The notes under the pieces: generated by a model
What the model saw: only the letters and a program-made list of their open reading frames with translations
What the model was told of the DNA's origin: nothing
The model's database searches: none
Translations under genes and position numbers: made by a program
Shown here: piece by piece, positions 1 through 40,312 of the stretch
Numbering within the stretch: position 1 is the stretch's first letter
How the letters are laid out: each line of letters opens with the position of its first letter
From: a virus
IMG/VR virus record: IMGVR_UViG_3300028364_000067
Location: 1 to 40,312 of that record
Direction: 5' to 3' (one strand)
Length of the DNA stretch: 40,312 nt

Positions 1-19
1 TAATAATGTATATAAAAAA

Positions 20-105
20 TAGGGGTTTCAGTCTTACAGCGAGACTTACTGCCGTTAATTAAGGGGTTACACCTTCCAGAAAACTGAACCGCTTTCATAC
101 CCCTA
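20..105. ncRNA. tRNA-like cloverleaf (candidate structured RNA)
   Basis: A GC-richer island in AT-rich surroundings. Bases 20-26 (TAGGGGT) pair perfectly over 7 bp with 99-105 (ACCCCTA), and three hairpins lie inside. Read on the minus strand they are a GAAA/TTTC arm with a GG-containing loop, an AAGG/CCTT arm with a 7-base loop holding GTA/TAA, and an AGTCT/AGACT arm with a 7-base loop. The 86-base span and 7-bp closing stem resemble a class II tRNA. However, there is no GGTTCRA T-loop and the anticodon stem is poor, so this is not a normal tRNA. It could be a decayed tRNA, another structured RNA, or chance. An alternative pairing (GGTTTCAGT with ACTGAACC) also exists. Confidence 0.3.
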
Positions 106-140
106 CTTTTCATATACTTTGCCGTTATCTGCAATAAAAA

Positions 141-389
141 TTACACACATTGACATCTTTTAGTACAATCTTTCCAGTACCAAATTCCGCAATTTTTACA
201 AGAAATAGCATCATCATACATTTGTTCTTTATATTCAATTTCTGTCATTGAGGGAAACCATGGTCTTTCTTTTTGTAAAAATTGCTTTTTATCACTTGTA
301 ATAATGTTTTTTAAACCCATAATTTTTAAAGATTTAGAACACCACCTATACACCATAAAGCAATTGAGGATAGTGTTAATATTAGACAT
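141..389 (-). CDS. Small zinc-ribbon-like protein, unknown function
   Basis: This 82-residue protein is not recognised. The C-terminal end carries a CKNCG...DCTKRCQC cluster typical of a small zinc ribbon. A longer reading exists only from a TTG at 431; the ATG at 389 is preferred because it gives a normal start. A short hairpin (393-414) sits directly upstream of this ATG. It is the last gene of the minus-strand early train inside the window, following the exported protein at 496-771 after a gap of about 105 bases. That gap holds only the hairpin and short meaningless frames. Confidence 0.55.
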   Translation of the reverse strand: MSNINTILNCFMVYRWCSKSLKIMGLKNIITSDKKQFLQKERPWFPSMTEIEYKEQMYDDAISCKNCGIWYWKDCTKRCQCV

Positions 390-392
390 TGT

Positions 393-414
393 GCTACGCT
401 TTACGGTGCATAGC
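393..414 (-). promoter_or_regulatory. Hairpin immediately 5' of a start codon
   Basis: On the minus strand GCTATGC and GCGTAGC pair over 7 bp (one G-T wobble) around an 8-base loop. The 3' edge is 3 bases from the ATG at 389, so folding would hinder initiation. This is a visible structure; the regulatory role is inferred. Confidence 0.35.
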
Positions 415-495
415 CTAAACGTTATATACAATAAAATTATTTAGGTTGTCTTGCTCGCTCCCATATAATTAAAATGTAATCAGCATGTTGTCCCA

Positions 496-771
496 TTATT
501 TTTTTGCTTTAGCTCTGCCTGCAAGAAAACCACGATTGTAACCACAATTGTATGTAGACGGGCAAGACATTAATTCAATTGGACAAATTGGTGTTATTGG
601 ACAAATTGCAAGTTCGCCTTTAATATCACGCCAACCTTCACAATAGCCGTCTTCCCATCCGTCACAATAAGATAAATATTCTTTTTTAATAGGATCATCT
701 GTTATTACAAATGACAATGACATTGCAGATACAAATACCATTAACGATAATACAAAGATAATTTTTTTCAT
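496..771 (-). CDS. Small exported Cys-rich protein, unknown function
   Basis: A 91-residue protein beginning MKKIIFVLSLMVFVSAMSLS, a clear signal peptide or N-terminal membrane anchor. The mature part has six cysteines, including a YCDGWEDGYCEGWRD segment and a CPITPICPI segment. The C-terminus is basic (GRAKAKK). This suggests a disulphide-containing periplasmic or envelope protein made early in infection, as in superinfection exclusion or host-envelope modification, but that role is inference. The ATG at 771 is unambiguous. It follows the HNH-like gene by 21 bases in the same train. Confidence 0.7.
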   Translation of the reverse strand: MKKIIFVLSLMVFVSAMSLSFVITDDPIKKEYLSYCDGWEDGYCEGWRDIKGELAICPITPICPIELMSCPSTYNCGYNRGFLAGRAKAKK

Positions 772-792
772 TTTTTTAGTTATTTAATTTAA

Positions 793-1323
793 TTAATATT
801 TATAAACAGTGTCCAAAACATGATTAACAAATTTTAATCTACTCTCTAATTGAATTTTTTCTTTTCTAAAAGATTCTTCACTTAGAATTGTCTTTCTTGT
901 TTTAACATACACTTTTCCTGAGTAGTCTTTAAAAGATTCTTTTTGTCTTTTTGACAATTTATTTCTATTTTCAGGATAATCAGACATATTTTTTTTCATA
1001 ATATCTGTTTGACTTCTCCATTCTAAAGATTGTGTTGTATTTACTAATTTACTAAAACCTTCTTTATGACATGCTTTATAATGTTTATCATTAAAGTCAT
1101 GAGGAATTGGTATAAAAGCAAAACATACTTCGTGCGCTATTAAAATTGTTCTTCTGTGAACAACACCTTCAACAGTTTTTGAAATATCACAATAAACTAG
1201 ACCCTTATTTTTTAAGAGTCTAGTTTTATAAAAAGTGCCTAAAAGATCATTTCTTAGCCGACCTTCAACAGAAATAGATACGTGGCTAAAATGTGGATAT
1301 GGTAATTTTTTAAATAATTCCAT
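793..1323 (-). CDS. HNH endonuclease-like protein (degenerate NUMOD/HNH type)
   Basis: A 176-residue basic protein. The centre reads HRRTILIAHEVCFAFIPIPH, then KACHKEG and SLEWRSQTDIMKKN. This matches the layout of phage NUMOD/HNH proteins: an 'hrlvaeaFIPnP' strand, a central His region, then 'NLEWvTqseN'. The usual NHxDG catalytic segment is replaced by ACHKEG, so activity is uncertain. The C-terminus is a charged helical tail. It may be a free-standing homing-type nuclease or a former one now used as a DNA-binding protein. It starts 3 bases after the stop of a 41-residue basic peptide gene. Confidence 0.5.
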   Translation of the reverse strand: MELFKKLPYPHFSHVSISVEGRLRNDLLGTFYKTRLLKNKGLVYCDISKTVEGVVHRRTILIAHEVCFAFIPIPHDFNDKHYKACHKEGFSKLVNTTQSLEWRSQTDIMKKNMSDYPENRNKLSKRQKESFKDYSGKVYVKTRKTILSEESFRKEKIQLESRLKFVNHVLDTVYKY

Positions 1324-1326
1324 TTT

Positions 1327-1452
1327 TTATGATTTAATAGCAAAATACACTTTTGCAGAAGGTTTAATAATTTTTATAGTTGATTTTGCAGCTCTTATAG
1401 GGTTAGTACTATAAACTAATCTTAATATTGTACAACGTTTTTTTGTTTTCAT
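1327..1452 (-). CDS. 41-residue basic peptide
   Basis: ATG at 1452, TAA at 1327-1329. The product begins MKTKKRCTILRLVYSTNPIR and ends VYFAIKS; it is strongly basic with a single Cys and no recognisable domain. It fills the gap between two genes, ends 3 bases before the next start, and is preceded by an A-rich leader, as for other genes in the train. Coding status rests on position and fit only. Confidence 0.45.
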   Translation of the reverse strand: MKTKKRCTILRLVYSTNPIRAAKSTIKIIKPSAKVYFAIKS

Positions 1453-1478
1453 TTTTTTTTTTAGTTTTTAAATTATTA

Positions 1479-1643
1479 TTAATCTTTTTGTAAATATGCT
1501 ACTACATATCCAGCAGGAACCCACATAAAAAGAACCATCATATAAAAATCTATGTTTTCATTATAAACAACCAACCAATGTGGTATTCCAAACCATATTC
1601 CAAAATATACAAATAAGATCCAAATTTTGTTTAAATATTTCAT
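1479..1643 (-). CDS. 54-residue two-helix membrane protein
   Basis: ATG at 1643, TAA at 1479. Two hydrophobic, aromatic-rich segments, about residues 7-26 (IWILFVYFGIWFGIPHWLVV) and 33-50, are separated by a short polar turn (YNENID), with a basic N-terminus and a QKD tail. It is likely an inner-membrane hairpin. Size and topology would fit a holin-like or exclusion protein, but there is no lysis gene nearby, so no function is claimed. A conserved-loop stem-loop (1660-1694) lies 16 bases upstream of the start. Confidence 0.5.
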   Translation of the reverse strand: MKYLNKIWILFVYFGIWFGIPHWLVVYNENIDFYMMVLFMWVPAGYVVAYLQKD

Positions 1644-1659
1644 ACTCTCTATAAATTAA

Positions 1660-1694
1660 AAACCTGACCATTGATATTATCGCCGGCCAGGTTT
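1660..1694. repeat. Stem-loop repeat, copy 1
   Basis: AAACCTGACC at 1660-1669 pairs with GGCCAGGTTT at 1685-1694 (one A-C mismatch) around the loop ATTGATATTATCGCC. The same loop, with different stem bases, recurs at 3783-3809 and 4018-4050. It lies between the stop of the 1707-1934 gene and the start of the 1479-1643 gene. Confidence 0.7.
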
Positions 1695-1706
1695 AATTAA
1701 AATTAT

Positions 1707-1934
1707 TTAATCGTTAAATGAATTGCATCTAAGGATTTGTTTGTTAAGATTGTCTATAAAAAATGTTTGAGAATTCTCATTATCGTCTAAGATTACAATT
1801 TTTTGAATGTTTTTATCTTTAATTTTTAATTCAACACCTTCTGCAGACCAACCAAGATCTTCATAATGTTCTTTTTTTAAAAGATTATTGATAAAATCTA
1901 AATTATTTTCTGAATTAATTTTTTTAAGTGCCAT
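1707..1934 (-). CDS. Small hypothetical early protein (75 aa)
   Basis: ATG at 1934. The charged sequence (MALKKINSENNLDFINNLLK...) is predicted to be a short helix followed by alternating strand-like segments (VELKIKDKNIQKIVILDD). No motif is recognised. It begins one base after the stop of the 1936-2220 gene, so the two are translationally close and probably co-transcribed. Confidence 0.6.
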   Translation of the reverse strand: MALKKINSENNLDFINNLLKKEHYEDLGWSAEGVELKIKDKNIQKIVILDDNENSQTFFIDNLNKQILRCNSFND

Positions 1935-1935
1935 G

Positions 1936-2220
1936 TTAATTTTCAGATTTTAAATTAGAAGTCATTTTTTCAAACTCTACAGCAGTGCCCATAATTTTAA
2001 TATCTTCTTCTACTTCTCTCATAATTTTAGGAACGTCTTTACCTCTTTGTTTAAACTTCATCATAAGAAGTGTCATTTCTATTAAAGGTTCTTTATCTTC
2101 CGAGAAATTTGATTGTACATACTCTTTTATAGCGTCTATTAATTTAGTAGTTAATTGTTCTTTTGTTGAAAAACATGCAAGCATATTAATCATTCTGATT
2201 TTGTTGTTTTCTGATGCCAT
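1936..2220 (-). CDS. Small helical hypothetical protein (94 aa)
   Basis: ATG at 2220. It looks wholly alpha-helical, with alternating acidic and basic residues (EQLTTKLIDAIKEYVQSNF; PKIMREVEEDIKIMG). No family is recognised. An 84-base gap separates it from the frameshifted gene upstream. That gap contains only a small GC-rich hairpin (ACCG/CGGT near 2279-2292) and an A/T-rich leader. Confidence 0.6.
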   Translation of the reverse strand: MASENNKIRMINMLACFSTKEQLTTKLIDAIKEYVQSNFSEDKEPLIEMTLLMMKFKQRGKDVPKIMREVEEDIKIMGTAVEFEKMTSNLKSEN

Positions 2221-2304
2221 TTTTAATATTTTTAAATTAAACCTATTTTAATTTTAAAGACTGATTACCTTTAATGTACCGTAGCTCCGGTTGACGAAAT
2301 ACAA

Positions 2305-2606
2305 TTAAAGTGTTAACAACACTTTATTACTATTCTCAAATCTAACAAAATTGTTAGCTCTTGCTAAAATATTAGCCCTTTTTCTAGCTCTAGTTAAAGC
2401 ATTAGAATTATTAACTATTTCTTTATAAATTTCAACTAATTTTTCAGTTTTTGATTCTTTATTAATAAGATGTTTTTTAACAACTTTATAATGTGTTACA
2501 GGATGTCTATGCACGGCTTGTGAACCATGTGCAAAATTTCCTGCAAATCCTCTAGTGATTTGAACTTGTTCTACAATTTCTTTTTGTACTTTTTTGTTTT
2601 ACTCAT
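2305..2606 (-). CDS. Small basic protein broken by a -1 frame change (slippery A-AAA-AAG)
   Basis: The ATG at 2606 overlaps the stop of the upstream gene (ATGAGTAA), which supports it as the true start. In the zero frame it ends after 11 codons (MSKTKKYKKKL). The remaining coding sequence lies in the -1 frame and continues without a stop to 2305. If the ribosome slips back one base on the in-frame heptamer A-AAA-AAG (2589-2595, minus strand), or if one A is missing from the run, the product is 100 residues. It would contain VQKEIVEQVQITRGFAGNFA and then HRHPVTHYKVVKKHLINKES, basic and helical. A later GTG at 2514 gives a 69-residue fallback. It could be programmed frameshifting, a homopolymer sequencing error, or a real indel. 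Confidence 0.6.
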
Positions 2607-2733
2607 TTTGATTTAGTTTTTTAAATGTTAATAAATAATTAGGTGTATCATACTTGTTACTAACTGGATTATAATTATCTAAATGATTACAAGCATCTGC
2701 TTTTTTTAAATACTCTGAAATAACATCTTTCAT
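2599..2733 (-). CDS. 44-residue hypothetical protein
   Basis: ATG at 2733 overlaps the TGA of the preceding gene (ATGA). Its own TAA overlaps the next start (ATGAGTAA). This tight coupling on both sides is the main evidence that it is translated. The sequence MKDVISEYLKKADACNHLDN is polar with one Cys and has no recognised motif. Confidence 0.5.
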   Translation of the reverse strand: MKDVISEYLKKADACNHLDNYNPVSNKYDTPNYLLTFKKLNQNE

Positions 2734-2990
2734 ATTTTTCGTAATAGTTTTTTAAGTGTAATTTGTATTTCAGGCTTTCTAAATATTTGTCTAGCCCAAC
2801 GTTCACGTTTAATTTGTTCAGTCCAAGTATATTCGTAATTTTTTTCAATATTTTTAACAATTTCTTCATTAGACATATCATCACTAAATTTATGAATAAG
2901 ACCAAAACTATCAAAAACTATTTTCATACCATCTTTAATAAATATATCAAAGGATACTTTTTCGCTATCATATTTTAATATTTTTTCCAT
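2730..2990 (-). CDS. Small hypothetical protein (86 aa)
   Basis: ATG at 2990 (a TTG lies directly in front and is not preferred). The N-terminal half is strand-rich (FDIFIKDGMKIVFDSFGLIH). The C-terminal half is helical and basic (WTEQIKRERWARQIFRKPEI...LKKLLRKI), compatible with nucleic-acid or protein binding. No family is recognised. Its TGA overlaps the start of the 44-residue gene. Confidence 0.6.
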   Translation of the reverse strand: MEKILKYDSEKVSFDIFIKDGMKIVFDSFGLIHKFSDDMSNEEIVKNIEKNYEYTWTEQIKRERWARQIFRKPEIQITLKKLLRKI

Positions 2991-3077
2991 CAAATTTAGT
3001 TTTTACATTGTTATTTTTTACATTATTTCCTCAAGAAGTAATATTATATTTCCTCCCAAGGAACTACAATACAACTT

Positions 3078-3221
3078 TTATTTTCTTTTTGATCTAAGAA
3101 CTTGTAAATTATACTTCCTAAGCTCAAGAAGTTGTTTTTGCCTAATAATAATATGTTTAGCTATAAACTCAAGCTCAATCATATTACAAGTAGCAATTTT
3201 TTTAATAATATCTTGTTTCAT
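3078..3221 (-). CDS. 47-residue basic helical peptide
   Basis: ATG at 3221 overlaps the TGA of the membrane-protein gene upstream (ATGA). The product MKQDIIKKIATCNMIELEFI continues as an amphipathic helix and ends VLRSKRK. Its function is unknown. The translational coupling and the clean TAA at 3078 support it. Confidence 0.5.
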   Translation of the reverse strand: MKQDIIKKIATCNMIELEFIAKHIIIRQKQLLELRKYNLQVLRSKRK

Positions 3222-3481
3222 ATCTCTTCATCATTTGCTTCTTGCTTCCAAAGATGAGCATCAGGATGAGCATCAGAATTTCCGTTTTTTATGTAATCTT
3301 CTCCTTTTTTTAAGTTTACAATAATTACGACTAAAATTATTGTAATAATAATAAAAACACTACAAAGCATTGTAGCAAAAACAGAAGATACAGCACTTTC
3401 ATGTTCTATATATAATATAAATGCTATCATATTTATACAAATTAACAATAGTACATAAAATTTAATAATTTGAGTTTTCAT
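3218..3481 (-). CDS. Small membrane protein with two transmembrane helices
   Basis: An 87-residue protein. Residues about 7-26 (KFYVLLLICINMIAFILYIE) and 32-56 (rich in V, I, F) are hydrophobic. The C-terminal 30 residues are hydrophilic and acidic, with a DAHPDAHLW repeat. Topology suggests a short periplasmic loop with both ends in the cytoplasm. This would fit a holin-like or membrane-exclusion protein, but no lysis genes are adjacent. It heads a coupled pair with the 47-residue peptide. Confidence 0.6.
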   Translation of the reverse strand: MKTQIIKFYVLLLICINMIAFILYIEHESAVSSVFATMLCSVFIIITIILVVIIVNLKKGEDYIKNGNSDAHPDAHLWKQEANDEEI

Positions 3482-3524
3482 TGTATATATTTTTTAGTTA
3501 ATATTAAAAATTTAAATAATTTCA

Positions 3525-3728
3525 TTATAAAGCATTGTTTTGATTAAACTTTGAATGATTCCAGACAGTTAAAGTACAGATCATAGTTTCTGGATCATGC
3601 TTTTCACAAGTCATAGAAAATATATCTTTGTTTTCTAAATCACAACCTATTCTTTTTTTAATTGCAACTGATAATGTGTCTACGTCGCCACAATAAACCA
3701 GATATGTAAGTAATCTTGTTAATCTCAT
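3525..3728 (-). CDS. Small hypothetical protein (67 aa)
   Basis: ATG at 3728, preceded by an AGAAATT leader that also precedes the 5109-5609 gene. The product MRLTRLLTYLVYCGDVDTLS...CTLTVWNHSKF has a helical N-terminus and a strand-rich C-terminus with four Cys. No family is recognised. A stem-loop repeat copy lies 54 bases upstream of the start. Confidence 0.55.
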   Translation of the reverse strand: MRLTRLLTYLVYCGDVDTLSVAIKKRIGCDLENKDIFSMTCEKHDPETMICTLTVWNHSKFNQNNAL

Positions 3729-3782
3729 AATTTCTATTTTGTTAAATTAAAATGTGTATTCAAATTATTTTATTGTTTAAAT

Positions 3783-3809
3783 CCTCACATTGATGTTATC
3801 GCCGTGAGG
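3783..3809. repeat. Stem-loop repeat, copy 2
   Basis: CCTCAC (3783-3788) pairs perfectly with GTGAGG (3804-3809) around ATTGATGTTATCGCC. The loop matches copy 1 with a single change, while the stem differs on both arms, so pairing is kept. It is followed by TTTAATGTTGTTAT, shared with copy 3. Confidence 0.7.
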
Positions 3810-3822
3810 TTTAATGTTGTTA

Positions 3823-3987
3823 TTAAATGTGTGAAAATTTATTAACACGTTTTTGAATTAAACATTCAATTGCACTTTTTAATTCTTCCAATGCTTCTAA
3901 ATCTGTGTATTCTTTAGTATTTACTCTATTATCTGAATAGATAGAAGATAATACTTCATTCATTGTTTCTTTTAATGTATTTGTCAT
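3823..3987 (-). CDS. 54-residue hypothetical protein
   Basis: ATG at 3987, TAA at 3823. Acidic N-terminal and basic C-terminal helices (MTNTLKETMNEVLSSIYSDN ... LEELKSAIECLIQKRVNK) suggest a small coiled-coil or regulatory protein. The 27-base region ending in its ATG is identical to that of the 4059-4235 gene, which supports translation of both. Confidence 0.55.
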   Translation of the reverse strand: MTNTLKETMNEVLSSIYSDNRVNTKEYTDLEALEELKSAIECLIQKRVNKFSHI

Positions 3988-4011
3988 AATATTGTTATTT
4001 ATATTGTTAAA
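3985..4011 (-). repeat. Identical translation leader, copy 1 of 2
   Basis: These 27 bases, ending with the ATG at 3987, are identical to 4233-4259, which ends with the ATG at 4235. The text upstream of the ATG is A/T-rich with two AACAATAT words and has no Shine-Dalgarno sequence. It is probably a translation-initiation leader used twice. Confidence 0.6.
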
Positions 4012-4017
4012 TTATAT

Positions 4018-4050
4018 AACCCCACCTTTGATATTATCTCCAGTGAGGTT
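4018..4050. repeat. Stem-loop repeat, copy 3
   Basis: AACCCCAC (4018-4025) pairs with GTGAGGTT (4043-4050) with one C-A mismatch. The loop holds TTTGATATTATCTCC, matching the conserved loop of copies 1 and 2. It lies 31 bases upstream of the 3823-3987 gene on its transcribed strand. Confidence 0.65.
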
Positions 4051-4058
4051 TAATGTTG

Positions 4059-4235
4059 TTATACTAATGGTGTTATTTGCCCAATAATTTCTACTTTTCC
4101 TCCTCCTTCTATAAACATAGAAAAGTCTCTATTAACTATTTTTTGAGCTGTAATTTTGTCTACTTTAGTACTTATGTTCCATTGTTTTGTTGAACCTTGT
4201 ACTCCATTTTTTACCATTCTTATTAATAAATTCAT
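4059..4235 (-). CDS. 58-residue hypothetical protein
   Basis: ATG at 4235, TAA at 4059. The product MNLLIRMVKNGVQGSTKQWN continues with ISTKVDKITAQKIV and a glycine-rich strand end (FIEGGGKVEIIG). It looks like a small alpha/beta protein; no family is recognised. It is the first intact gene of the minus-strand early train and follows the structured leader at 4259-4327. Confidence 0.55.
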   Translation of the reverse strand: MNLLIRMVKNGVQGSTKQWNISTKVDKITAQKIVNRDFSMFIEGGGKVEIIGQITPLV

Positions 4236-4259
4236 AATATTGTTATTTATATTGTTAAA
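4233..4259 (-). repeat. Identical translation leader, copy 2 of 2
   Basis: It is identical over 27 bases to 3985-4011, including the ATG. It joins directly to AACCTGAC, the start of a degenerate fourth stem-loop copy. Confidence 0.6.
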
Positions 4260-4327
4260 CCTGACATTACACTATCTTCGTAATCTATCCTAAGCTAGTT
4301 AGGTCAAGAGTTAAGTATGTGTAATGT
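4259..4327 (-). promoter_or_regulatory. Structured 5' leader of the early train
   Basis: ACATTACAC (4264-4272) and GTGTAATGT (4319-4327) form a perfect 9-bp stem enclosing the hairpin CCTAA-GCTAG-TTAGG (4289-4303). An alternative stem pairs ACCTGAC (4259-4265) with GTTAGGT (4298-4304), which resembles a degenerate member of the stem-loop family. Mutually exclusive pairings directly ahead of a start codon suggest an RNA switch or a processing site, but that is inference. Confidence 0.4.
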
Positions 4328-4468
4328 TTCGTCTAGTCTTATCAAAGGTTATTTTATAGACTCCTAGTTGTCTTGTTAAATTAAATATAAGGTTTATTAC
4401 ATGTTAAAGCTATATTAATACAGCACTATTTAATATAGGTATTTAAAACATACCAATAACTTCATGCT

Positions 4469-4695
4469 TTAGTTAATTATTATTGTCCAAACTTCATAAC
4501 ACATTTTACCATCACGAATAACAAGCTCAATGTTAGCATTACTAAAGAAAGCAGGTCAAAATCATTAAAGAATACATATAACTATGAAGATGATAGAACT
4601 TTTCCAATACAGAGGTAACATCATTAATATCAAGGTTAGCACAAACTCAATAATAGAATCATTAAGCTTACTATCAATACTACCAGCTTATAATG
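4469..4695 (-). pseudogene. Decayed early gene remnant A
   Basis: No intact frame is present, but protein-like stretches succeed one another in different minus-strand frames. These are AGSIDSKLNDSIIEFV, then ANLDINDVTSVLEKFY, then PAFFSNANIELVIRDGK continuing MCYEVWTIIIN to a TAA at 4469. The order and polarity fit one gene broken by about three small indels. A competing plus-strand frame (4584-4745, 53 codons) is antisense to this. AT-rich non-coding DNA can mimic such pieces, so this is tentative. Confidence 0.3.
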
Positions 4696-4724
4696 CTATA
4701 TATTTTTACATGTTTTTGAATTTT

Positions 4725-4966
4725 TTAAGATTTCAGAATGTGTAAATAATGGTGTTTATTGTACCACCTCCCACATTTAACACACTTTTCTCATTTTAAC
4801 TCGTTATTATTCAACAAGTTACATTAAATAGGCAAAATAGTTTTAGAGTCCTATATATTAAGGACAACAATACACCTAAATCATTTCTCAAGGAACATCT
4901 GTTTAGAATTTTAACAGTTTTATTGAGAATATCGTAATCAAAACTTTTTCTGTCGCCGTAGAAAGT
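4725..4966 (-). pseudogene. Decayed gene remnant B with zinc-ribbon piece
   Basis: A 51-codon open stretch without a start (4811-4966; FYGDRKSFDYDILNKTVKIL then NRCSLRNDLGVLL) is followed, after in-frame stops, by EKCVKCGRWYNKHHYLHIL ending at a TAA at 4725. The CVKC pair suggests one knuckle of a zinc ribbon. It is interpreted as a broken early gene; an alternative is a non-coding RNA region. The remaining bases 4967-5082 show two near-repeats of TTTAAA-xx-TTTC-x-CGG (minus strand) 20 bases apart, and nothing else I can name. Confidence 0.3.
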
Positions 4967-5082
4967 TTAAAATAACCGTGAAAACTTTAAAGTCACTGAG
5001 AATAATGCAATAACAGCCCAAATTTTAACATTTGAGCTGCATATTGATTATAAAGAAACCGTTAGTAAACATGATTATATAT

Positions 5083-5103
5083 AAAAAGGGATTGCTAGTC
5101 CCT
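5083..5103 (-). terminator. Rho-independent terminator of the 5109-5609 gene
   Basis: On the minus strand, AGGGA and TCCCT form a 5-bp stem with a 7-base loop, followed by TTTTTATAT. It starts 5 bases after the gene's stop codon, so this gene appears to be a separate transcription unit from the early train to its left. Confidence 0.8.
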
Positions 5104-5108
5104 AATCA

Positions 5109-5609
5109 CTAAATTCTTGCAAGTAATGAGGCCAGATTGATTGGCTGTCTCACGAACACTTTACGACCTTTAACGTCATCAGCGGTAACAGACATGTCAT
5201 CAGTAGAAAAAACCTCAACGTTTGGCAGCTGCAATTGGAAGTACGTAACGCCTTCATTCTTGTAACCTTTGCCAACGGTATGGTCACAAACAGGAAATGA
5301 CATCAGGTCGATGAACGCAACTTCGTTAGTAACAACCATTTTAGTGACTTCAGCTGAGCAAATGATGTTACCTGTTGTTGGGAATGTCATCTCCTTAGCA
5401 TTCGCACCTGTGCCTTCAGTCCAATAGACCTTGACGCAGAAGTTTGCCTTACCTGCAACAGCTTTAGCATAGTTAGCGCCACTTGTAGGTTGAACACGAA
5501 CATCCTTAGCATTTTTACTAACTTTCTTTGCTACTTCCCAAAGTGAGCCATGACTAACTCTTGCAACTCTTTCTTCCTTGGTTCCTACGTACTCTTGTAA
5601 ATCTCTCAT
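5109..5609 (-). CDS. Probably abundant early protein, unknown function (166 aa)
   Basis: The ATG at 5609 (MRDLQEYVGTKEERVARVSH) is chosen over upstream alternative starts that would add a Cys/Pro-rich stretch unlike the rest. The protein has a basic helical N-terminus (GSLWEVAKKVSKNAKDVRVQ) and then a strand-rich body (NFCVKVYWTEG; MTFPTTGNIICSAEV; TYFQLQLPNVEVFSTDD). It ends with KVFVRQPINLASLLARI. No family is recognised; an OB-fold-like single-strand DNA-binding role is conceivable but unsupported. Its base composition is visibly GC-richer than its neighbours. It has its own terminator and sits first at the divergent promoter, all consistent with strong independent expression or recent acquisition. 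Confidence 0.7.
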   Translation of the reverse strand: MRDLQEYVGTKEERVARVSHGSLWEVAKKVSKNAKDVRVQPTSGANYAKAVAGKANFCVKVYWTEGTGANAKEMTFPTTGNIICSAEVTKMVVTNEVAFIDLMSFPVCDHTVGKGYKNEGVTYFQLQLPNVEVFSTDDMSVTADDVKGRKVFVRQPINLASLLARI

Positions 5610-5711
5610 AATTTCTAAATATTTAATGGTTATGGCATACGGGGTACACCGATTCTTTAAAAAAATTGTGGGGTTGTTTATTGGAAGTCCCCTAAACAAA
5701 GACGCACACAA

Positions 5712-5812
5712 AATATTTTAAAAAATAAAAAAAAAATTGAATTTCCATTGTCACACAGAAAATGATATAATTAAAAAAATTAATTTTATATTTGTGTAAT
5801 TACAAACTAAAT
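5712..5812. promoter_or_regulatory. Divergent promoter region between early and late units
   Basis: An A/T-rich gap between the divergent units. On the plus strand TATATTTG (5787-5794) matches the Bacteroidota -7 box TAnnTTTG, 19 bases before the ATG at 5813; no clear -33 TTG is seen. On the minus strand a similar ATATTTTGTGTG (about 5706-5717) faces the other way, off the consensus spacing by one base. Both are followed by GTGT. The promoter calls are inferred from the consensus. Confidence 0.5.
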
Positions 5813-6187
5813 ATGAAACCAAACATTATAAAACAAATTATCGGCTACACGGTTAGTGGGCCTTTAGACCGCGCAGAAAAGTATTATACGATTATGTCGA
5901 CACTCAATGATTTACACCTAGAGAAACGAGAGGTTCAGCTAATGGCATTTACCGCCGTGAAAGGGAATATTTGGAGTAAAGCTTCTAGGGAAGAGTTTGT
6001 GAAGGAGTACAAAAGTAGTCTGGCTACGGTTGGAAATATAATTACGAAATTGTCTAAAAGACATTTGTTAAAGAAAGAAAGTAAAAAAGTGTTTGTAAAT
6101 AAAGCATTACTTTTAGATTTTAATAATACATTAATTTTAAATATAAATTTAGTTAACGATGATAAAGATAGAGGAGAAGCCAGCTAA
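5813..6187 (+). CDS. Winged-helix-like DNA-binding protein
   Basis: A 124-residue protein opening the late operon; ATG at 5813 (a TTG at 5792 lies in the promoter box and is rejected). Residues about 35-100 read as helix, helix-turn-helix, then wing: LHLEKREVQLMAF, SSLATVGNIITKLSKRHLL, then KKESKKVFVNKAL. This is the pattern of a winged-helix regulator or replication-associated HTH. Its position, upstream of the IHF-like gene, suggests a role in late transcription or packaging-site DNA binding. Its last bases may overlap the next gene. Confidence 0.5.
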   Translation: MKPNIIKQIIGYTVSGPLDRAEKYYTIMSTLNDLHLEKREVQLMAFTAVKGNIWSKASREEFVKEYKSSLATVGNIITKLSKRHLLKKESKKVFVNKALLLDFNNTLILNINLVNDDKDRGEAS

Positions 6188-6518
6188 TATGTCAGTGAGG
6201 GAGTATCTTTCAAAGCTCCTTGGGAAAAGAGAAAATATTTCGGAGCGAGTAATTTCTTCTGTTGTTACACATGAGTATGATAGTGCTAATGCTGCATTAC
6301 AAAATAAAAATAGTATTGAAATATCAGGATTTGGAAAATTTTATTACAATGTTAAAAAAGCCGAAAGAACAATGCAAAAGTGTTTGTCACAGAAGAAAGC
6401 CTATCAAGAAATTCTCGACAAACCCGGAATCTCAGACAAGAAGAGACATGCGAACGAACAAAAAATAATCACTGTTGAAAAAAACATAGCACATTTAATT
6501 AAAAGGAACGGGAAATGA
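6159..6518 (+). CDS. IHF/HU-like DNA-binding protein
   Basis: A 119-residue protein. The core (MSVREYLSKLLGKRENISER, ...HEYDSANAALQNKNSIEISGFGKFYYN) fits the IHF/HU fold: an N-terminal helical pair, then the 'veisGFGkF' strand. This is the IHF-type subunit usually found beside packaging genes in crAss-like phages. The C-terminal 45 residues are a basic helical extension (KKRHANEQKIITVEKNIAHL). The start at 6159 overlaps the upstream gene by 29 bases; an ATG at 6189 just after its stop is also possible. It is expected to bend DNA in replication, packaging or genome compaction. Confidence 0.75.
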   Translation: MIKIEEKPANMSVREYLSKLLGKRENISERVISSVVTHEYDSANAALQNKNSIEISGFGKFYYNVKKAERTMQKCLSQKKAYQEILDKPGISDKKRHANEQKIITVEKNIAHLIKRNGK

Positions 6519-6793
6519 GTAAGATACAAGAAGTTTATGATGGTTGGAAAAACTTAATAAATCCAGATGAAGATTTAAAACCTTTTATTGAGGACGTTTC
6601 TGCGGCGCGTATGAAGATTTGTTTAGGTTGTGAGTTTCATAGTGATAATGTAAAAAATAAAAGTTTATTATCAGAAGTAAGATTTGATAAGCATTGTACA
6701 AAATGTGGGTGTACAATTGCTGCTAAAACTAGAAGTTTACTTAGTGAATGTCCTCTTACACCTCCATTATGGGGAAAGGCTGTTAAAGAATAA
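6515..6793 (+). CDS. Small zinc-ribbon protein
   Basis: A 92-residue protein with CLGCEF (about residues 36-41) and HCTKCGC (about 60-66), followed by AAKTRSLLSECPLTPPLWGK. This is a zinc ribbon of the type 'Cx2C...Cx2CGC...aKTr...CP...W' that recurs in phage genomes. Its start overlaps the IHF-like gene (ATGA), and its stop overlaps the next start (TAATG). Its function is unknown; a small adaptor or nucleic-acid-binding role is likely. Confidence 0.65.
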   Translation: MSKIQEVYDGWKNLINPDEDLKPFIEDVSAARMKICLGCEFHSDNVKNKSLLSEVRFDKHCTKCGCTIAAKTRSLLSECPLTPPLWGKAVKE

Positions 6794-7104
6794 TGATTAT
6801 GAGCGATAAAATTATATTACGTAAAATTCATTTAGGATCATTAATAGATTTGTTAGAATATTTATATGACAGTGGTGCTGTTTTTGTAGATATTGTTGGG
6901 CTTGCTAATGCTCCTACAGAACAGGATGAAATTCTTGTTGCTGTGAACCCTGAATATTTTAAGAACGATGATGATGATGATAATGACGATGATGATGTTG
7001 AACAAATCCCTCCATTAACTCCATTTTCAGGAATGTCTAAAAAAATAAAAGAGGAACAAGAAAAAATTTCTGATATTAATGATGTTATAAATAGATTGTT
7101 ATAA
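6793..7104 (+). CDS. Acidic-run hypothetical protein
   Basis: A 103-residue protein; ATG at 6793 overlaps the preceding stop (a second ATG at 6799 is possible). The N-terminal half is compact (DKIILRKIHLGSLIDLLEYL ...VDIVGLANAPTEQDEILVAV). Residues about 57-69 are an Asp/Asn run encoded by GAT/GAC repeats, and the C-terminus is a short coiled coil. It is probably conserved in the packaging neighbourhood; function unknown. Confidence 0.6.
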   Translation: MIMSDKIILRKIHLGSLIDLLEYLYDSGAVFVDIVGLANAPTEQDEILVAVNPEYFKNDDDDDNDDDDVEQIPPLTPFSGMSKKIKEEQEKISDINDVINRLL

Positions 7105-7406
7105 TGGCAACAAAAAAAAATTATATAAATGCCGAACTTGATTGGGCAGAAATTCAGTTACAAAATTGGAAAGAATACGTTGAAAATAATCCTGTTCAAA
7201 GTCTTAAAGATAGAATTATTTTTAAAGAAATCAAAAGTGGGAGAGTTCCCCAAGTGGTAGCTAGTGTTGAAACACAAGGTAAATTTATTCAGGAAACTAT
7301 GAAAAATTATCTGGCGTTACTTTCGGAAGTTAATAGGTTGCGTGAAGTGGAGGAAGAGAAAAAGAAAGCCAGAGGGAAAGGAAATGTACCACACAGAATG
7401 CGTTAA
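7104..7406 (+). CDS. Possible small terminase subunit
   Basis: A 100-residue, wholly helical, charged protein (ELDWAEIQLQNWKEYVENNP; AALLSEVNR-type coiled coil near residues 72-90; a basic tail KKARGKGNVPHRMR). It overlaps the preceding stop (TAATG) and lies just before the large terminase gene, the usual small-terminase position. Size, helix content and basic tail fit, but no diagnostic HTH is seen. It could instead be another small packaging or head protein. Confidence 0.4.
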   Translation: MATKKNYINAELDWAEIQLQNWKEYVENNPVQSLKDRIIFKEIKSGRVPQVVASVETQGKFIQETMKNYLALLSEVNRLREVEEEKKKARGKGNVPHRMR

Positions 7407-7408
7407 TT

Positions 7409-7549
7409 ATGCTAATAGATTTTAAATATTGCCCTGTTAGAGGCCTCGTTAATTTTACAATTGAGGCTTCTCCTAATTTTTTAGAAAACAGGAATAAAAA
7501 AAGGAAACAGCCCAAAGTGTTTTATGGAAAAAATTGTAACAAAATTTAA
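7409..7549 (+). CDS. 46-residue hypothetical protein overlapping terminase start
   Basis: ATG at 7409 (2 bases after the preceding stop), TAA at 7547-7549, so it overlaps the terminase start by 26 bases in another frame. The product MLIDFKYCPVRGLVNFTIEA ends basic (NKKRKQPKVFYGK). It fills an otherwise 117-base gap in a tightly packed operon, which favours real coding. Its function is unknown. Confidence 0.45.
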   Translation: MLIDFKYCPVRGLVNFTIEASPNFLENRNKKRKQPKVFYGKNCNKI

Positions 7550-9578
7550 AGATTGGTTTATAAACATAAAGCACCTTCCAAAAGAAGGCACTGAAGAATT
7601 TGAAAAACTATCAAGGCGAGAAGAGATTAGGTGCTTGGCTGGAGTATGGGTCGACGGAGTGTATTTTAGCGGTTGGTTATATTGGAACATAAATCATTGG
7701 TGGATTAGAATTGATTTTGAGGATGAATATGGGAATGATGTTAGGATTGAGAAGGTTGCGGAACTTAGGGATAATGAATGGATTCGTGCAAACCATTTAG
7801 AAAATTGTAAAGCAGCCCGGGCAGGTTATATTGAAGTTGGTGGAAGACAAGGTGGAAAGTCTGAAATGGAAGCTTCATATTTTACTTATAATGCTATTTT
7901 ATTTAAAAATACACAGAATGTAATTGTTTGTGGTAATGATTCGGATTTATCTTTATTGAAAGATAAGGTGGATTTTGGAATGAGAAAACTTTGGAAAGGA
8001 TTAGCTATTCCTAGATTAGATAAAACCTGGAAAAGTAATCAAATTCGTTTAGGGTATAAAGATGATAAAGGTGAAGATGAAATTTGGAGTTATATTATTA
8101 TTCGTAATGCTAGAGATGGTGTAAATACAGAAGCAGCAGCAGGTACAACAGCAAAATCATTTGTAATGGATGAAATTGGAAAGTATAGTTTTGCTGCGGC
8201 ATTTCAGGCAGCAGAACCTGCGTTTAAAGGTAAATATGGGTGGAGAGCAGTTCCTATATTAGTGGGAACAGGAGGTTCATTTGAAAATGGTGCTGATGCA
8301 GAAAATATATTTTATAATCCAGAAAGTCATAATTTCTTAGGTATCTTTGACAAGAAAATGAACCAAAAAACTGGATTGTTTCTTAGTGGTATTTACAGAC
8401 AAGAAAATAAGGAATGGACAAGTTTAGGAGATTGGTTAGCCTTAGAGTATGGATTAAACATTTCAAAAAATAGTGATCTACATAATATAAAAATTAATGT
8501 TGCTAATAAAGAAAAAGCAGAAGCATTAATTATGGAAGAGCGGGAAGCAAAGAAAACTAATCCCGATCGTACACTCTATCTTAAACAGATAATGTATTAC
8601 CCACTCACAGTTGATGAGTGTTTCCTTTCCTCACAAGAAAATATGTTTGACATTGAAGGAGCCAAACGACAAAAACAAAAACTAATTTTACAAGAAAGAA
8701 CCGGAATACCAGTTAGACTTAGGTTTAATGAAGATGGAAAAATTACGCATGATTTAGTAGATGAATTACCTATCAGTAATTTTCCGTTGAAACCAAGTGA
8801 TAACAAAGATGCTCCTATAATAATTTATGAGTTTCCAATAGAGTCTCCTCCTTACGGATTGTATGTTGCCGGAGTTGACCCATATAGACAAGGGAAAGCG
8901 GCTTATTCTGCTTCATTAGGGAGCGTGTATATTTATAAACGTATGCATTCATTAACAGGAGAAAAATATCAAGATATGTTTGTAGCTAGTTATACAGCGC
9001 GTCCTGATAGAAAAGAAGTTTGGGAAGATCAAGCAAGATTGCTTATAAAAATGTATAATGCAAGAGCTTTGGTTGAAAACGATGAATATAGCTTTATAGA
9101 TTATATGATTAGTAAAGGTGACAGTCATTATTTGGAAAAGCAACCTTTGTGGTTACGAGAGATTGTTCCTAATACAACAGTGAACAGAGATTTTGGAATA
9201 CATAGAAGTGCACTTAAAATTATTAGTTTTATGCACGGGCAAATGAAAAAGTATTTGGAAGAGCAATTAGTTTTAGAAAAAGATGATAATGGTGTAATAA
9301 TTAGAGAAGTGTTAGGAGTAAATCGTATTTTAGATCCTGTATTACTAGAAGAAATTATACAGTTTCACGATGACTTAAACACGGATAGACTTGTAGCTGC
9401 TGAGTTAGCTATTGCACTTGCAAATAAACTTGACCCTATATTAGGTGCAATTGGCGGATCAGGAGATCCTAGAATTGTATCTTTACATAAAAACAAAACA
9501 AAAAAACGTAGCACATTTTCAAATAATTCGCGTTCTACTTTTAATAGAAAAAGTCTTAAATTATTTAACAACAAATAA
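7524..9578 (+). CDS. terL: Terminase large subunit (packaging ATPase-nuclease)
   Basis: A 684-residue packaging motor that docks at the portal, drives DNA into the head with ATP and cuts the concatemer. Walker A is GGRQGGKS (about residues 106-113) and Walker B is FVMDE (about 213-217). The C-terminal RNase H-like nuclease starts with GVDPYRQGK (Asp at about 452), followed by ALVENDEYSF and the late acidic site in DDLNTDRLVAAEL (about 614-626). The length fits crAss-like TerL. The very C-terminus is basic (KNKTKKRSTF...NRKSLKLF). The portal gene follows after 10 bases. Confidence 0.93.
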   Translation: MEKIVTKFKDWFINIKHLPKEGTEEFEKLSRREEIRCLAGVWVDGVYFSGWLYWNINHWWIRIDFEDEYGNDVRIEKVAELRDNEWIRANHLENCKAARAGYIEVGGRQGGKSEMEASYFTYNAILFKNTQNVIVCGNDSDLSLLKDKVDFGMRKLWKGLAIPRLDKTWKSNQIRLGYKDDKGEDEIWSYIIIRNARDGVNTEAAAGTTAKSFVMDEIGKYSFAAAFQAAEPAFKGKYGWRAVPILVGTGGSFENGADAENIFYNPESHNFLGIFDKKMNQKTGLFLSGIYRQENKEWTSLGDWLALEYGLNISKNSDLHNIKINVANKEKAEALIMEEREAKKTNPDRTLYLKQIMYYPLTVDECFLSSQENMFDIEGAKRQKQKLILQERTGIPVRLRFNEDGKITHDLVDELPISNFPLKPSDNKDAPIIIYEFPIESPPYGLYVAGVDPYRQGKAAYSASLGSVYIYKRMHSLTGEKYQDMFVASYTARPDRKEVWEDQARLLIKMYNARALVENDEYSFIDYMISKGDSHYLEKQPLWLREIVPNTTVNRDFGIHRSALKIISFMHGQMKKYLEEQLVLEKDDNGVIIREVLGVNRILDPVLLEEIIQFHDDLNTDRLVAAELAIALANKLDPILGAIGGSGDPRIVSLHKNKTKKRSTFSNNSRSTFNRKSLKLFNNK

Positions 9579-9588
9579 CACACAAGTT

Positions 9589-12165
9589 ATGGCAATTATA
9601 ACGCACAACAAAGAGGATAATGTTAATTATGCTTATTTAAACATTTTTCCTGACCAGTTTAAGACTGAAAAGTATAAACAAAAAGATACTTACGTTAAGC
9701 AGACGATGGATTATTTTGCCAATCGTGCTTATGCTGAGTATGTAAGAAATAAAAACACTTTTGTAAAAAACTATGATTTAGTAAAAGGAATTTTACGTCC
9801 AGAAGATTTTTACGAAGACCAAGACGTAAAAAGTTTTGCTGACATTTTACAAGGAGATTTAGACTTACCTTCTTACGTACAACATTATTCTATATTAACA
9901 ACACCTATTAATGAGCTTTGTGGAGAAGTGTCTAAAAGGCCTGATACTTACAGATCAAAAGCTTTTGATGACGACAGTAAAGCTGAAGAGTTAAAATTTA
10001 AAACTGAAGTGCTTAAAGAATATGTTATAAGTAAAGCTAAACAGCAGCTTATAGCTGAAGGAGCGTTAGAAGGAGAAGAAATTCCACCAGAAGAACTTGA
10101 ACGCATGACTCTTGAACGTGTGCAAGATGAAATAGATAATTACACCTCTGTTGCTGAAAAATGGAGTAACCATGTTTTAACTTCACACAAAGCTGAGTTT
10201 AATCTTAAAGAACTAGGTGAAGACGCTTTCCGAGATTTAATGATTACTGGTAGAGAATTTTACCATATATATGAAGATAATTCTAAAACTGGTTTTAATG
10301 TTGAAGTGGTAAATCCTAAAAATCAATGGCATCTTTCAGCACCCGACAGAAAATATATTTCTGATGTTTCAGGAAGACATAGAGGAGCCTATGCTGCCGG
10401 AAAAATAGAAGTAATGGAGATTTCAGAAATAATTGAAAGTTGCCCAGAATTAAATAAAAAAGAAATTGACCATTTACGAGAAGGCCTAGAAGATTATGGT
10501 ATTATGGGAGCTAGAGAATCTAACTTAGGAAAATCAAGAACTATAGGTGGCCAAGACACAATTACCTATGACACTTACGATCCTCTAGTTTTACAAAGTA
10601 GAATGATGATTGATTCAGATTTAAAAGGAGGTGAGGATTCTCTTAATGATTTTTTAGGGTTAACAGACAATAGAAGTAGCTTTGGATACAAATATGTTGT
10701 TGTTACAAGTTATCATATAAGTAAAAAACAAGTTGGAAAAGTAATTTACTTGGATGAGCTAGAAATGGAGCAAACAACATTAGTTGATGAGAATTATAAA
10801 AGTGGTGATATTCCTACACAAATTAGTTTAGAGTGGGGTTGGATTAATCAAATTTATAAAGGAAGAAAAATTGGACCACATATTTATCACATGAGTCCTT
10901 TTAAACTTCTTCCATATTTACCTATTATAGGAACTATTTATGAGTTAAAAAATACAGAGGCTAGAAGTCTTGTAGATTTGATGAAACCATTTCAAACTAT
11001 TTATAATGTAGCTTTGAATCAACTGTGGGAGCTTTTAAAAAAAGAAATTGGTAACGTTGCCAGTGTAAATATTAGACGTATTCCTAGAGTTAAAGATGGA
11101 GATGGTCAAGATGATATTGATATTTGGGAAATGGAGGCAAGAGAACGCGGAATTATATTTGATGATGATTCTCCAGAAAATACAAAAAGTCCTGTAAGTA
11201 ATACATCTGTTGCAAGAAATGTAGATTTGACAAGAACAAATGAAATTCAGTCTAGGTATAACTTAGCTGTACAAATAAAAAATGAGTGTTGGGAACTCAT
11301 TGGAATGTCAAAAGCAAGAATGGGAAGCGTAGCAGCAAGCGCAACCGCTACAGGAACAAATACAGAAATGCAACAGTCTTACACTCAAACAGAACCTTTG
11401 TTTGTTGCACATGAATATGTTTTTGGACAATTAAATCAAGCTCTTATTGATGCATCACAATACATAGAAAGCAGTAAAGAAGAAAGCACAATTAGTTACA
11501 TAACCAACCAAGGAGAATCAGCTTTTATAAGTGTACAAGGGAGCGAAATTTCTCTTAGGGATATAAAAGTGTTTATGACTAATAGACCTGAAGATACTAA
11601 GTTGTTTGGAGAAATACGAGCATTGTCTCAAGCAGTGTTACAAAACGGGGGATCTATTTACGATGTTTCAGAAATGTATAGTGACCAATCTATTCGTGAA
11701 CTTAAACGTAAGTTTAAAAAGATTCGTGACGAGCAAACTGCTATGCAACAAAGACAACAAAAAATCGAAGAAGATCAAATACAACAACAACGTGAAGCTG
11801 TTCAAGCAGAAATTGCTGAGAAACAAAGACAACATTCTGAAGACATGCAAAATAAAAATTATCAGAATCAATTGGATAGAATAAATGCAAAAGAACTTGC
11901 AATTATTAGAGCTACAGGATTTGGACAAGTTCAAACACCAGATGCTAATAATAACGGATTCCAAGACATTTTAGAGTCAAGCAAATTTAATGCGGAAAGA
12001 CAACAAGCTTCCCAAGAACATGCTATAAAATTAAAAGAAATTAATTCTAAATCACAACTAGAAAATAGAAAACTAGATGTTGCTCTAAAGAACCAAGACA
12101 ATGATTTAGCTATAGCAAAAGAAAATGCTAAAGGAAGAAATAAACCTACTTCTGCAAAAAAATAA
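9589..12165 (+). CDS. Portal protein
   Basis: The ATG at 9589 (MAIITHNKEDNVNYAYLNIF) gives 858 residues; longer frames run back into the terminase gene and are rejected. The position directly after TerL, the size, and the layout are those of the large crAss-like portal that forms the 12-mer vertex. The layout has a wing/stem body with SLEWGWINQIYKGRKIGPHI, a crown region with NELWELLKKEIGNVASVNIR-type helices, and AYERSAASATATGTNTEMQQ-like Ala/Thr segments. About residues 700-858 are a long Gln-rich coiled coil (EQTAMQQRQQKIEEDQIQQQ) and basic tail, the barrel or C-terminal domain. Confidence 0.85.
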   Translation: MAIITHNKEDNVNYAYLNIFPDQFKTEKYKQKDTYVKQTMDYFANRAYAEYVRNKNTFVKNYDLVKGILRPEDFYEDQDVKSFADILQGDLDLPSYVQHYSILTTPINELCGEVSKRPDTYRSKAFDDDSKAEELKFKTEVLKEYVISKAKQQLIAEGALEGEEIPPEELERMTLERVQDEIDNYTSVAEKWSNHVLTSHKAEFNLKELGEDAFRDLMITGREFYHIYEDNSKTGFNVEVVNPKNQWHLSAPDRKYISDVSGRHRGAYAAGKIEVMEISEIIESCPELNKKEIDHLREGLEDYGIMGARESNLGKSRTIGGQDTITYDTYDPLVLQSRMMIDSDLKGGEDSLNDFLGLTDNRSSFGYKYVVVTSYHISKKQVGKVIYLDELEMEQTTLVDENYKSGDIPTQISLEWGWINQIYKGRKIGPHIYHMSPFKLLPYLPIIGTIYELKNTEARSLVDLMKPFQTIYNVALNQLWELLKKEIGNVASVNIRRIPRVKDGDGQDDIDIWEMEARERGIIFDDDSPENTKSPVSNTSVARNVDLTRTNEIQSRYNLAVQIKNECWELIGMSKARMGSVAASATATGTNTEMQQSYTQTEPLFVAHEYVFGQLNQALIDASQYIESSKEESTISYITNQGESAFISVQGSEISLRDIKVFMTNRPEDTKLFGEIRALSQAVLQNGGSIYDVSEMYSDQSIRELKRKFKKIRDEQTAMQQRQQKIEEDQIQQQREAVQAEIAEKQRQHSEDMQNKNYQNQLDRINAKELAIIRATGFGQVQTPDANNNGFQDILESSKFNAERQQASQEHAIKLKEINSKSQLENRKLDVALKNQDNDLAIAKENAKGRNKPTSAKK

Positions 12166-12210
12166 TAAAAAAAATGATAATCAAGTGTAGTGAGAATTAG
12201 TTAATGCTAT

Positions 12211-12256
12211 ATTACCAAGAATAATTATCTGTATGTGATAGTTTTATTTTGGTAAT
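12211..12256 (+). promoter_or_regulatory. Extended hairpin between portal and scaffold genes
   Basis: ATTACCAA (12211-12218) pairs with TTGGTAAT (12249-12256). Inside, AATAA pairs with TTATT and TATC with GATA, giving 17 bp in three blocks with small bulges. There is no U-tract, so it is more likely an RNA-processing or stability element, or an operator, than a terminator. The 152-base gap here is large for this operon. Confidence 0.45.
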
Positions 12257-12317
12257 TGCTAGTGTTCCTATTAATTTTACTACTAATACAAACCAATATT
12301 TTTTAAACAACTACATT

Positions 12318-13574
12318 ATGGCAAATGAGATAGAACAAGACAATTTCAGTTTTGGCATCCAAGATACTGTTCAAATAGGAGCAGGAAATTCAAATTTATT
12401 AAACGACTTACTTGGAGGAGACGGTGGTGAAGATGTTACCACAGACCCTGATAAAATCCAGGATATAAACACTCCTGATGGTAAACCTAAGCCTAGTGAT
12501 AAGCCTGCTGCAAAAAAAGAAGAGGAAGAGGAAGCAGATGATTCACTTGATAGTTTTTTATCCAATAATGATGATGAGGATGATGATGACGATGATGTTA
12601 TAGAAGGTGTTAAACAAAACGCTGGTAAACCTAAAAAAGCAGGTGTAGAAAAACAAAAGAAAAAAGAAGACGATGATGATGATAATGATGACGATAAAGT
12701 ACCTGGGACACAATTTGGAGCATTAGCAAATGATTTAATTGAGCTAGGAGTATTTAGCCCTTCTGCTGAAGGTGACGAACCTATTACAACTCCTGAAGCT
12801 TTTTTAGCTAAATTTAATACAGAAAAAGAAGAAGGAGCAAGAGCAATGGTTGATAATTTTCTAGGACAATTTGGAGATGACTATAAAAATGCATTTGATG
12901 CAATTTTTGTTAACGGAGCAGACCCTAAACAATATTTTCAGTCTAGTGTTAAGTTAAGAGATTTTTCAAACATGGATTTAACTAACGAAGCTAATCAAGA
13001 AAAAGTTGTAAGGCGCGCACTAGCAGATCAAGGTTTTGAAGAAGAAGACATTGAAGATGAAGTTGAAAGACTTAAAAACTATGGTGATTTAGACACCGTA
13101 TCTCAGAGACACCATAAAGTACTAATTAAAAAACAAGCCGCGGCATTAGAAGAAGAAACTAAAGCTACACAATCAAAACAAGCACAAAAATTACAATTAA
13201 AGCAAACTTATTATACTAACGTTAATAAATTGCTTCAAGATAAAGTAAAAGAAAAAGAATTTGATGGTTTACCATTGAATCCTAAAATTGCAACAGAACT
13301 ACAAGATTTCCTATTAGTAGATAAATGGAAAACCGATTCAGGGGACACACTGACAGACTTTGATAAATATATCTTAGACTTAAAGCGTCCAGAGAATCAC
13401 GCAACAAAAGTTAAAGTAGGATTACTGCTTAAACTCTTAGAAAAAGACCCAACCTTATCCACTATACAAAAAAGTGGCGCATCTAAAAAATCTAATGAGC
13501 TGTTTAAGGAAGTCTCTAGGCAAGTAGCAAATACCCCTAAAAAAACCACAGGTAAAAGCTGGTTTCAAAATTAA
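12318..13574 (+). CDS. Probable capsid scaffolding/assembly protein
   Basis: ATG at 12318 (MANEIEQDNFSFGIQDTVQI) is preferred; 418 residues. The N-terminal third is disordered and very acidic (three Asp-rich runs around residues 80-125 mixed with Lys stretches). The rest is helical, with coiled coils (AAALEEETKATQSKQAQKLQ) and a basic C-terminus (QVANTPKKTTGKSWFQN). Its place between portal and major capsid gene, high charge and helix content are those of a scaffold; a C-terminal basic hook would bind the capsid protein. The family is not certain, and a minor head protein is the alternative. Confidence 0.55.
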   Translation: MANEIEQDNFSFGIQDTVQIGAGNSNLLNDLLGGDGGEDVTTDPDKIQDINTPDGKPKPSDKPAAKKEEEEEADDSLDSFLSNNDDEDDDDDDVIEGVKQNAGKPKKAGVEKQKKKEDDDDDNDDDKVPGTQFGALANDLIELGVFSPSAEGDEPITTPEAFLAKFNTEKEEGARAMVDNFLGQFGDDYKNAFDAIFVNGADPKQYFQSSVKLRDFSNMDLTNEANQEKVVRRALADQGFEEEDIEDEVERLKNYGDLDTVSQRHHKVLIKKQAAALEEETKATQSKQAQKLQLKQTYYTNVNKLLQDKVKEKEFDGLPLNPKIATELQDFLLVDKWKTDSGDTLTDFDKYILDLKRPENHATKVKVGLLLKLLEKDPTLSTIQKSGASKKSNELFKEVSRQVANTPKKTTGKSWFQN

Positions 13575-13596
13575 CTTTAACAAAAATTAATTAACA

Positions 13597-15150
13597 ATGG
13601 CATTACAAACAATCCCTGGATTAACCGGTTTTAACTATGCTCGAGTATCTTCAATGGATAGACGTGCTACGGCAAAACTAACAGATTCTAATCACTTAGA
13701 GTCTTTCCACACCACTGAGCCTGCTGATTACGATAAAAAGATTATCAGCATCTATACACAAAGTTCTTTGTATAGTAATGATTTCTTAGACATGATTAAC
13801 AAGAGCACACCGTTTTATATCGATAACAACAGTGATGCTTGGAAATGGAAAATTGAAGTTCCCTACCAATTCCCAAAAATTATAGATGTCCCGACATCTA
13901 CCTTAAACTTAGCTAAACCAGGTATTGATGGTCAAGAATTTCAATTTGTAACAGATACAAATGAATTTTCTAAAAACGCCATCTTATCTATTGGTACACG
14001 CAAATACGGCCCTAGAGTTTATGTAATTAAAGATCCTGTGCCTTGGAACAACGGTTTCTTGAACACAGTGACACTTGTTTCTGACAACCCAACAGTAGAC
14101 TTTATTCAATCTCGTTTCTTATCAATTGGTACTGAACTAGAATTAGTAGATGCTGCAATTGGTGAATTTGACCAAGATTTACTTGGATTGCCAAGATTAG
14201 GTGATCATATTAGTATGTTTGAATCATTAGGTTCAGGGTACGGATTTGAACACAAAATTACTGAATGGGCAGATGCTCGTACATTGAAAGATTCTAAGGG
14301 TCAAGCTTTAGACCTTTTAGTTTACGCTCCTCAAAGACGTAATCAAACTCCAATTACTAGGAATGATGTTCGTTGGGAGCCATTCGTAGAATATTGGATG
14401 AGAAAATCGATGATTGAATTAAAGGTTAAACGTATGATTTGGGCTCGCCCAGGTACAGTTAAATCTGGTGGTTCTCGTCAAGAAGTTAAGCGTACATCTG
14501 CAGGTGTTTATCACAGAATGCGTACCAATGGTAACCATGTTCCTTACAACCGTGGAGAATTTTCTGCTAACCTTATACGTACAGTGTTTGGAGATTTATT
14601 CTACAGACGCGTTGACGCTAAGAACAGAAGTGTGAAAATGTACACCAATGAAGCTGGTATGGATGTGTTCCAACAAGCTATTAAAGAAGATGCATTAAAC
14701 TCAGGGTTAACCTTTGTTGCAGATTCTGGTGATAGATACATGCAAGGTAGTGGTCAAAACATCACTTACAACTTTGCTTTTGATGCAATGGTTACTCGTG
14801 AAACAGGTAGAGTTGAATTAATTCACTTAAAAGAACTTGATTTACCTCAAACAAACCTTGAGTTTGGTCAAAACAAAAAATCAACACCAGTATTTATGGT
14901 ATTTGATGTGTCTCCATCTTCTGACGGAAGTATGCTTAACAACATGCGTGAAGTAAGAATAAAAGGTGAAACATCAATGACTTGGGGTTATATTGACGGT
15001 ACTCGTCATCACTTAGGCTTTGCGAAGTCACAAGGTATGAGTTCTGCAAATAAATTCCCAGGGTATGAAATCTGGATGAAAGATAGATGTGATATTTTTA
15101 TTGAAGACCTGTCTCGTACAGTGTTGATTGAAGAAATTCCACAATTCTAA
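13597..15150 (+). CDS. Major capsid protein (crAss-like HK97 fold)
   Basis: A 517-residue protein starting MALQTIPGLTGFNYARVSSM. The segments SIYTQSSLYSNDFLDMINKS, LGSGYGFEHKITEWADARTL and YAPQRRNQTPITRNDVRWEP, and the end DRCDIFIEDLSRTVLIEEIP, are those I associate with crAss-like major capsid proteins, which build the T=9-type head shell. Its position after the scaffold and before the connector genes agrees. There is no N-terminal prohead delta domain; the separate scaffold gene probably replaces it. Codon use is slightly richer in C-ending codons, as expected for the most abundant protein. Large hairpins follow the gene. Confidence 0.9.
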   Translation: MALQTIPGLTGFNYARVSSMDRRATAKLTDSNHLESFHTTEPADYDKKIISIYTQSSLYSNDFLDMINKSTPFYIDNNSDAWKWKIEVPYQFPKIIDVPTSTLNLAKPGIDGQEFQFVTDTNEFSKNAILSIGTRKYGPRVYVIKDPVPWNNGFLNTVTLVSDNPTVDFIQSRFLSIGTELELVDAAIGEFDQDLLGLPRLGDHISMFESLGSGYGFEHKITEWADARTLKDSKGQALDLLVYAPQRRNQTPITRNDVRWEPFVEYWMRKSMIELKVKRMIWARPGTVKSGGSRQEVKRTSAGVYHRMRTNGNHVPYNRGEFSANLIRTVFGDLFYRRVDAKNRSVKMYTNEAGMDVFQQAIKEDALNSGLTFVADSGDRYMQGSGQNITYNFAFDAMVTRETGRVELIHLKELDLPQTNLEFGQNKKSTPVFMVFDVSPSSDGSMLNNMREVRIKGETSMTWGYIDGTRHHLGFAKSQGMSSANKFPGYEIWMKDRCDIFIEDLSRTVLIEEIPQF

Positions 15151-15164
15151 TAACTGATTAAATT

Positions 15165-15250
15165 CCTCAGTGTGTAGTTTCTTTAAACAACACATTGAGG
15201 TTTACTAAATAGGTGCTGCCTTTGAGCTATGTTTTTGATGCAAAGCACCT
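15165..15250 (+). promoter_or_regulatory. Double hairpin after the major capsid gene
   Basis: First hairpin: CCTCAGTGTGT (15165-15175) with ACACATTGAGG (15190-15200), 11 bp including one wobble. Second: AGGTG...CTTTG (15211-15224) with CAAAG-CACCT (15241-15250), 10 bp with a 4-base bulge. Neither has a U-tract of six. They probably protect or partly terminate the capsid mRNA, lowering expression of the next gene. Confidence 0.5.
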
Positions 15251-15289
15251 GACTAAGATTTTTAAACCAATTTTTTAAAACTACATATT

Positions 15290-16258
15290 ATGGGTAAGAT
15301 AGGAAAAGTCTCTACTATTACTAGAGAATTTCATAACTCTAGGCTGCAAACAATGGAAAGCGAGCTTAGTAAAGTCGGAAGAACACGTATTCCTGGAACA
15401 GGAGTATTTAAGTTTCCTTATAAAGAGCTAGATGGTAAATACCGAACAGGTTTAGATCCAGATGCATCTTATATACAAAGAATCGGAGACAAAGCCGCTA
15501 AAGAGTATGAAATTAAAAGAGTTACCGATCTTCGTATAAAGCTTGAAAATCAGCTTGGAGGAATTGATTTAGGCCCGTGGTCTAAGTTTTGGAATTTTGG
15601 ATTATCAAAATCTACAAATGATTACACACACGTACAGCCTTATAAACTTCAAGACGGAGACAATCTTTTTGACCTTGGAGTTACTTGGCAAGAGTTAACT
15701 TTTTCATGGTTAAGAGTACATCCAACTATTGCAAGTTCATTACAAGCTTGGCAAAATGGAGATTATCCTGCTGACACACAATTTTACGTAATGGATGATG
15801 AAGTTGAAAACGCTGTTCTTTACAAAAAGAAACAACTAATCAACAAAGCTATTGTCAAATTAGATAATATGACTGCAACTAAGAGAATCAAAGTTGCACG
15901 TTTGTTAGGGTTACCTGTAAGTGAAGACACTAAAGAAGAGTTTGTTTATAATCAACTTGATACAGTTCTTAAAGGAACAGAGTTTAAGTCTGGTAAACAT
16001 AAAGGTTTAGATCCTGTTAGAGTGTTTACTAATATTGCAGATATGAAAGATAATATCTTACATATTAAAGATTTAGTAAAACAAGCAATGGCTCACTCTA
16101 TTTATAGAGAAAAAGCTACAGGAAAAGTTTATGAAGGTGAGTTTGAAATAGCTGGCTCCCAAGACGAATTAGTTACATATCTTGCTGATAATGATAATCA
16201 GGATGAGTTATTAATTTTAGAAGAGAAGTTAAAATCTAAAAAATTAGCAGCAGTTTAA
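15290..16258 (+). CDS. crAss-like head-associated protein (candidate auxiliary capsid)
   Basis: A 322-residue protein next to the major capsid gene. It has an extended basic N-terminus (MGKIGKVSTITREFHNSRLQ), a segment VFKFPYKELDGKYRTGLDPD, and the strongly patterned GIDLGPWSKFWNFGLSKSTN. A helical C-terminus includes KKKQLINKAIVKLDNMTATKR and ARLLGLPVSEDTKEEFVY. I recognise this as the conserved protein that follows the capsid gene in crAss-like phages; an auxiliary capsid or head-completion role is inferred from position. No enzymatic motif is visible. Confidence 0.6.
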   Translation: MGKIGKVSTITREFHNSRLQTMESELSKVGRTRIPGTGVFKFPYKELDGKYRTGLDPDASYIQRIGDKAAKEYEIKRVTDLRIKLENQLGGIDLGPWSKFWNFGLSKSTNDYTHVQPYKLQDGDNLFDLGVTWQELTFSWLRVHPTIASSLQAWQNGDYPADTQFYVMDDEVENAVLYKKKQLINKAIVKLDNMTATKRIKVARLLGLPVSEDTKEEFVYNQLDTVLKGTEFKSGKHKGLDPVRVFTNIADMKDNILHIKDLVKQAMAHSIYREKATGKVYEGEFEIAGSQDELVTYLADNDNQDELLILEEKLKSKKLAAV

Positions 16259-16259
16259 A

Positions 16260-16400
16260 ATGAATTATCAATTTTTAGAGGATTATAAAGAACACATAAA
16301 CAACGCTTTAAAAGAAGAGTTTGTTTGTGTGTATGTTGACCACCCACCTCATAAAGAAGATAAAAATTTAAAAGATTTTTTAAATGATACAAGTAGATAG
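16260..16400 (+). CDS. 46-residue hypothetical protein (TAG stop)
   Basis: ATG at 16260 follows the previous stop by 1 base; the stop is TAG at 16398-16400. This is the only TAG stop found in the plus-strand operon. It overlaps the next gene by 17 bases. The product MNYQFLEDYKEHINNALKEE continues FVCVYVDHPPHKEDKN and is highly charged. It fills the gap exactly, supporting translation; function unknown. Confidence 0.5.
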   Translation: MNYQFLEDYKEHINNALKEEFVCVYVDHPPHKEDKNLKDFLNDTSR

Positions 16401-17118
16401 TTTATTATACAAGATAGATCAAAAACTTAATAAACTATCTTCCAATGCTCACCAACAGATTCAACTAGAAGATAAAATTCTTGCTTTAAATGAGGCTCAA
16501 ATTTCTTTAATTAAAACTAAGTTTAGTGGAGGTTTTGGAGTAGCTAACAGGATGGGTTTTGGTGCTACAAAAAAAAGATATGAAGATATTGAAAATCTCG
16601 TAGTTGATTTTAACAAAAATGCTTTATCTTTGAAAGAGGTTAATAAAGATTTGAACCAATGGGAAGCAAATATTGCTGAATTAAAACCAGAGTTCATGTT
16701 TTATGCTGACAGCTTTTTATTAGCTGACAAAGGAAAATGTAAAGACAAAGTAATTTGGATTAACAAAGACCTTTTAAAACATGGAGATGTTCAATTTCTT
16801 TTAAAAAATGATAACTACAAACCTTCTTTTGAATACGAAGAAACATTTAATTCCATCCAAGGAAATAAAATAAGTGTTTTTACTGATAACACATTTACAC
16901 CAACTAAATTATTTATAATGTATATAAGATACCCTGCTTATATTGATAAGGAAGGGTATGTTAAATTTGACGGCAAGGATTCTATTACAACAGATTGCGA
17001 GCTTAATAATTATTTAGAAGACGAACTGTTAGATATAGCAGTTAGAAATTTAGGTACGTACACTGAAAATTTAATGGCAGCTCAAGCTGCTGTAACAAGA
17101 ATGCAAACAAATGAATAA
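16384..17118 (+). CDS. Head-tail connector / ring protein (crAss-like)
   Basis: A 244-residue protein starting MIQVDSLLYKIDQKLNKLSS. A long N-terminal helical hairpin (LEDKILALNEAQISLIKTKF ... KKRYEDIENLVVDFNKNALS) is followed by a beta-rich domain (KVIWINKDLLKHGDVQFLL; KISVFTDNTFTPTKLFIMYI) and a C-terminal helix. This matches the conserved portal-adaptor type found after the capsid genes in crAss-like phages, which would form a ring under the portal. Assignment is by recognition of the pattern and position. Confidence 0.6.
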   Translation: MIQVDSLLYKIDQKLNKLSSNAHQQIQLEDKILALNEAQISLIKTKFSGGFGVANRMGFGATKKRYEDIENLVVDFNKNALSLKEVNKDLNQWEANIAELKPEFMFYADSFLLADKGKCKDKVIWINKDLLKHGDVQFLLKNDNYKPSFEYEETFNSIQGNKISVFTDNTFTPTKLFIMYIRYPAYIDKEGYVKFDGKDSITTDCELNNYLEDELLDIAVRNLGTYTENLMAAQAAVTRMQTNE

Positions 17119-17143
17119 ATATTAATTTAAACTTAAAACAAAA

Positions 17144-18271
17144 ATGGCTGATTTTTCTTTGACCACGTTATTCGTGGCTCCTGTGGGGCAGACTGCTCTC
17201 CCTAGTTCAGGATCAACCCAAGACCTCACCGCAGGTCAAATAGGTATTTTCAACAATGTGTATGCTACTACAGCTGCAGGGGGTATGGCAACAACTCCTT
17301 ATTTCTATGTAGCTCAAGGGCGTGAAAACACTTACTTACAAGGATCTAAAAGATCTGATAAAGTAGCAGGTGCTTTAAATAGTGCTTTGCGTAAAAATGT
17401 AACTGAATGGTACAAAGTAACTGGTTCTGCCGTTGCTTCTAATCAGATTATTGAAATTTCTAACTGGTCAGTATTACCAGGACAAGATGTATCTTTAACT
17501 CTTCGTGGACATTCAAGTTATGTTGACACACTTTATTACAATGGATTTACACGTACAGTAACTGTAAAAGGTGCTTGTTTAGATTGTGGTGCAGACCCTT
17601 GTGTAGAGGTAGATGTTCCTCAATTAATTGATGATATTATTGAAAAATTAAATGCAAGTGTTCCTGGAAATAACCCAGACAACATTTCTTTTAGTACATT
17701 TTATACGTATCAAAGAATTGGTGATGACCAAGCTGCAGTTTTACGTATTGAAGGAAAACCTTTAACTAAGTATGGTGTTCCTTGTGACATTGCAGCAAAT
17801 TCTCATGAATACGATAGATTTTGGTTTAGAGCTTTCCCTTTTATAGGCCCTGACACAACTTCTGATTTTTACGTTGACGATTCTTGTAGTATTATAGCAG
17901 AGACAGCAATTATACAAGAAGCTGGTTACGCCAGTGGAACGTATGAAGAAATTAAGCAACTTGAAATTAACTATTATAGTTACCAAGCAGGTTACTTAAA
18001 GCATTTATACAGAATGGCGGGTTACAACCAAAATTTTGAGCCAATTGCTGTACCAGGAACTGTATATGATACTTATTATGTTAAGTTCATTGATTACGAT
18101 GCTTCACAAAGAACATGGGGTGATTACATTCCTGTTGACAGTATGATTATTATAGCTGTACCTACTGGTAGTGCGTTTGCTACTGCCTTAGAAGCTGTTT
18201 TAGTCGCTGGATTAGGGGCAGTTACTGCGGATAACACAGTTTACACTACTACAACTACAACTACTGTTTAA
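17144..18271 (+). CDS. Virion structural protein with C-terminal threonine tract
   Basis: A 375-residue beta-rich protein (MADFSLTTLFVAPVGQTALP). Segments WYKVTGSAVASNQIIEISNW, DVSLTLRGHSSYVDTLYYNG and TVKGACLDCGADPCVEVDV are typical of a late structural protein; the CxxCxxxxC cluster may bind metal. The last residues are seven threonines then Val, encoded by ACT/ACA codons, so the protein stops inside a poly-Thr linker. It is probably a head-fibre base or connector ring component; not assigned further. A strong terminator follows 23 bases after the stop. Confidence 0.55.
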   Translation: MADFSLTTLFVAPVGQTALPSSGSTQDLTAGQIGIFNNVYATTAAGGMATTPYFYVAQGRENTYLQGSKRSDKVAGALNSALRKNVTEWYKVTGSAVASNQIIEISNWSVLPGQDVSLTLRGHSSYVDTLYYNGFTRTVTVKGACLDCGADPCVEVDVPQLIDDIIEKLNASVPGNNPDNISFSTFYTYQRIGDDQAAVLRIEGKPLTKYGVPCDIAANSHEYDRFWFRAFPFIGPDTTSDFYVDDSCSIIAETAIIQEAGYASGTYEEIKQLEINYYSYQAGYLKHLYRMAGYNQNFEPIAVPGTVYDTYYVKFIDYDASQRTWGDYIPVDSMIIIAVPTGSAFATALEAVLVAGLGAVTADNTVYTTTTTTTV

Positions 18272-18293
18272 AAATAGAAGTTTAGTTAAACCT

Positions 18294-18337
18294 ATGCCAG
18301 AGGGTGAGAGGATTCTCATAATCCTCTGGCATTTTTT
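18294..18337 (+). terminator. Rho-independent terminator closing the head-gene block
   Basis: ATGCCAGAGG (18294-18303) pairs perfectly over 10 bp with CCTCTGGCAT (18323-18332), followed by TTTTTT from 18332. It is the strongest plus-strand terminator in the window. It divides head and connector genes from the tail-fibre block, so either partial readthrough or a promoter near 18340 must serve the next genes. Confidence 0.85.
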
Positions 18338-18350
18338 ATTTTAAAACGTT

Positions 18351-18914
18351 ATGGCTGAGTTAAATTTAGATTTTTTAGTGTTACCCACTTATACCAAATA
18401 TTCATTAGGTATTGCAGATAATTCAATATACCCAAATGATCCTCCAACAGTAATCTCTCCTACGTTAGAAATAACTGTTCCTGGAGGACATAATTCTGTT
18501 AGTATTGTATTTAACATACAAGATTTTAATGTTTTAAACTCTACAATGTTAGGGATAACTTCCCAAGGTAAAGAAGAAGCTCTTCCTGATGGTGTTTATA
18601 CTATAAGGTATTCTGTTACTCCTTCGTACATAAACTTTATAGAAAAGAGTTTTATGCGTGTGAATCAGCTTTTAGAAAAGTATGATGAGGCGTTTTTGAC
18701 GTTAGAAATGATGCAATGTGACTTGTCTATAAAGAGACAACAAAAAGTTACATTAAGTACAATAAATTTTTTTATTCAAGGAGCGATCTCTGCCGCAAAC
18801 AATTGTGCAATTAATGATGCTGTAACTTTGTATAAAAAAGCAAGCACTATGTTAGATCAATTTATTAACAATGGGAAATGTTGTGGTAATAATTTTATTG
18901 TAAATTACGTATAA
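18351..18914 (+). CDS. Structural protein, probable tail/adaptor component
   Basis: A 187-residue protein. The N-terminal half is beta-sandwich-like (TISPTLEITVPGG-type strands, NSVSIVFNIQDFNVLNSTML, EEALPDGVYTIRYSVTPSYI). The C-terminal half is helical with four Cys (LEKYDEAFLTLEMMQCDLSI; AISAANNCAINDAVTLYKKA; NNGKCCGNNF). The 'LPDGVYTIRYSV' strand plus Cys-containing helical tail is a pattern seen in virion proteins of Bacteroidota phages; the exact role is unknown. It ends with TAATG overlap into a tiny Cys-rich gene. Confidence 0.5.
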   Translation: MAELNLDFLVLPTYTKYSLGIADNSIYPNDPPTVISPTLEITVPGGHNSVSIVFNIQDFNVLNSTMLGITSQGKEEALPDGVYTIRYSVTPSYINFIEKSFMRVNQLLEKYDEAFLTLEMMQCDLSIKRQQKVTLSTINFFIQGAISAANNCAINDAVTLYKKASTMLDQFINNGKCCGNNFIVNYV

Positions 18915-18988
18915 TGGCAACTTGCACAAATTGTAAAAGAAATGTAGGGTGTAGTTGTAATTTACAACAAGGACTTTGTTCAACCTGA
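18914..18988 (+). CDS. Tiny Cys-rich protein, possibly cut by a TGA
   Basis: ATG at 18914 overlaps the previous stop. The 24-residue product MATCTNCKRNVGCSCN... holds a CxxC, a CxC and a further Cys near the end, then stops at TGA (18986-18988). Without that TGA the frame continues for four codons (Arg-Pro-Lys-Lys) to a TAA at 19001-19003, 5 bases before the next start. The TGA may be a mutated TGT/TGC, since a fifth knuckle Cys would be expected there. It is probably a small zinc-binding or disulphide virion accessory. Confidence 0.4.
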   Translation: MATCTNCKRNVGCSCNLQQGLCST

Positions 18989-19008
18989 AGACCTAAAAAA
19001 TAAATGTA

Positions 19009-19383
19009 ATGTTAAATATAAGACTTACTAGTTGTTCAGAATGTTCTCAAATACCTACACTATTATTAAAAATAGATTGTAAGTTAGCTGAGATGTCTAA
19101 AGTATTGTATCAAAACTTAGTTTTTATGTTGAATAAGAAGTTTAATGCTTGTGACATAGAAACACTTTTGGTACTTAAAAGAATTTTAGAACATCGCGTA
19201 TGTAACCCTGAATATACTTGTAAATTTTCTTTAGAACAAATTGCAGGTAAAGTAAACATGTTAACATCAGGATGTTGTACTTGTGATAAAAATAACCGTA
19301 AAGGTGAGATAACAACGACTACAACTACAACAACAGCATCTTGTTATATTGTTGGAACCGGTTTAATAATATTTGTAGAATAA
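19009..19383 (+). CDS. Cys-rich virion-type protein with threonine tract
   Basis: A 124-residue protein. CSECSQIPTLLLKIDCKLAE and the following helices (SKVLYQNLVFMLNKKFNACD) form a Cys-containing helical domain. A CCTC cluster and then eight threonines (19312-19335) lead to a short tail ASCYIVGTGLIIFVE. The Thr tract links an N-terminal anchoring domain to a very short C-terminal piece. A tail-fibre chaperone or small fibre protein is plausible; no family is recognised. Confidence 0.5.
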   Translation: MLNIRLTSCSECSQIPTLLLKIDCKLAEMSKVLYQNLVFMLNKKFNACDIETLLVLKRILEHRVCNPEYTCKFSLEQIAGKVNMLTSGCCTCDKNNRKGEITTTTTTTTASCYIVGTGLIIFVE

Positions 19384-19417
19384 TTTAATTAATAATCAAT
19401 TTTAATAAAGAAAAATA

Positions 19418-20509
19418 ATGGGACAGTGCTCAAATTGTTATGACGGTTGTACACAAACCACTTCAGATAAATGTGTAAAATACACAGGAATGGATGTTGG
19501 TGTTTTAGGAATTAAAAAAGGAGACTCATTGTCGTATGTTGAACAGGCTATTATTGGATTCTTAGTTACAGCGATTAACGGAACAGGAATAAAGTTTAAT
19601 GTATCTGAACAAGATATGTGTAAAATTGTTTCTGATAATCTACAAGATTGTCAAGATCTTTCAATAGTAGATTATATTACAGCGTTAATTAAAACAGCAT
19701 GTACTTTAGATGAAAATATTACATCAGCACAATCTAGTATTGATGGAATTAATTCCAGTTTTGATCCCGGATGTCTTACATCTATAAATGGTTCTGAAGG
19801 AGCACATATAGCTGTTCAAGCTGTAATAAATAAATTATGTGGAGTAGATGCAGCTTTAGGCGCATTAGCATTAAATATTTCAACAAACTATGTAAGGATT
19901 GAAGATATAAACACATACATAGCAACTTATCTTGCAGAAAACGCTAATAACGGAAACAGTGGAATTCAAACTAAAATGGTTCCTTTCACAATAGTAGAAT
20001 ATTATGGCCCATTAAATTTCTTTGATGCTACAGGAGCAGGAACAGGAGAATGGACTAATATTTATTTATGTAACGGTGAAAACAATACACCTGATAAAAG
20101 AGGTAGAGTTGCTGTAGGAACAACTGATGGCTCAATGCGAGGAGGCGCACATGCAGCAGCAGTAAACCCTTCAGTTTCTGGAAACCCAACTTACACTCTT
20201 TTAATGACATTAGGAGACAACTCTATAGTGTTGTCTGAGCCTCAAATGCCTTCACATGTGCATACAGGAGTAACAGATCCTGCAGGAGCCCATTCACATA
20301 CAGTGTCAGGTGTTATTACAAGACAAAATAGTGATGGAGATGCATTGTCTAGAGAAAATAATATTTCGGGAGGTGCAAACACTGTAAATACTTCTGAGAA
20401 TGGTTCTCACGCACATGATTTTATAACTCATGCTAAAGGAGGTAACTTAGCTCACTCAAATATTCAACCTGTTTTAGCTTGTCACTACATAATGTATATA
20501 CCAGTTTAA
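19418..20509 (+). CDS. Tail-collar domain fibre protein (receptor binding)
   Basis: A 363-residue protein. The N-terminus is Cys-rich (CSNCYDGCTQTTSDKCVKYT) with a docking motif YTG...LGIKKGDSL shared with the 20511 gene. The C-terminal half matches the phage tail collar / T4 gp12-type receptor-binding fold: TPDKRGRVAVGTTDGSMRGG, QMPSHVH (about 274-280), AHSHTV and SHAHDF His pairs that could coordinate metal, and the end ILALNYI-like segment LACHYIMYIPV. It is expected to trimerise and contact the host surface. It ends 1 base before the next gene. Confidence 0.8.
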   Translation: MGQCSNCYDGCTQTTSDKCVKYTGMDVGVLGIKKGDSLSYVEQAIIGFLVTAINGTGIKFNVSEQDMCKIVSDNLQDCQDLSIVDYITALIKTACTLDENITSAQSSIDGINSSFDPGCLTSINGSEGAHIAVQAVINKLCGVDAALGALALNISTNYVRIEDINTYIATYLAENANNGNSGIQTKMVPFTIVEYYGPLNFFDATGAGTGEWTNIYLCNGENNTPDKRGRVAVGTTDGSMRGGAHAAAVNPSVSGNPTYTLLMTLGDNSIVLSEPQMPSHVHTGVTDPAGAHSHTVSGVITRQNSDGDALSRENNISGGANTVNTSENGSHAHDFITHAKGGNLAHSNIQPVLACHYIMYIPV

Positions 20510-20510
20510 T

Positions 20511-20729
20511 ATGAATGTTATATGTCCAGAATGTACAGAAAAAATTGTAACAACTAACCCTTGTTGCAACGCGTATTCAAGATACACAGGAAGCAATGTA
20601 CCTTACACAGGTCCAGTTTTAAATACACTTGGCATAAATCCTTGTGATACAATTAATGTTGCGCTTGAAAAACTTGAAATAAAAATAACAGAATTAGAAG
20701 GAATTATTAATTCTATGAACCTTGAATAA
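20511..20729 (+). CDS. Small Cys-rich docking-module protein
   Basis: A 72-residue protein: CPECTEKIVTTNPCCNAYSR, then YTGSNVPYTG and LGINPCDTINVALEKLEIKI, ending in a coiled coil. The Cys cluster, YTG motif and LGI..(G)D[ST] helix repeat the N-terminal module of the collar protein just upstream, but no receptor-binding domain follows. It is either a stand-alone adaptor subunit or the stump left after loss of a fibre domain. Confidence 0.55.
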   Translation: MNVICPECTEKIVTTNPCCNAYSRYTGSNVPYTGPVLNTLGINPCDTINVALEKLEIKITELEGIINSMNLE

Positions 20730-20735
20730 ATTGTA

Positions 20736-22022
20736 ATGAATTTATACATAACATTAACTCTAGCAGGAACTGATACAGGCCCTTTTAATTTATACTCTGA
20801 TATAACAGAGTTTTTAGTAGCATTTGAAAGTGGAGTTACACGTGCAGAATTGATGACAGGTTATTCTACAGCAAATGCTCCTGCGGGAACAACTATAGTT
20901 AGAATAAAATCGGTTAATAAACTTTGTAATAATTTTATAGATGTAGATTCAACAAACTTAGAATATTATTTTGAACCGAGATCTGGAGCATACACTGTAG
21001 ACTTTATTGATAACGGTAATTCTGCTTTTGTTTATGGTTATTTTAATGGTTACTATAATGGAAACAATTTAGTTCCAGGAAACCATTTAGTAAAGGTAAA
21101 CTCTGATAGAACTTACGACACAAGCTTCGATATTGACCAAGGATTTAATGAGCATATTGTTTACTCAGGAGCAACTTTATTTAAAACTGCAAACAATAAA
21201 TTAATTTTGTCTGGATTTTTTACATCTTTTAACGGTGTAACTGCTAACAGAATTATTAGATTAAATCCTGATGGATCAAGAGATAACACTTTTGACGTAG
21301 GAACAGGTTTTAATAATTACACAACAAGTATTATAGAAGATTCTTTAGGATCTTTATTTGTAACAGGAATTTTTAATGCTTATAAAGGTGTATCTGCTCA
21401 AAAATTAGTTAAGATTTCAAATAATGGGGTAAGAGATGCAAGTTTTGATGTAGGAGTAGGTTTTAATAATTCAGTTATTTCTAGTTTAATAAACCCTGAT
21501 GATACTTTTTATGTTTCAGGTTATTTTACTTCTTATAAAGGTATTACAACTGCTACAGGAATTGTAAAATTAAATCCAGACTCAACTGTAGATGCAAGTT
21601 TTGATGCTGGAATAGGTTTTAATGTTGGTGTTTTAAAACCTACATTTCTTTTAAGAATAGGCTTAGAAACGTCTTTTTATGTATTTGGACACTTTACTAC
21701 ATATAAAGGTATAAATGAAGCATACGGAATTAAATTAAATTCTGACGGCACTAAAGATACATCATTTAATATAGGAACAGGTTTTAATGGACCTATAGGG
21801 TTTTCAAAAATTATATGGGCAAATAAAATTTTATGTCAAACTTCAGCAACAGATTATAATGGAACACCTGTTTTAGGTTATATTATTTTAAATGCAGATG
21901 GGACTATTTATCATAGTTTTGCCATATCTTATGGAACTGTTTATGCTATAGGAAATAATTTATATGGAACAAAAATAGGTTTTCCAGCACAAACTCAATT
22001 AATACTTACTTATACACCGTAA
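20736..22022 (+). CDS. Delta-60 repeat (beta-propeller-like) fibre protein
   Basis: A 428-residue protein. Residues 1-72 form the module (MNLYITLTLAGTDTGPFNLY ... TTIVRIKSVNKLCNNFIDV) shared with the 22025 and 30671 genes. After a spacer, six hallmarks 'LNpDGsxDxsFDxGxGFN' recur roughly every 50-55 residues (near 120, 176, 225, 277, 332 and 384, the last degenerate), each followed by 'vsGyFtsykG'. These are delta-60/DUF5122 repeats, which fold as a propeller. It is likely a receptor- or glycan-binding tail protein docked by its N-terminal module. Confidence 0.8.
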   Translation: MNLYITLTLAGTDTGPFNLYSDITEFLVAFESGVTRAELMTGYSTANAPAGTTIVRIKSVNKLCNNFIDVDSTNLEYYFEPRSGAYTVDFIDNGNSAFVYGYFNGYYNGNNLVPGNHLVKVNSDRTYDTSFDIDQGFNEHIVYSGATLFKTANNKLILSGFFTSFNGVTANRIIRLNPDGSRDNTFDVGTGFNNYTTSIIEDSLGSLFVTGIFNAYKGVSAQKLVKISNNGVRDASFDVGVGFNNSVISSLINPDDTFYVSGYFTSYKGITTATGIVKLNPDSTVDASFDAGIGFNVGVLKPTFLLRIGLETSFYVFGHFTTYKGINEAYGIKLNSDGTKDTSFNIGTGFNGPIGFSKIIWANKILCQTSATDYNGTPVLGYIILNADGTIYHSFAISYGTVYAIGNNLYGTKIGFPAQTQLILTYTP

Positions 22023-22024
22023 TC

Positions 22025-22774
22025 ATGACAGTAGAAATACAATTAACAACCGTAGGAATAGATTCAACAACTTTTGATTTATACTCAAATGTAGATGGAT
22101 TTACAATTCCTTTTGTAGGTGGACTAAGTGCTGCAATAATGTTAGCAGGTTATACTTCTACAGTTGTTCCCGACTTTACAACAATTATTAGAGTACAATC
22201 TACAGGAACAAAATGTTCTAACTTTATTGATATTATTTTAGCAACAACTACAACTACGACTACAACTTTAACTCCAACTACAACTACGACTACAACCATA
22301 GAACCTACAACAACTACAACAACAACAACGTTAGAGCCAACAACAACAACAACCACAACCACCACTTTGGAGCCAACAACAACAACCACAACCACCACTT
22401 TGGAGCCAACAACAACAACTAGTAGTACCACAATAGCACCAACAACTACCACTACTACTACAAACGGTAGTAAACTTATTCTTGATAACAATAGTAATAG
22501 TAATACAATAGAAAATGTAACCGGTACCAATTGGACTATTTCAATAGGTACTCCTACTGGTCCAGGAGTAACAACTTTCGGGGAGCAAGAAGGTACAACT
22601 GGAGCAGTTAGTGTAGAAATTACAGTGATTGTTAATGGTTGTATTTCTATGTATAGAAACGGAGTGTTAATTGAATCTATAAATGTTACTTCTACAGGAG
22701 TATATACATTCTCTGCAATACCAATAACTGCATCAGATAATATTATATTTGTGCTTAATGATGGATCTTGTTAA
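22025..22774 (+). CDS. Poly-threonine linker fibre protein
   Basis: A 249-residue protein. Residues 1-72 repeat the module of the previous gene (MTVEIQLTTVGIDSTTFDLY ... KCSNFIDI). Residues about 74-146 are almost pure threonine broken by LTP, IEP, LEP and IAP. The last 100 residues are a beta-rich domain (NGSKLILDNN; VSVEITVIVNGCISMYRNGV; YTFSAIPITASDNIIFVLND), resembling an Ig-like or lectin-like tip. A stalk-and-tip fibre is inferred. The Thr stalk is a candidate for O-glycosylation by the host. Confidence 0.65.
   Translation: MTVEIQLTTVGIDSTTFDLYSNVDGFTIPFVGGLSAAIMLAGYTSTVVPDFTTIIRVQSTGTKCSNFIDIILATTTTTTTTLTPTTTTTTTIEPTTTTTTTTLEPTTTTTTTTTLEPTTTTTTTTLEPTTTTSSTTIAPTTTTTTTNGSKLILDNNSNSNTIENVTGTNWTISIGTPTGPGVTTFGEQEGTTGAVSVEITVIVNGCISMYRNGVLIESINVTSTGVYTFSAIPITASDNIIFVLNDGSC
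22244..22462 (+). repeat. ACN (threonine) codon array with internal LEP repeats
   Basis: About 73 codons of mostly ACA/ACT/ACC. Within it a unit of roughly 39 bases encoding (T)n-LEP is tandemly repeated nearly identically (around 22333-22410). Such an array can expand, contract or recombine in frame. Confidence 0.85.
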
Positions 22775-22793
22775 TTTTTAAAAAAAAAATAAA

Positions 22794-22961
22794 ATGGCTA
22801 AAATAAACAAAAAAGCATATTTAAGATATGATGGAAATGGGAAAGTTATTCCTATGAGTATGGTGTTAAGAACATCCAAACCTAGAGTAGGTAATTGGAA
22901 AGAAATTGATGCAACATTGTGTTGTTCTCCTTCTACTACAACTACTACAACTACAACTTAA
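22794..22961 (+). CDS. Small docking protein ending in a threonine tract
   Basis: ATG at 22794, TAA at 22959-22961, 55 residues. MAKINKKAYLRYDGNGKVIP, MSMVLRTSKP and GNWKEIDATLCCSPS resemble the short N-terminal module ('iPGSlvlRkkkPk.gkW.ei...CC') seen at the start of tail proteins of Bacteroidota phages, here from memory. It then ends in eight threonines (22935-22958) with no domain after it, so it looks like a linker without its tip. Confidence 0.55.
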   Translation: MAKINKKAYLRYDGNGKVIPMSMVLRTSKPRVGNWKEIDATLCCSPSTTTTTTTT

Positions 22962-22963
22962 AT

Positions 22964-23020
22964 AAACTTTTCTTTGTTGGTTTAGAAAAGTTTAAGCTCC
23001 CTAGAACAATTTTAGGGAGC
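22964..23020 (+). terminator. Tandem hairpins closing the fibre block
   Basis: AAACTTTTCT (22964-22973) pairs perfectly with AGAAAAGTTT (22984-22993). GCTCCCTA (22996-23003) pairs perfectly with TAGGGAGC (23013-23020). The following AATTTAAGTT is only weakly U-rich, so termination efficiency is uncertain. The 112-base gap also contains TATATTTA (near 23043), a near match to the TAnnTTTG box. Confidence 0.5.
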
Positions 23021-23073
23021 AATTTAAGTTAAAACTATTCTGTATATTTACATTAAAATTTAGTTTACACACT

Positions 23074-23799
23074 ATGGGAACAATGAGAAACATGATTTCG
23101 GATGTTAGAGGGATGGATAGAATCCTTTCTACAGATTCGCAAATAACTGACAGAGTTATTGCTTCTGAGATTAGAAGCACTTCTTTATTGTTAATAAAAC
23201 GAGACACAAATCTTAGAAAATTGTGGTCTACAGATACAATTTTTACAACAATACCATGCTTAGAAATGGAAGAAGTTCCTATAACAGAGTGTTGTGATTT
23301 AAATTTAGACATGCTTATTTCTAGATCAAAGTTTAAGATTCCTAAAATTTTAGAAGGAAATTATCAGTATGTAATTCAGGGAGTTTATAGTATAAATATA
23401 TTAGGAGGCAGAGGAACTGTTCTTAAAGGAATTAGTGTAAACAGATATATTAATCTTTTAAAGCTTTCAAATATAAAATCAGACGCGTACTATTGGATTA
23501 GCAACGATTATCTTTATTGCACAAACTCAGATACTAAAACAATACGTTTAGTAGCGTTGTTTGAGAATTCGTTAAGCAATGAAATACTTTTTCCAGAATG
23601 TGATTGTGGAGATAACTTTGATTTAAAGGAGTATTGTAAAAATCCTTTAGATCGTGAGTTTTATTTACCAGGTTATCTTAAAAAGCAAGTGTTAGATTTA
23701 ACAAAAAAAGCTCTTAAAGAATCCTACTTTTCAATACCCACAGATGTTTCTAATGATGGTATTGACGGACAATCAGCAAACTCAACACCAACTAATTAA
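23074..23799 (+). CDS. crAss-like tail structural protein
   Basis: A 241-residue protein. MGTMRNMISDVRGMDRILST and VIASEIRSTSLLLIKRDTNLRKLW form a helical N-terminus. The middle has ECCDLNLDMLISRSKFKIPK and a beta-rich core (YVIQGVYSINILGGRGTVLK; AYYWISNDYLYCTNSDTKTI). The C-terminus is a helix plus an Asn/Ser-rich tail. This combination lies upstream of the gp4-like adaptor in crAss-like genomes and is likely a tail hub or ring subunit. Its stop overlaps the next start (TAATG). Confidence 0.55.
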   Translation: MGTMRNMISDVRGMDRILSTDSQITDRVIASEIRSTSLLLIKRDTNLRKLWSTDTIFTTIPCLEMEEVPITECCDLNLDMLISRSKFKIPKILEGNYQYVIQGVYSINILGGRGTVLKGISVNRYINLLKLSNIKSDAYYWISNDYLYCTNSDTKTIRLVALFENSLSNEILFPECDCGDNFDLKEYCKNPLDREFYLPGYLKKQVLDLTKKALKESYFSIPTDVSNDGIDGQSANSTPTN

Positions 23800-24281
23800 T
23801 GTCTAGAACTAAAATAGAATGGAGAAGTGGAAGTAAGGAAAACTATTTAGACTTTTGTGCTAAATATCCGGACATAAAATTATCTTTTATAGAATGGAAA
23901 AATGTTATCTATTCTTACAATGATATGTTTAGATTATATATTTTAGAAACTGGAGAAAAAGTAACTATGCCTTTTGGATTTGGTTACTTTTCTATAAATA
24001 AAAAAAAACGTAAAAGAAAAAAAGCTGGTCCAAACGGCGAAGAAAGATTTAATCTTCCTATAGATTGGCAAAAAACAAAACAAAAAGGGAAAATAATATA
24101 CAATTTTAACTACCATACTGACGGTTATTTTTTTGGTTGGACATGGTTTAAAGAATCTGCAAGATTTAAACAACCTCAACTATGGTATTTTAAACCTTGT
24201 AGATCAACATCAAGATTACTAAACCACTATATAATAACAGATACAAAATATCAACATATTTATAAAGAGTGGATTAAATAA
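23799..24281 (+). CDS. Small basic crAss-like structural protein
   Basis: A 160-residue protein rich in aromatic and basic residues. MSRTKIEWRSGSKENYLDFC is followed by LETGEKVTMPFGFGYFSINK, a Lys/Arg run (KKKRKRKKAGPNGEERFNLP) and GKIIYNFNYHTDGYFFGWTW. It overlaps the previous stop and precedes the adaptor gene by 15 bases. The pattern is conserved in this operon position among crAss-like phages as far as I recall. The basic run could bind DNA in the tail channel; function unproven. Confidence 0.55.
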   Translation: MSRTKIEWRSGSKENYLDFCAKYPDIKLSFIEWKNVIYSYNDMFRLYILETGEKVTMPFGFGYFSINKKKRKRKKAGPNGEERFNLPIDWQKTKQKGKIIYNFNYHTDGYFFGWTWFKESARFKQPQLWYFKPCRSTSRLLNHYIITDTKYQHIYKEWIK

Positions 24282-24296
24282 ATAAAAACAAATATT

Positions 24297-25292
24297 ATGT
24301 CATACTACTATAAATATAATTTTATTTCACCTGAACCTACATTTGCAATTGTAAAAGAAGAATTAAAAAGTTATTTTGATACAGGAGCTGTAGATGATTT
24401 AATGTTTCCAACATACCTTCACAAATGTTTAGAAAAATTAGGCAGAGCTACACATGCTATTGTGCCTGTAATGCTCTATATAGAAGATTTTACATGTAGA
24501 CTACCTGATAACTTTTATGCTGTAAGAGAAGCATGGATGTGTACAGAAACAGGAAAAACGCCTTACACACATGGTAGTGCTTTTTATTCTCAAGGTTGTG
24601 ATATAACTACTATTGAACTTTCTCCGCTTACTGTAGGAGGAGCTTGTCCCCCTTTTGCTTGCTCAAACCCTATTTGTAAAGATACGTCTTGCGGTGGACA
24701 TTGTATGACTTCTATAGTTCCTGCTGTATTTAAATCGCAATTCCACGTTCCCAGAGAAAGCATAACTAGAAAATTCCTTTTAAAACCCGGAAACATTAGT
24801 TTTAACTCTGATTGTAATTATAACTATAATAATGATAGTAATCTTTACGGAAACTATAGTGCATCTGGTAATCCAGAAAGCATGGCTAGTGGAAAATTTG
24901 ATAGTTTTGATCTACGCGATAATAAGTTTGTAACAACTTTTAGAAGTGGTATTGTTGAATTACTTATGTATGCTTCTGACTACGACACTATAGGAAATCA
25001 AATGATCCCTGATAATTATAGAGTAAAAGAATTTATTGAAGCTTTTTTAAAACAAAAAGTTTTTGAAACTCTAATGAATCAAATTAATGATGAAACATCT
25101 AAGCAGATTTATGAAAAATATAATTTGTATAAATCAATGGCAGACGAGGCTTACACAATGGCTGAAATAGAGATTAAAAAACAAGATGCCGTTACTAAAA
25201 TGCGAAGAATTAAAAAACTTAAAGACAAATTTAACATGTATAATCTTCCTGGAGCTAAAGGAATTTATAGAGCGCGTAACCGAAATTATTAA
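24297..25292 (+). CDS. Tail adaptor / stabilisation protein (P22 gp4-like)
   Basis: A 331-residue protein. The N-terminus (FISPEPTFAIVKEELKSYFD ... YLHKCLEKLGRATHAIVPVM) and RLPDNFYAVREAWMC match the helical-bundle head-to-tail adaptor family that crAss-like annotations call tail tubular or gp4-like. A Cys-rich insertion (CPPFACSNPICKDTSCGGHC) lies near residues 119-138. The C-terminal third is helical (VKEFIEAFLKQKVFETLMNQ; basic KKLKDKFNM). It would form the ring joining portal and tail. It precedes the giant tail gene by 6 bases. Confidence 0.65.
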   Translation: MSYYYKYNFISPEPTFAIVKEELKSYFDTGAVDDLMFPTYLHKCLEKLGRATHAIVPVMLYIEDFTCRLPDNFYAVREAWMCTETGKTPYTHGSAFYSQGCDITTIELSPLTVGGACPPFACSNPICKDTSCGGHCMTSIVPAVFKSQFHVPRESITRKFLLKPGNISFNSDCNYNYNNDSNLYGNYSASGNPESMASGKFDSFDLRDNKFVTTFRSGIVELLMYASDYDTIGNQMIPDNYRVKEFIEAFLKQKVFETLMNQINDETSKQIYEKYNLYKSMADEAYTMAEIEIKKQDAVTKMRRIKKLKDKFNMYNLPGAKGIYRARNRNY

Positions 25293-25298
25293 TAAGTC

Positions 25299-28200
25299 AT
25301 GGCTGAAGAAAAAAACCCAAAAAGCAATATTAACCAACAGTATAATAGTGCTAATGCGGGACTAAATCAAGATAATAGTTTAAGTCAAGTTAAAAAAGGC
25401 TTACTAACTTATGCATTAAATGCTGCAGTCGAAAACTATGATAGCAACTCTGTAAATTACCAAAATGAGCCTGGCAATACGGGATGTATTGTGTTTCCTA
25501 AAGGATATTCTTTAGTTGGCAATCACTTTATTCCTGAAAGAAGCAAACAAATTTATATGTTAGCTAACCCTGCAATTGGTGCAAGCCAAATAGGGTACAT
25601 GGATAACAACGATTGTGTATATCGTGTGTTAGCTTGTTCCAATTGTTTAAATTTTGATATTAATCACCCAATACATAAAATGGTACACAAAGTAACAAAC
25701 TTTGGTGTAGAGATTTATTGGGCAGATAACAATGGAAGACGTTACTTAAACATAGACGACATTCCTAAACCAATTCGTTACGGTAGTACATTATGTGATC
25801 CTGTTTATGTTGATGATGATTGTGTAATAGATTGTGCTAAAATAAAATTACAACCTGAGTTTACTATACCTGTTTTAAAAGTAATAGGTTCAGTTTCTGG
25901 AGGAGAGAACACTTCAGGGACTGTACAATTTGCAGCTCAGTATGCAGATGCTCAAAGTAATCCCTATACATCTTACTACGGAGTAACAAACCCAACACCT
26001 ATTGCAGACACAAACATTGTATCTGTAAACTTTAACTATCCTGTAGGAAAGTCTATTGTTGTAGACATACAAAATTTAGATGTTACAGGTAAATACCAGT
26101 ATTTTAACTTAGCTGTAATAAAAACAGTTAACGGTGTATCTACACCTCAGCTTGTAGGTACGTATTTTATTGATCGCGACAATAAACAAATAACTTACAC
26201 AGGGCAAAATAAAACTGAAATTACTTTATCTATAAAAGATATTTTTGAAAAGTTTGTGTATTATGATAATGCTGACCATGTAACAACTGTTCAAGACATT
26301 CTTGTTTGGAACGGTATGACTATTAGTAAGCGTATAAATTATCAAAAAATTGCAAGTCAAATTAAACTTGAGTGGCAATCTTTTAGATTACCTGCAGGTG
26401 AAGACTATTCTGATGTAGAAAATGCAACAAACTTTAGAGGTTATTTAAGAGACGAAGTATATGCTTTTGAAATACAATGGTTACTAACAAATGGAAAAGA
26501 AACAGATGGTTTCCATATTCCTGGTCGCGTTAAAAATTCTTTTGATATTGCTTCTCCTAACATTTATCCGAATAATCCTGATTTTATTGGAAACGTAGAT
26601 GAAGGTAAAGATTATGCTTCTTATTGGAAAATATATAATACAGCTACAGTTATAGGAACTAATCCTGAATATGTTGCAGAAAAAGATTATAAAGGTGCAT
26701 ACCAACACGGAGAAATGGCTTATTGGGAGTCTACAGAGGAGTATCCATGTAACAAAGATATATGGGGTGACTTGTCTGGAAAAAAAATAAGACATCACAA
26801 ATTTCCGGATGTTGCAATAAGTCCAATATTTGAAAGTCCTTCTTTTCCAGGAAAAAATAGTTTAGTAAGTGAAAATAGAGCAATTTACCCGTTAGGTGTA
26901 AAAATTGATATAGCCACTATTAAAAGTCTTATTGCAAACTCAAACCTTTCACAAGAAGAAAAAAACGATATAGTTGGATTTAAAATTCTAAGAGGAGATA
27001 GAGGTGTAAATAAATCTATTGTAGCTAAAGGCATGCTACGAAATGTTAATAAATACAAAAGAAAAAAACAAGATTACTTTTATCCAAACTATCCTTATAA
27101 TGATGTTGGAGAAGATCCTTTTATTAATTCTGTAAACAATGCTTGGGCACAAGAATGTAAATCTTATATAGTAGATGTTTTTAATTTGCCTTTACAACCA
27201 GACGGAGAAAGGTACGTTAAACTAGATATTGTTAGTTGTGAGAACAACAAAAAAGCTACAGAAAAAATAACAAAGGAAGGAAAAACAAAAGTTTGTTCTA
27301 TGACGCTTCCTAGGTTTTCTAGTGTAGGAACATATAATAAAATGGGAGATACACCTCTTATTTCTCAATTTGCAGGAGAAAATAATGTTAATGCAGATAA
27401 TTATAATAATTATTTATATAAGCCTTTAAGCTCAACAGATGCTATTGTGTATTTTGCTAGTTACGATATATGGAGAGTGTATTGGAGAGATTCTGGGGCA
27501 TTCCCTTTTGCTGGAGCCCGTGCGGGTTGGGAAGATTTAATAATAAATAACGCACAAGCGCAAGAGTGGCTGAGAGATAGGTCTACCCAAAACAATAGTG
27601 ACAATATAATAGTTAGAACTCCTGTAGGGTCAAAACCATATTGTTTAGGTGAAAATCAATGTGAAAGAAGCGGAAAACAAAAATTTAAATATGAATTAAT
27701 TACTACAATTCTTGCTGATGATTGTAGTGAAGAAACTCCTTTACCTAAAATTAAAGACAGCGAAGATTTGTTTTATAGACAAATACTTAACTCACCTGAA
27801 ACTTCTTTTGGTCAACCATTTTTAGGAAACATTCTTAAATTAGAAAGTGTTATGTATGGTGGTGGAAAGGCACACTTTGTTGAAGTAAAAAATAATGCAA
27901 AATATAGGCTATTAACTGAAGAAGCACAAAACGATGCTTTAGCCGCCTCAACTAAACTTGGTTCAATAACAAGTAGTTTTAATGCTACAGCAATGTTTAC
28001 TGCTTATCAAGCTTATTTACAGATTTATATAAATGGAATTACAAGAAAAAATTATTCATACTCTTTCAACAGTATTGCTGATTATAATTATTCTGTGCCT
28101 GTGCCTGATAATTTTGGAATAAAACAAAGAACTCTTGACATAAAAAAATATTTAATTCCGGGTGTACAAAATGTTGGAGAAAAAGATATTAATATTAATA

Positions 28201-30656
28201 ATTATAATAGAGAAACTTCTGTTTATTTAAGAACAAATGGAAGTAATGAAGATGATTTAGTTACGACAGCTCCTTTACCTTTACCAAGCACTAGTGTAAA
28301 TATGGCTATTTTAGGTTTAGAAGGTAAATCACGATTTACTATAGGAGAGAGTGGTGTTTGTTCTACACCAGAATTAGAACAAGATATTCAAGTGGTTTCT
28401 TATTACGCTTCATTAAAAAATACTTTTATTAATCAATGGGGACAAATATATTCTTATCAATCTATTGGAACAGGTTTCACTGTAATTTTTGGTAAAGAAG
28501 AATTAAACAAAGGAAACACTATATTTGGTGGAGATACTTTTATTGGAAAATTTGCTTATAAAACTAAAGTACCTTTCTTTATTGATAACAAAGTTAATGC
28601 TCCTGATGATAGTGATATATTTTATGATGAACTAGGCAATATTGGTTATCCTAAATATTGGCATTCAGCACGCTCTATTCTTAGCTCATACAGAAACACA
28701 GATCCAAGTGTTAACATGGCTCCGATGTTTAATATGATTTCTTACAAGGCGCATAACTTTGATTGTAAAAATTCTCAAGAGTTATCGCCATTAACAGCAG
28801 ATCCTGAAACCAATCCAGATAGAACGTTTTACGATGGGTACATGTATCAGTTTGCATACGGTATTCCTAGTTTTTATTGTGAAAGTTCATATAATCTTGA
28901 CCTAAGAACTGCTTTTAATAATAGAGAGGGAGAGTTTTGGCCGCATGTTTCTAATGGAATACCTGATGAGTGGGTACAAGAAGACAATGTTTCTATTTTA
29001 AACGATAACACATATAATTATAATAGTACTTATTCTAAGCAAAATAAAGAATCTGTAATTACACACCTACCTGAAGATTGGAGTTTAGATTACAAAAATA
29101 TAGACTACCCATTTAGAACTGTTTATTCTGATGTACAAAACACAAATGCAGATAACAGAGTAAATAGTTGGCTAACTTACAGGGCGGCATCTTATTTTGA
29201 TTTTCCACAGAACTTTGGAGCACTTACCGCGTTAGATGGTATGAAAAATAGTGGAGTTTTGGCAAGGTTTGAAAACAAAACATTGCTGTACAACCAATTA
29301 GTCACTATAGATACAAGCAACCCATTAGCTGCGTATGTAGGAAACCCTAGACTTTTTTCTAATCCTCCAATTGATTTTGCTGAAACTGATTTAGGATATA
29401 TTGGTAGCCAACATAAATTTTTATTAAAATGTCCACAAGGTGCAATTACTGCAGATGCTAAACGTGGTCAATTTTTTTTAGTAAATGGAACAGAAGTTAC
29501 AGATTTAACTGGGTTTGGTAGTGGAATGAATAGATTTTTTACAGATCACTTAGGTTTTGAAATACTTAAATATTTTCCAAAAGTAAATATAGACAATCAT
29601 TTTAATGGAGTTGGTTTGCACGGTGTTTATGACAGTAAATATGAAAGAGTATTAATTACAAAACTTGATTATATTCCTTTGTACAAAACTATTACTTATG
29701 ATAAGGAAAGTAATAAATATTACAACACTACAGATTTAAAAAGAGAAGTGTTTTTATCTGACCAAGAGTTTTTCTGTAATAAATCTTTTACAGTGTCGTT
29801 TAATTTTAATACTAAAAGTTGGGTAAGTTTTCATAGTTACTTACCAAACTATTATGTAGGGGAAAATAAATACTTTTATTCCGGGTTAAATTATTGTCCA
29901 AATGATTTTGATGTTTTTGTAGGAAGTGTTATTAATGTATTTCCAACTACAACAACTTCTACTACTAGATTTATACAAATTACAACAACAACGTCAACCA
30001 CAACACAAATTATTGATTGTGATTTAGAAGCAATTGTTGAAGCAACTGAATGTAATATAGAAGGAACTGCTACTATTATTTATATAGAAAAAGTTTGTGA
30101 AAGACCTTTTAATATGAGAACTTTTGAATTAATTACAGGATATACTTTAGTTACGCCTTTAACAGATATAGACTCTACAGGAAGCGCAACAAGTGCATGT
30201 AAAAATAAAAATTACTATTCTTTGTATTTTGGAAATGAAAACTATACTCCTAAAATTTTATTGTGTAATGCACTTCAAATACAATTAGGGTCTACACTTT
30301 ATGAAAATAATAATACTTTAGACTGTTCTGTAATTCCTAATGGATGGTATTTTACAGATGAAAGTTCTTCAGATAAAAAAGTATTTCAAGTTATTGACGG
30401 AGTTATTGTAAGCATTTTAATTTGTAATGACGGAGAAGTAATTACAACAACTTCTACAACTACAATGGTAGGAACGTCATATTGTTTTACAGGAATATAC
30501 ACTAACCCAGATCCTATAAATCCTTTAGGTGGAGTTGTAAGATTTATAAATGTATTTGGAGTTTTAGAAATTATAGAAAATATTTGGGCAGAAGATTCTG
30601 TAACAATATTAGCTTTAAGTATAGATTTTACTTTAGGAGTAGTAATATGTAATTAA
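25299..30656 (+). CDS. Giant tail protein, muzzle-type, with Thr-linked C-terminal domains
   Basis: A 1785-residue protein and the largest gene here. The body (about 1-1548) starts AEEKNPKSNINQQYNSANAG and contains FPKGYSLVGNHFIPERSKQI, YPLGVKIDIATIKSLI and, near its end, WVSFHSYLPNYYVGENKYFY. These features are those of the large crAss-like tail (muzzle) protein that closes the tail tip. At about 1549 the sequence switches to a Thr tract, a Cys-rich beta domain (about 1572-1714), a second Thr tract and a final domain ending in VVICN. The usual C-terminal part seems to lie in the next gene, suggesting a split. Confidence 0.7.
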   Translation: MAEEKNPKSNINQQYNSANAGLNQDNSLSQVKKGLLTYALNAAVENYDSNSVNYQNEPGNTGCIVFPKGYSLVGNHFIPERSKQIYMLANPAIGASQIGYMDNNDCVYRVLACSNCLNFDINHPIHKMVHKVTNFGVEIYWADNNGRRYLNIDDIPKPIRYGSTLCDPVYVDDDCVIDCAKIKLQPEFTIPVLKVIGSVSGGENTSGTVQFAAQYADAQSNPYTSYYGVTNPTPIADTNIVSVNFNYPVGKSIVVDIQNLDVTGKYQYFNLAVIKTVNGVSTPQLVGTYFIDRDNKQITYTGQNKTEITLSIKDIFEKFVYYDNADHVTTVQDILVWNGMTISKRINYQKIASQIKLEWQSFRLPAGEDYSDVENATNFRGYLRDEVYAFEIQWLLTNGKETDGFHIPGRVKNSFDIASPNIYPNNPDFIGNVDEGKDYASYWKIYNTATVIGTNPEYVAEKDYKGAYQHGEMAYWESTEEYPCNKDIWGDLSGKKIRHHKFPDVAISPIFESPSFPGKNSLVSENRAIYPLGVKIDIATIKSLIANSNLSQEEKNDIVGFKILRGDRGVNKSIVAKGMLRNVNKYKRKKQDYFYPNYPYNDVGEDPFINSVNNAWAQECKSYIVDVFNLPLQPDGERYVKLDIVSCENNKKATEKITKEGKTKVCSMTLPRFSSVGTYNKMGDTPLISQFAGENNVNADNYNNYLYKPLSSTDAIVYFASYDIWRVYWRDSGAFPFAGARAGWEDLIINNAQAQEWLRDRSTQNNSDNIIVRTPVGSKPYCLGENQCERSGKQKFKYELITTILADDCSEETPLPKIKDSEDLFYRQILNSPETSFGQPFLGNILKLESVMYGGGKAHFVEVKNNAKYRLLTEEAQNDALAASTKLGSITSSFNATAMFTAYQAYLQIYINGITRKNYSYSFNSIADYNYSVPVPDNFGIKQRTLDIKKYLIPGVQNVGEKDININNYNRETSVYLRTNGSNEDDLVTTAPLPLPSTSVNMAILGLEGKSRFTIGESGVCSTPELEQDIQVVSYYASLKNTFINQWGQIYSYQSIGTGFTVIFGKEELNKGNTIFGGDTFIGKFAYKTKVPFFIDNKVNAPDDSDIFYDELGNIGYPKYWHSARSILSSYRNTDPSVNMAPMFNMISYKAHNFDCKNSQELSPLTADPETNPDRTFYDGYMYQFAYGIPSFYCESSYNLDLRTAFNNREGEFWPHVSNGIPDEWVQEDNVSILNDNTYNYNSTYSKQNKESVITHLPEDWSLDYKNIDYPFRTVYSDVQNTNADNRVNSWLTYRAASYFDFPQNFGALTALDGMKNSGVLARFENKTLLYNQLVTIDTSNPLAAYVGNPRLFSNPPIDFAETDLGYIGSQHKFLLKCPQGAITADAKRGQFFLVNGTEVTDLTGFGSGMNRFFTDHLGFEILKYFPKVNIDNHFNGVGLHGVYDSKYERVLITKLDYIPLYKTITYDKESNKYYNTTDLKREVFLSDQEFFCNKSFTVSFNFNTKSWVSFHSYLPNYYVGENKYFYSGLNYCPNDFDVFVGSVINVFPTTTTSTTRFIQITTTTSTTTQIIDCDLEAIVEATECNIEGTATIIYIEKVCERPFNMRTFELITGYTLVTPLTDIDSTGSATSACKNKNYYSLYFGNENYTPKILLCNALQIQLGSTLYENNNTLDCSVIPNGWYFTDESSSDKKVFQVIDGVIVSILICNDGEVITTTSTTTMVGTSYCFTGIYTNPDPINPLGGVVRFINVFGVLEIIENIWAEDSVTILALSIDFTLGVVICN

Positions 30657-30670
30657 TACTAAAATAAGAC

Positions 30671-31537
30671 ATGGCACAATTGATAACAATAAAACTTACT
30701 AGTGCAGGCTCTAACATAGGGCCTTTCACTATTGAAGATGATTTAGGTAACATTATTGCCGAAAATGTGACAAGAGAAGAACTTAAACAAGGTCTTACAT
30801 ATTCTTTTTTAAATAGTGTTATGCTGGTTGTTATCAAATCCACAGGGAGAGTTAAGCTTACAAAAACCTTTAGTATAAAAATATTTAATAAGTTAGAATA
30901 TGCTGGCCTTGTTTTTTCAGATAAAGGAAATGCATGCTTGTGGAGACATGTAGATAGCCCTTTAATCTATAATTCTTTCTACGGGAACATCGAACCTTAT
31001 ATTATTGAATATCCTTTTAGTTACAAATACCATGATGAAATTTTACAAAATGTACAAGATTATACAAAAGTTTACAAATACATTGATACAGAAGACGGAG
31101 TATTTGCGGATTATTCTAAACATGAACTAGACGATAGTTGGTTTAACAAAGCTATTTTGTATAATGGACAACAAAGCTCCGGCATACTAACATTAGTGGC
31201 CAAGCCTTTAAGAAATCTTAGTGCTGTAATGTCTTACCCTAAATTATTAGAAAACACTAAAGAAATTCTATATACTAAAAATGATAATTTTTATCAATAT
31301 AATACTTTTTGGTCAGTAACTAAAGACGCTACTAAACTTCAGTTTGTTAAAGATTGTTCCAGTCTTTCAATAGATAAAGTTATTAATCAAAGTAATATGG
31401 ATTACTTTAAGAAAAGTTACAAAAAAGCTACACTTAGAGCAAAGGATTTAAAAATTAGACATATATTAGATAACAGAGGAGATATTAATTTAGTGAGTCA
31501 ATTTATAATTGCTCCGTCACAAAATTCTTTTAAATAA
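30671..31537 (+). CDS. Docking module fused to a detached muzzle C-terminal domain
   Basis: A 288-residue protein. Residues about 1-70 (MAQLITIKLTSAGSNIGPFT ... MLVVIKSTG) are a third copy of the N-terminal module of the 20736 and 22025 genes. From about residue 86 on, LWRHVDSPLIYNSFYGNIEP, YPFSYKYHDEILQNVQDYTK, YNGQQSSG and SLSIDKVINQSNMDY, then KATLRAKDLKIRHILDNRGD and SQFIIAPSQ, resemble what I recall as the C-terminal end of crAss-like giant tail proteins. It therefore probably completes the muzzle as a separate chain. The TAATG overlap joins it to the cargo gene. Confidence 0.55.
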   Translation: MAQLITIKLTSAGSNIGPFTIEDDLGNIIAENVTREELKQGLTYSFLNSVMLVVIKSTGRVKLTKTFSIKIFNKLEYAGLVFSDKGNACLWRHVDSPLIYNSFYGNIEPYIIEYPFSYKYHDEILQNVQDYTKVYKYIDTEDGVFADYSKHELDDSWFNKAILYNGQQSSGILTLVAKPLRNLSAVMSYPKLLENTKEILYTKNDNFYQYNTFWSVTKDATKLQFVKDCSSLSIDKVINQSNMDYFKKSYKKATLRAKDLKIRHILDNRGDINLVSQFIIAPSQNSFK

Positions 31538-33366
31538 TGGGTTGGTTAGACGAATACGAAAAAGCACAGAATGGTAGAACAGACTATAATGAACGTTCAC
31601 AAGCAATTGTGCAACGTGATAATATTCCTGCACAAAAAGAGTATTCTGTAAAACCTCTTTCTCCAGAGTATGTCGCTGAAATGAAAAGACAACAACAGAT
31701 TGCAAAGTCTGGGGAAATACGTCAACACGAGCCACAAGGTTGGCTAGACAAAACTATAGATGTTGCTACAAATCCTATGACAGCTTTTGAGTATGCTAGT
31801 AAAAGTCAACGTATTCCTGATAATTTTGCAGCAGGCCCACGAAATCCATTTGATTATGCTATAGATGTTATCAATCCTTTTCAATATGCGTTAGATACTA
31901 AAAACTTAGTAGAAGGTGCGGCTACAGGAGATTTAAGTCAAATAGGTGAAGGAGCTTTAGGTGTGCTTCCTTTAGGGTTAGAAGCTAAAAACATTAGTAG
32001 AGGACTAAAAAAATTAAAAAAGACTCCTGAATTTAAATCAGAAATTGATTGGGGTAAGTGGAATAAGGAAATACCTTCTAATAAGAAATTAGTAAATGAA
32101 TACAACTCTATTGAAGAAATATCCAAGGCGAACAATAGTTGGATGAAAAATCCAGATGGTTCTATATTTACAGGAGATCCTGAATTATTTATACAATCAC
32201 AAAGCGATGCTTGGGTAAATGCTTATGGCTCAAAAGGAATGGATAGTGTTAATGAGGTTTATAGGGGTGTTGGACCTGCAAATAACAATCCTGATTTTTC
32301 AAAAGGGTTTAAAGAAGGTGATAAAGCAATATTTACAGCTGATAAAACTTTAGCAAAAAACTATGAATGGGGAGTTTTAGACATTGTAAAGAAAAATAAA
32401 GATAATTTTTTAACACCAAATTCAAATCAAAATTCTTCTGGTATTTATAAATTAGGGTTCCCTAAAGGCAAGCAAATAAACTATAATGCTATGGGAGATG
32501 ACTGGTCAGGAGTAAATTTAGCTAAAGGTAACAATAAAATTAATTTAGAATGGCAACTAAATAAACAAAAGGAACATTTAAATAAATTATTGGACACAGG
32601 CTTAAATGAGGATGGTATAGCTTTTTCACAAGAACGTATAGAAATGTTAAAAAATTACATTAATAATTTCGATAATATGGGCAATGATTCAGTTGCTTTT
32701 AATGAGATGCGTAAAAATATAGGAGATGTTGTATCTACAGACGATATTGCAAGTTATATTGAAAACACTGATTTAAACAATGTTACTCTTAATAATATTG
32801 TTGACGGAGGACTTGGAAACGTCACTATTGTAAACAATAAAAAAGGTAATTATTTAAAATCATTAAAAGGTAATAATGGTAATTGGGATTTGAATAATCC
32901 TAATATACACAAAGCATTAGTACCTGCGGCAATAGGGACAGCATCATTGCTTTCAGATAAAAATGAAGATAGATGGCTTGATAAATTTGAACATGGTGGA
33001 GTGATTAAAGATGATGAGGGTTATTGGAATCCTAATAATCATGGAAAGGTTGTTGAAATAAATTCTAACGATATTACAATGCGTGGTGTTAATCAACCAC
33101 TTATAGGTATTAGTGATACTGGGGACACTAAAATGATGTACCCAGGAGAAGACTATAAGTTTAAAGGTAATAAGGTTACAGAGTACCCTATGGCACAAAA
33201 GGGAAAAACTATTAAATTAGATGAAAAATCTAAGACAGGAAAAAATAACAAATTGATTATTAATCCTATCTATAAAAAAGCAAAAAATGGAGCATCCGTT
33301 AAGAATAAGAAAAAATCAACTAACTTTACCACACCCAACTGGTTAGATAAATACACAGCATCATGA
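31537..33366 (+). CDS. Virion cargo protein with internal ADP-ribosyltransferase-like domain
   Basis: A 609-residue protein. The flanks are virion type: N-terminal GWLDEYEKAQNGR (2-14) and a C-terminal WLDKFEHGG (480-488) followed by KVVEINSNDITMRGVNQPLI and GISDTGDTKMMYPGEDY, a motif set typical of crAss-like structural or cargo proteins. Between them, about 170-457, is a domain with VYRG (241-244), AIFTADKTLAKNYE (264-277), NNIVDGG (419-425) and GNNGNWDLNNPNI (445-457). This matches the layout of ADP-ribosyltransferases found in phage polyvalent proteins. If active it would enter the host with the DNA and modify a target, like T4 Alt. The catalytic Glu is not identified with certainty. It overlaps its neighbours on both sides (TAATG, ATGA). 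Confidence 0.65.
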   Translation: MGWLDEYEKAQNGRTDYNERSQAIVQRDNIPAQKEYSVKPLSPEYVAEMKRQQQIAKSGEIRQHEPQGWLDKTIDVATNPMTAFEYASKSQRIPDNFAAGPRNPFDYAIDVINPFQYALDTKNLVEGAATGDLSQIGEGALGVLPLGLEAKNISRGLKKLKKTPEFKSEIDWGKWNKEIPSNKKLVNEYNSIEEISKANNSWMKNPDGSIFTGDPELFIQSQSDAWVNAYGSKGMDSVNEVYRGVGPANNNPDFSKGFKEGDKAIFTADKTLAKNYEWGVLDIVKKNKDNFLTPNSNQNSSGIYKLGFPKGKQINYNAMGDDWSGVNLAKGNNKINLEWQLNKQKEHLNKLLDTGLNEDGIAFSQERIEMLKNYINNFDNMGNDSVAFNEMRKNIGDVVSTDDIASYIENTDLNNVTLNNIVDGGLGNVTIVNNKKGNYLKSLKGNNGNWDLNNPNIHKALVPAAIGTASLLSDKNEDRWLDKFEHGGVIKDDEGYWNPNNHGKVVEINSNDITMRGVNQPLIGISDTGDTKMMYPGEDYKFKGNKVTEYPMAQKGKTIKLDEKSKTGKNNKLIINPIYKKAKNGASVKNKKKSTNFTTPNWLDKYTAS

Positions 33367-36266
33367 GAAAGCAAATGTTTAAAATAGCAGGAATTAAGAA
33401 CGAGAAAGAGTTTTACAAAAAATTCCCGACGGAAAAAGCTTTTATGGCTAAGCATGGTAAAACTTTAAAGGCACAAGTGGGAATAACCACTGGTTTTAAT
33501 TTAAATGAACTTATGAGTATTCCTGACTACAATACAGGGATTGGAATGGTAAATGATTCAAATTTACAAGCTAAGTTTCCTGGATTAGGCCCTACACCGT
33601 TTCAGCAAAAAAACTCAAACATGCTGGCTAATATGCAATCTGCTACAGATGCGTCAAATTTGGGAAATAGTGCTGGATTTATGGATAACATAGGTGGAGC
33701 TGCAGGACTTGCCAACTCAGGTATGGATATTGCTAATGGCTTGTTTGCAATTGAAGGACAAAAAAATGCTGTAGACTCTTCTTTGCAAGGAAGAAAAGTA
33801 AGTGACGTTTCTTTAATGGCGGCTAAAACTGAAGATGTAGATGCAAGAAGACTTATGACTGAACAAAGTGAAAGAAATTACAACCAAAGAATGCGCGCAG
33901 TAAATGGAGAAGAATTGTTTCCTATTAACGGCGTAGGCACTAACATATTGTCGTCTAAAAATGGAAGCACTGTCAGAGCACAATATGGCTACACTCCGTT
34001 TAATGCCAACCCAAGTGCTATGTCAATAGGTGCAGCTACTTCTGGTTTAGCAAGACAAGTTATGAATAATGATGCAGGTTCACAAATTGGTGGTGGAATT
34101 GGTAAAATAGGTGGAACAGCATTAGGAGGTCCAATAGGAGGTATGGTTGGAGAATTTGCTGGAAAACTTATAGGAGGAACTATTGATAGAAGCGATGAAA
34201 AAATAAAAAAGAATAATGCTTTTACAGAACGTAATATGATGCAAATGGGAAATATTGCTATGGCAGGTGGTATTCATCGGGCTAACAACTCTTTTATGCA
34301 GAATGGTGGCACAATGATGCAAAGTGGTGGAGAAGTTACGCCTGCGTGGGGTGGAGGAATATCACCTATATCTTACAATCCATATACTAAAGGAGGAGAA
34401 ACAAACATGATTAATGGAAATACACATGCTAAAGGTGGTGTTGGTTTACATTATAATAATGCAGAAAATGGTTCTACAGGAATGACTAAAATTGAAGCTG
34501 AAGGGTCTGAACCTATTATGGATACAGAACAAGGAATGACTATTTTTGGTAAACTACTTATTAATGAAAAAACTGCAAGAATGATTGGAGACCCAAGCTC
34601 TAAGGGTAGAAAGTTTAGAACATACATTGCTGACCAAGCTAAGAAAGAAGATAAAATTAATAAAAGACTTTCTTCTGTTGAAAAACAAGAATTGCTTTAT
34701 GAGGGAACAAAAGTAGGGACTTTAGAATCAAAAACTAAAGATCTTATTAAAATGGGGAACGATATGAAGTTAAAGTCTATTGCAGAGCACAAAGAAAGAG
34801 CCGCAGTTGCACAAGAGTCTTTAAATATTGTAGCAGAAGAAACTGGAATTCCTGTAGAAAAATTGGCAGGTAATGCAAACAAATTAGAAGCTTATCTTAA
34901 ACGCAAAAGCAAAACAAATCATGCTAAAAATGGAAAAACAATGTATGCTAAAAATGGGAAAACATTGTATGCTGAAACTGGAATAACAACAACATCAAAT
35001 TCTACAACTACTGTCCCTATAACTACTTTTAAATCTAAAAAAGAAGCTTTGGCTAATGGTTTTGAAGAAAAAGATGGACAACTTGTTAAATTAATAAACC
35101 CAGGAACAGAAGGAAGAGAAGCTAGTAGAAAGTTAATTAAAAGTGGTGTTCAAGGAACTGCAGGAACTTTTGATGCTTCTGGTATTCAACTAAAGTCTAC
35201 AGGTATTACTGACAATGAGGTTTGGCGTACTAATAAAGATGGTGTTCAACAAAAATATAAAACCAAGGAAGATTATATTGCAGCAGCAGATGCGTGGAGA
35301 GAATCACAAAGAAATAAATTAATTAGTGTAGAAGAACAAAAATTTACAGAAGGTATTAAAGCAACAGACGATGTTTATAAAAATATTGCTGCAATTAAAG
35401 GAACAGATCCGGAGTACGCTTATGCTAATGTAAAAAATGATCCTTTCAACGCTATACCTTATGCTAACATGCTGATGCCTTTGTTAAGAGGAACAGATGC
35501 AGAAGATTTAAATGCAAATCAATTGTATGGAGAAATGTTTGCTTTGTCAAACAACCAATTAGAACCAGTACAAGGTCAATCATATCGTCCGGAGCTAGAT
35601 GTTCCTTATGACATATCAATGCAAGATCAACTAAATAGAAATACATCTGTATTTAGAGGGGCGCAAAGAATGTCACAAGGCAATCCTGAGCAATTAGCTA
35701 TGTTACAAGCACAAGAATATGAAGCTAACCAACCCGTTTACGCAGAACAGTTTAGACAAAATCAAGCAATGAAAGACCGTGTGTACAGTGGAAACCGTGC
35801 AACACTTAACGATGCTCAACTAAGAAACATTCAGTTAAACGACCAACAATATGTTAGACAAGCTCAAGCAAGATCTAATACTAAAGAAGCAAATCAATTA
35901 GCTCTTAATTCAATGTCTGATAAATATTCTAGAAATCAATTAGAACAAAGAACTTTACAGACTTATGAAAATTTATATAACTATAGATTTGGAAAAGATT
36001 TTAGAACAGATAACTTAAATAATTTAGTTGACTTTCAGGGAAGAATAGCTAATGCAGGTCAAAATTTTTCACCTACACCTATGAGTTTTGCAGAAATTGA
36101 TCAACAAAGGAGAATGGTTAATGTAGGTCAAAACTTTTCAAATACACCTATGACTTCAGAAGAAATTGCTGAACAAAGAAGAGTAGCTGCGGGCGGTACT
36201 TCAGCTACACCTATGACTGCGGCACAATTTGCTGAACAAAGAAGAATAGCTAATGCATTTAGATAA
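33363..36266 (+). CDS. Large crAss-like virion cargo protein
   Basis: A 967-residue protein; start ATG at 33363 overlaps the previous stop (an in-frame ATG at 33375, MFKIAGIKNEKEFYKKFPTE, is also likely). Around residues 240-280 a Gly-rich hydrophobic segment (GGTALGGPIGGMVGEFAGKL) could cross or disturb membranes. Residues about 345-440 (NGNTHAKGGVGLHYNN; EGSEPIMDTEQGMTIFGKLL) match a conserved crAss-like cargo module. A (M/L)YAKNGKT repeat lies near 519-540, and three ~22-residue repeats ending in E/QQRR lie at about 893-967. It is probably ejected into the host envelope with the genome. Confidence 0.65.
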   Translation: MRKQMFKIAGIKNEKEFYKKFPTEKAFMAKHGKTLKAQVGITTGFNLNELMSIPDYNTGIGMVNDSNLQAKFPGLGPTPFQQKNSNMLANMQSATDASNLGNSAGFMDNIGGAAGLANSGMDIANGLFAIEGQKNAVDSSLQGRKVSDVSLMAAKTEDVDARRLMTEQSERNYNQRMRAVNGEELFPINGVGTNILSSKNGSTVRAQYGYTPFNANPSAMSIGAATSGLARQVMNNDAGSQIGGGIGKIGGTALGGPIGGMVGEFAGKLIGGTIDRSDEKIKKNNAFTERNMMQMGNIAMAGGIHRANNSFMQNGGTMMQSGGEVTPAWGGGISPISYNPYTKGGETNMINGNTHAKGGVGLHYNNAENGSTGMTKIEAEGSEPIMDTEQGMTIFGKLLINEKTARMIGDPSSKGRKFRTYIADQAKKEDKINKRLSSVEKQELLYEGTKVGTLESKTKDLIKMGNDMKLKSIAEHKERAAVAQESLNIVAEETGIPVEKLAGNANKLEAYLKRKSKTNHAKNGKTMYAKNGKTLYAETGITTTSNSTTTVPITTFKSKKEALANGFEEKDGQLVKLINPGTEGREASRKLIKSGVQGTAGTFDASGIQLKSTGITDNEVWRTNKDGVQQKYKTKEDYIAAADAWRESQRNKLISVEEQKFTEGIKATDDVYKNIAAIKGTDPEYAYANVKNDPFNAIPYANMLMPLLRGTDAEDLNANQLYGEMFALSNNQLEPVQGQSYRPELDVPYDISMQDQLNRNTSVFRGAQRMSQGNPEQLAMLQAQEYEANQPVYAEQFRQNQAMKDRVYSGNRATLNDAQLRNIQLNDQQYVRQAQARSNTKEANQLALNSMSDKYSRNQLEQRTLQTYENLYNYRFGKDFRTDNLNNLVDFQGRIANAGQNFSPTPMSFAEIDQQRRMVNVGQNFSNTPMTSEEIAEQRRVAAGGTSATPMTAAQFAEQRRIANAFR

Positions 36267-36320
36267 TTTTTTTGGTTAAAAAATCGTAAAGTTTTTAATA
36301 GATTAAATTATTTATAACTA

Positions 36321-36338
36321 GGATACCTTGGGGTATTC
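36321..36338 (+). promoter_or_regulatory. Short hairpin in cargo-gene gap
   Basis: GGATACC (36321-36327) and GGTATTC (36332-36338) form 7 bp (one wobble) around a TTGG loop, in the 99-base gap before the 36366 gene. No U-tract follows. It may be a processing or stability element. Confidence 0.35.
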
Positions 36339-36365
36339 GTTTAAATTTGATTAAATTATACTACT

Positions 36366-39071
36366 ATGGCAAGTTTTACAGATAGAGCACCAACGTTTAA
36401 TCCTTACGTTCAACAACAACCTGTTGAAGCTATGGTTAATGTTGGTTTGCAAATGCAACAACGATATGACCAAAATTTACAAAAAATACAATCAACAATA
36501 GAAAATATTGCTGGGTTAGATGTTGTAAGAGATGTTGATAAACGTTACTTAGAAAGTAGACTTACAAACGTAGGTAATAAATTAACCTCGTTTGCCGCAG
36601 CAGATTTTTCTCAAAGTGAGATGGCGAACTCTGTAGGAGGTATGGTAGGTATTATTGGAAAAGATGCTAATGTTAGAAATGCAGTATCATCTACAAATAG
36701 GTATAAAAAAGCTTTAGCAAATAAAGAGCAATATACAAAAGAAGGTAAAAACGGCGAATCAAATGATTGGTTGTTTCGTATTAATACTAATAAATGGTTA
36801 AACTCTGAAGATTTATCTGCATCTTATAATGGTGATTATCGTAAATTTAAAGATTACAGTAAACCAGCACAAGAAATTATTAAAAATTTAGTAAAAGACT
36901 CTGTAACTAATGATGTTGCTTATAGTTATGATAATAAAGGAAATATTACAAGCATACATGATGCAATAACTAGAAAAAAAATAGAAGGAATAACACCTGA
37001 AAAAATACAAAGAGCTTTAAAAGCTGGATTATCTGCTGAAGATTGGCAACAAATGCAACTTGATGGTAGATACAAGTATTCAAACGTTAGTAATGAAGAT
37101 TTTATGGAAAACATTACATCTTCTTACGACAAAAATATAACAAACCTAAAAGAATCTCAAGATAATATTAAAAGCTTAATTATTTCTGCAAGCAGTGCTT
37201 CAGAAAAACAAAGGCTTACTAGCAGACTAAAATCATTAGAAGGTTTAATTCAAGACACAGAAAATGATTATAAAAAAACTGAAGAAAGTTTTTTAGATGG
37301 AAATTTAGAAGGAACAAAAGCACAACTATTTATAGCAGATTGGATGAGCAATATGTCTAATGGATTTTCTAGTTCAATAGTTTCAACAACTTTTCATGAA
37401 AGTCCTTATGCAAACAGACAATATCAACGTGATAAAATGGCTCAAGATGACAGACATCATAGCGAAAATTTAGATGTGGCTCGTGAAAGACTTTTTATAG
37501 CAAAAGAAAAAAAGAAGAAAGAAAACCCGTCTCCGGATCCTGAAAACCCAACAAAGTCTCCATTTGGACCAGTACCTTTTCCTACTGATAGTAAAAAACT
37601 TACTAATATAAAAGTAATAGCAAAAGAATACGAGGCTGTAGAAAACATGAAAAATAGAGATGAGATTTCTAGGAACTCAATGATTAATAAGTATGGTTGG
37701 ACAGATAATGAATTTCAAGAAAAAATAATTTTATTTGAAAAAAATAAAGCTAAGTTAACTTATAGCCAACAAAAAGATATAAAACAATATCTTACAGATT
37801 ATTCTGAAACTTTTACAAAAGAAAGAACTTTAAATACTCATCAAAAAACTGCAGAATTTTTGTACCAAGATAATATTAACCCTGATGAAAATTTACCTGA
37901 AGTTTTAAAAAACAAAACTATTGATTTAAATTTTGAAAATGAATTTGGAAAAAGTTCTACCGTGTCTTATGACTATATTCAAGCCGCAAGAGAGTTTCTT
38001 AATTTTGAAAAAAACTATCAAACTACAAAATATAATAAAGACTCTTATTATATTTCATCTCCTGAAGGAGGAAGGTTTAATGTAGCAGACACAGGTGAAA
38101 AAGTATATCTTGATGATAAGGCTTTAGCAGAATTACCTCCTGAAAAACAAGCCATGTATAACTTATGGAAAAAAAGTACACAAGGCTATACAACTGAGTT
38201 AGAAGGAAGACAACTTGCAGCTATAAAAGAAGTAGCAAGAAATGTTAAAACAAACCTTGAAACTATAGAAAACAATAGAAACAAATATGTAAGTGAACAA
38301 TTAAAGGAAACTCATGTTATTATGCAACCTAATTCTTATAGTATATTACTTACAGACGATAACGTTATGGCGGGCATGAAAACAGTTTTGGGCGATTTAG
38401 GTATTAGAGCCTCTGAAGACAAACTTGAAGGAACAGATGTTAGTCAAAAAAATATTGTAGAAATGGCATCAAAGTTAGAGACTGTTTCTATTGTAGGGGA
38501 AGACAAAAAAACATTAAACTTGTCAGGAAAGGACGGTACATTTCTTTCAATTCCTTTAGATAACCAAACAAACTTGTCTGTTTTTGGAGATGAATATACT
38601 GAAAGTCCGTCAGAAAGAATGTTTAATCAAAGAATTATACCTATGTTGCATGGAACTCAAGCTCCTTTAGTTGAGATGTGGGATGAACGTACAGAAAGTG
38701 TTGTTGTAGGCAAAAATCCACAAACATTTTGGACAACTAACATTAATTCTACATTTAACTCTACGTTCGCTACAGGAGGTTTAAACAGTGTTTTAGATTT
38801 TACAAATGTAGACGCATATAATGTTACTGGAGATGTTGTTAGTGATTCTAAAAATGGTGAAATAGTTACATTAAAAATCAATGTTCGAGACCCTATTACT
38901 GATGAAGTTGTTTTAGAAGATTACGAATTAGCAAAAGACATAGAAAAGTCTGCTTTAGACGCACATTTAAAATGGTTTACAGATGAAAAAATTTTTAAAA
39001 TTTTATACCCTTATGGAAATTGGGAGGAAAAAAAGGAAGAATTAGAGAACGCTAAAAAAATTATAAAATAA
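36366..39071 (+). CDS. Large helical virion cargo protein
   Basis: A 901-residue protein. The start MASFTDRAPTFNPYVQQQPV followed by EAMVNVGLQMQQRYDQNLQK and LDVVRDVDKRYLESRLTNVG is the signature of a conserved crAss-like cargo protein. Most of the chain is helical with coiled coils (EENDYKKTEESFL-type regions; KMAQDDRHHSENLDVARERL). A Pro-rich disordered patch (SPDPENPTKSPFGPVPFPTD) lies near residue 390-410. There is no catalytic motif. It is expected to be stored in the tail or head and delivered into the cell. It ends 1 base before the next ATG. Confidence 0.65.
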   Translation: MASFTDRAPTFNPYVQQQPVEAMVNVGLQMQQRYDQNLQKIQSTIENIAGLDVVRDVDKRYLESRLTNVGNKLTSFAAADFSQSEMANSVGGMVGIIGKDANVRNAVSSTNRYKKALANKEQYTKEGKNGESNDWLFRINTNKWLNSEDLSASYNGDYRKFKDYSKPAQEIIKNLVKDSVTNDVAYSYDNKGNITSIHDAITRKKIEGITPEKIQRALKAGLSAEDWQQMQLDGRYKYSNVSNEDFMENITSSYDKNITNLKESQDNIKSLIISASSASEKQRLTSRLKSLEGLIQDTENDYKKTEESFLDGNLEGTKAQLFIADWMSNMSNGFSSSIVSTTFHESPYANRQYQRDKMAQDDRHHSENLDVARERLFIAKEKKKKENPSPDPENPTKSPFGPVPFPTDSKKLTNIKVIAKEYEAVENMKNRDEISRNSMINKYGWTDNEFQEKIILFEKNKAKLTYSQQKDIKQYLTDYSETFTKERTLNTHQKTAEFLYQDNINPDENLPEVLKNKTIDLNFENEFGKSSTVSYDYIQAAREFLNFEKNYQTTKYNKDSYYISSPEGGRFNVADTGEKVYLDDKALAELPPEKQAMYNLWKKSTQGYTTELEGRQLAAIKEVARNVKTNLETIENNRNKYVSEQLKETHVIMQPNSYSILLTDDNVMAGMKTVLGDLGIRASEDKLEGTDVSQKNIVEMASKLETVSIVGEDKKTLNLSGKDGTFLSIPLDNQTNLSVFGDEYTESPSERMFNQRIIPMLHGTQAPLVEMWDERTESVVVGKNPQTFWTTNINSTFNSTFATGGLNSVLDFTNVDAYNVTGDVVSDSKNGEIVTLKINVRDPITDEVVLEDYELAKDIEKSALDAHLKWFTDEKIFKILYPYGNWEEKKEELENAKKIIK

Positions 39072-39072
39072 G

Positions 39073-40312
39073 ATGTCTAAAAAGAGAAATATTGCACCCG
39101 AAAAAATTTATCCAAGTACTGACGTACCTGAAACTGAAACTTTTTTAGACGAAGCTAATTTGCAAAAAGAGTATGGAACTTATACTCCATCTTATGCGGC
39201 TGATTCTCCTCCGCCTGTTCATTACAGAGCTGCGCCTATAACTGGACCAAGAGCTTTAAATGGTTTAAGTGATAAAAATCGTAGCTCAGTTTTAGAAGAC
39301 TTTCAAAACTTTAACCCGGGCGAGTCAGTAAAAGGAAAAGGAAACAATCTTACTACTTTAGATGAGTACAAAGGAGCGGAGCGTTACAATACAATGATGC
39401 CTGGTGACTTTAATAATGAAGATGCTGCTGCACAAAGACAAGGGTGGAGTACACAAATGGTAAACGGTGTTACAAAAGGAGCAGTTTTAGCGGCAACTAC
39501 CTTTGTACAAAACACAGCAGGACTTGTAAATGGGTTAGCTCTATGGGGAAAAACTGGAAATTTTTCTTCATTTTATGACAATGAGTTTAATAGATATTTA
39601 GACGAAATGAACAAGAGTTTAGATAATGCTATGCCAAGTTATGAAACTGACAAGTTTAAAAACGCAGCATGGTACTCTTCAGATTATCTTTTAACCGGAA
39701 ACTTTTGGTTTGAAGGAGTTGTTAAAAACTTAGGTTTTGCTGCTGGTGCTTATGCATCAGGTGCTGTTTTTTCTAAAGCAATAGCAGGTTTATCCAGATT
39801 ACCAGGAATTGCAAAATCATTTTCATCTGGTAAAATTGCAGAAGGTATTGCAGCTTCTGAAGGAAGAATTCTTTCTGCAGCAAAAGCTGCTACGGCTTAT
39901 GGTAAAGTAGCAGATATAAATAAAAAGTTTGTTACTACATACAATAGTTTAAACAGAGGACAACGTGCAATTGTAAATGGACTGTCTACTTCTGGAGAAG
40001 CTGGATTTGAAGCATATCAAAACTTAAATGAATTTAGAAATAACTTAATAAACGACTATAGTGTAGAGTTTGGCGTAGACCCAAGTGGAGAAGCTCTTTC
40101 TTTGATAAATAGTTCTGCAGAAGAAGTAGGAAATTTTAGTATGGCTGGAAATATGATTGTTCTTGGTGCAGTCAACTATATTCAGCTTCCTAGAATTTTA
40201 GGATCTACATATAAAGCTGAAAAAAACTTAGTAAACTCTTTAAACAAAGAAACTAAAAATATTGTAAAAAACCTTGATGGCGACTATGTTGCTCGTTTAC
40301 CAAAAACTAAAT
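39073..40312 (+). CDS. Giant virion cargo protein, N-terminal part (runs off window)
   Basis: ATG at 39073 and open to the window edge (at least 413 codons). MSKKRNIAPEKIYPSTDVPE is followed by TTLDEYKGAERYNTMMPGDF, QGWSTQMVNGVTKGAVLAAT and the hydrophobic AGLVNGLALWGKTGNF and VKNLGFAAGAYASGAVFSKA. I recognise this start from the very large proteins that follow the cargo genes in crAss-like phages. Those are commonly thousands of residues long and encode ejected internal proteins. The Ala/Gly-rich segments near residues 135-160 and 215-240 could be membrane-active. Its full length and any enzymatic domain lie outside the window. Confidence 0.65.
   Translation, partial: MSKKRNIAPEKIYPSTDVPETETFLDEANLQKEYGTYTPSYAADSPPPVHYRAAPITGPRALNGLSDKNRSSVLEDFQNFNPGESVKGKGNNLTTLDEYKGAERYNTMMPGDFNNEDAAAQRQGWSTQMVNGVTKGAVLAATTFVQNTAGLVNGLALWGKTGNFSSFYDNEFNRYLDEMNKSLDNAMPSYETDKFKNAAWYSSDYLLTGNFWFEGVVKNLGFAAGAYASGAVFSKAIAGLSRLPGIAKSFSSGKIAEGIAASEGRILSAAKAATAYGKVADINKKFVTTYNSLNRGQRAIVNGLSTSGEAGFEAYQNLNEFRNNLINDYSVEFGVDPSGEALSLINSSAEEVGNFSMAGNMIVLGAVNYIQLPRILGSTYKAEKNLVNSLNKETKNIVKNLDGDYVARLPKTK

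What the first reader, a model, noticed from the sequence alone, without database searches (positions are those of the whole stretch)
31537..33366. ADP-ribosyltransferase-like domain inserted in a virion cargo protein
Residues about 170-457 carry VYRG, an FTADKTLAKNY strand-helix, NNIVDGG and GNNGNWDLNNPNI, in the order typical of ADP-ribosyltransferases of phage polyvalent proteins. The flanks (WLDEY start; NSNDITMRGV and MMYPGEDY end) are crAss-like virion sequence. This suggests the flanks serve as a delivery chassis with an exchangeable effector between them, so the phage would inject a host-modifying enzyme at once, by analogy with T4 Alt. I am not aware of this being described for this gene position.
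Basis: partly seen in the sequence, partly recalled or inferred. Interest (0 to 1): 0.75.

Follow-up and report, generated by a model that had tools for sequence, protein, structure and literature searches.

The report
Swappable-effector virion protein carrying ADP-ribosyltransferase
A crAss-related environmental phage has a gene, placed between its tail-muzzle gene and its cargo genes, that carries a predicted host-modifying enzyme (an ADP-ribosyltransferase) joined to a constant tag, and in over a hundred related phages the same place holds the same tag joined to very different domains, as if the phages swap the protein they bring into the cell.

Summary
The ORF (31537-33366, 609 aa) and all quoted motifs are real. 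Residues 167-467 form a confidently predicted fold (pLDDT 87.8); its significant viral-structure matches include annotated ART-PolyVal proteins, two from crAss-like phages (PDB search: nothing significant). Pfam misses it, but the same cap module precedes bona fide ART-PolyVal domains in 27 of 31 relatives. The window belongs to a divergent clade with conserved R243, T/S267 and D423 instead of H-Y-D. Synteny is fixed: muzzle, muzzle-C-like gene, slot gene, two cargo-like genes. In 52 unique slots found through the upstream gene alone, 49 carry the same ~65-aa beta tag, slot length runs 0.6-6.2 kb, and none carries an ART. Slot contents include transglycosylase, lysozyme, amidase, M91-like peptidase and ART domains. 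Phages with 97-99% identical upstream genes can have nearly unrelated slot proteins. A WLDKY-type motif is about 45 times denser in slot proteins than elsewhere. So 'constant chassis, exchangeable effector' is well supported; catalysis, virion packaging and injection are inferred, not shown. Virion ARTs and phage polymorphic toxins are known; this chassis, gene position and ART clade appear undescribed.

The parts
25299..30656 (+). muzzle (tail stabilization) protein, 1785 aa
   Evidence: phrog_37948 virion structural protein 6e-100; present upstream in 77 of 80 syntenic loci
30671..31537 (+). m288: 288-aa protein resembling the C-terminal end of crAss muzzle proteins; upstream border of the slot
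   Evidence: phrog_15100 positions 1585-1780 of 1783, E 7e-8; fused to the muzzle in L020, L021, L024, L063 and others
31537..33366 (+). slot gene: chassis protein with ADP-ribosyltransferase-like effector, 609 aa
31543..31557 (+). WLDKY-type motif, copy 1 (WLDEY, residues 3-7)
31714..32028 (+). pre-effector region, residues 60-164
   Evidence: 26-45% identical to slot proteins L058 (followed by ART-PolyVal), L106, L119, L125 and L107 (followed by other domains)
32035..32241 (+). helical cap module KSEIDWGKWN...WMKNPDGS...LFIQ, residues 167-235
   Evidence: shared by ART subtypes a and b in about 60 loci; four helices, pLDDT 92-98
32248..32907 (+). ADP-ribosyltransferase-like core, residues 238-457
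   Evidence: AlphaFold model; Foldseek to ART-PolyVal proteins E 1e-5 to 1e-4; motif order as in relatives matching PF18760
32263..32265 (+). R243, candidate NAD-binding arginine on strand 1
   Evidence: 25 of 27 R, 1 H, 1 K
32335..32337 (+). T267, candidate second catalytic position on strand 2
   Evidence: T 17, S 5 of 27
32803..32805 (+). D423, candidate acidic residue directly after strand 5
   Evidence: D 26, E 1 of 27
32857..32907 (+). C-terminal ART signature KSLKGNNGNWDLNNPNI
   Evidence: same signature ends the Pfam ART-PolyVal match in L072
32974..32988 (+). WLDKY-type motif, copy 2 (WLDKF, residues 480-484)
33001..33192 (+). chassis tag, about 65-aa all-beta domain, residues 489-552
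   Evidence: in 49 of 52 slots found through m288; AlphaFold core pLDDT 92-96
33340..33354 (+). WLDKY-type motif, copy 3 at the C-terminus (WLDKY, residues 602-606)
   Evidence: 110 of 131 slot proteins end this way
33363..36266 (+). cargo-1-like protein, 967 aa; downstream border of the slot
   Evidence: homologues downstream of the slot in 80 loci; best profile match to crAss001 gp45 falls on its portal-bound region but is weak, P 0.004
36366..39071 (+). next cargo-like protein, 901 aa, conserved in synteny
   Evidence: 63 loci; Leptolyngbya phage homologue hhalign E 4e-22

Best explanation
The gene is one occupant of an effector slot that lies between the muzzle gene and the cargo genes of a crAss-related phage lineage. 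The constant parts (a ~65-aa beta tag, repeated WLDKY motifs, in some members a pre-effector segment) are the chassis; the middle is swapped between phages. Here the middle is a divergent ADP-ribosyltransferase with a helical cap, probably using R243, T267 and D423. Most likely the protein is made late with the virion proteins, is built into the particle near the tail/portal cargo zone through the tag and motifs, leaves the particle with the other cargo at infection, and transfers ADP-ribose from NAD+ to a host molecule to favour takeover or block defence. Status and likelihood of each step: ORF, synteny and exchange shown by sequence (~0.95); ART fold from a predicted structure plus homology (~0.92); virion incorporation inferred from gene position (~0.8); ejection into the cytoplasm inferred by analogy with crAss001 cargo (~0.65); catalytic activity inferred from conserved residues and purifying selection (~0.65); target unknown.
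For: AlphaFold model pLDDT 87.8, pTM 0.85 with an ART-like strand order. Foldseek against viral models at E<=1e-3, prob ~1: ART-PolyVal-like proteins of crAss-like phages cr130_1 (1.7e-5) and cr271_1 (1.1e-4) and a PolyVal ADP-ribosyltransferase (3.3e-5, TM 0.63 on the target). Same cap module followed by Pfam ART-PolyVal in 27/31 subtype-a relatives, best 6e-17, and in gut Crassvirales cr271_1 and cr85_1 near the C-terminal end of a giant cargo protein. R243, T/S267, D423 conserved; dN/dS 0.17-0.35 in the ART region. Fixed synteny in 80 loci. 49/52 m288-found slots carry the tag. Slot domains: SLT, ART-PolyVal, Phage_lysozyme2, Peptidase_M91, Amidase_2, LysM. Pairs with 97-99% identical m288 whose slot proteins align over only 17-29%. 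WLDKY-type motif 2.67 vs 0.06 per 1000 aa. 26 ART loci where the ART gene follows a muzzle or m288 gene.
Against: No Pfam, PHROG or PDB sequence hit to an ART for the window protein or any of its 27 clade members. With cap and C-terminal signature removed, the profile match to subtype a is not significant (P 0.011). PDB structure search: top hits are PARP domains but E 0.2-1 and TM about 0.17. H and Y of polyvalent ARTs are replaced. No proteomics or cryo-EM of this lineage. Many identified slot domains are wall hydrolases, so the slot need not deliver to the cytoplasm in every phage.
Confidence: 0.62

Rival explanations
1. The domain has the ART fold but is no longer an enzyme. It is a structural or binding module of a virion protein (tail plug, channel component or adhesin), kept for its shape.
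For: H and Y of polyvalent ARTs are lost in the window clade (H to R, Y to F) and no invariant glutamate is seen; Pfam does not recognise the clade.
Against: A different polar set (R 25/27, T/S 22/27, D/E 27/27) is conserved at the matching strands; the occupant is swapped for known enzymes in relatives, which argues against a fixed structural role.
Confidence: 0.17
2. The enzyme is active but acts on something other than a host protein: it destroys NAD+ or modifies nucleic acid or NAD-derived signals to defeat abortive-infection or phage-competition systems, or acts in the envelope during entry.
For: Viral ARTs span many targets (PMC9503650); many recognised slot domains are peptidoglycan hydrolases, so the slot product may work at the envelope.
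Against: NAD+ is scarce outside the cytoplasm (general knowledge); no NADase- or DarT-type family is detected by Pfam.
Confidence: 0.15
3. The region is not an ART. The fold call is a by-product of the cap module and the NPNI tail, which are shared for other reasons.
For: The core-only profile comparison is not significant; the PDB structure search is not significant.
Against: Structure matches to annotated ART-PolyVal proteins span about 250-340 alignment columns at E about 1e-5; motif order, strand placement and the ART C-terminal signature agree.
Confidence: 0.06

Closest known systems
ART-PolyVal (PF18760) domains of phage polyvalent proteins (Iyer et al. 2017, PMC5512222)
   Same: Predicted fold, cap module and C-terminal signature; encoded among virion genes; predicted to be packaged and injected.
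   Different: The window clade has R-T-D-like conserved residues instead of H-Y-D, escapes the Pfam model, and sits on a small single-effector chassis rather than in a large multi-domain polyvalent protein.
T4 Alt (virion-packaged ADP-ribosyltransferase)
   Same: Proposed logic: an enzyme carried in the particle acts on the host at once.
   Different: No sequence relation was detected; Alt is a myovirus head protein, here it would be tail/portal cargo of a crAss-type podovirus; activity and packaging are shown for Alt only.
MuF polymorphic toxins of temperate phages (PMC12226406)
   Same: Constant virion-associated part joined to a variable toxic or enzymatic part.
   Different: No MuF domain; constant tag usually C-terminal of the effector; no gene fits between effector and next virion gene, so no adjacent immunity gene; no sign of lysogeny seen.
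crAss001 cargo proteins gp45-gp50 (PMC10172136) and the ART-bearing gp47-like cargo of crAss-like phages cr271_1 and cr85_1
   Same: Same genome region downstream of the muzzle; predicted ejected cargo; in cr271_1 and cr85_1 also with an ART-PolyVal-type domain.
   Different: crAss001 has no gene between muzzle gp44 and cargo gp45; in cr271_1 and cr85_1 the ART is near the C-terminal end of a giant protein, not an exchangeable stand-alone slot.

Membership tests
ADP-ribosyltransferase superfamily | ART fold | tested here: met
   Confident model and Foldseek to ART-PolyVal proteins E 1e-5 to 1e-4. By prediction only; PDB hits are PARPs but not significant.
ADP-ribosyltransferase superfamily | conserved catalytic set (R-S-E or H-Y-E/D) | tested here: inconclusive
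   R243 25/27, T/S267 22/27, D/E423 27/27: R-[TS]-[DE]-like, but assignment is by strand order only; 3D proximity could not be measured.
ADP-ribosyltransferase superfamily | transfer of ADP-ribose from NAD+ | not testable with these tools
   Needs biochemistry.
ART-PolyVal (PF18760) | match to the Pfam model | tested here: not met
   Window and its 27-member clade: no match; subtype-a relatives 27/31 match.
ART-PolyVal (PF18760) | H on strand 1, Y on strand 2, D on strand 5 (PMC5512222) | tested here: not met
   R, F/T and D in the window clade.
Polyvalent proteins | several different effector domains in one polypeptide | tested here: not met
   Only one effector is recognised in the window protein; some relatives (L049, L070, 2400 aa and more) may be polyvalent.
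MuF polymorphic toxins | MuF domain | tested here: not met
   No Pfam match to MuF.
MuF polymorphic toxins | constant part plus variable effector | tested here: met
   Constant tag with 76 whole-length families among 131 slot proteins, 59 of them singletons; exchange between close relatives.
MuF polymorphic toxins | adjacent immunity gene | tested here: not met
   Slot gene overlaps the next virion gene by 4 bases.
Crassvirales-type phage | TerL, portal, capsid and muzzle of the crAss type | tested here: met
   phrog_6681, 6547, 11589 and 37948; TerL and portal align with crAss001 at 22-23%. Formal taxonomy not tested.
T4 Alt-like injected effector | present in the virion and delivered into the cell | not testable with these tools
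   No proteomics or infection data for this lineage.

The most novel reading that the evidence does not exclude
The tag plus repeated WLDKY motifs form a portable loading signal with which crAss-related phages build a polymorphic effector platform into their particle: any domain placed on the chassis (ART, lysin, peptidase, unknown) is carried and delivered, and the lineage exchanges these domains rapidly.
Probability: 0.4. Interest if true: 0.8.

Novelty: new variant of a known kind. Interest (0 to 1): 0.63.

Why it matters
If right, a widespread environmental phage lineage (442 IMG/VR stretches encode the upstream border gene) carries an effector locus with fixed borders that can be mined by position for new phage-to-host effectors, many with no known family. 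It would extend virion-borne ADP-ribosylation to a defined gene position in crAss-type phages, and the tag and WLDKY motif would give a testable signal for loading a protein into a phage particle.

Tried and rejected
Pfam, PHROG and PDB sequence searches with the window protein alone gave nothing for ART. Core-only profile comparison with subtype a was not significant. The idea that the tag is homologous to the portal-bound domain of gp45 was dropped: the tag model has no significant PDB match (weak cupin-like hits). The 967-aa neighbour as a gp45 homologue is only weakly supported. A tag search in 84,980 bacterial and archaeal species genomes confirmed no relative, so no host or prophage could be named. 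L106 appears by eye to hold a metallopeptidase motif (HENKH) and L119 an acetyltransferase-like part; Pfam confirmed neither. A first, heavier synteny script timed out and was replaced.

Full report
1. What is there. The ORF 31537-33366 codes for 609 aa. It overlaps the stop of the gene before it by one base and the start of the gene after it by four, so it belongs to the structural operon. The phage is a distant, environmental relative of crAss-like phages: large terminase, portal and capsid match phrog_6681, 6547 and 11589 and the muzzle matches phrog_37948; terminase and portal are 22-23% identical to those of crAss001; the capsid protein is nearest to Leptolyngbya phage Lbo-JY46 and the Flavobacterium Fpv phages. 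The record is a virus record of 40.3 kb, probably a fragment.

2. Is the middle an ART? Direct searches with the protein fail. Two IMG/VR scans brought in about 80 loci that share the module KSEIDWGKWNKEIP...WMKN.DGS.F.GTPEQFVQ. Behind this module come two kinds of domain. Subtype a (YHGS..., GxYTTP...) matches Pfam ART-PolyVal in 27 of 31 members, best E 6e-17. Subtype b, to which the window belongs, matches no ART model but ends in the same KS..GN.G.FD..NPNI signature, the start of which in L072 lies inside the Pfam ART-PolyVal match. The AlphaFold model of residues 167-467 from 27 sequences is confident (pLDDT 87.8, pTM 0.85), with strands at the YRG motif, the FTAD motif, then two more, and two around the NNIVDGG motif. 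Foldseek finds, at E about 1e-4 or better with probability 1, proteins named ART-PolyVal-like or PolyVal ADP-ribosyltransferase, two of them from crAss-like phages cr130_1 and cr271_1. Against the PDB the first 21 hits are all PARP catalytic domains, but with E 0.2-1 and TM about 0.17, so this is only a hint. With cap and tail signature removed, the profile-profile match between b and a is not significant. I judge ART fold about 0.92. Conserved candidates are R243 (25/27), T/S267 (22/27) and D423 (26/27, E once), the last directly after strand 5; the Iyer et al. paper describes H-Y-D on strands 1, 2 and 5 for polyvalent ARTs (PMC5512222). In subtype a they are H 31/31, Y 28/31 and a mostly conserved E (21/31). 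dN/dS of 0.17-0.35 in related pairs shows purifying selection.

3. Is it a chassis with an exchangeable middle? Gene order muzzle, m288, slot, 967-aa protein is conserved in 80 loci, 77 of them with a recognisable muzzle upstream and 63 with the 901-aa protein downstream. In other relatives m288 is fused to the muzzle and the ART gene starts 3 bases after it; altogether 26 ART loci have the gene after a muzzle or m288 gene. To avoid circular counting I searched with the upstream gene m288 alone: of 52 unique slots bounded by m288 and the 967-aa homologue, 49 carry the tag, none carries an ART, and slot length runs from 619 to 6219 bp. In 67 mostly tag-found slots, 6 carry the ART module (window, L029, L055, L058, L072, L082). 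Pfam finds in slot proteins SLT transglycosylase, phage tail lysozyme, amidase, LysM, Peptidase_M91 and ART-PolyVal; PHROGs adds endolysin and 'internal virion protein with endolysin domain'. The 131 slot proteins form 76 whole-length families, 59 of them single. Among phages whose m288 is 97-99% identical, slot proteins can align over only 17-29% of their length (L107/L135, L156/L251). The N-terminal segment 60-164 of the window protein recurs before ART-PolyVal (L058) and before other domains (L106, L119, L125, L107), so there is a conserved part on both sides in some members.

4. The tag and the motif. The tag is about 65 aa, all beta, predicted with high confidence in its core, with no significant match to a solved structure. 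A WLDKY-type motif occurs three times in the window protein and in no other window ORF of 120 aa or more; over all loci it occurs 2.67 times per 1000 aa in slot proteins against 0.06 elsewhere, and 110 of 131 slot proteins end with it. These are candidates for docking or loading signals; that is inference.

5. Where else the ART sits. In a sister set with the same portal and capsid families, the ART gene lies between portal and capsid (L002, L038). In gut Crassvirales cr271_1 and cr85_1 the cap and an ART-PolyVal-type domain lie near the C-terminal end of the giant gp47-like cargo protein. The ART has thus been placed on several virion proteins of crAss-related phages.

6. Mechanism. crAss001 stores gp45, gp46 and RNA polymerase proteins in capsid and tail and is thought to eject them ahead of DNA (PMC10172136). 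A slot protein encoded between muzzle and cargo 1 is most likely handled likewise. The ART would act in the cytoplasm, where NAD+ is. Virion loading, ejection, activity and target are not shown.

7. Novelty. Virion-borne ARTs (T4 Alt, polyvalent proteins) and phage polymorphic toxins (MuF) are known (PMC5512222, PMC9503650, PMC12226406). The crAss papers and the structural atlas that I looked into do not mention ADP-ribosylation or such a slot where searched; subscription papers could not be searched. I therefore call it a new variant of a known kind.

8. Limits. Only the best 80 loci of each scan were seen; counts depend on how loci were found; the structural conclusions rest on predictions whose coordinates I could not superpose myself.

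Noticed in passing
window 31543, 32974, 33340 and slot proteins of more than 100 loci: WLDKY-type short motif, often followed by GG, repeated 2-3 times per slot protein and at the extreme C-terminus of 110 of 131; nearly absent from muzzle, m288 and cargo proteins.
   Followed up: partly
window 30671-31537: A muzzle C-terminal-like domain is a separate gene here but fused to the muzzle in many relatives (L020, L021, L024, L063).
   Followed up: partly
L002, L038 and similar loci: The same cap plus ART gene lies between portal and major capsid protein in a sister phage group.
   Followed up: yes
L172 (cr85_1), L173 (cr271_1): Gut Crassvirales carry a cap and ART-PolyVal-type domain near the C-terminal end of the gp47-like giant cargo protein, deposited as RNA polymerase subunit or hypothetical protein.
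   Followed up: yes
L058:8809-9492 and several slots: Endonuclease-like genes or domains (NUMOD, GIY-YIG; an HNH-like ORF by eye in L058) lie in or next to the slot, a possible driver of exchange by homing.
   Followed up: no
L014 (Leptolyngbya phage Lbo-JY46) 7992-9479: A named cyanobacterial phage has the tag joined to a transglycosylase-like domain directly after its presumed muzzle gene, so the chassis is not limited to Bacteroidota phages.
   Followed up: partly
window 22025-22774 and 17144-18271: Poly-threonine stretches in proteins encoded near the tail genes.
   Followed up: no
17 of 67 slot proteins: N-terminal zinc-ribbon-like CTCGHSWNKSDSSKKD...CHxCG module of unknown role.
   Followed up: no
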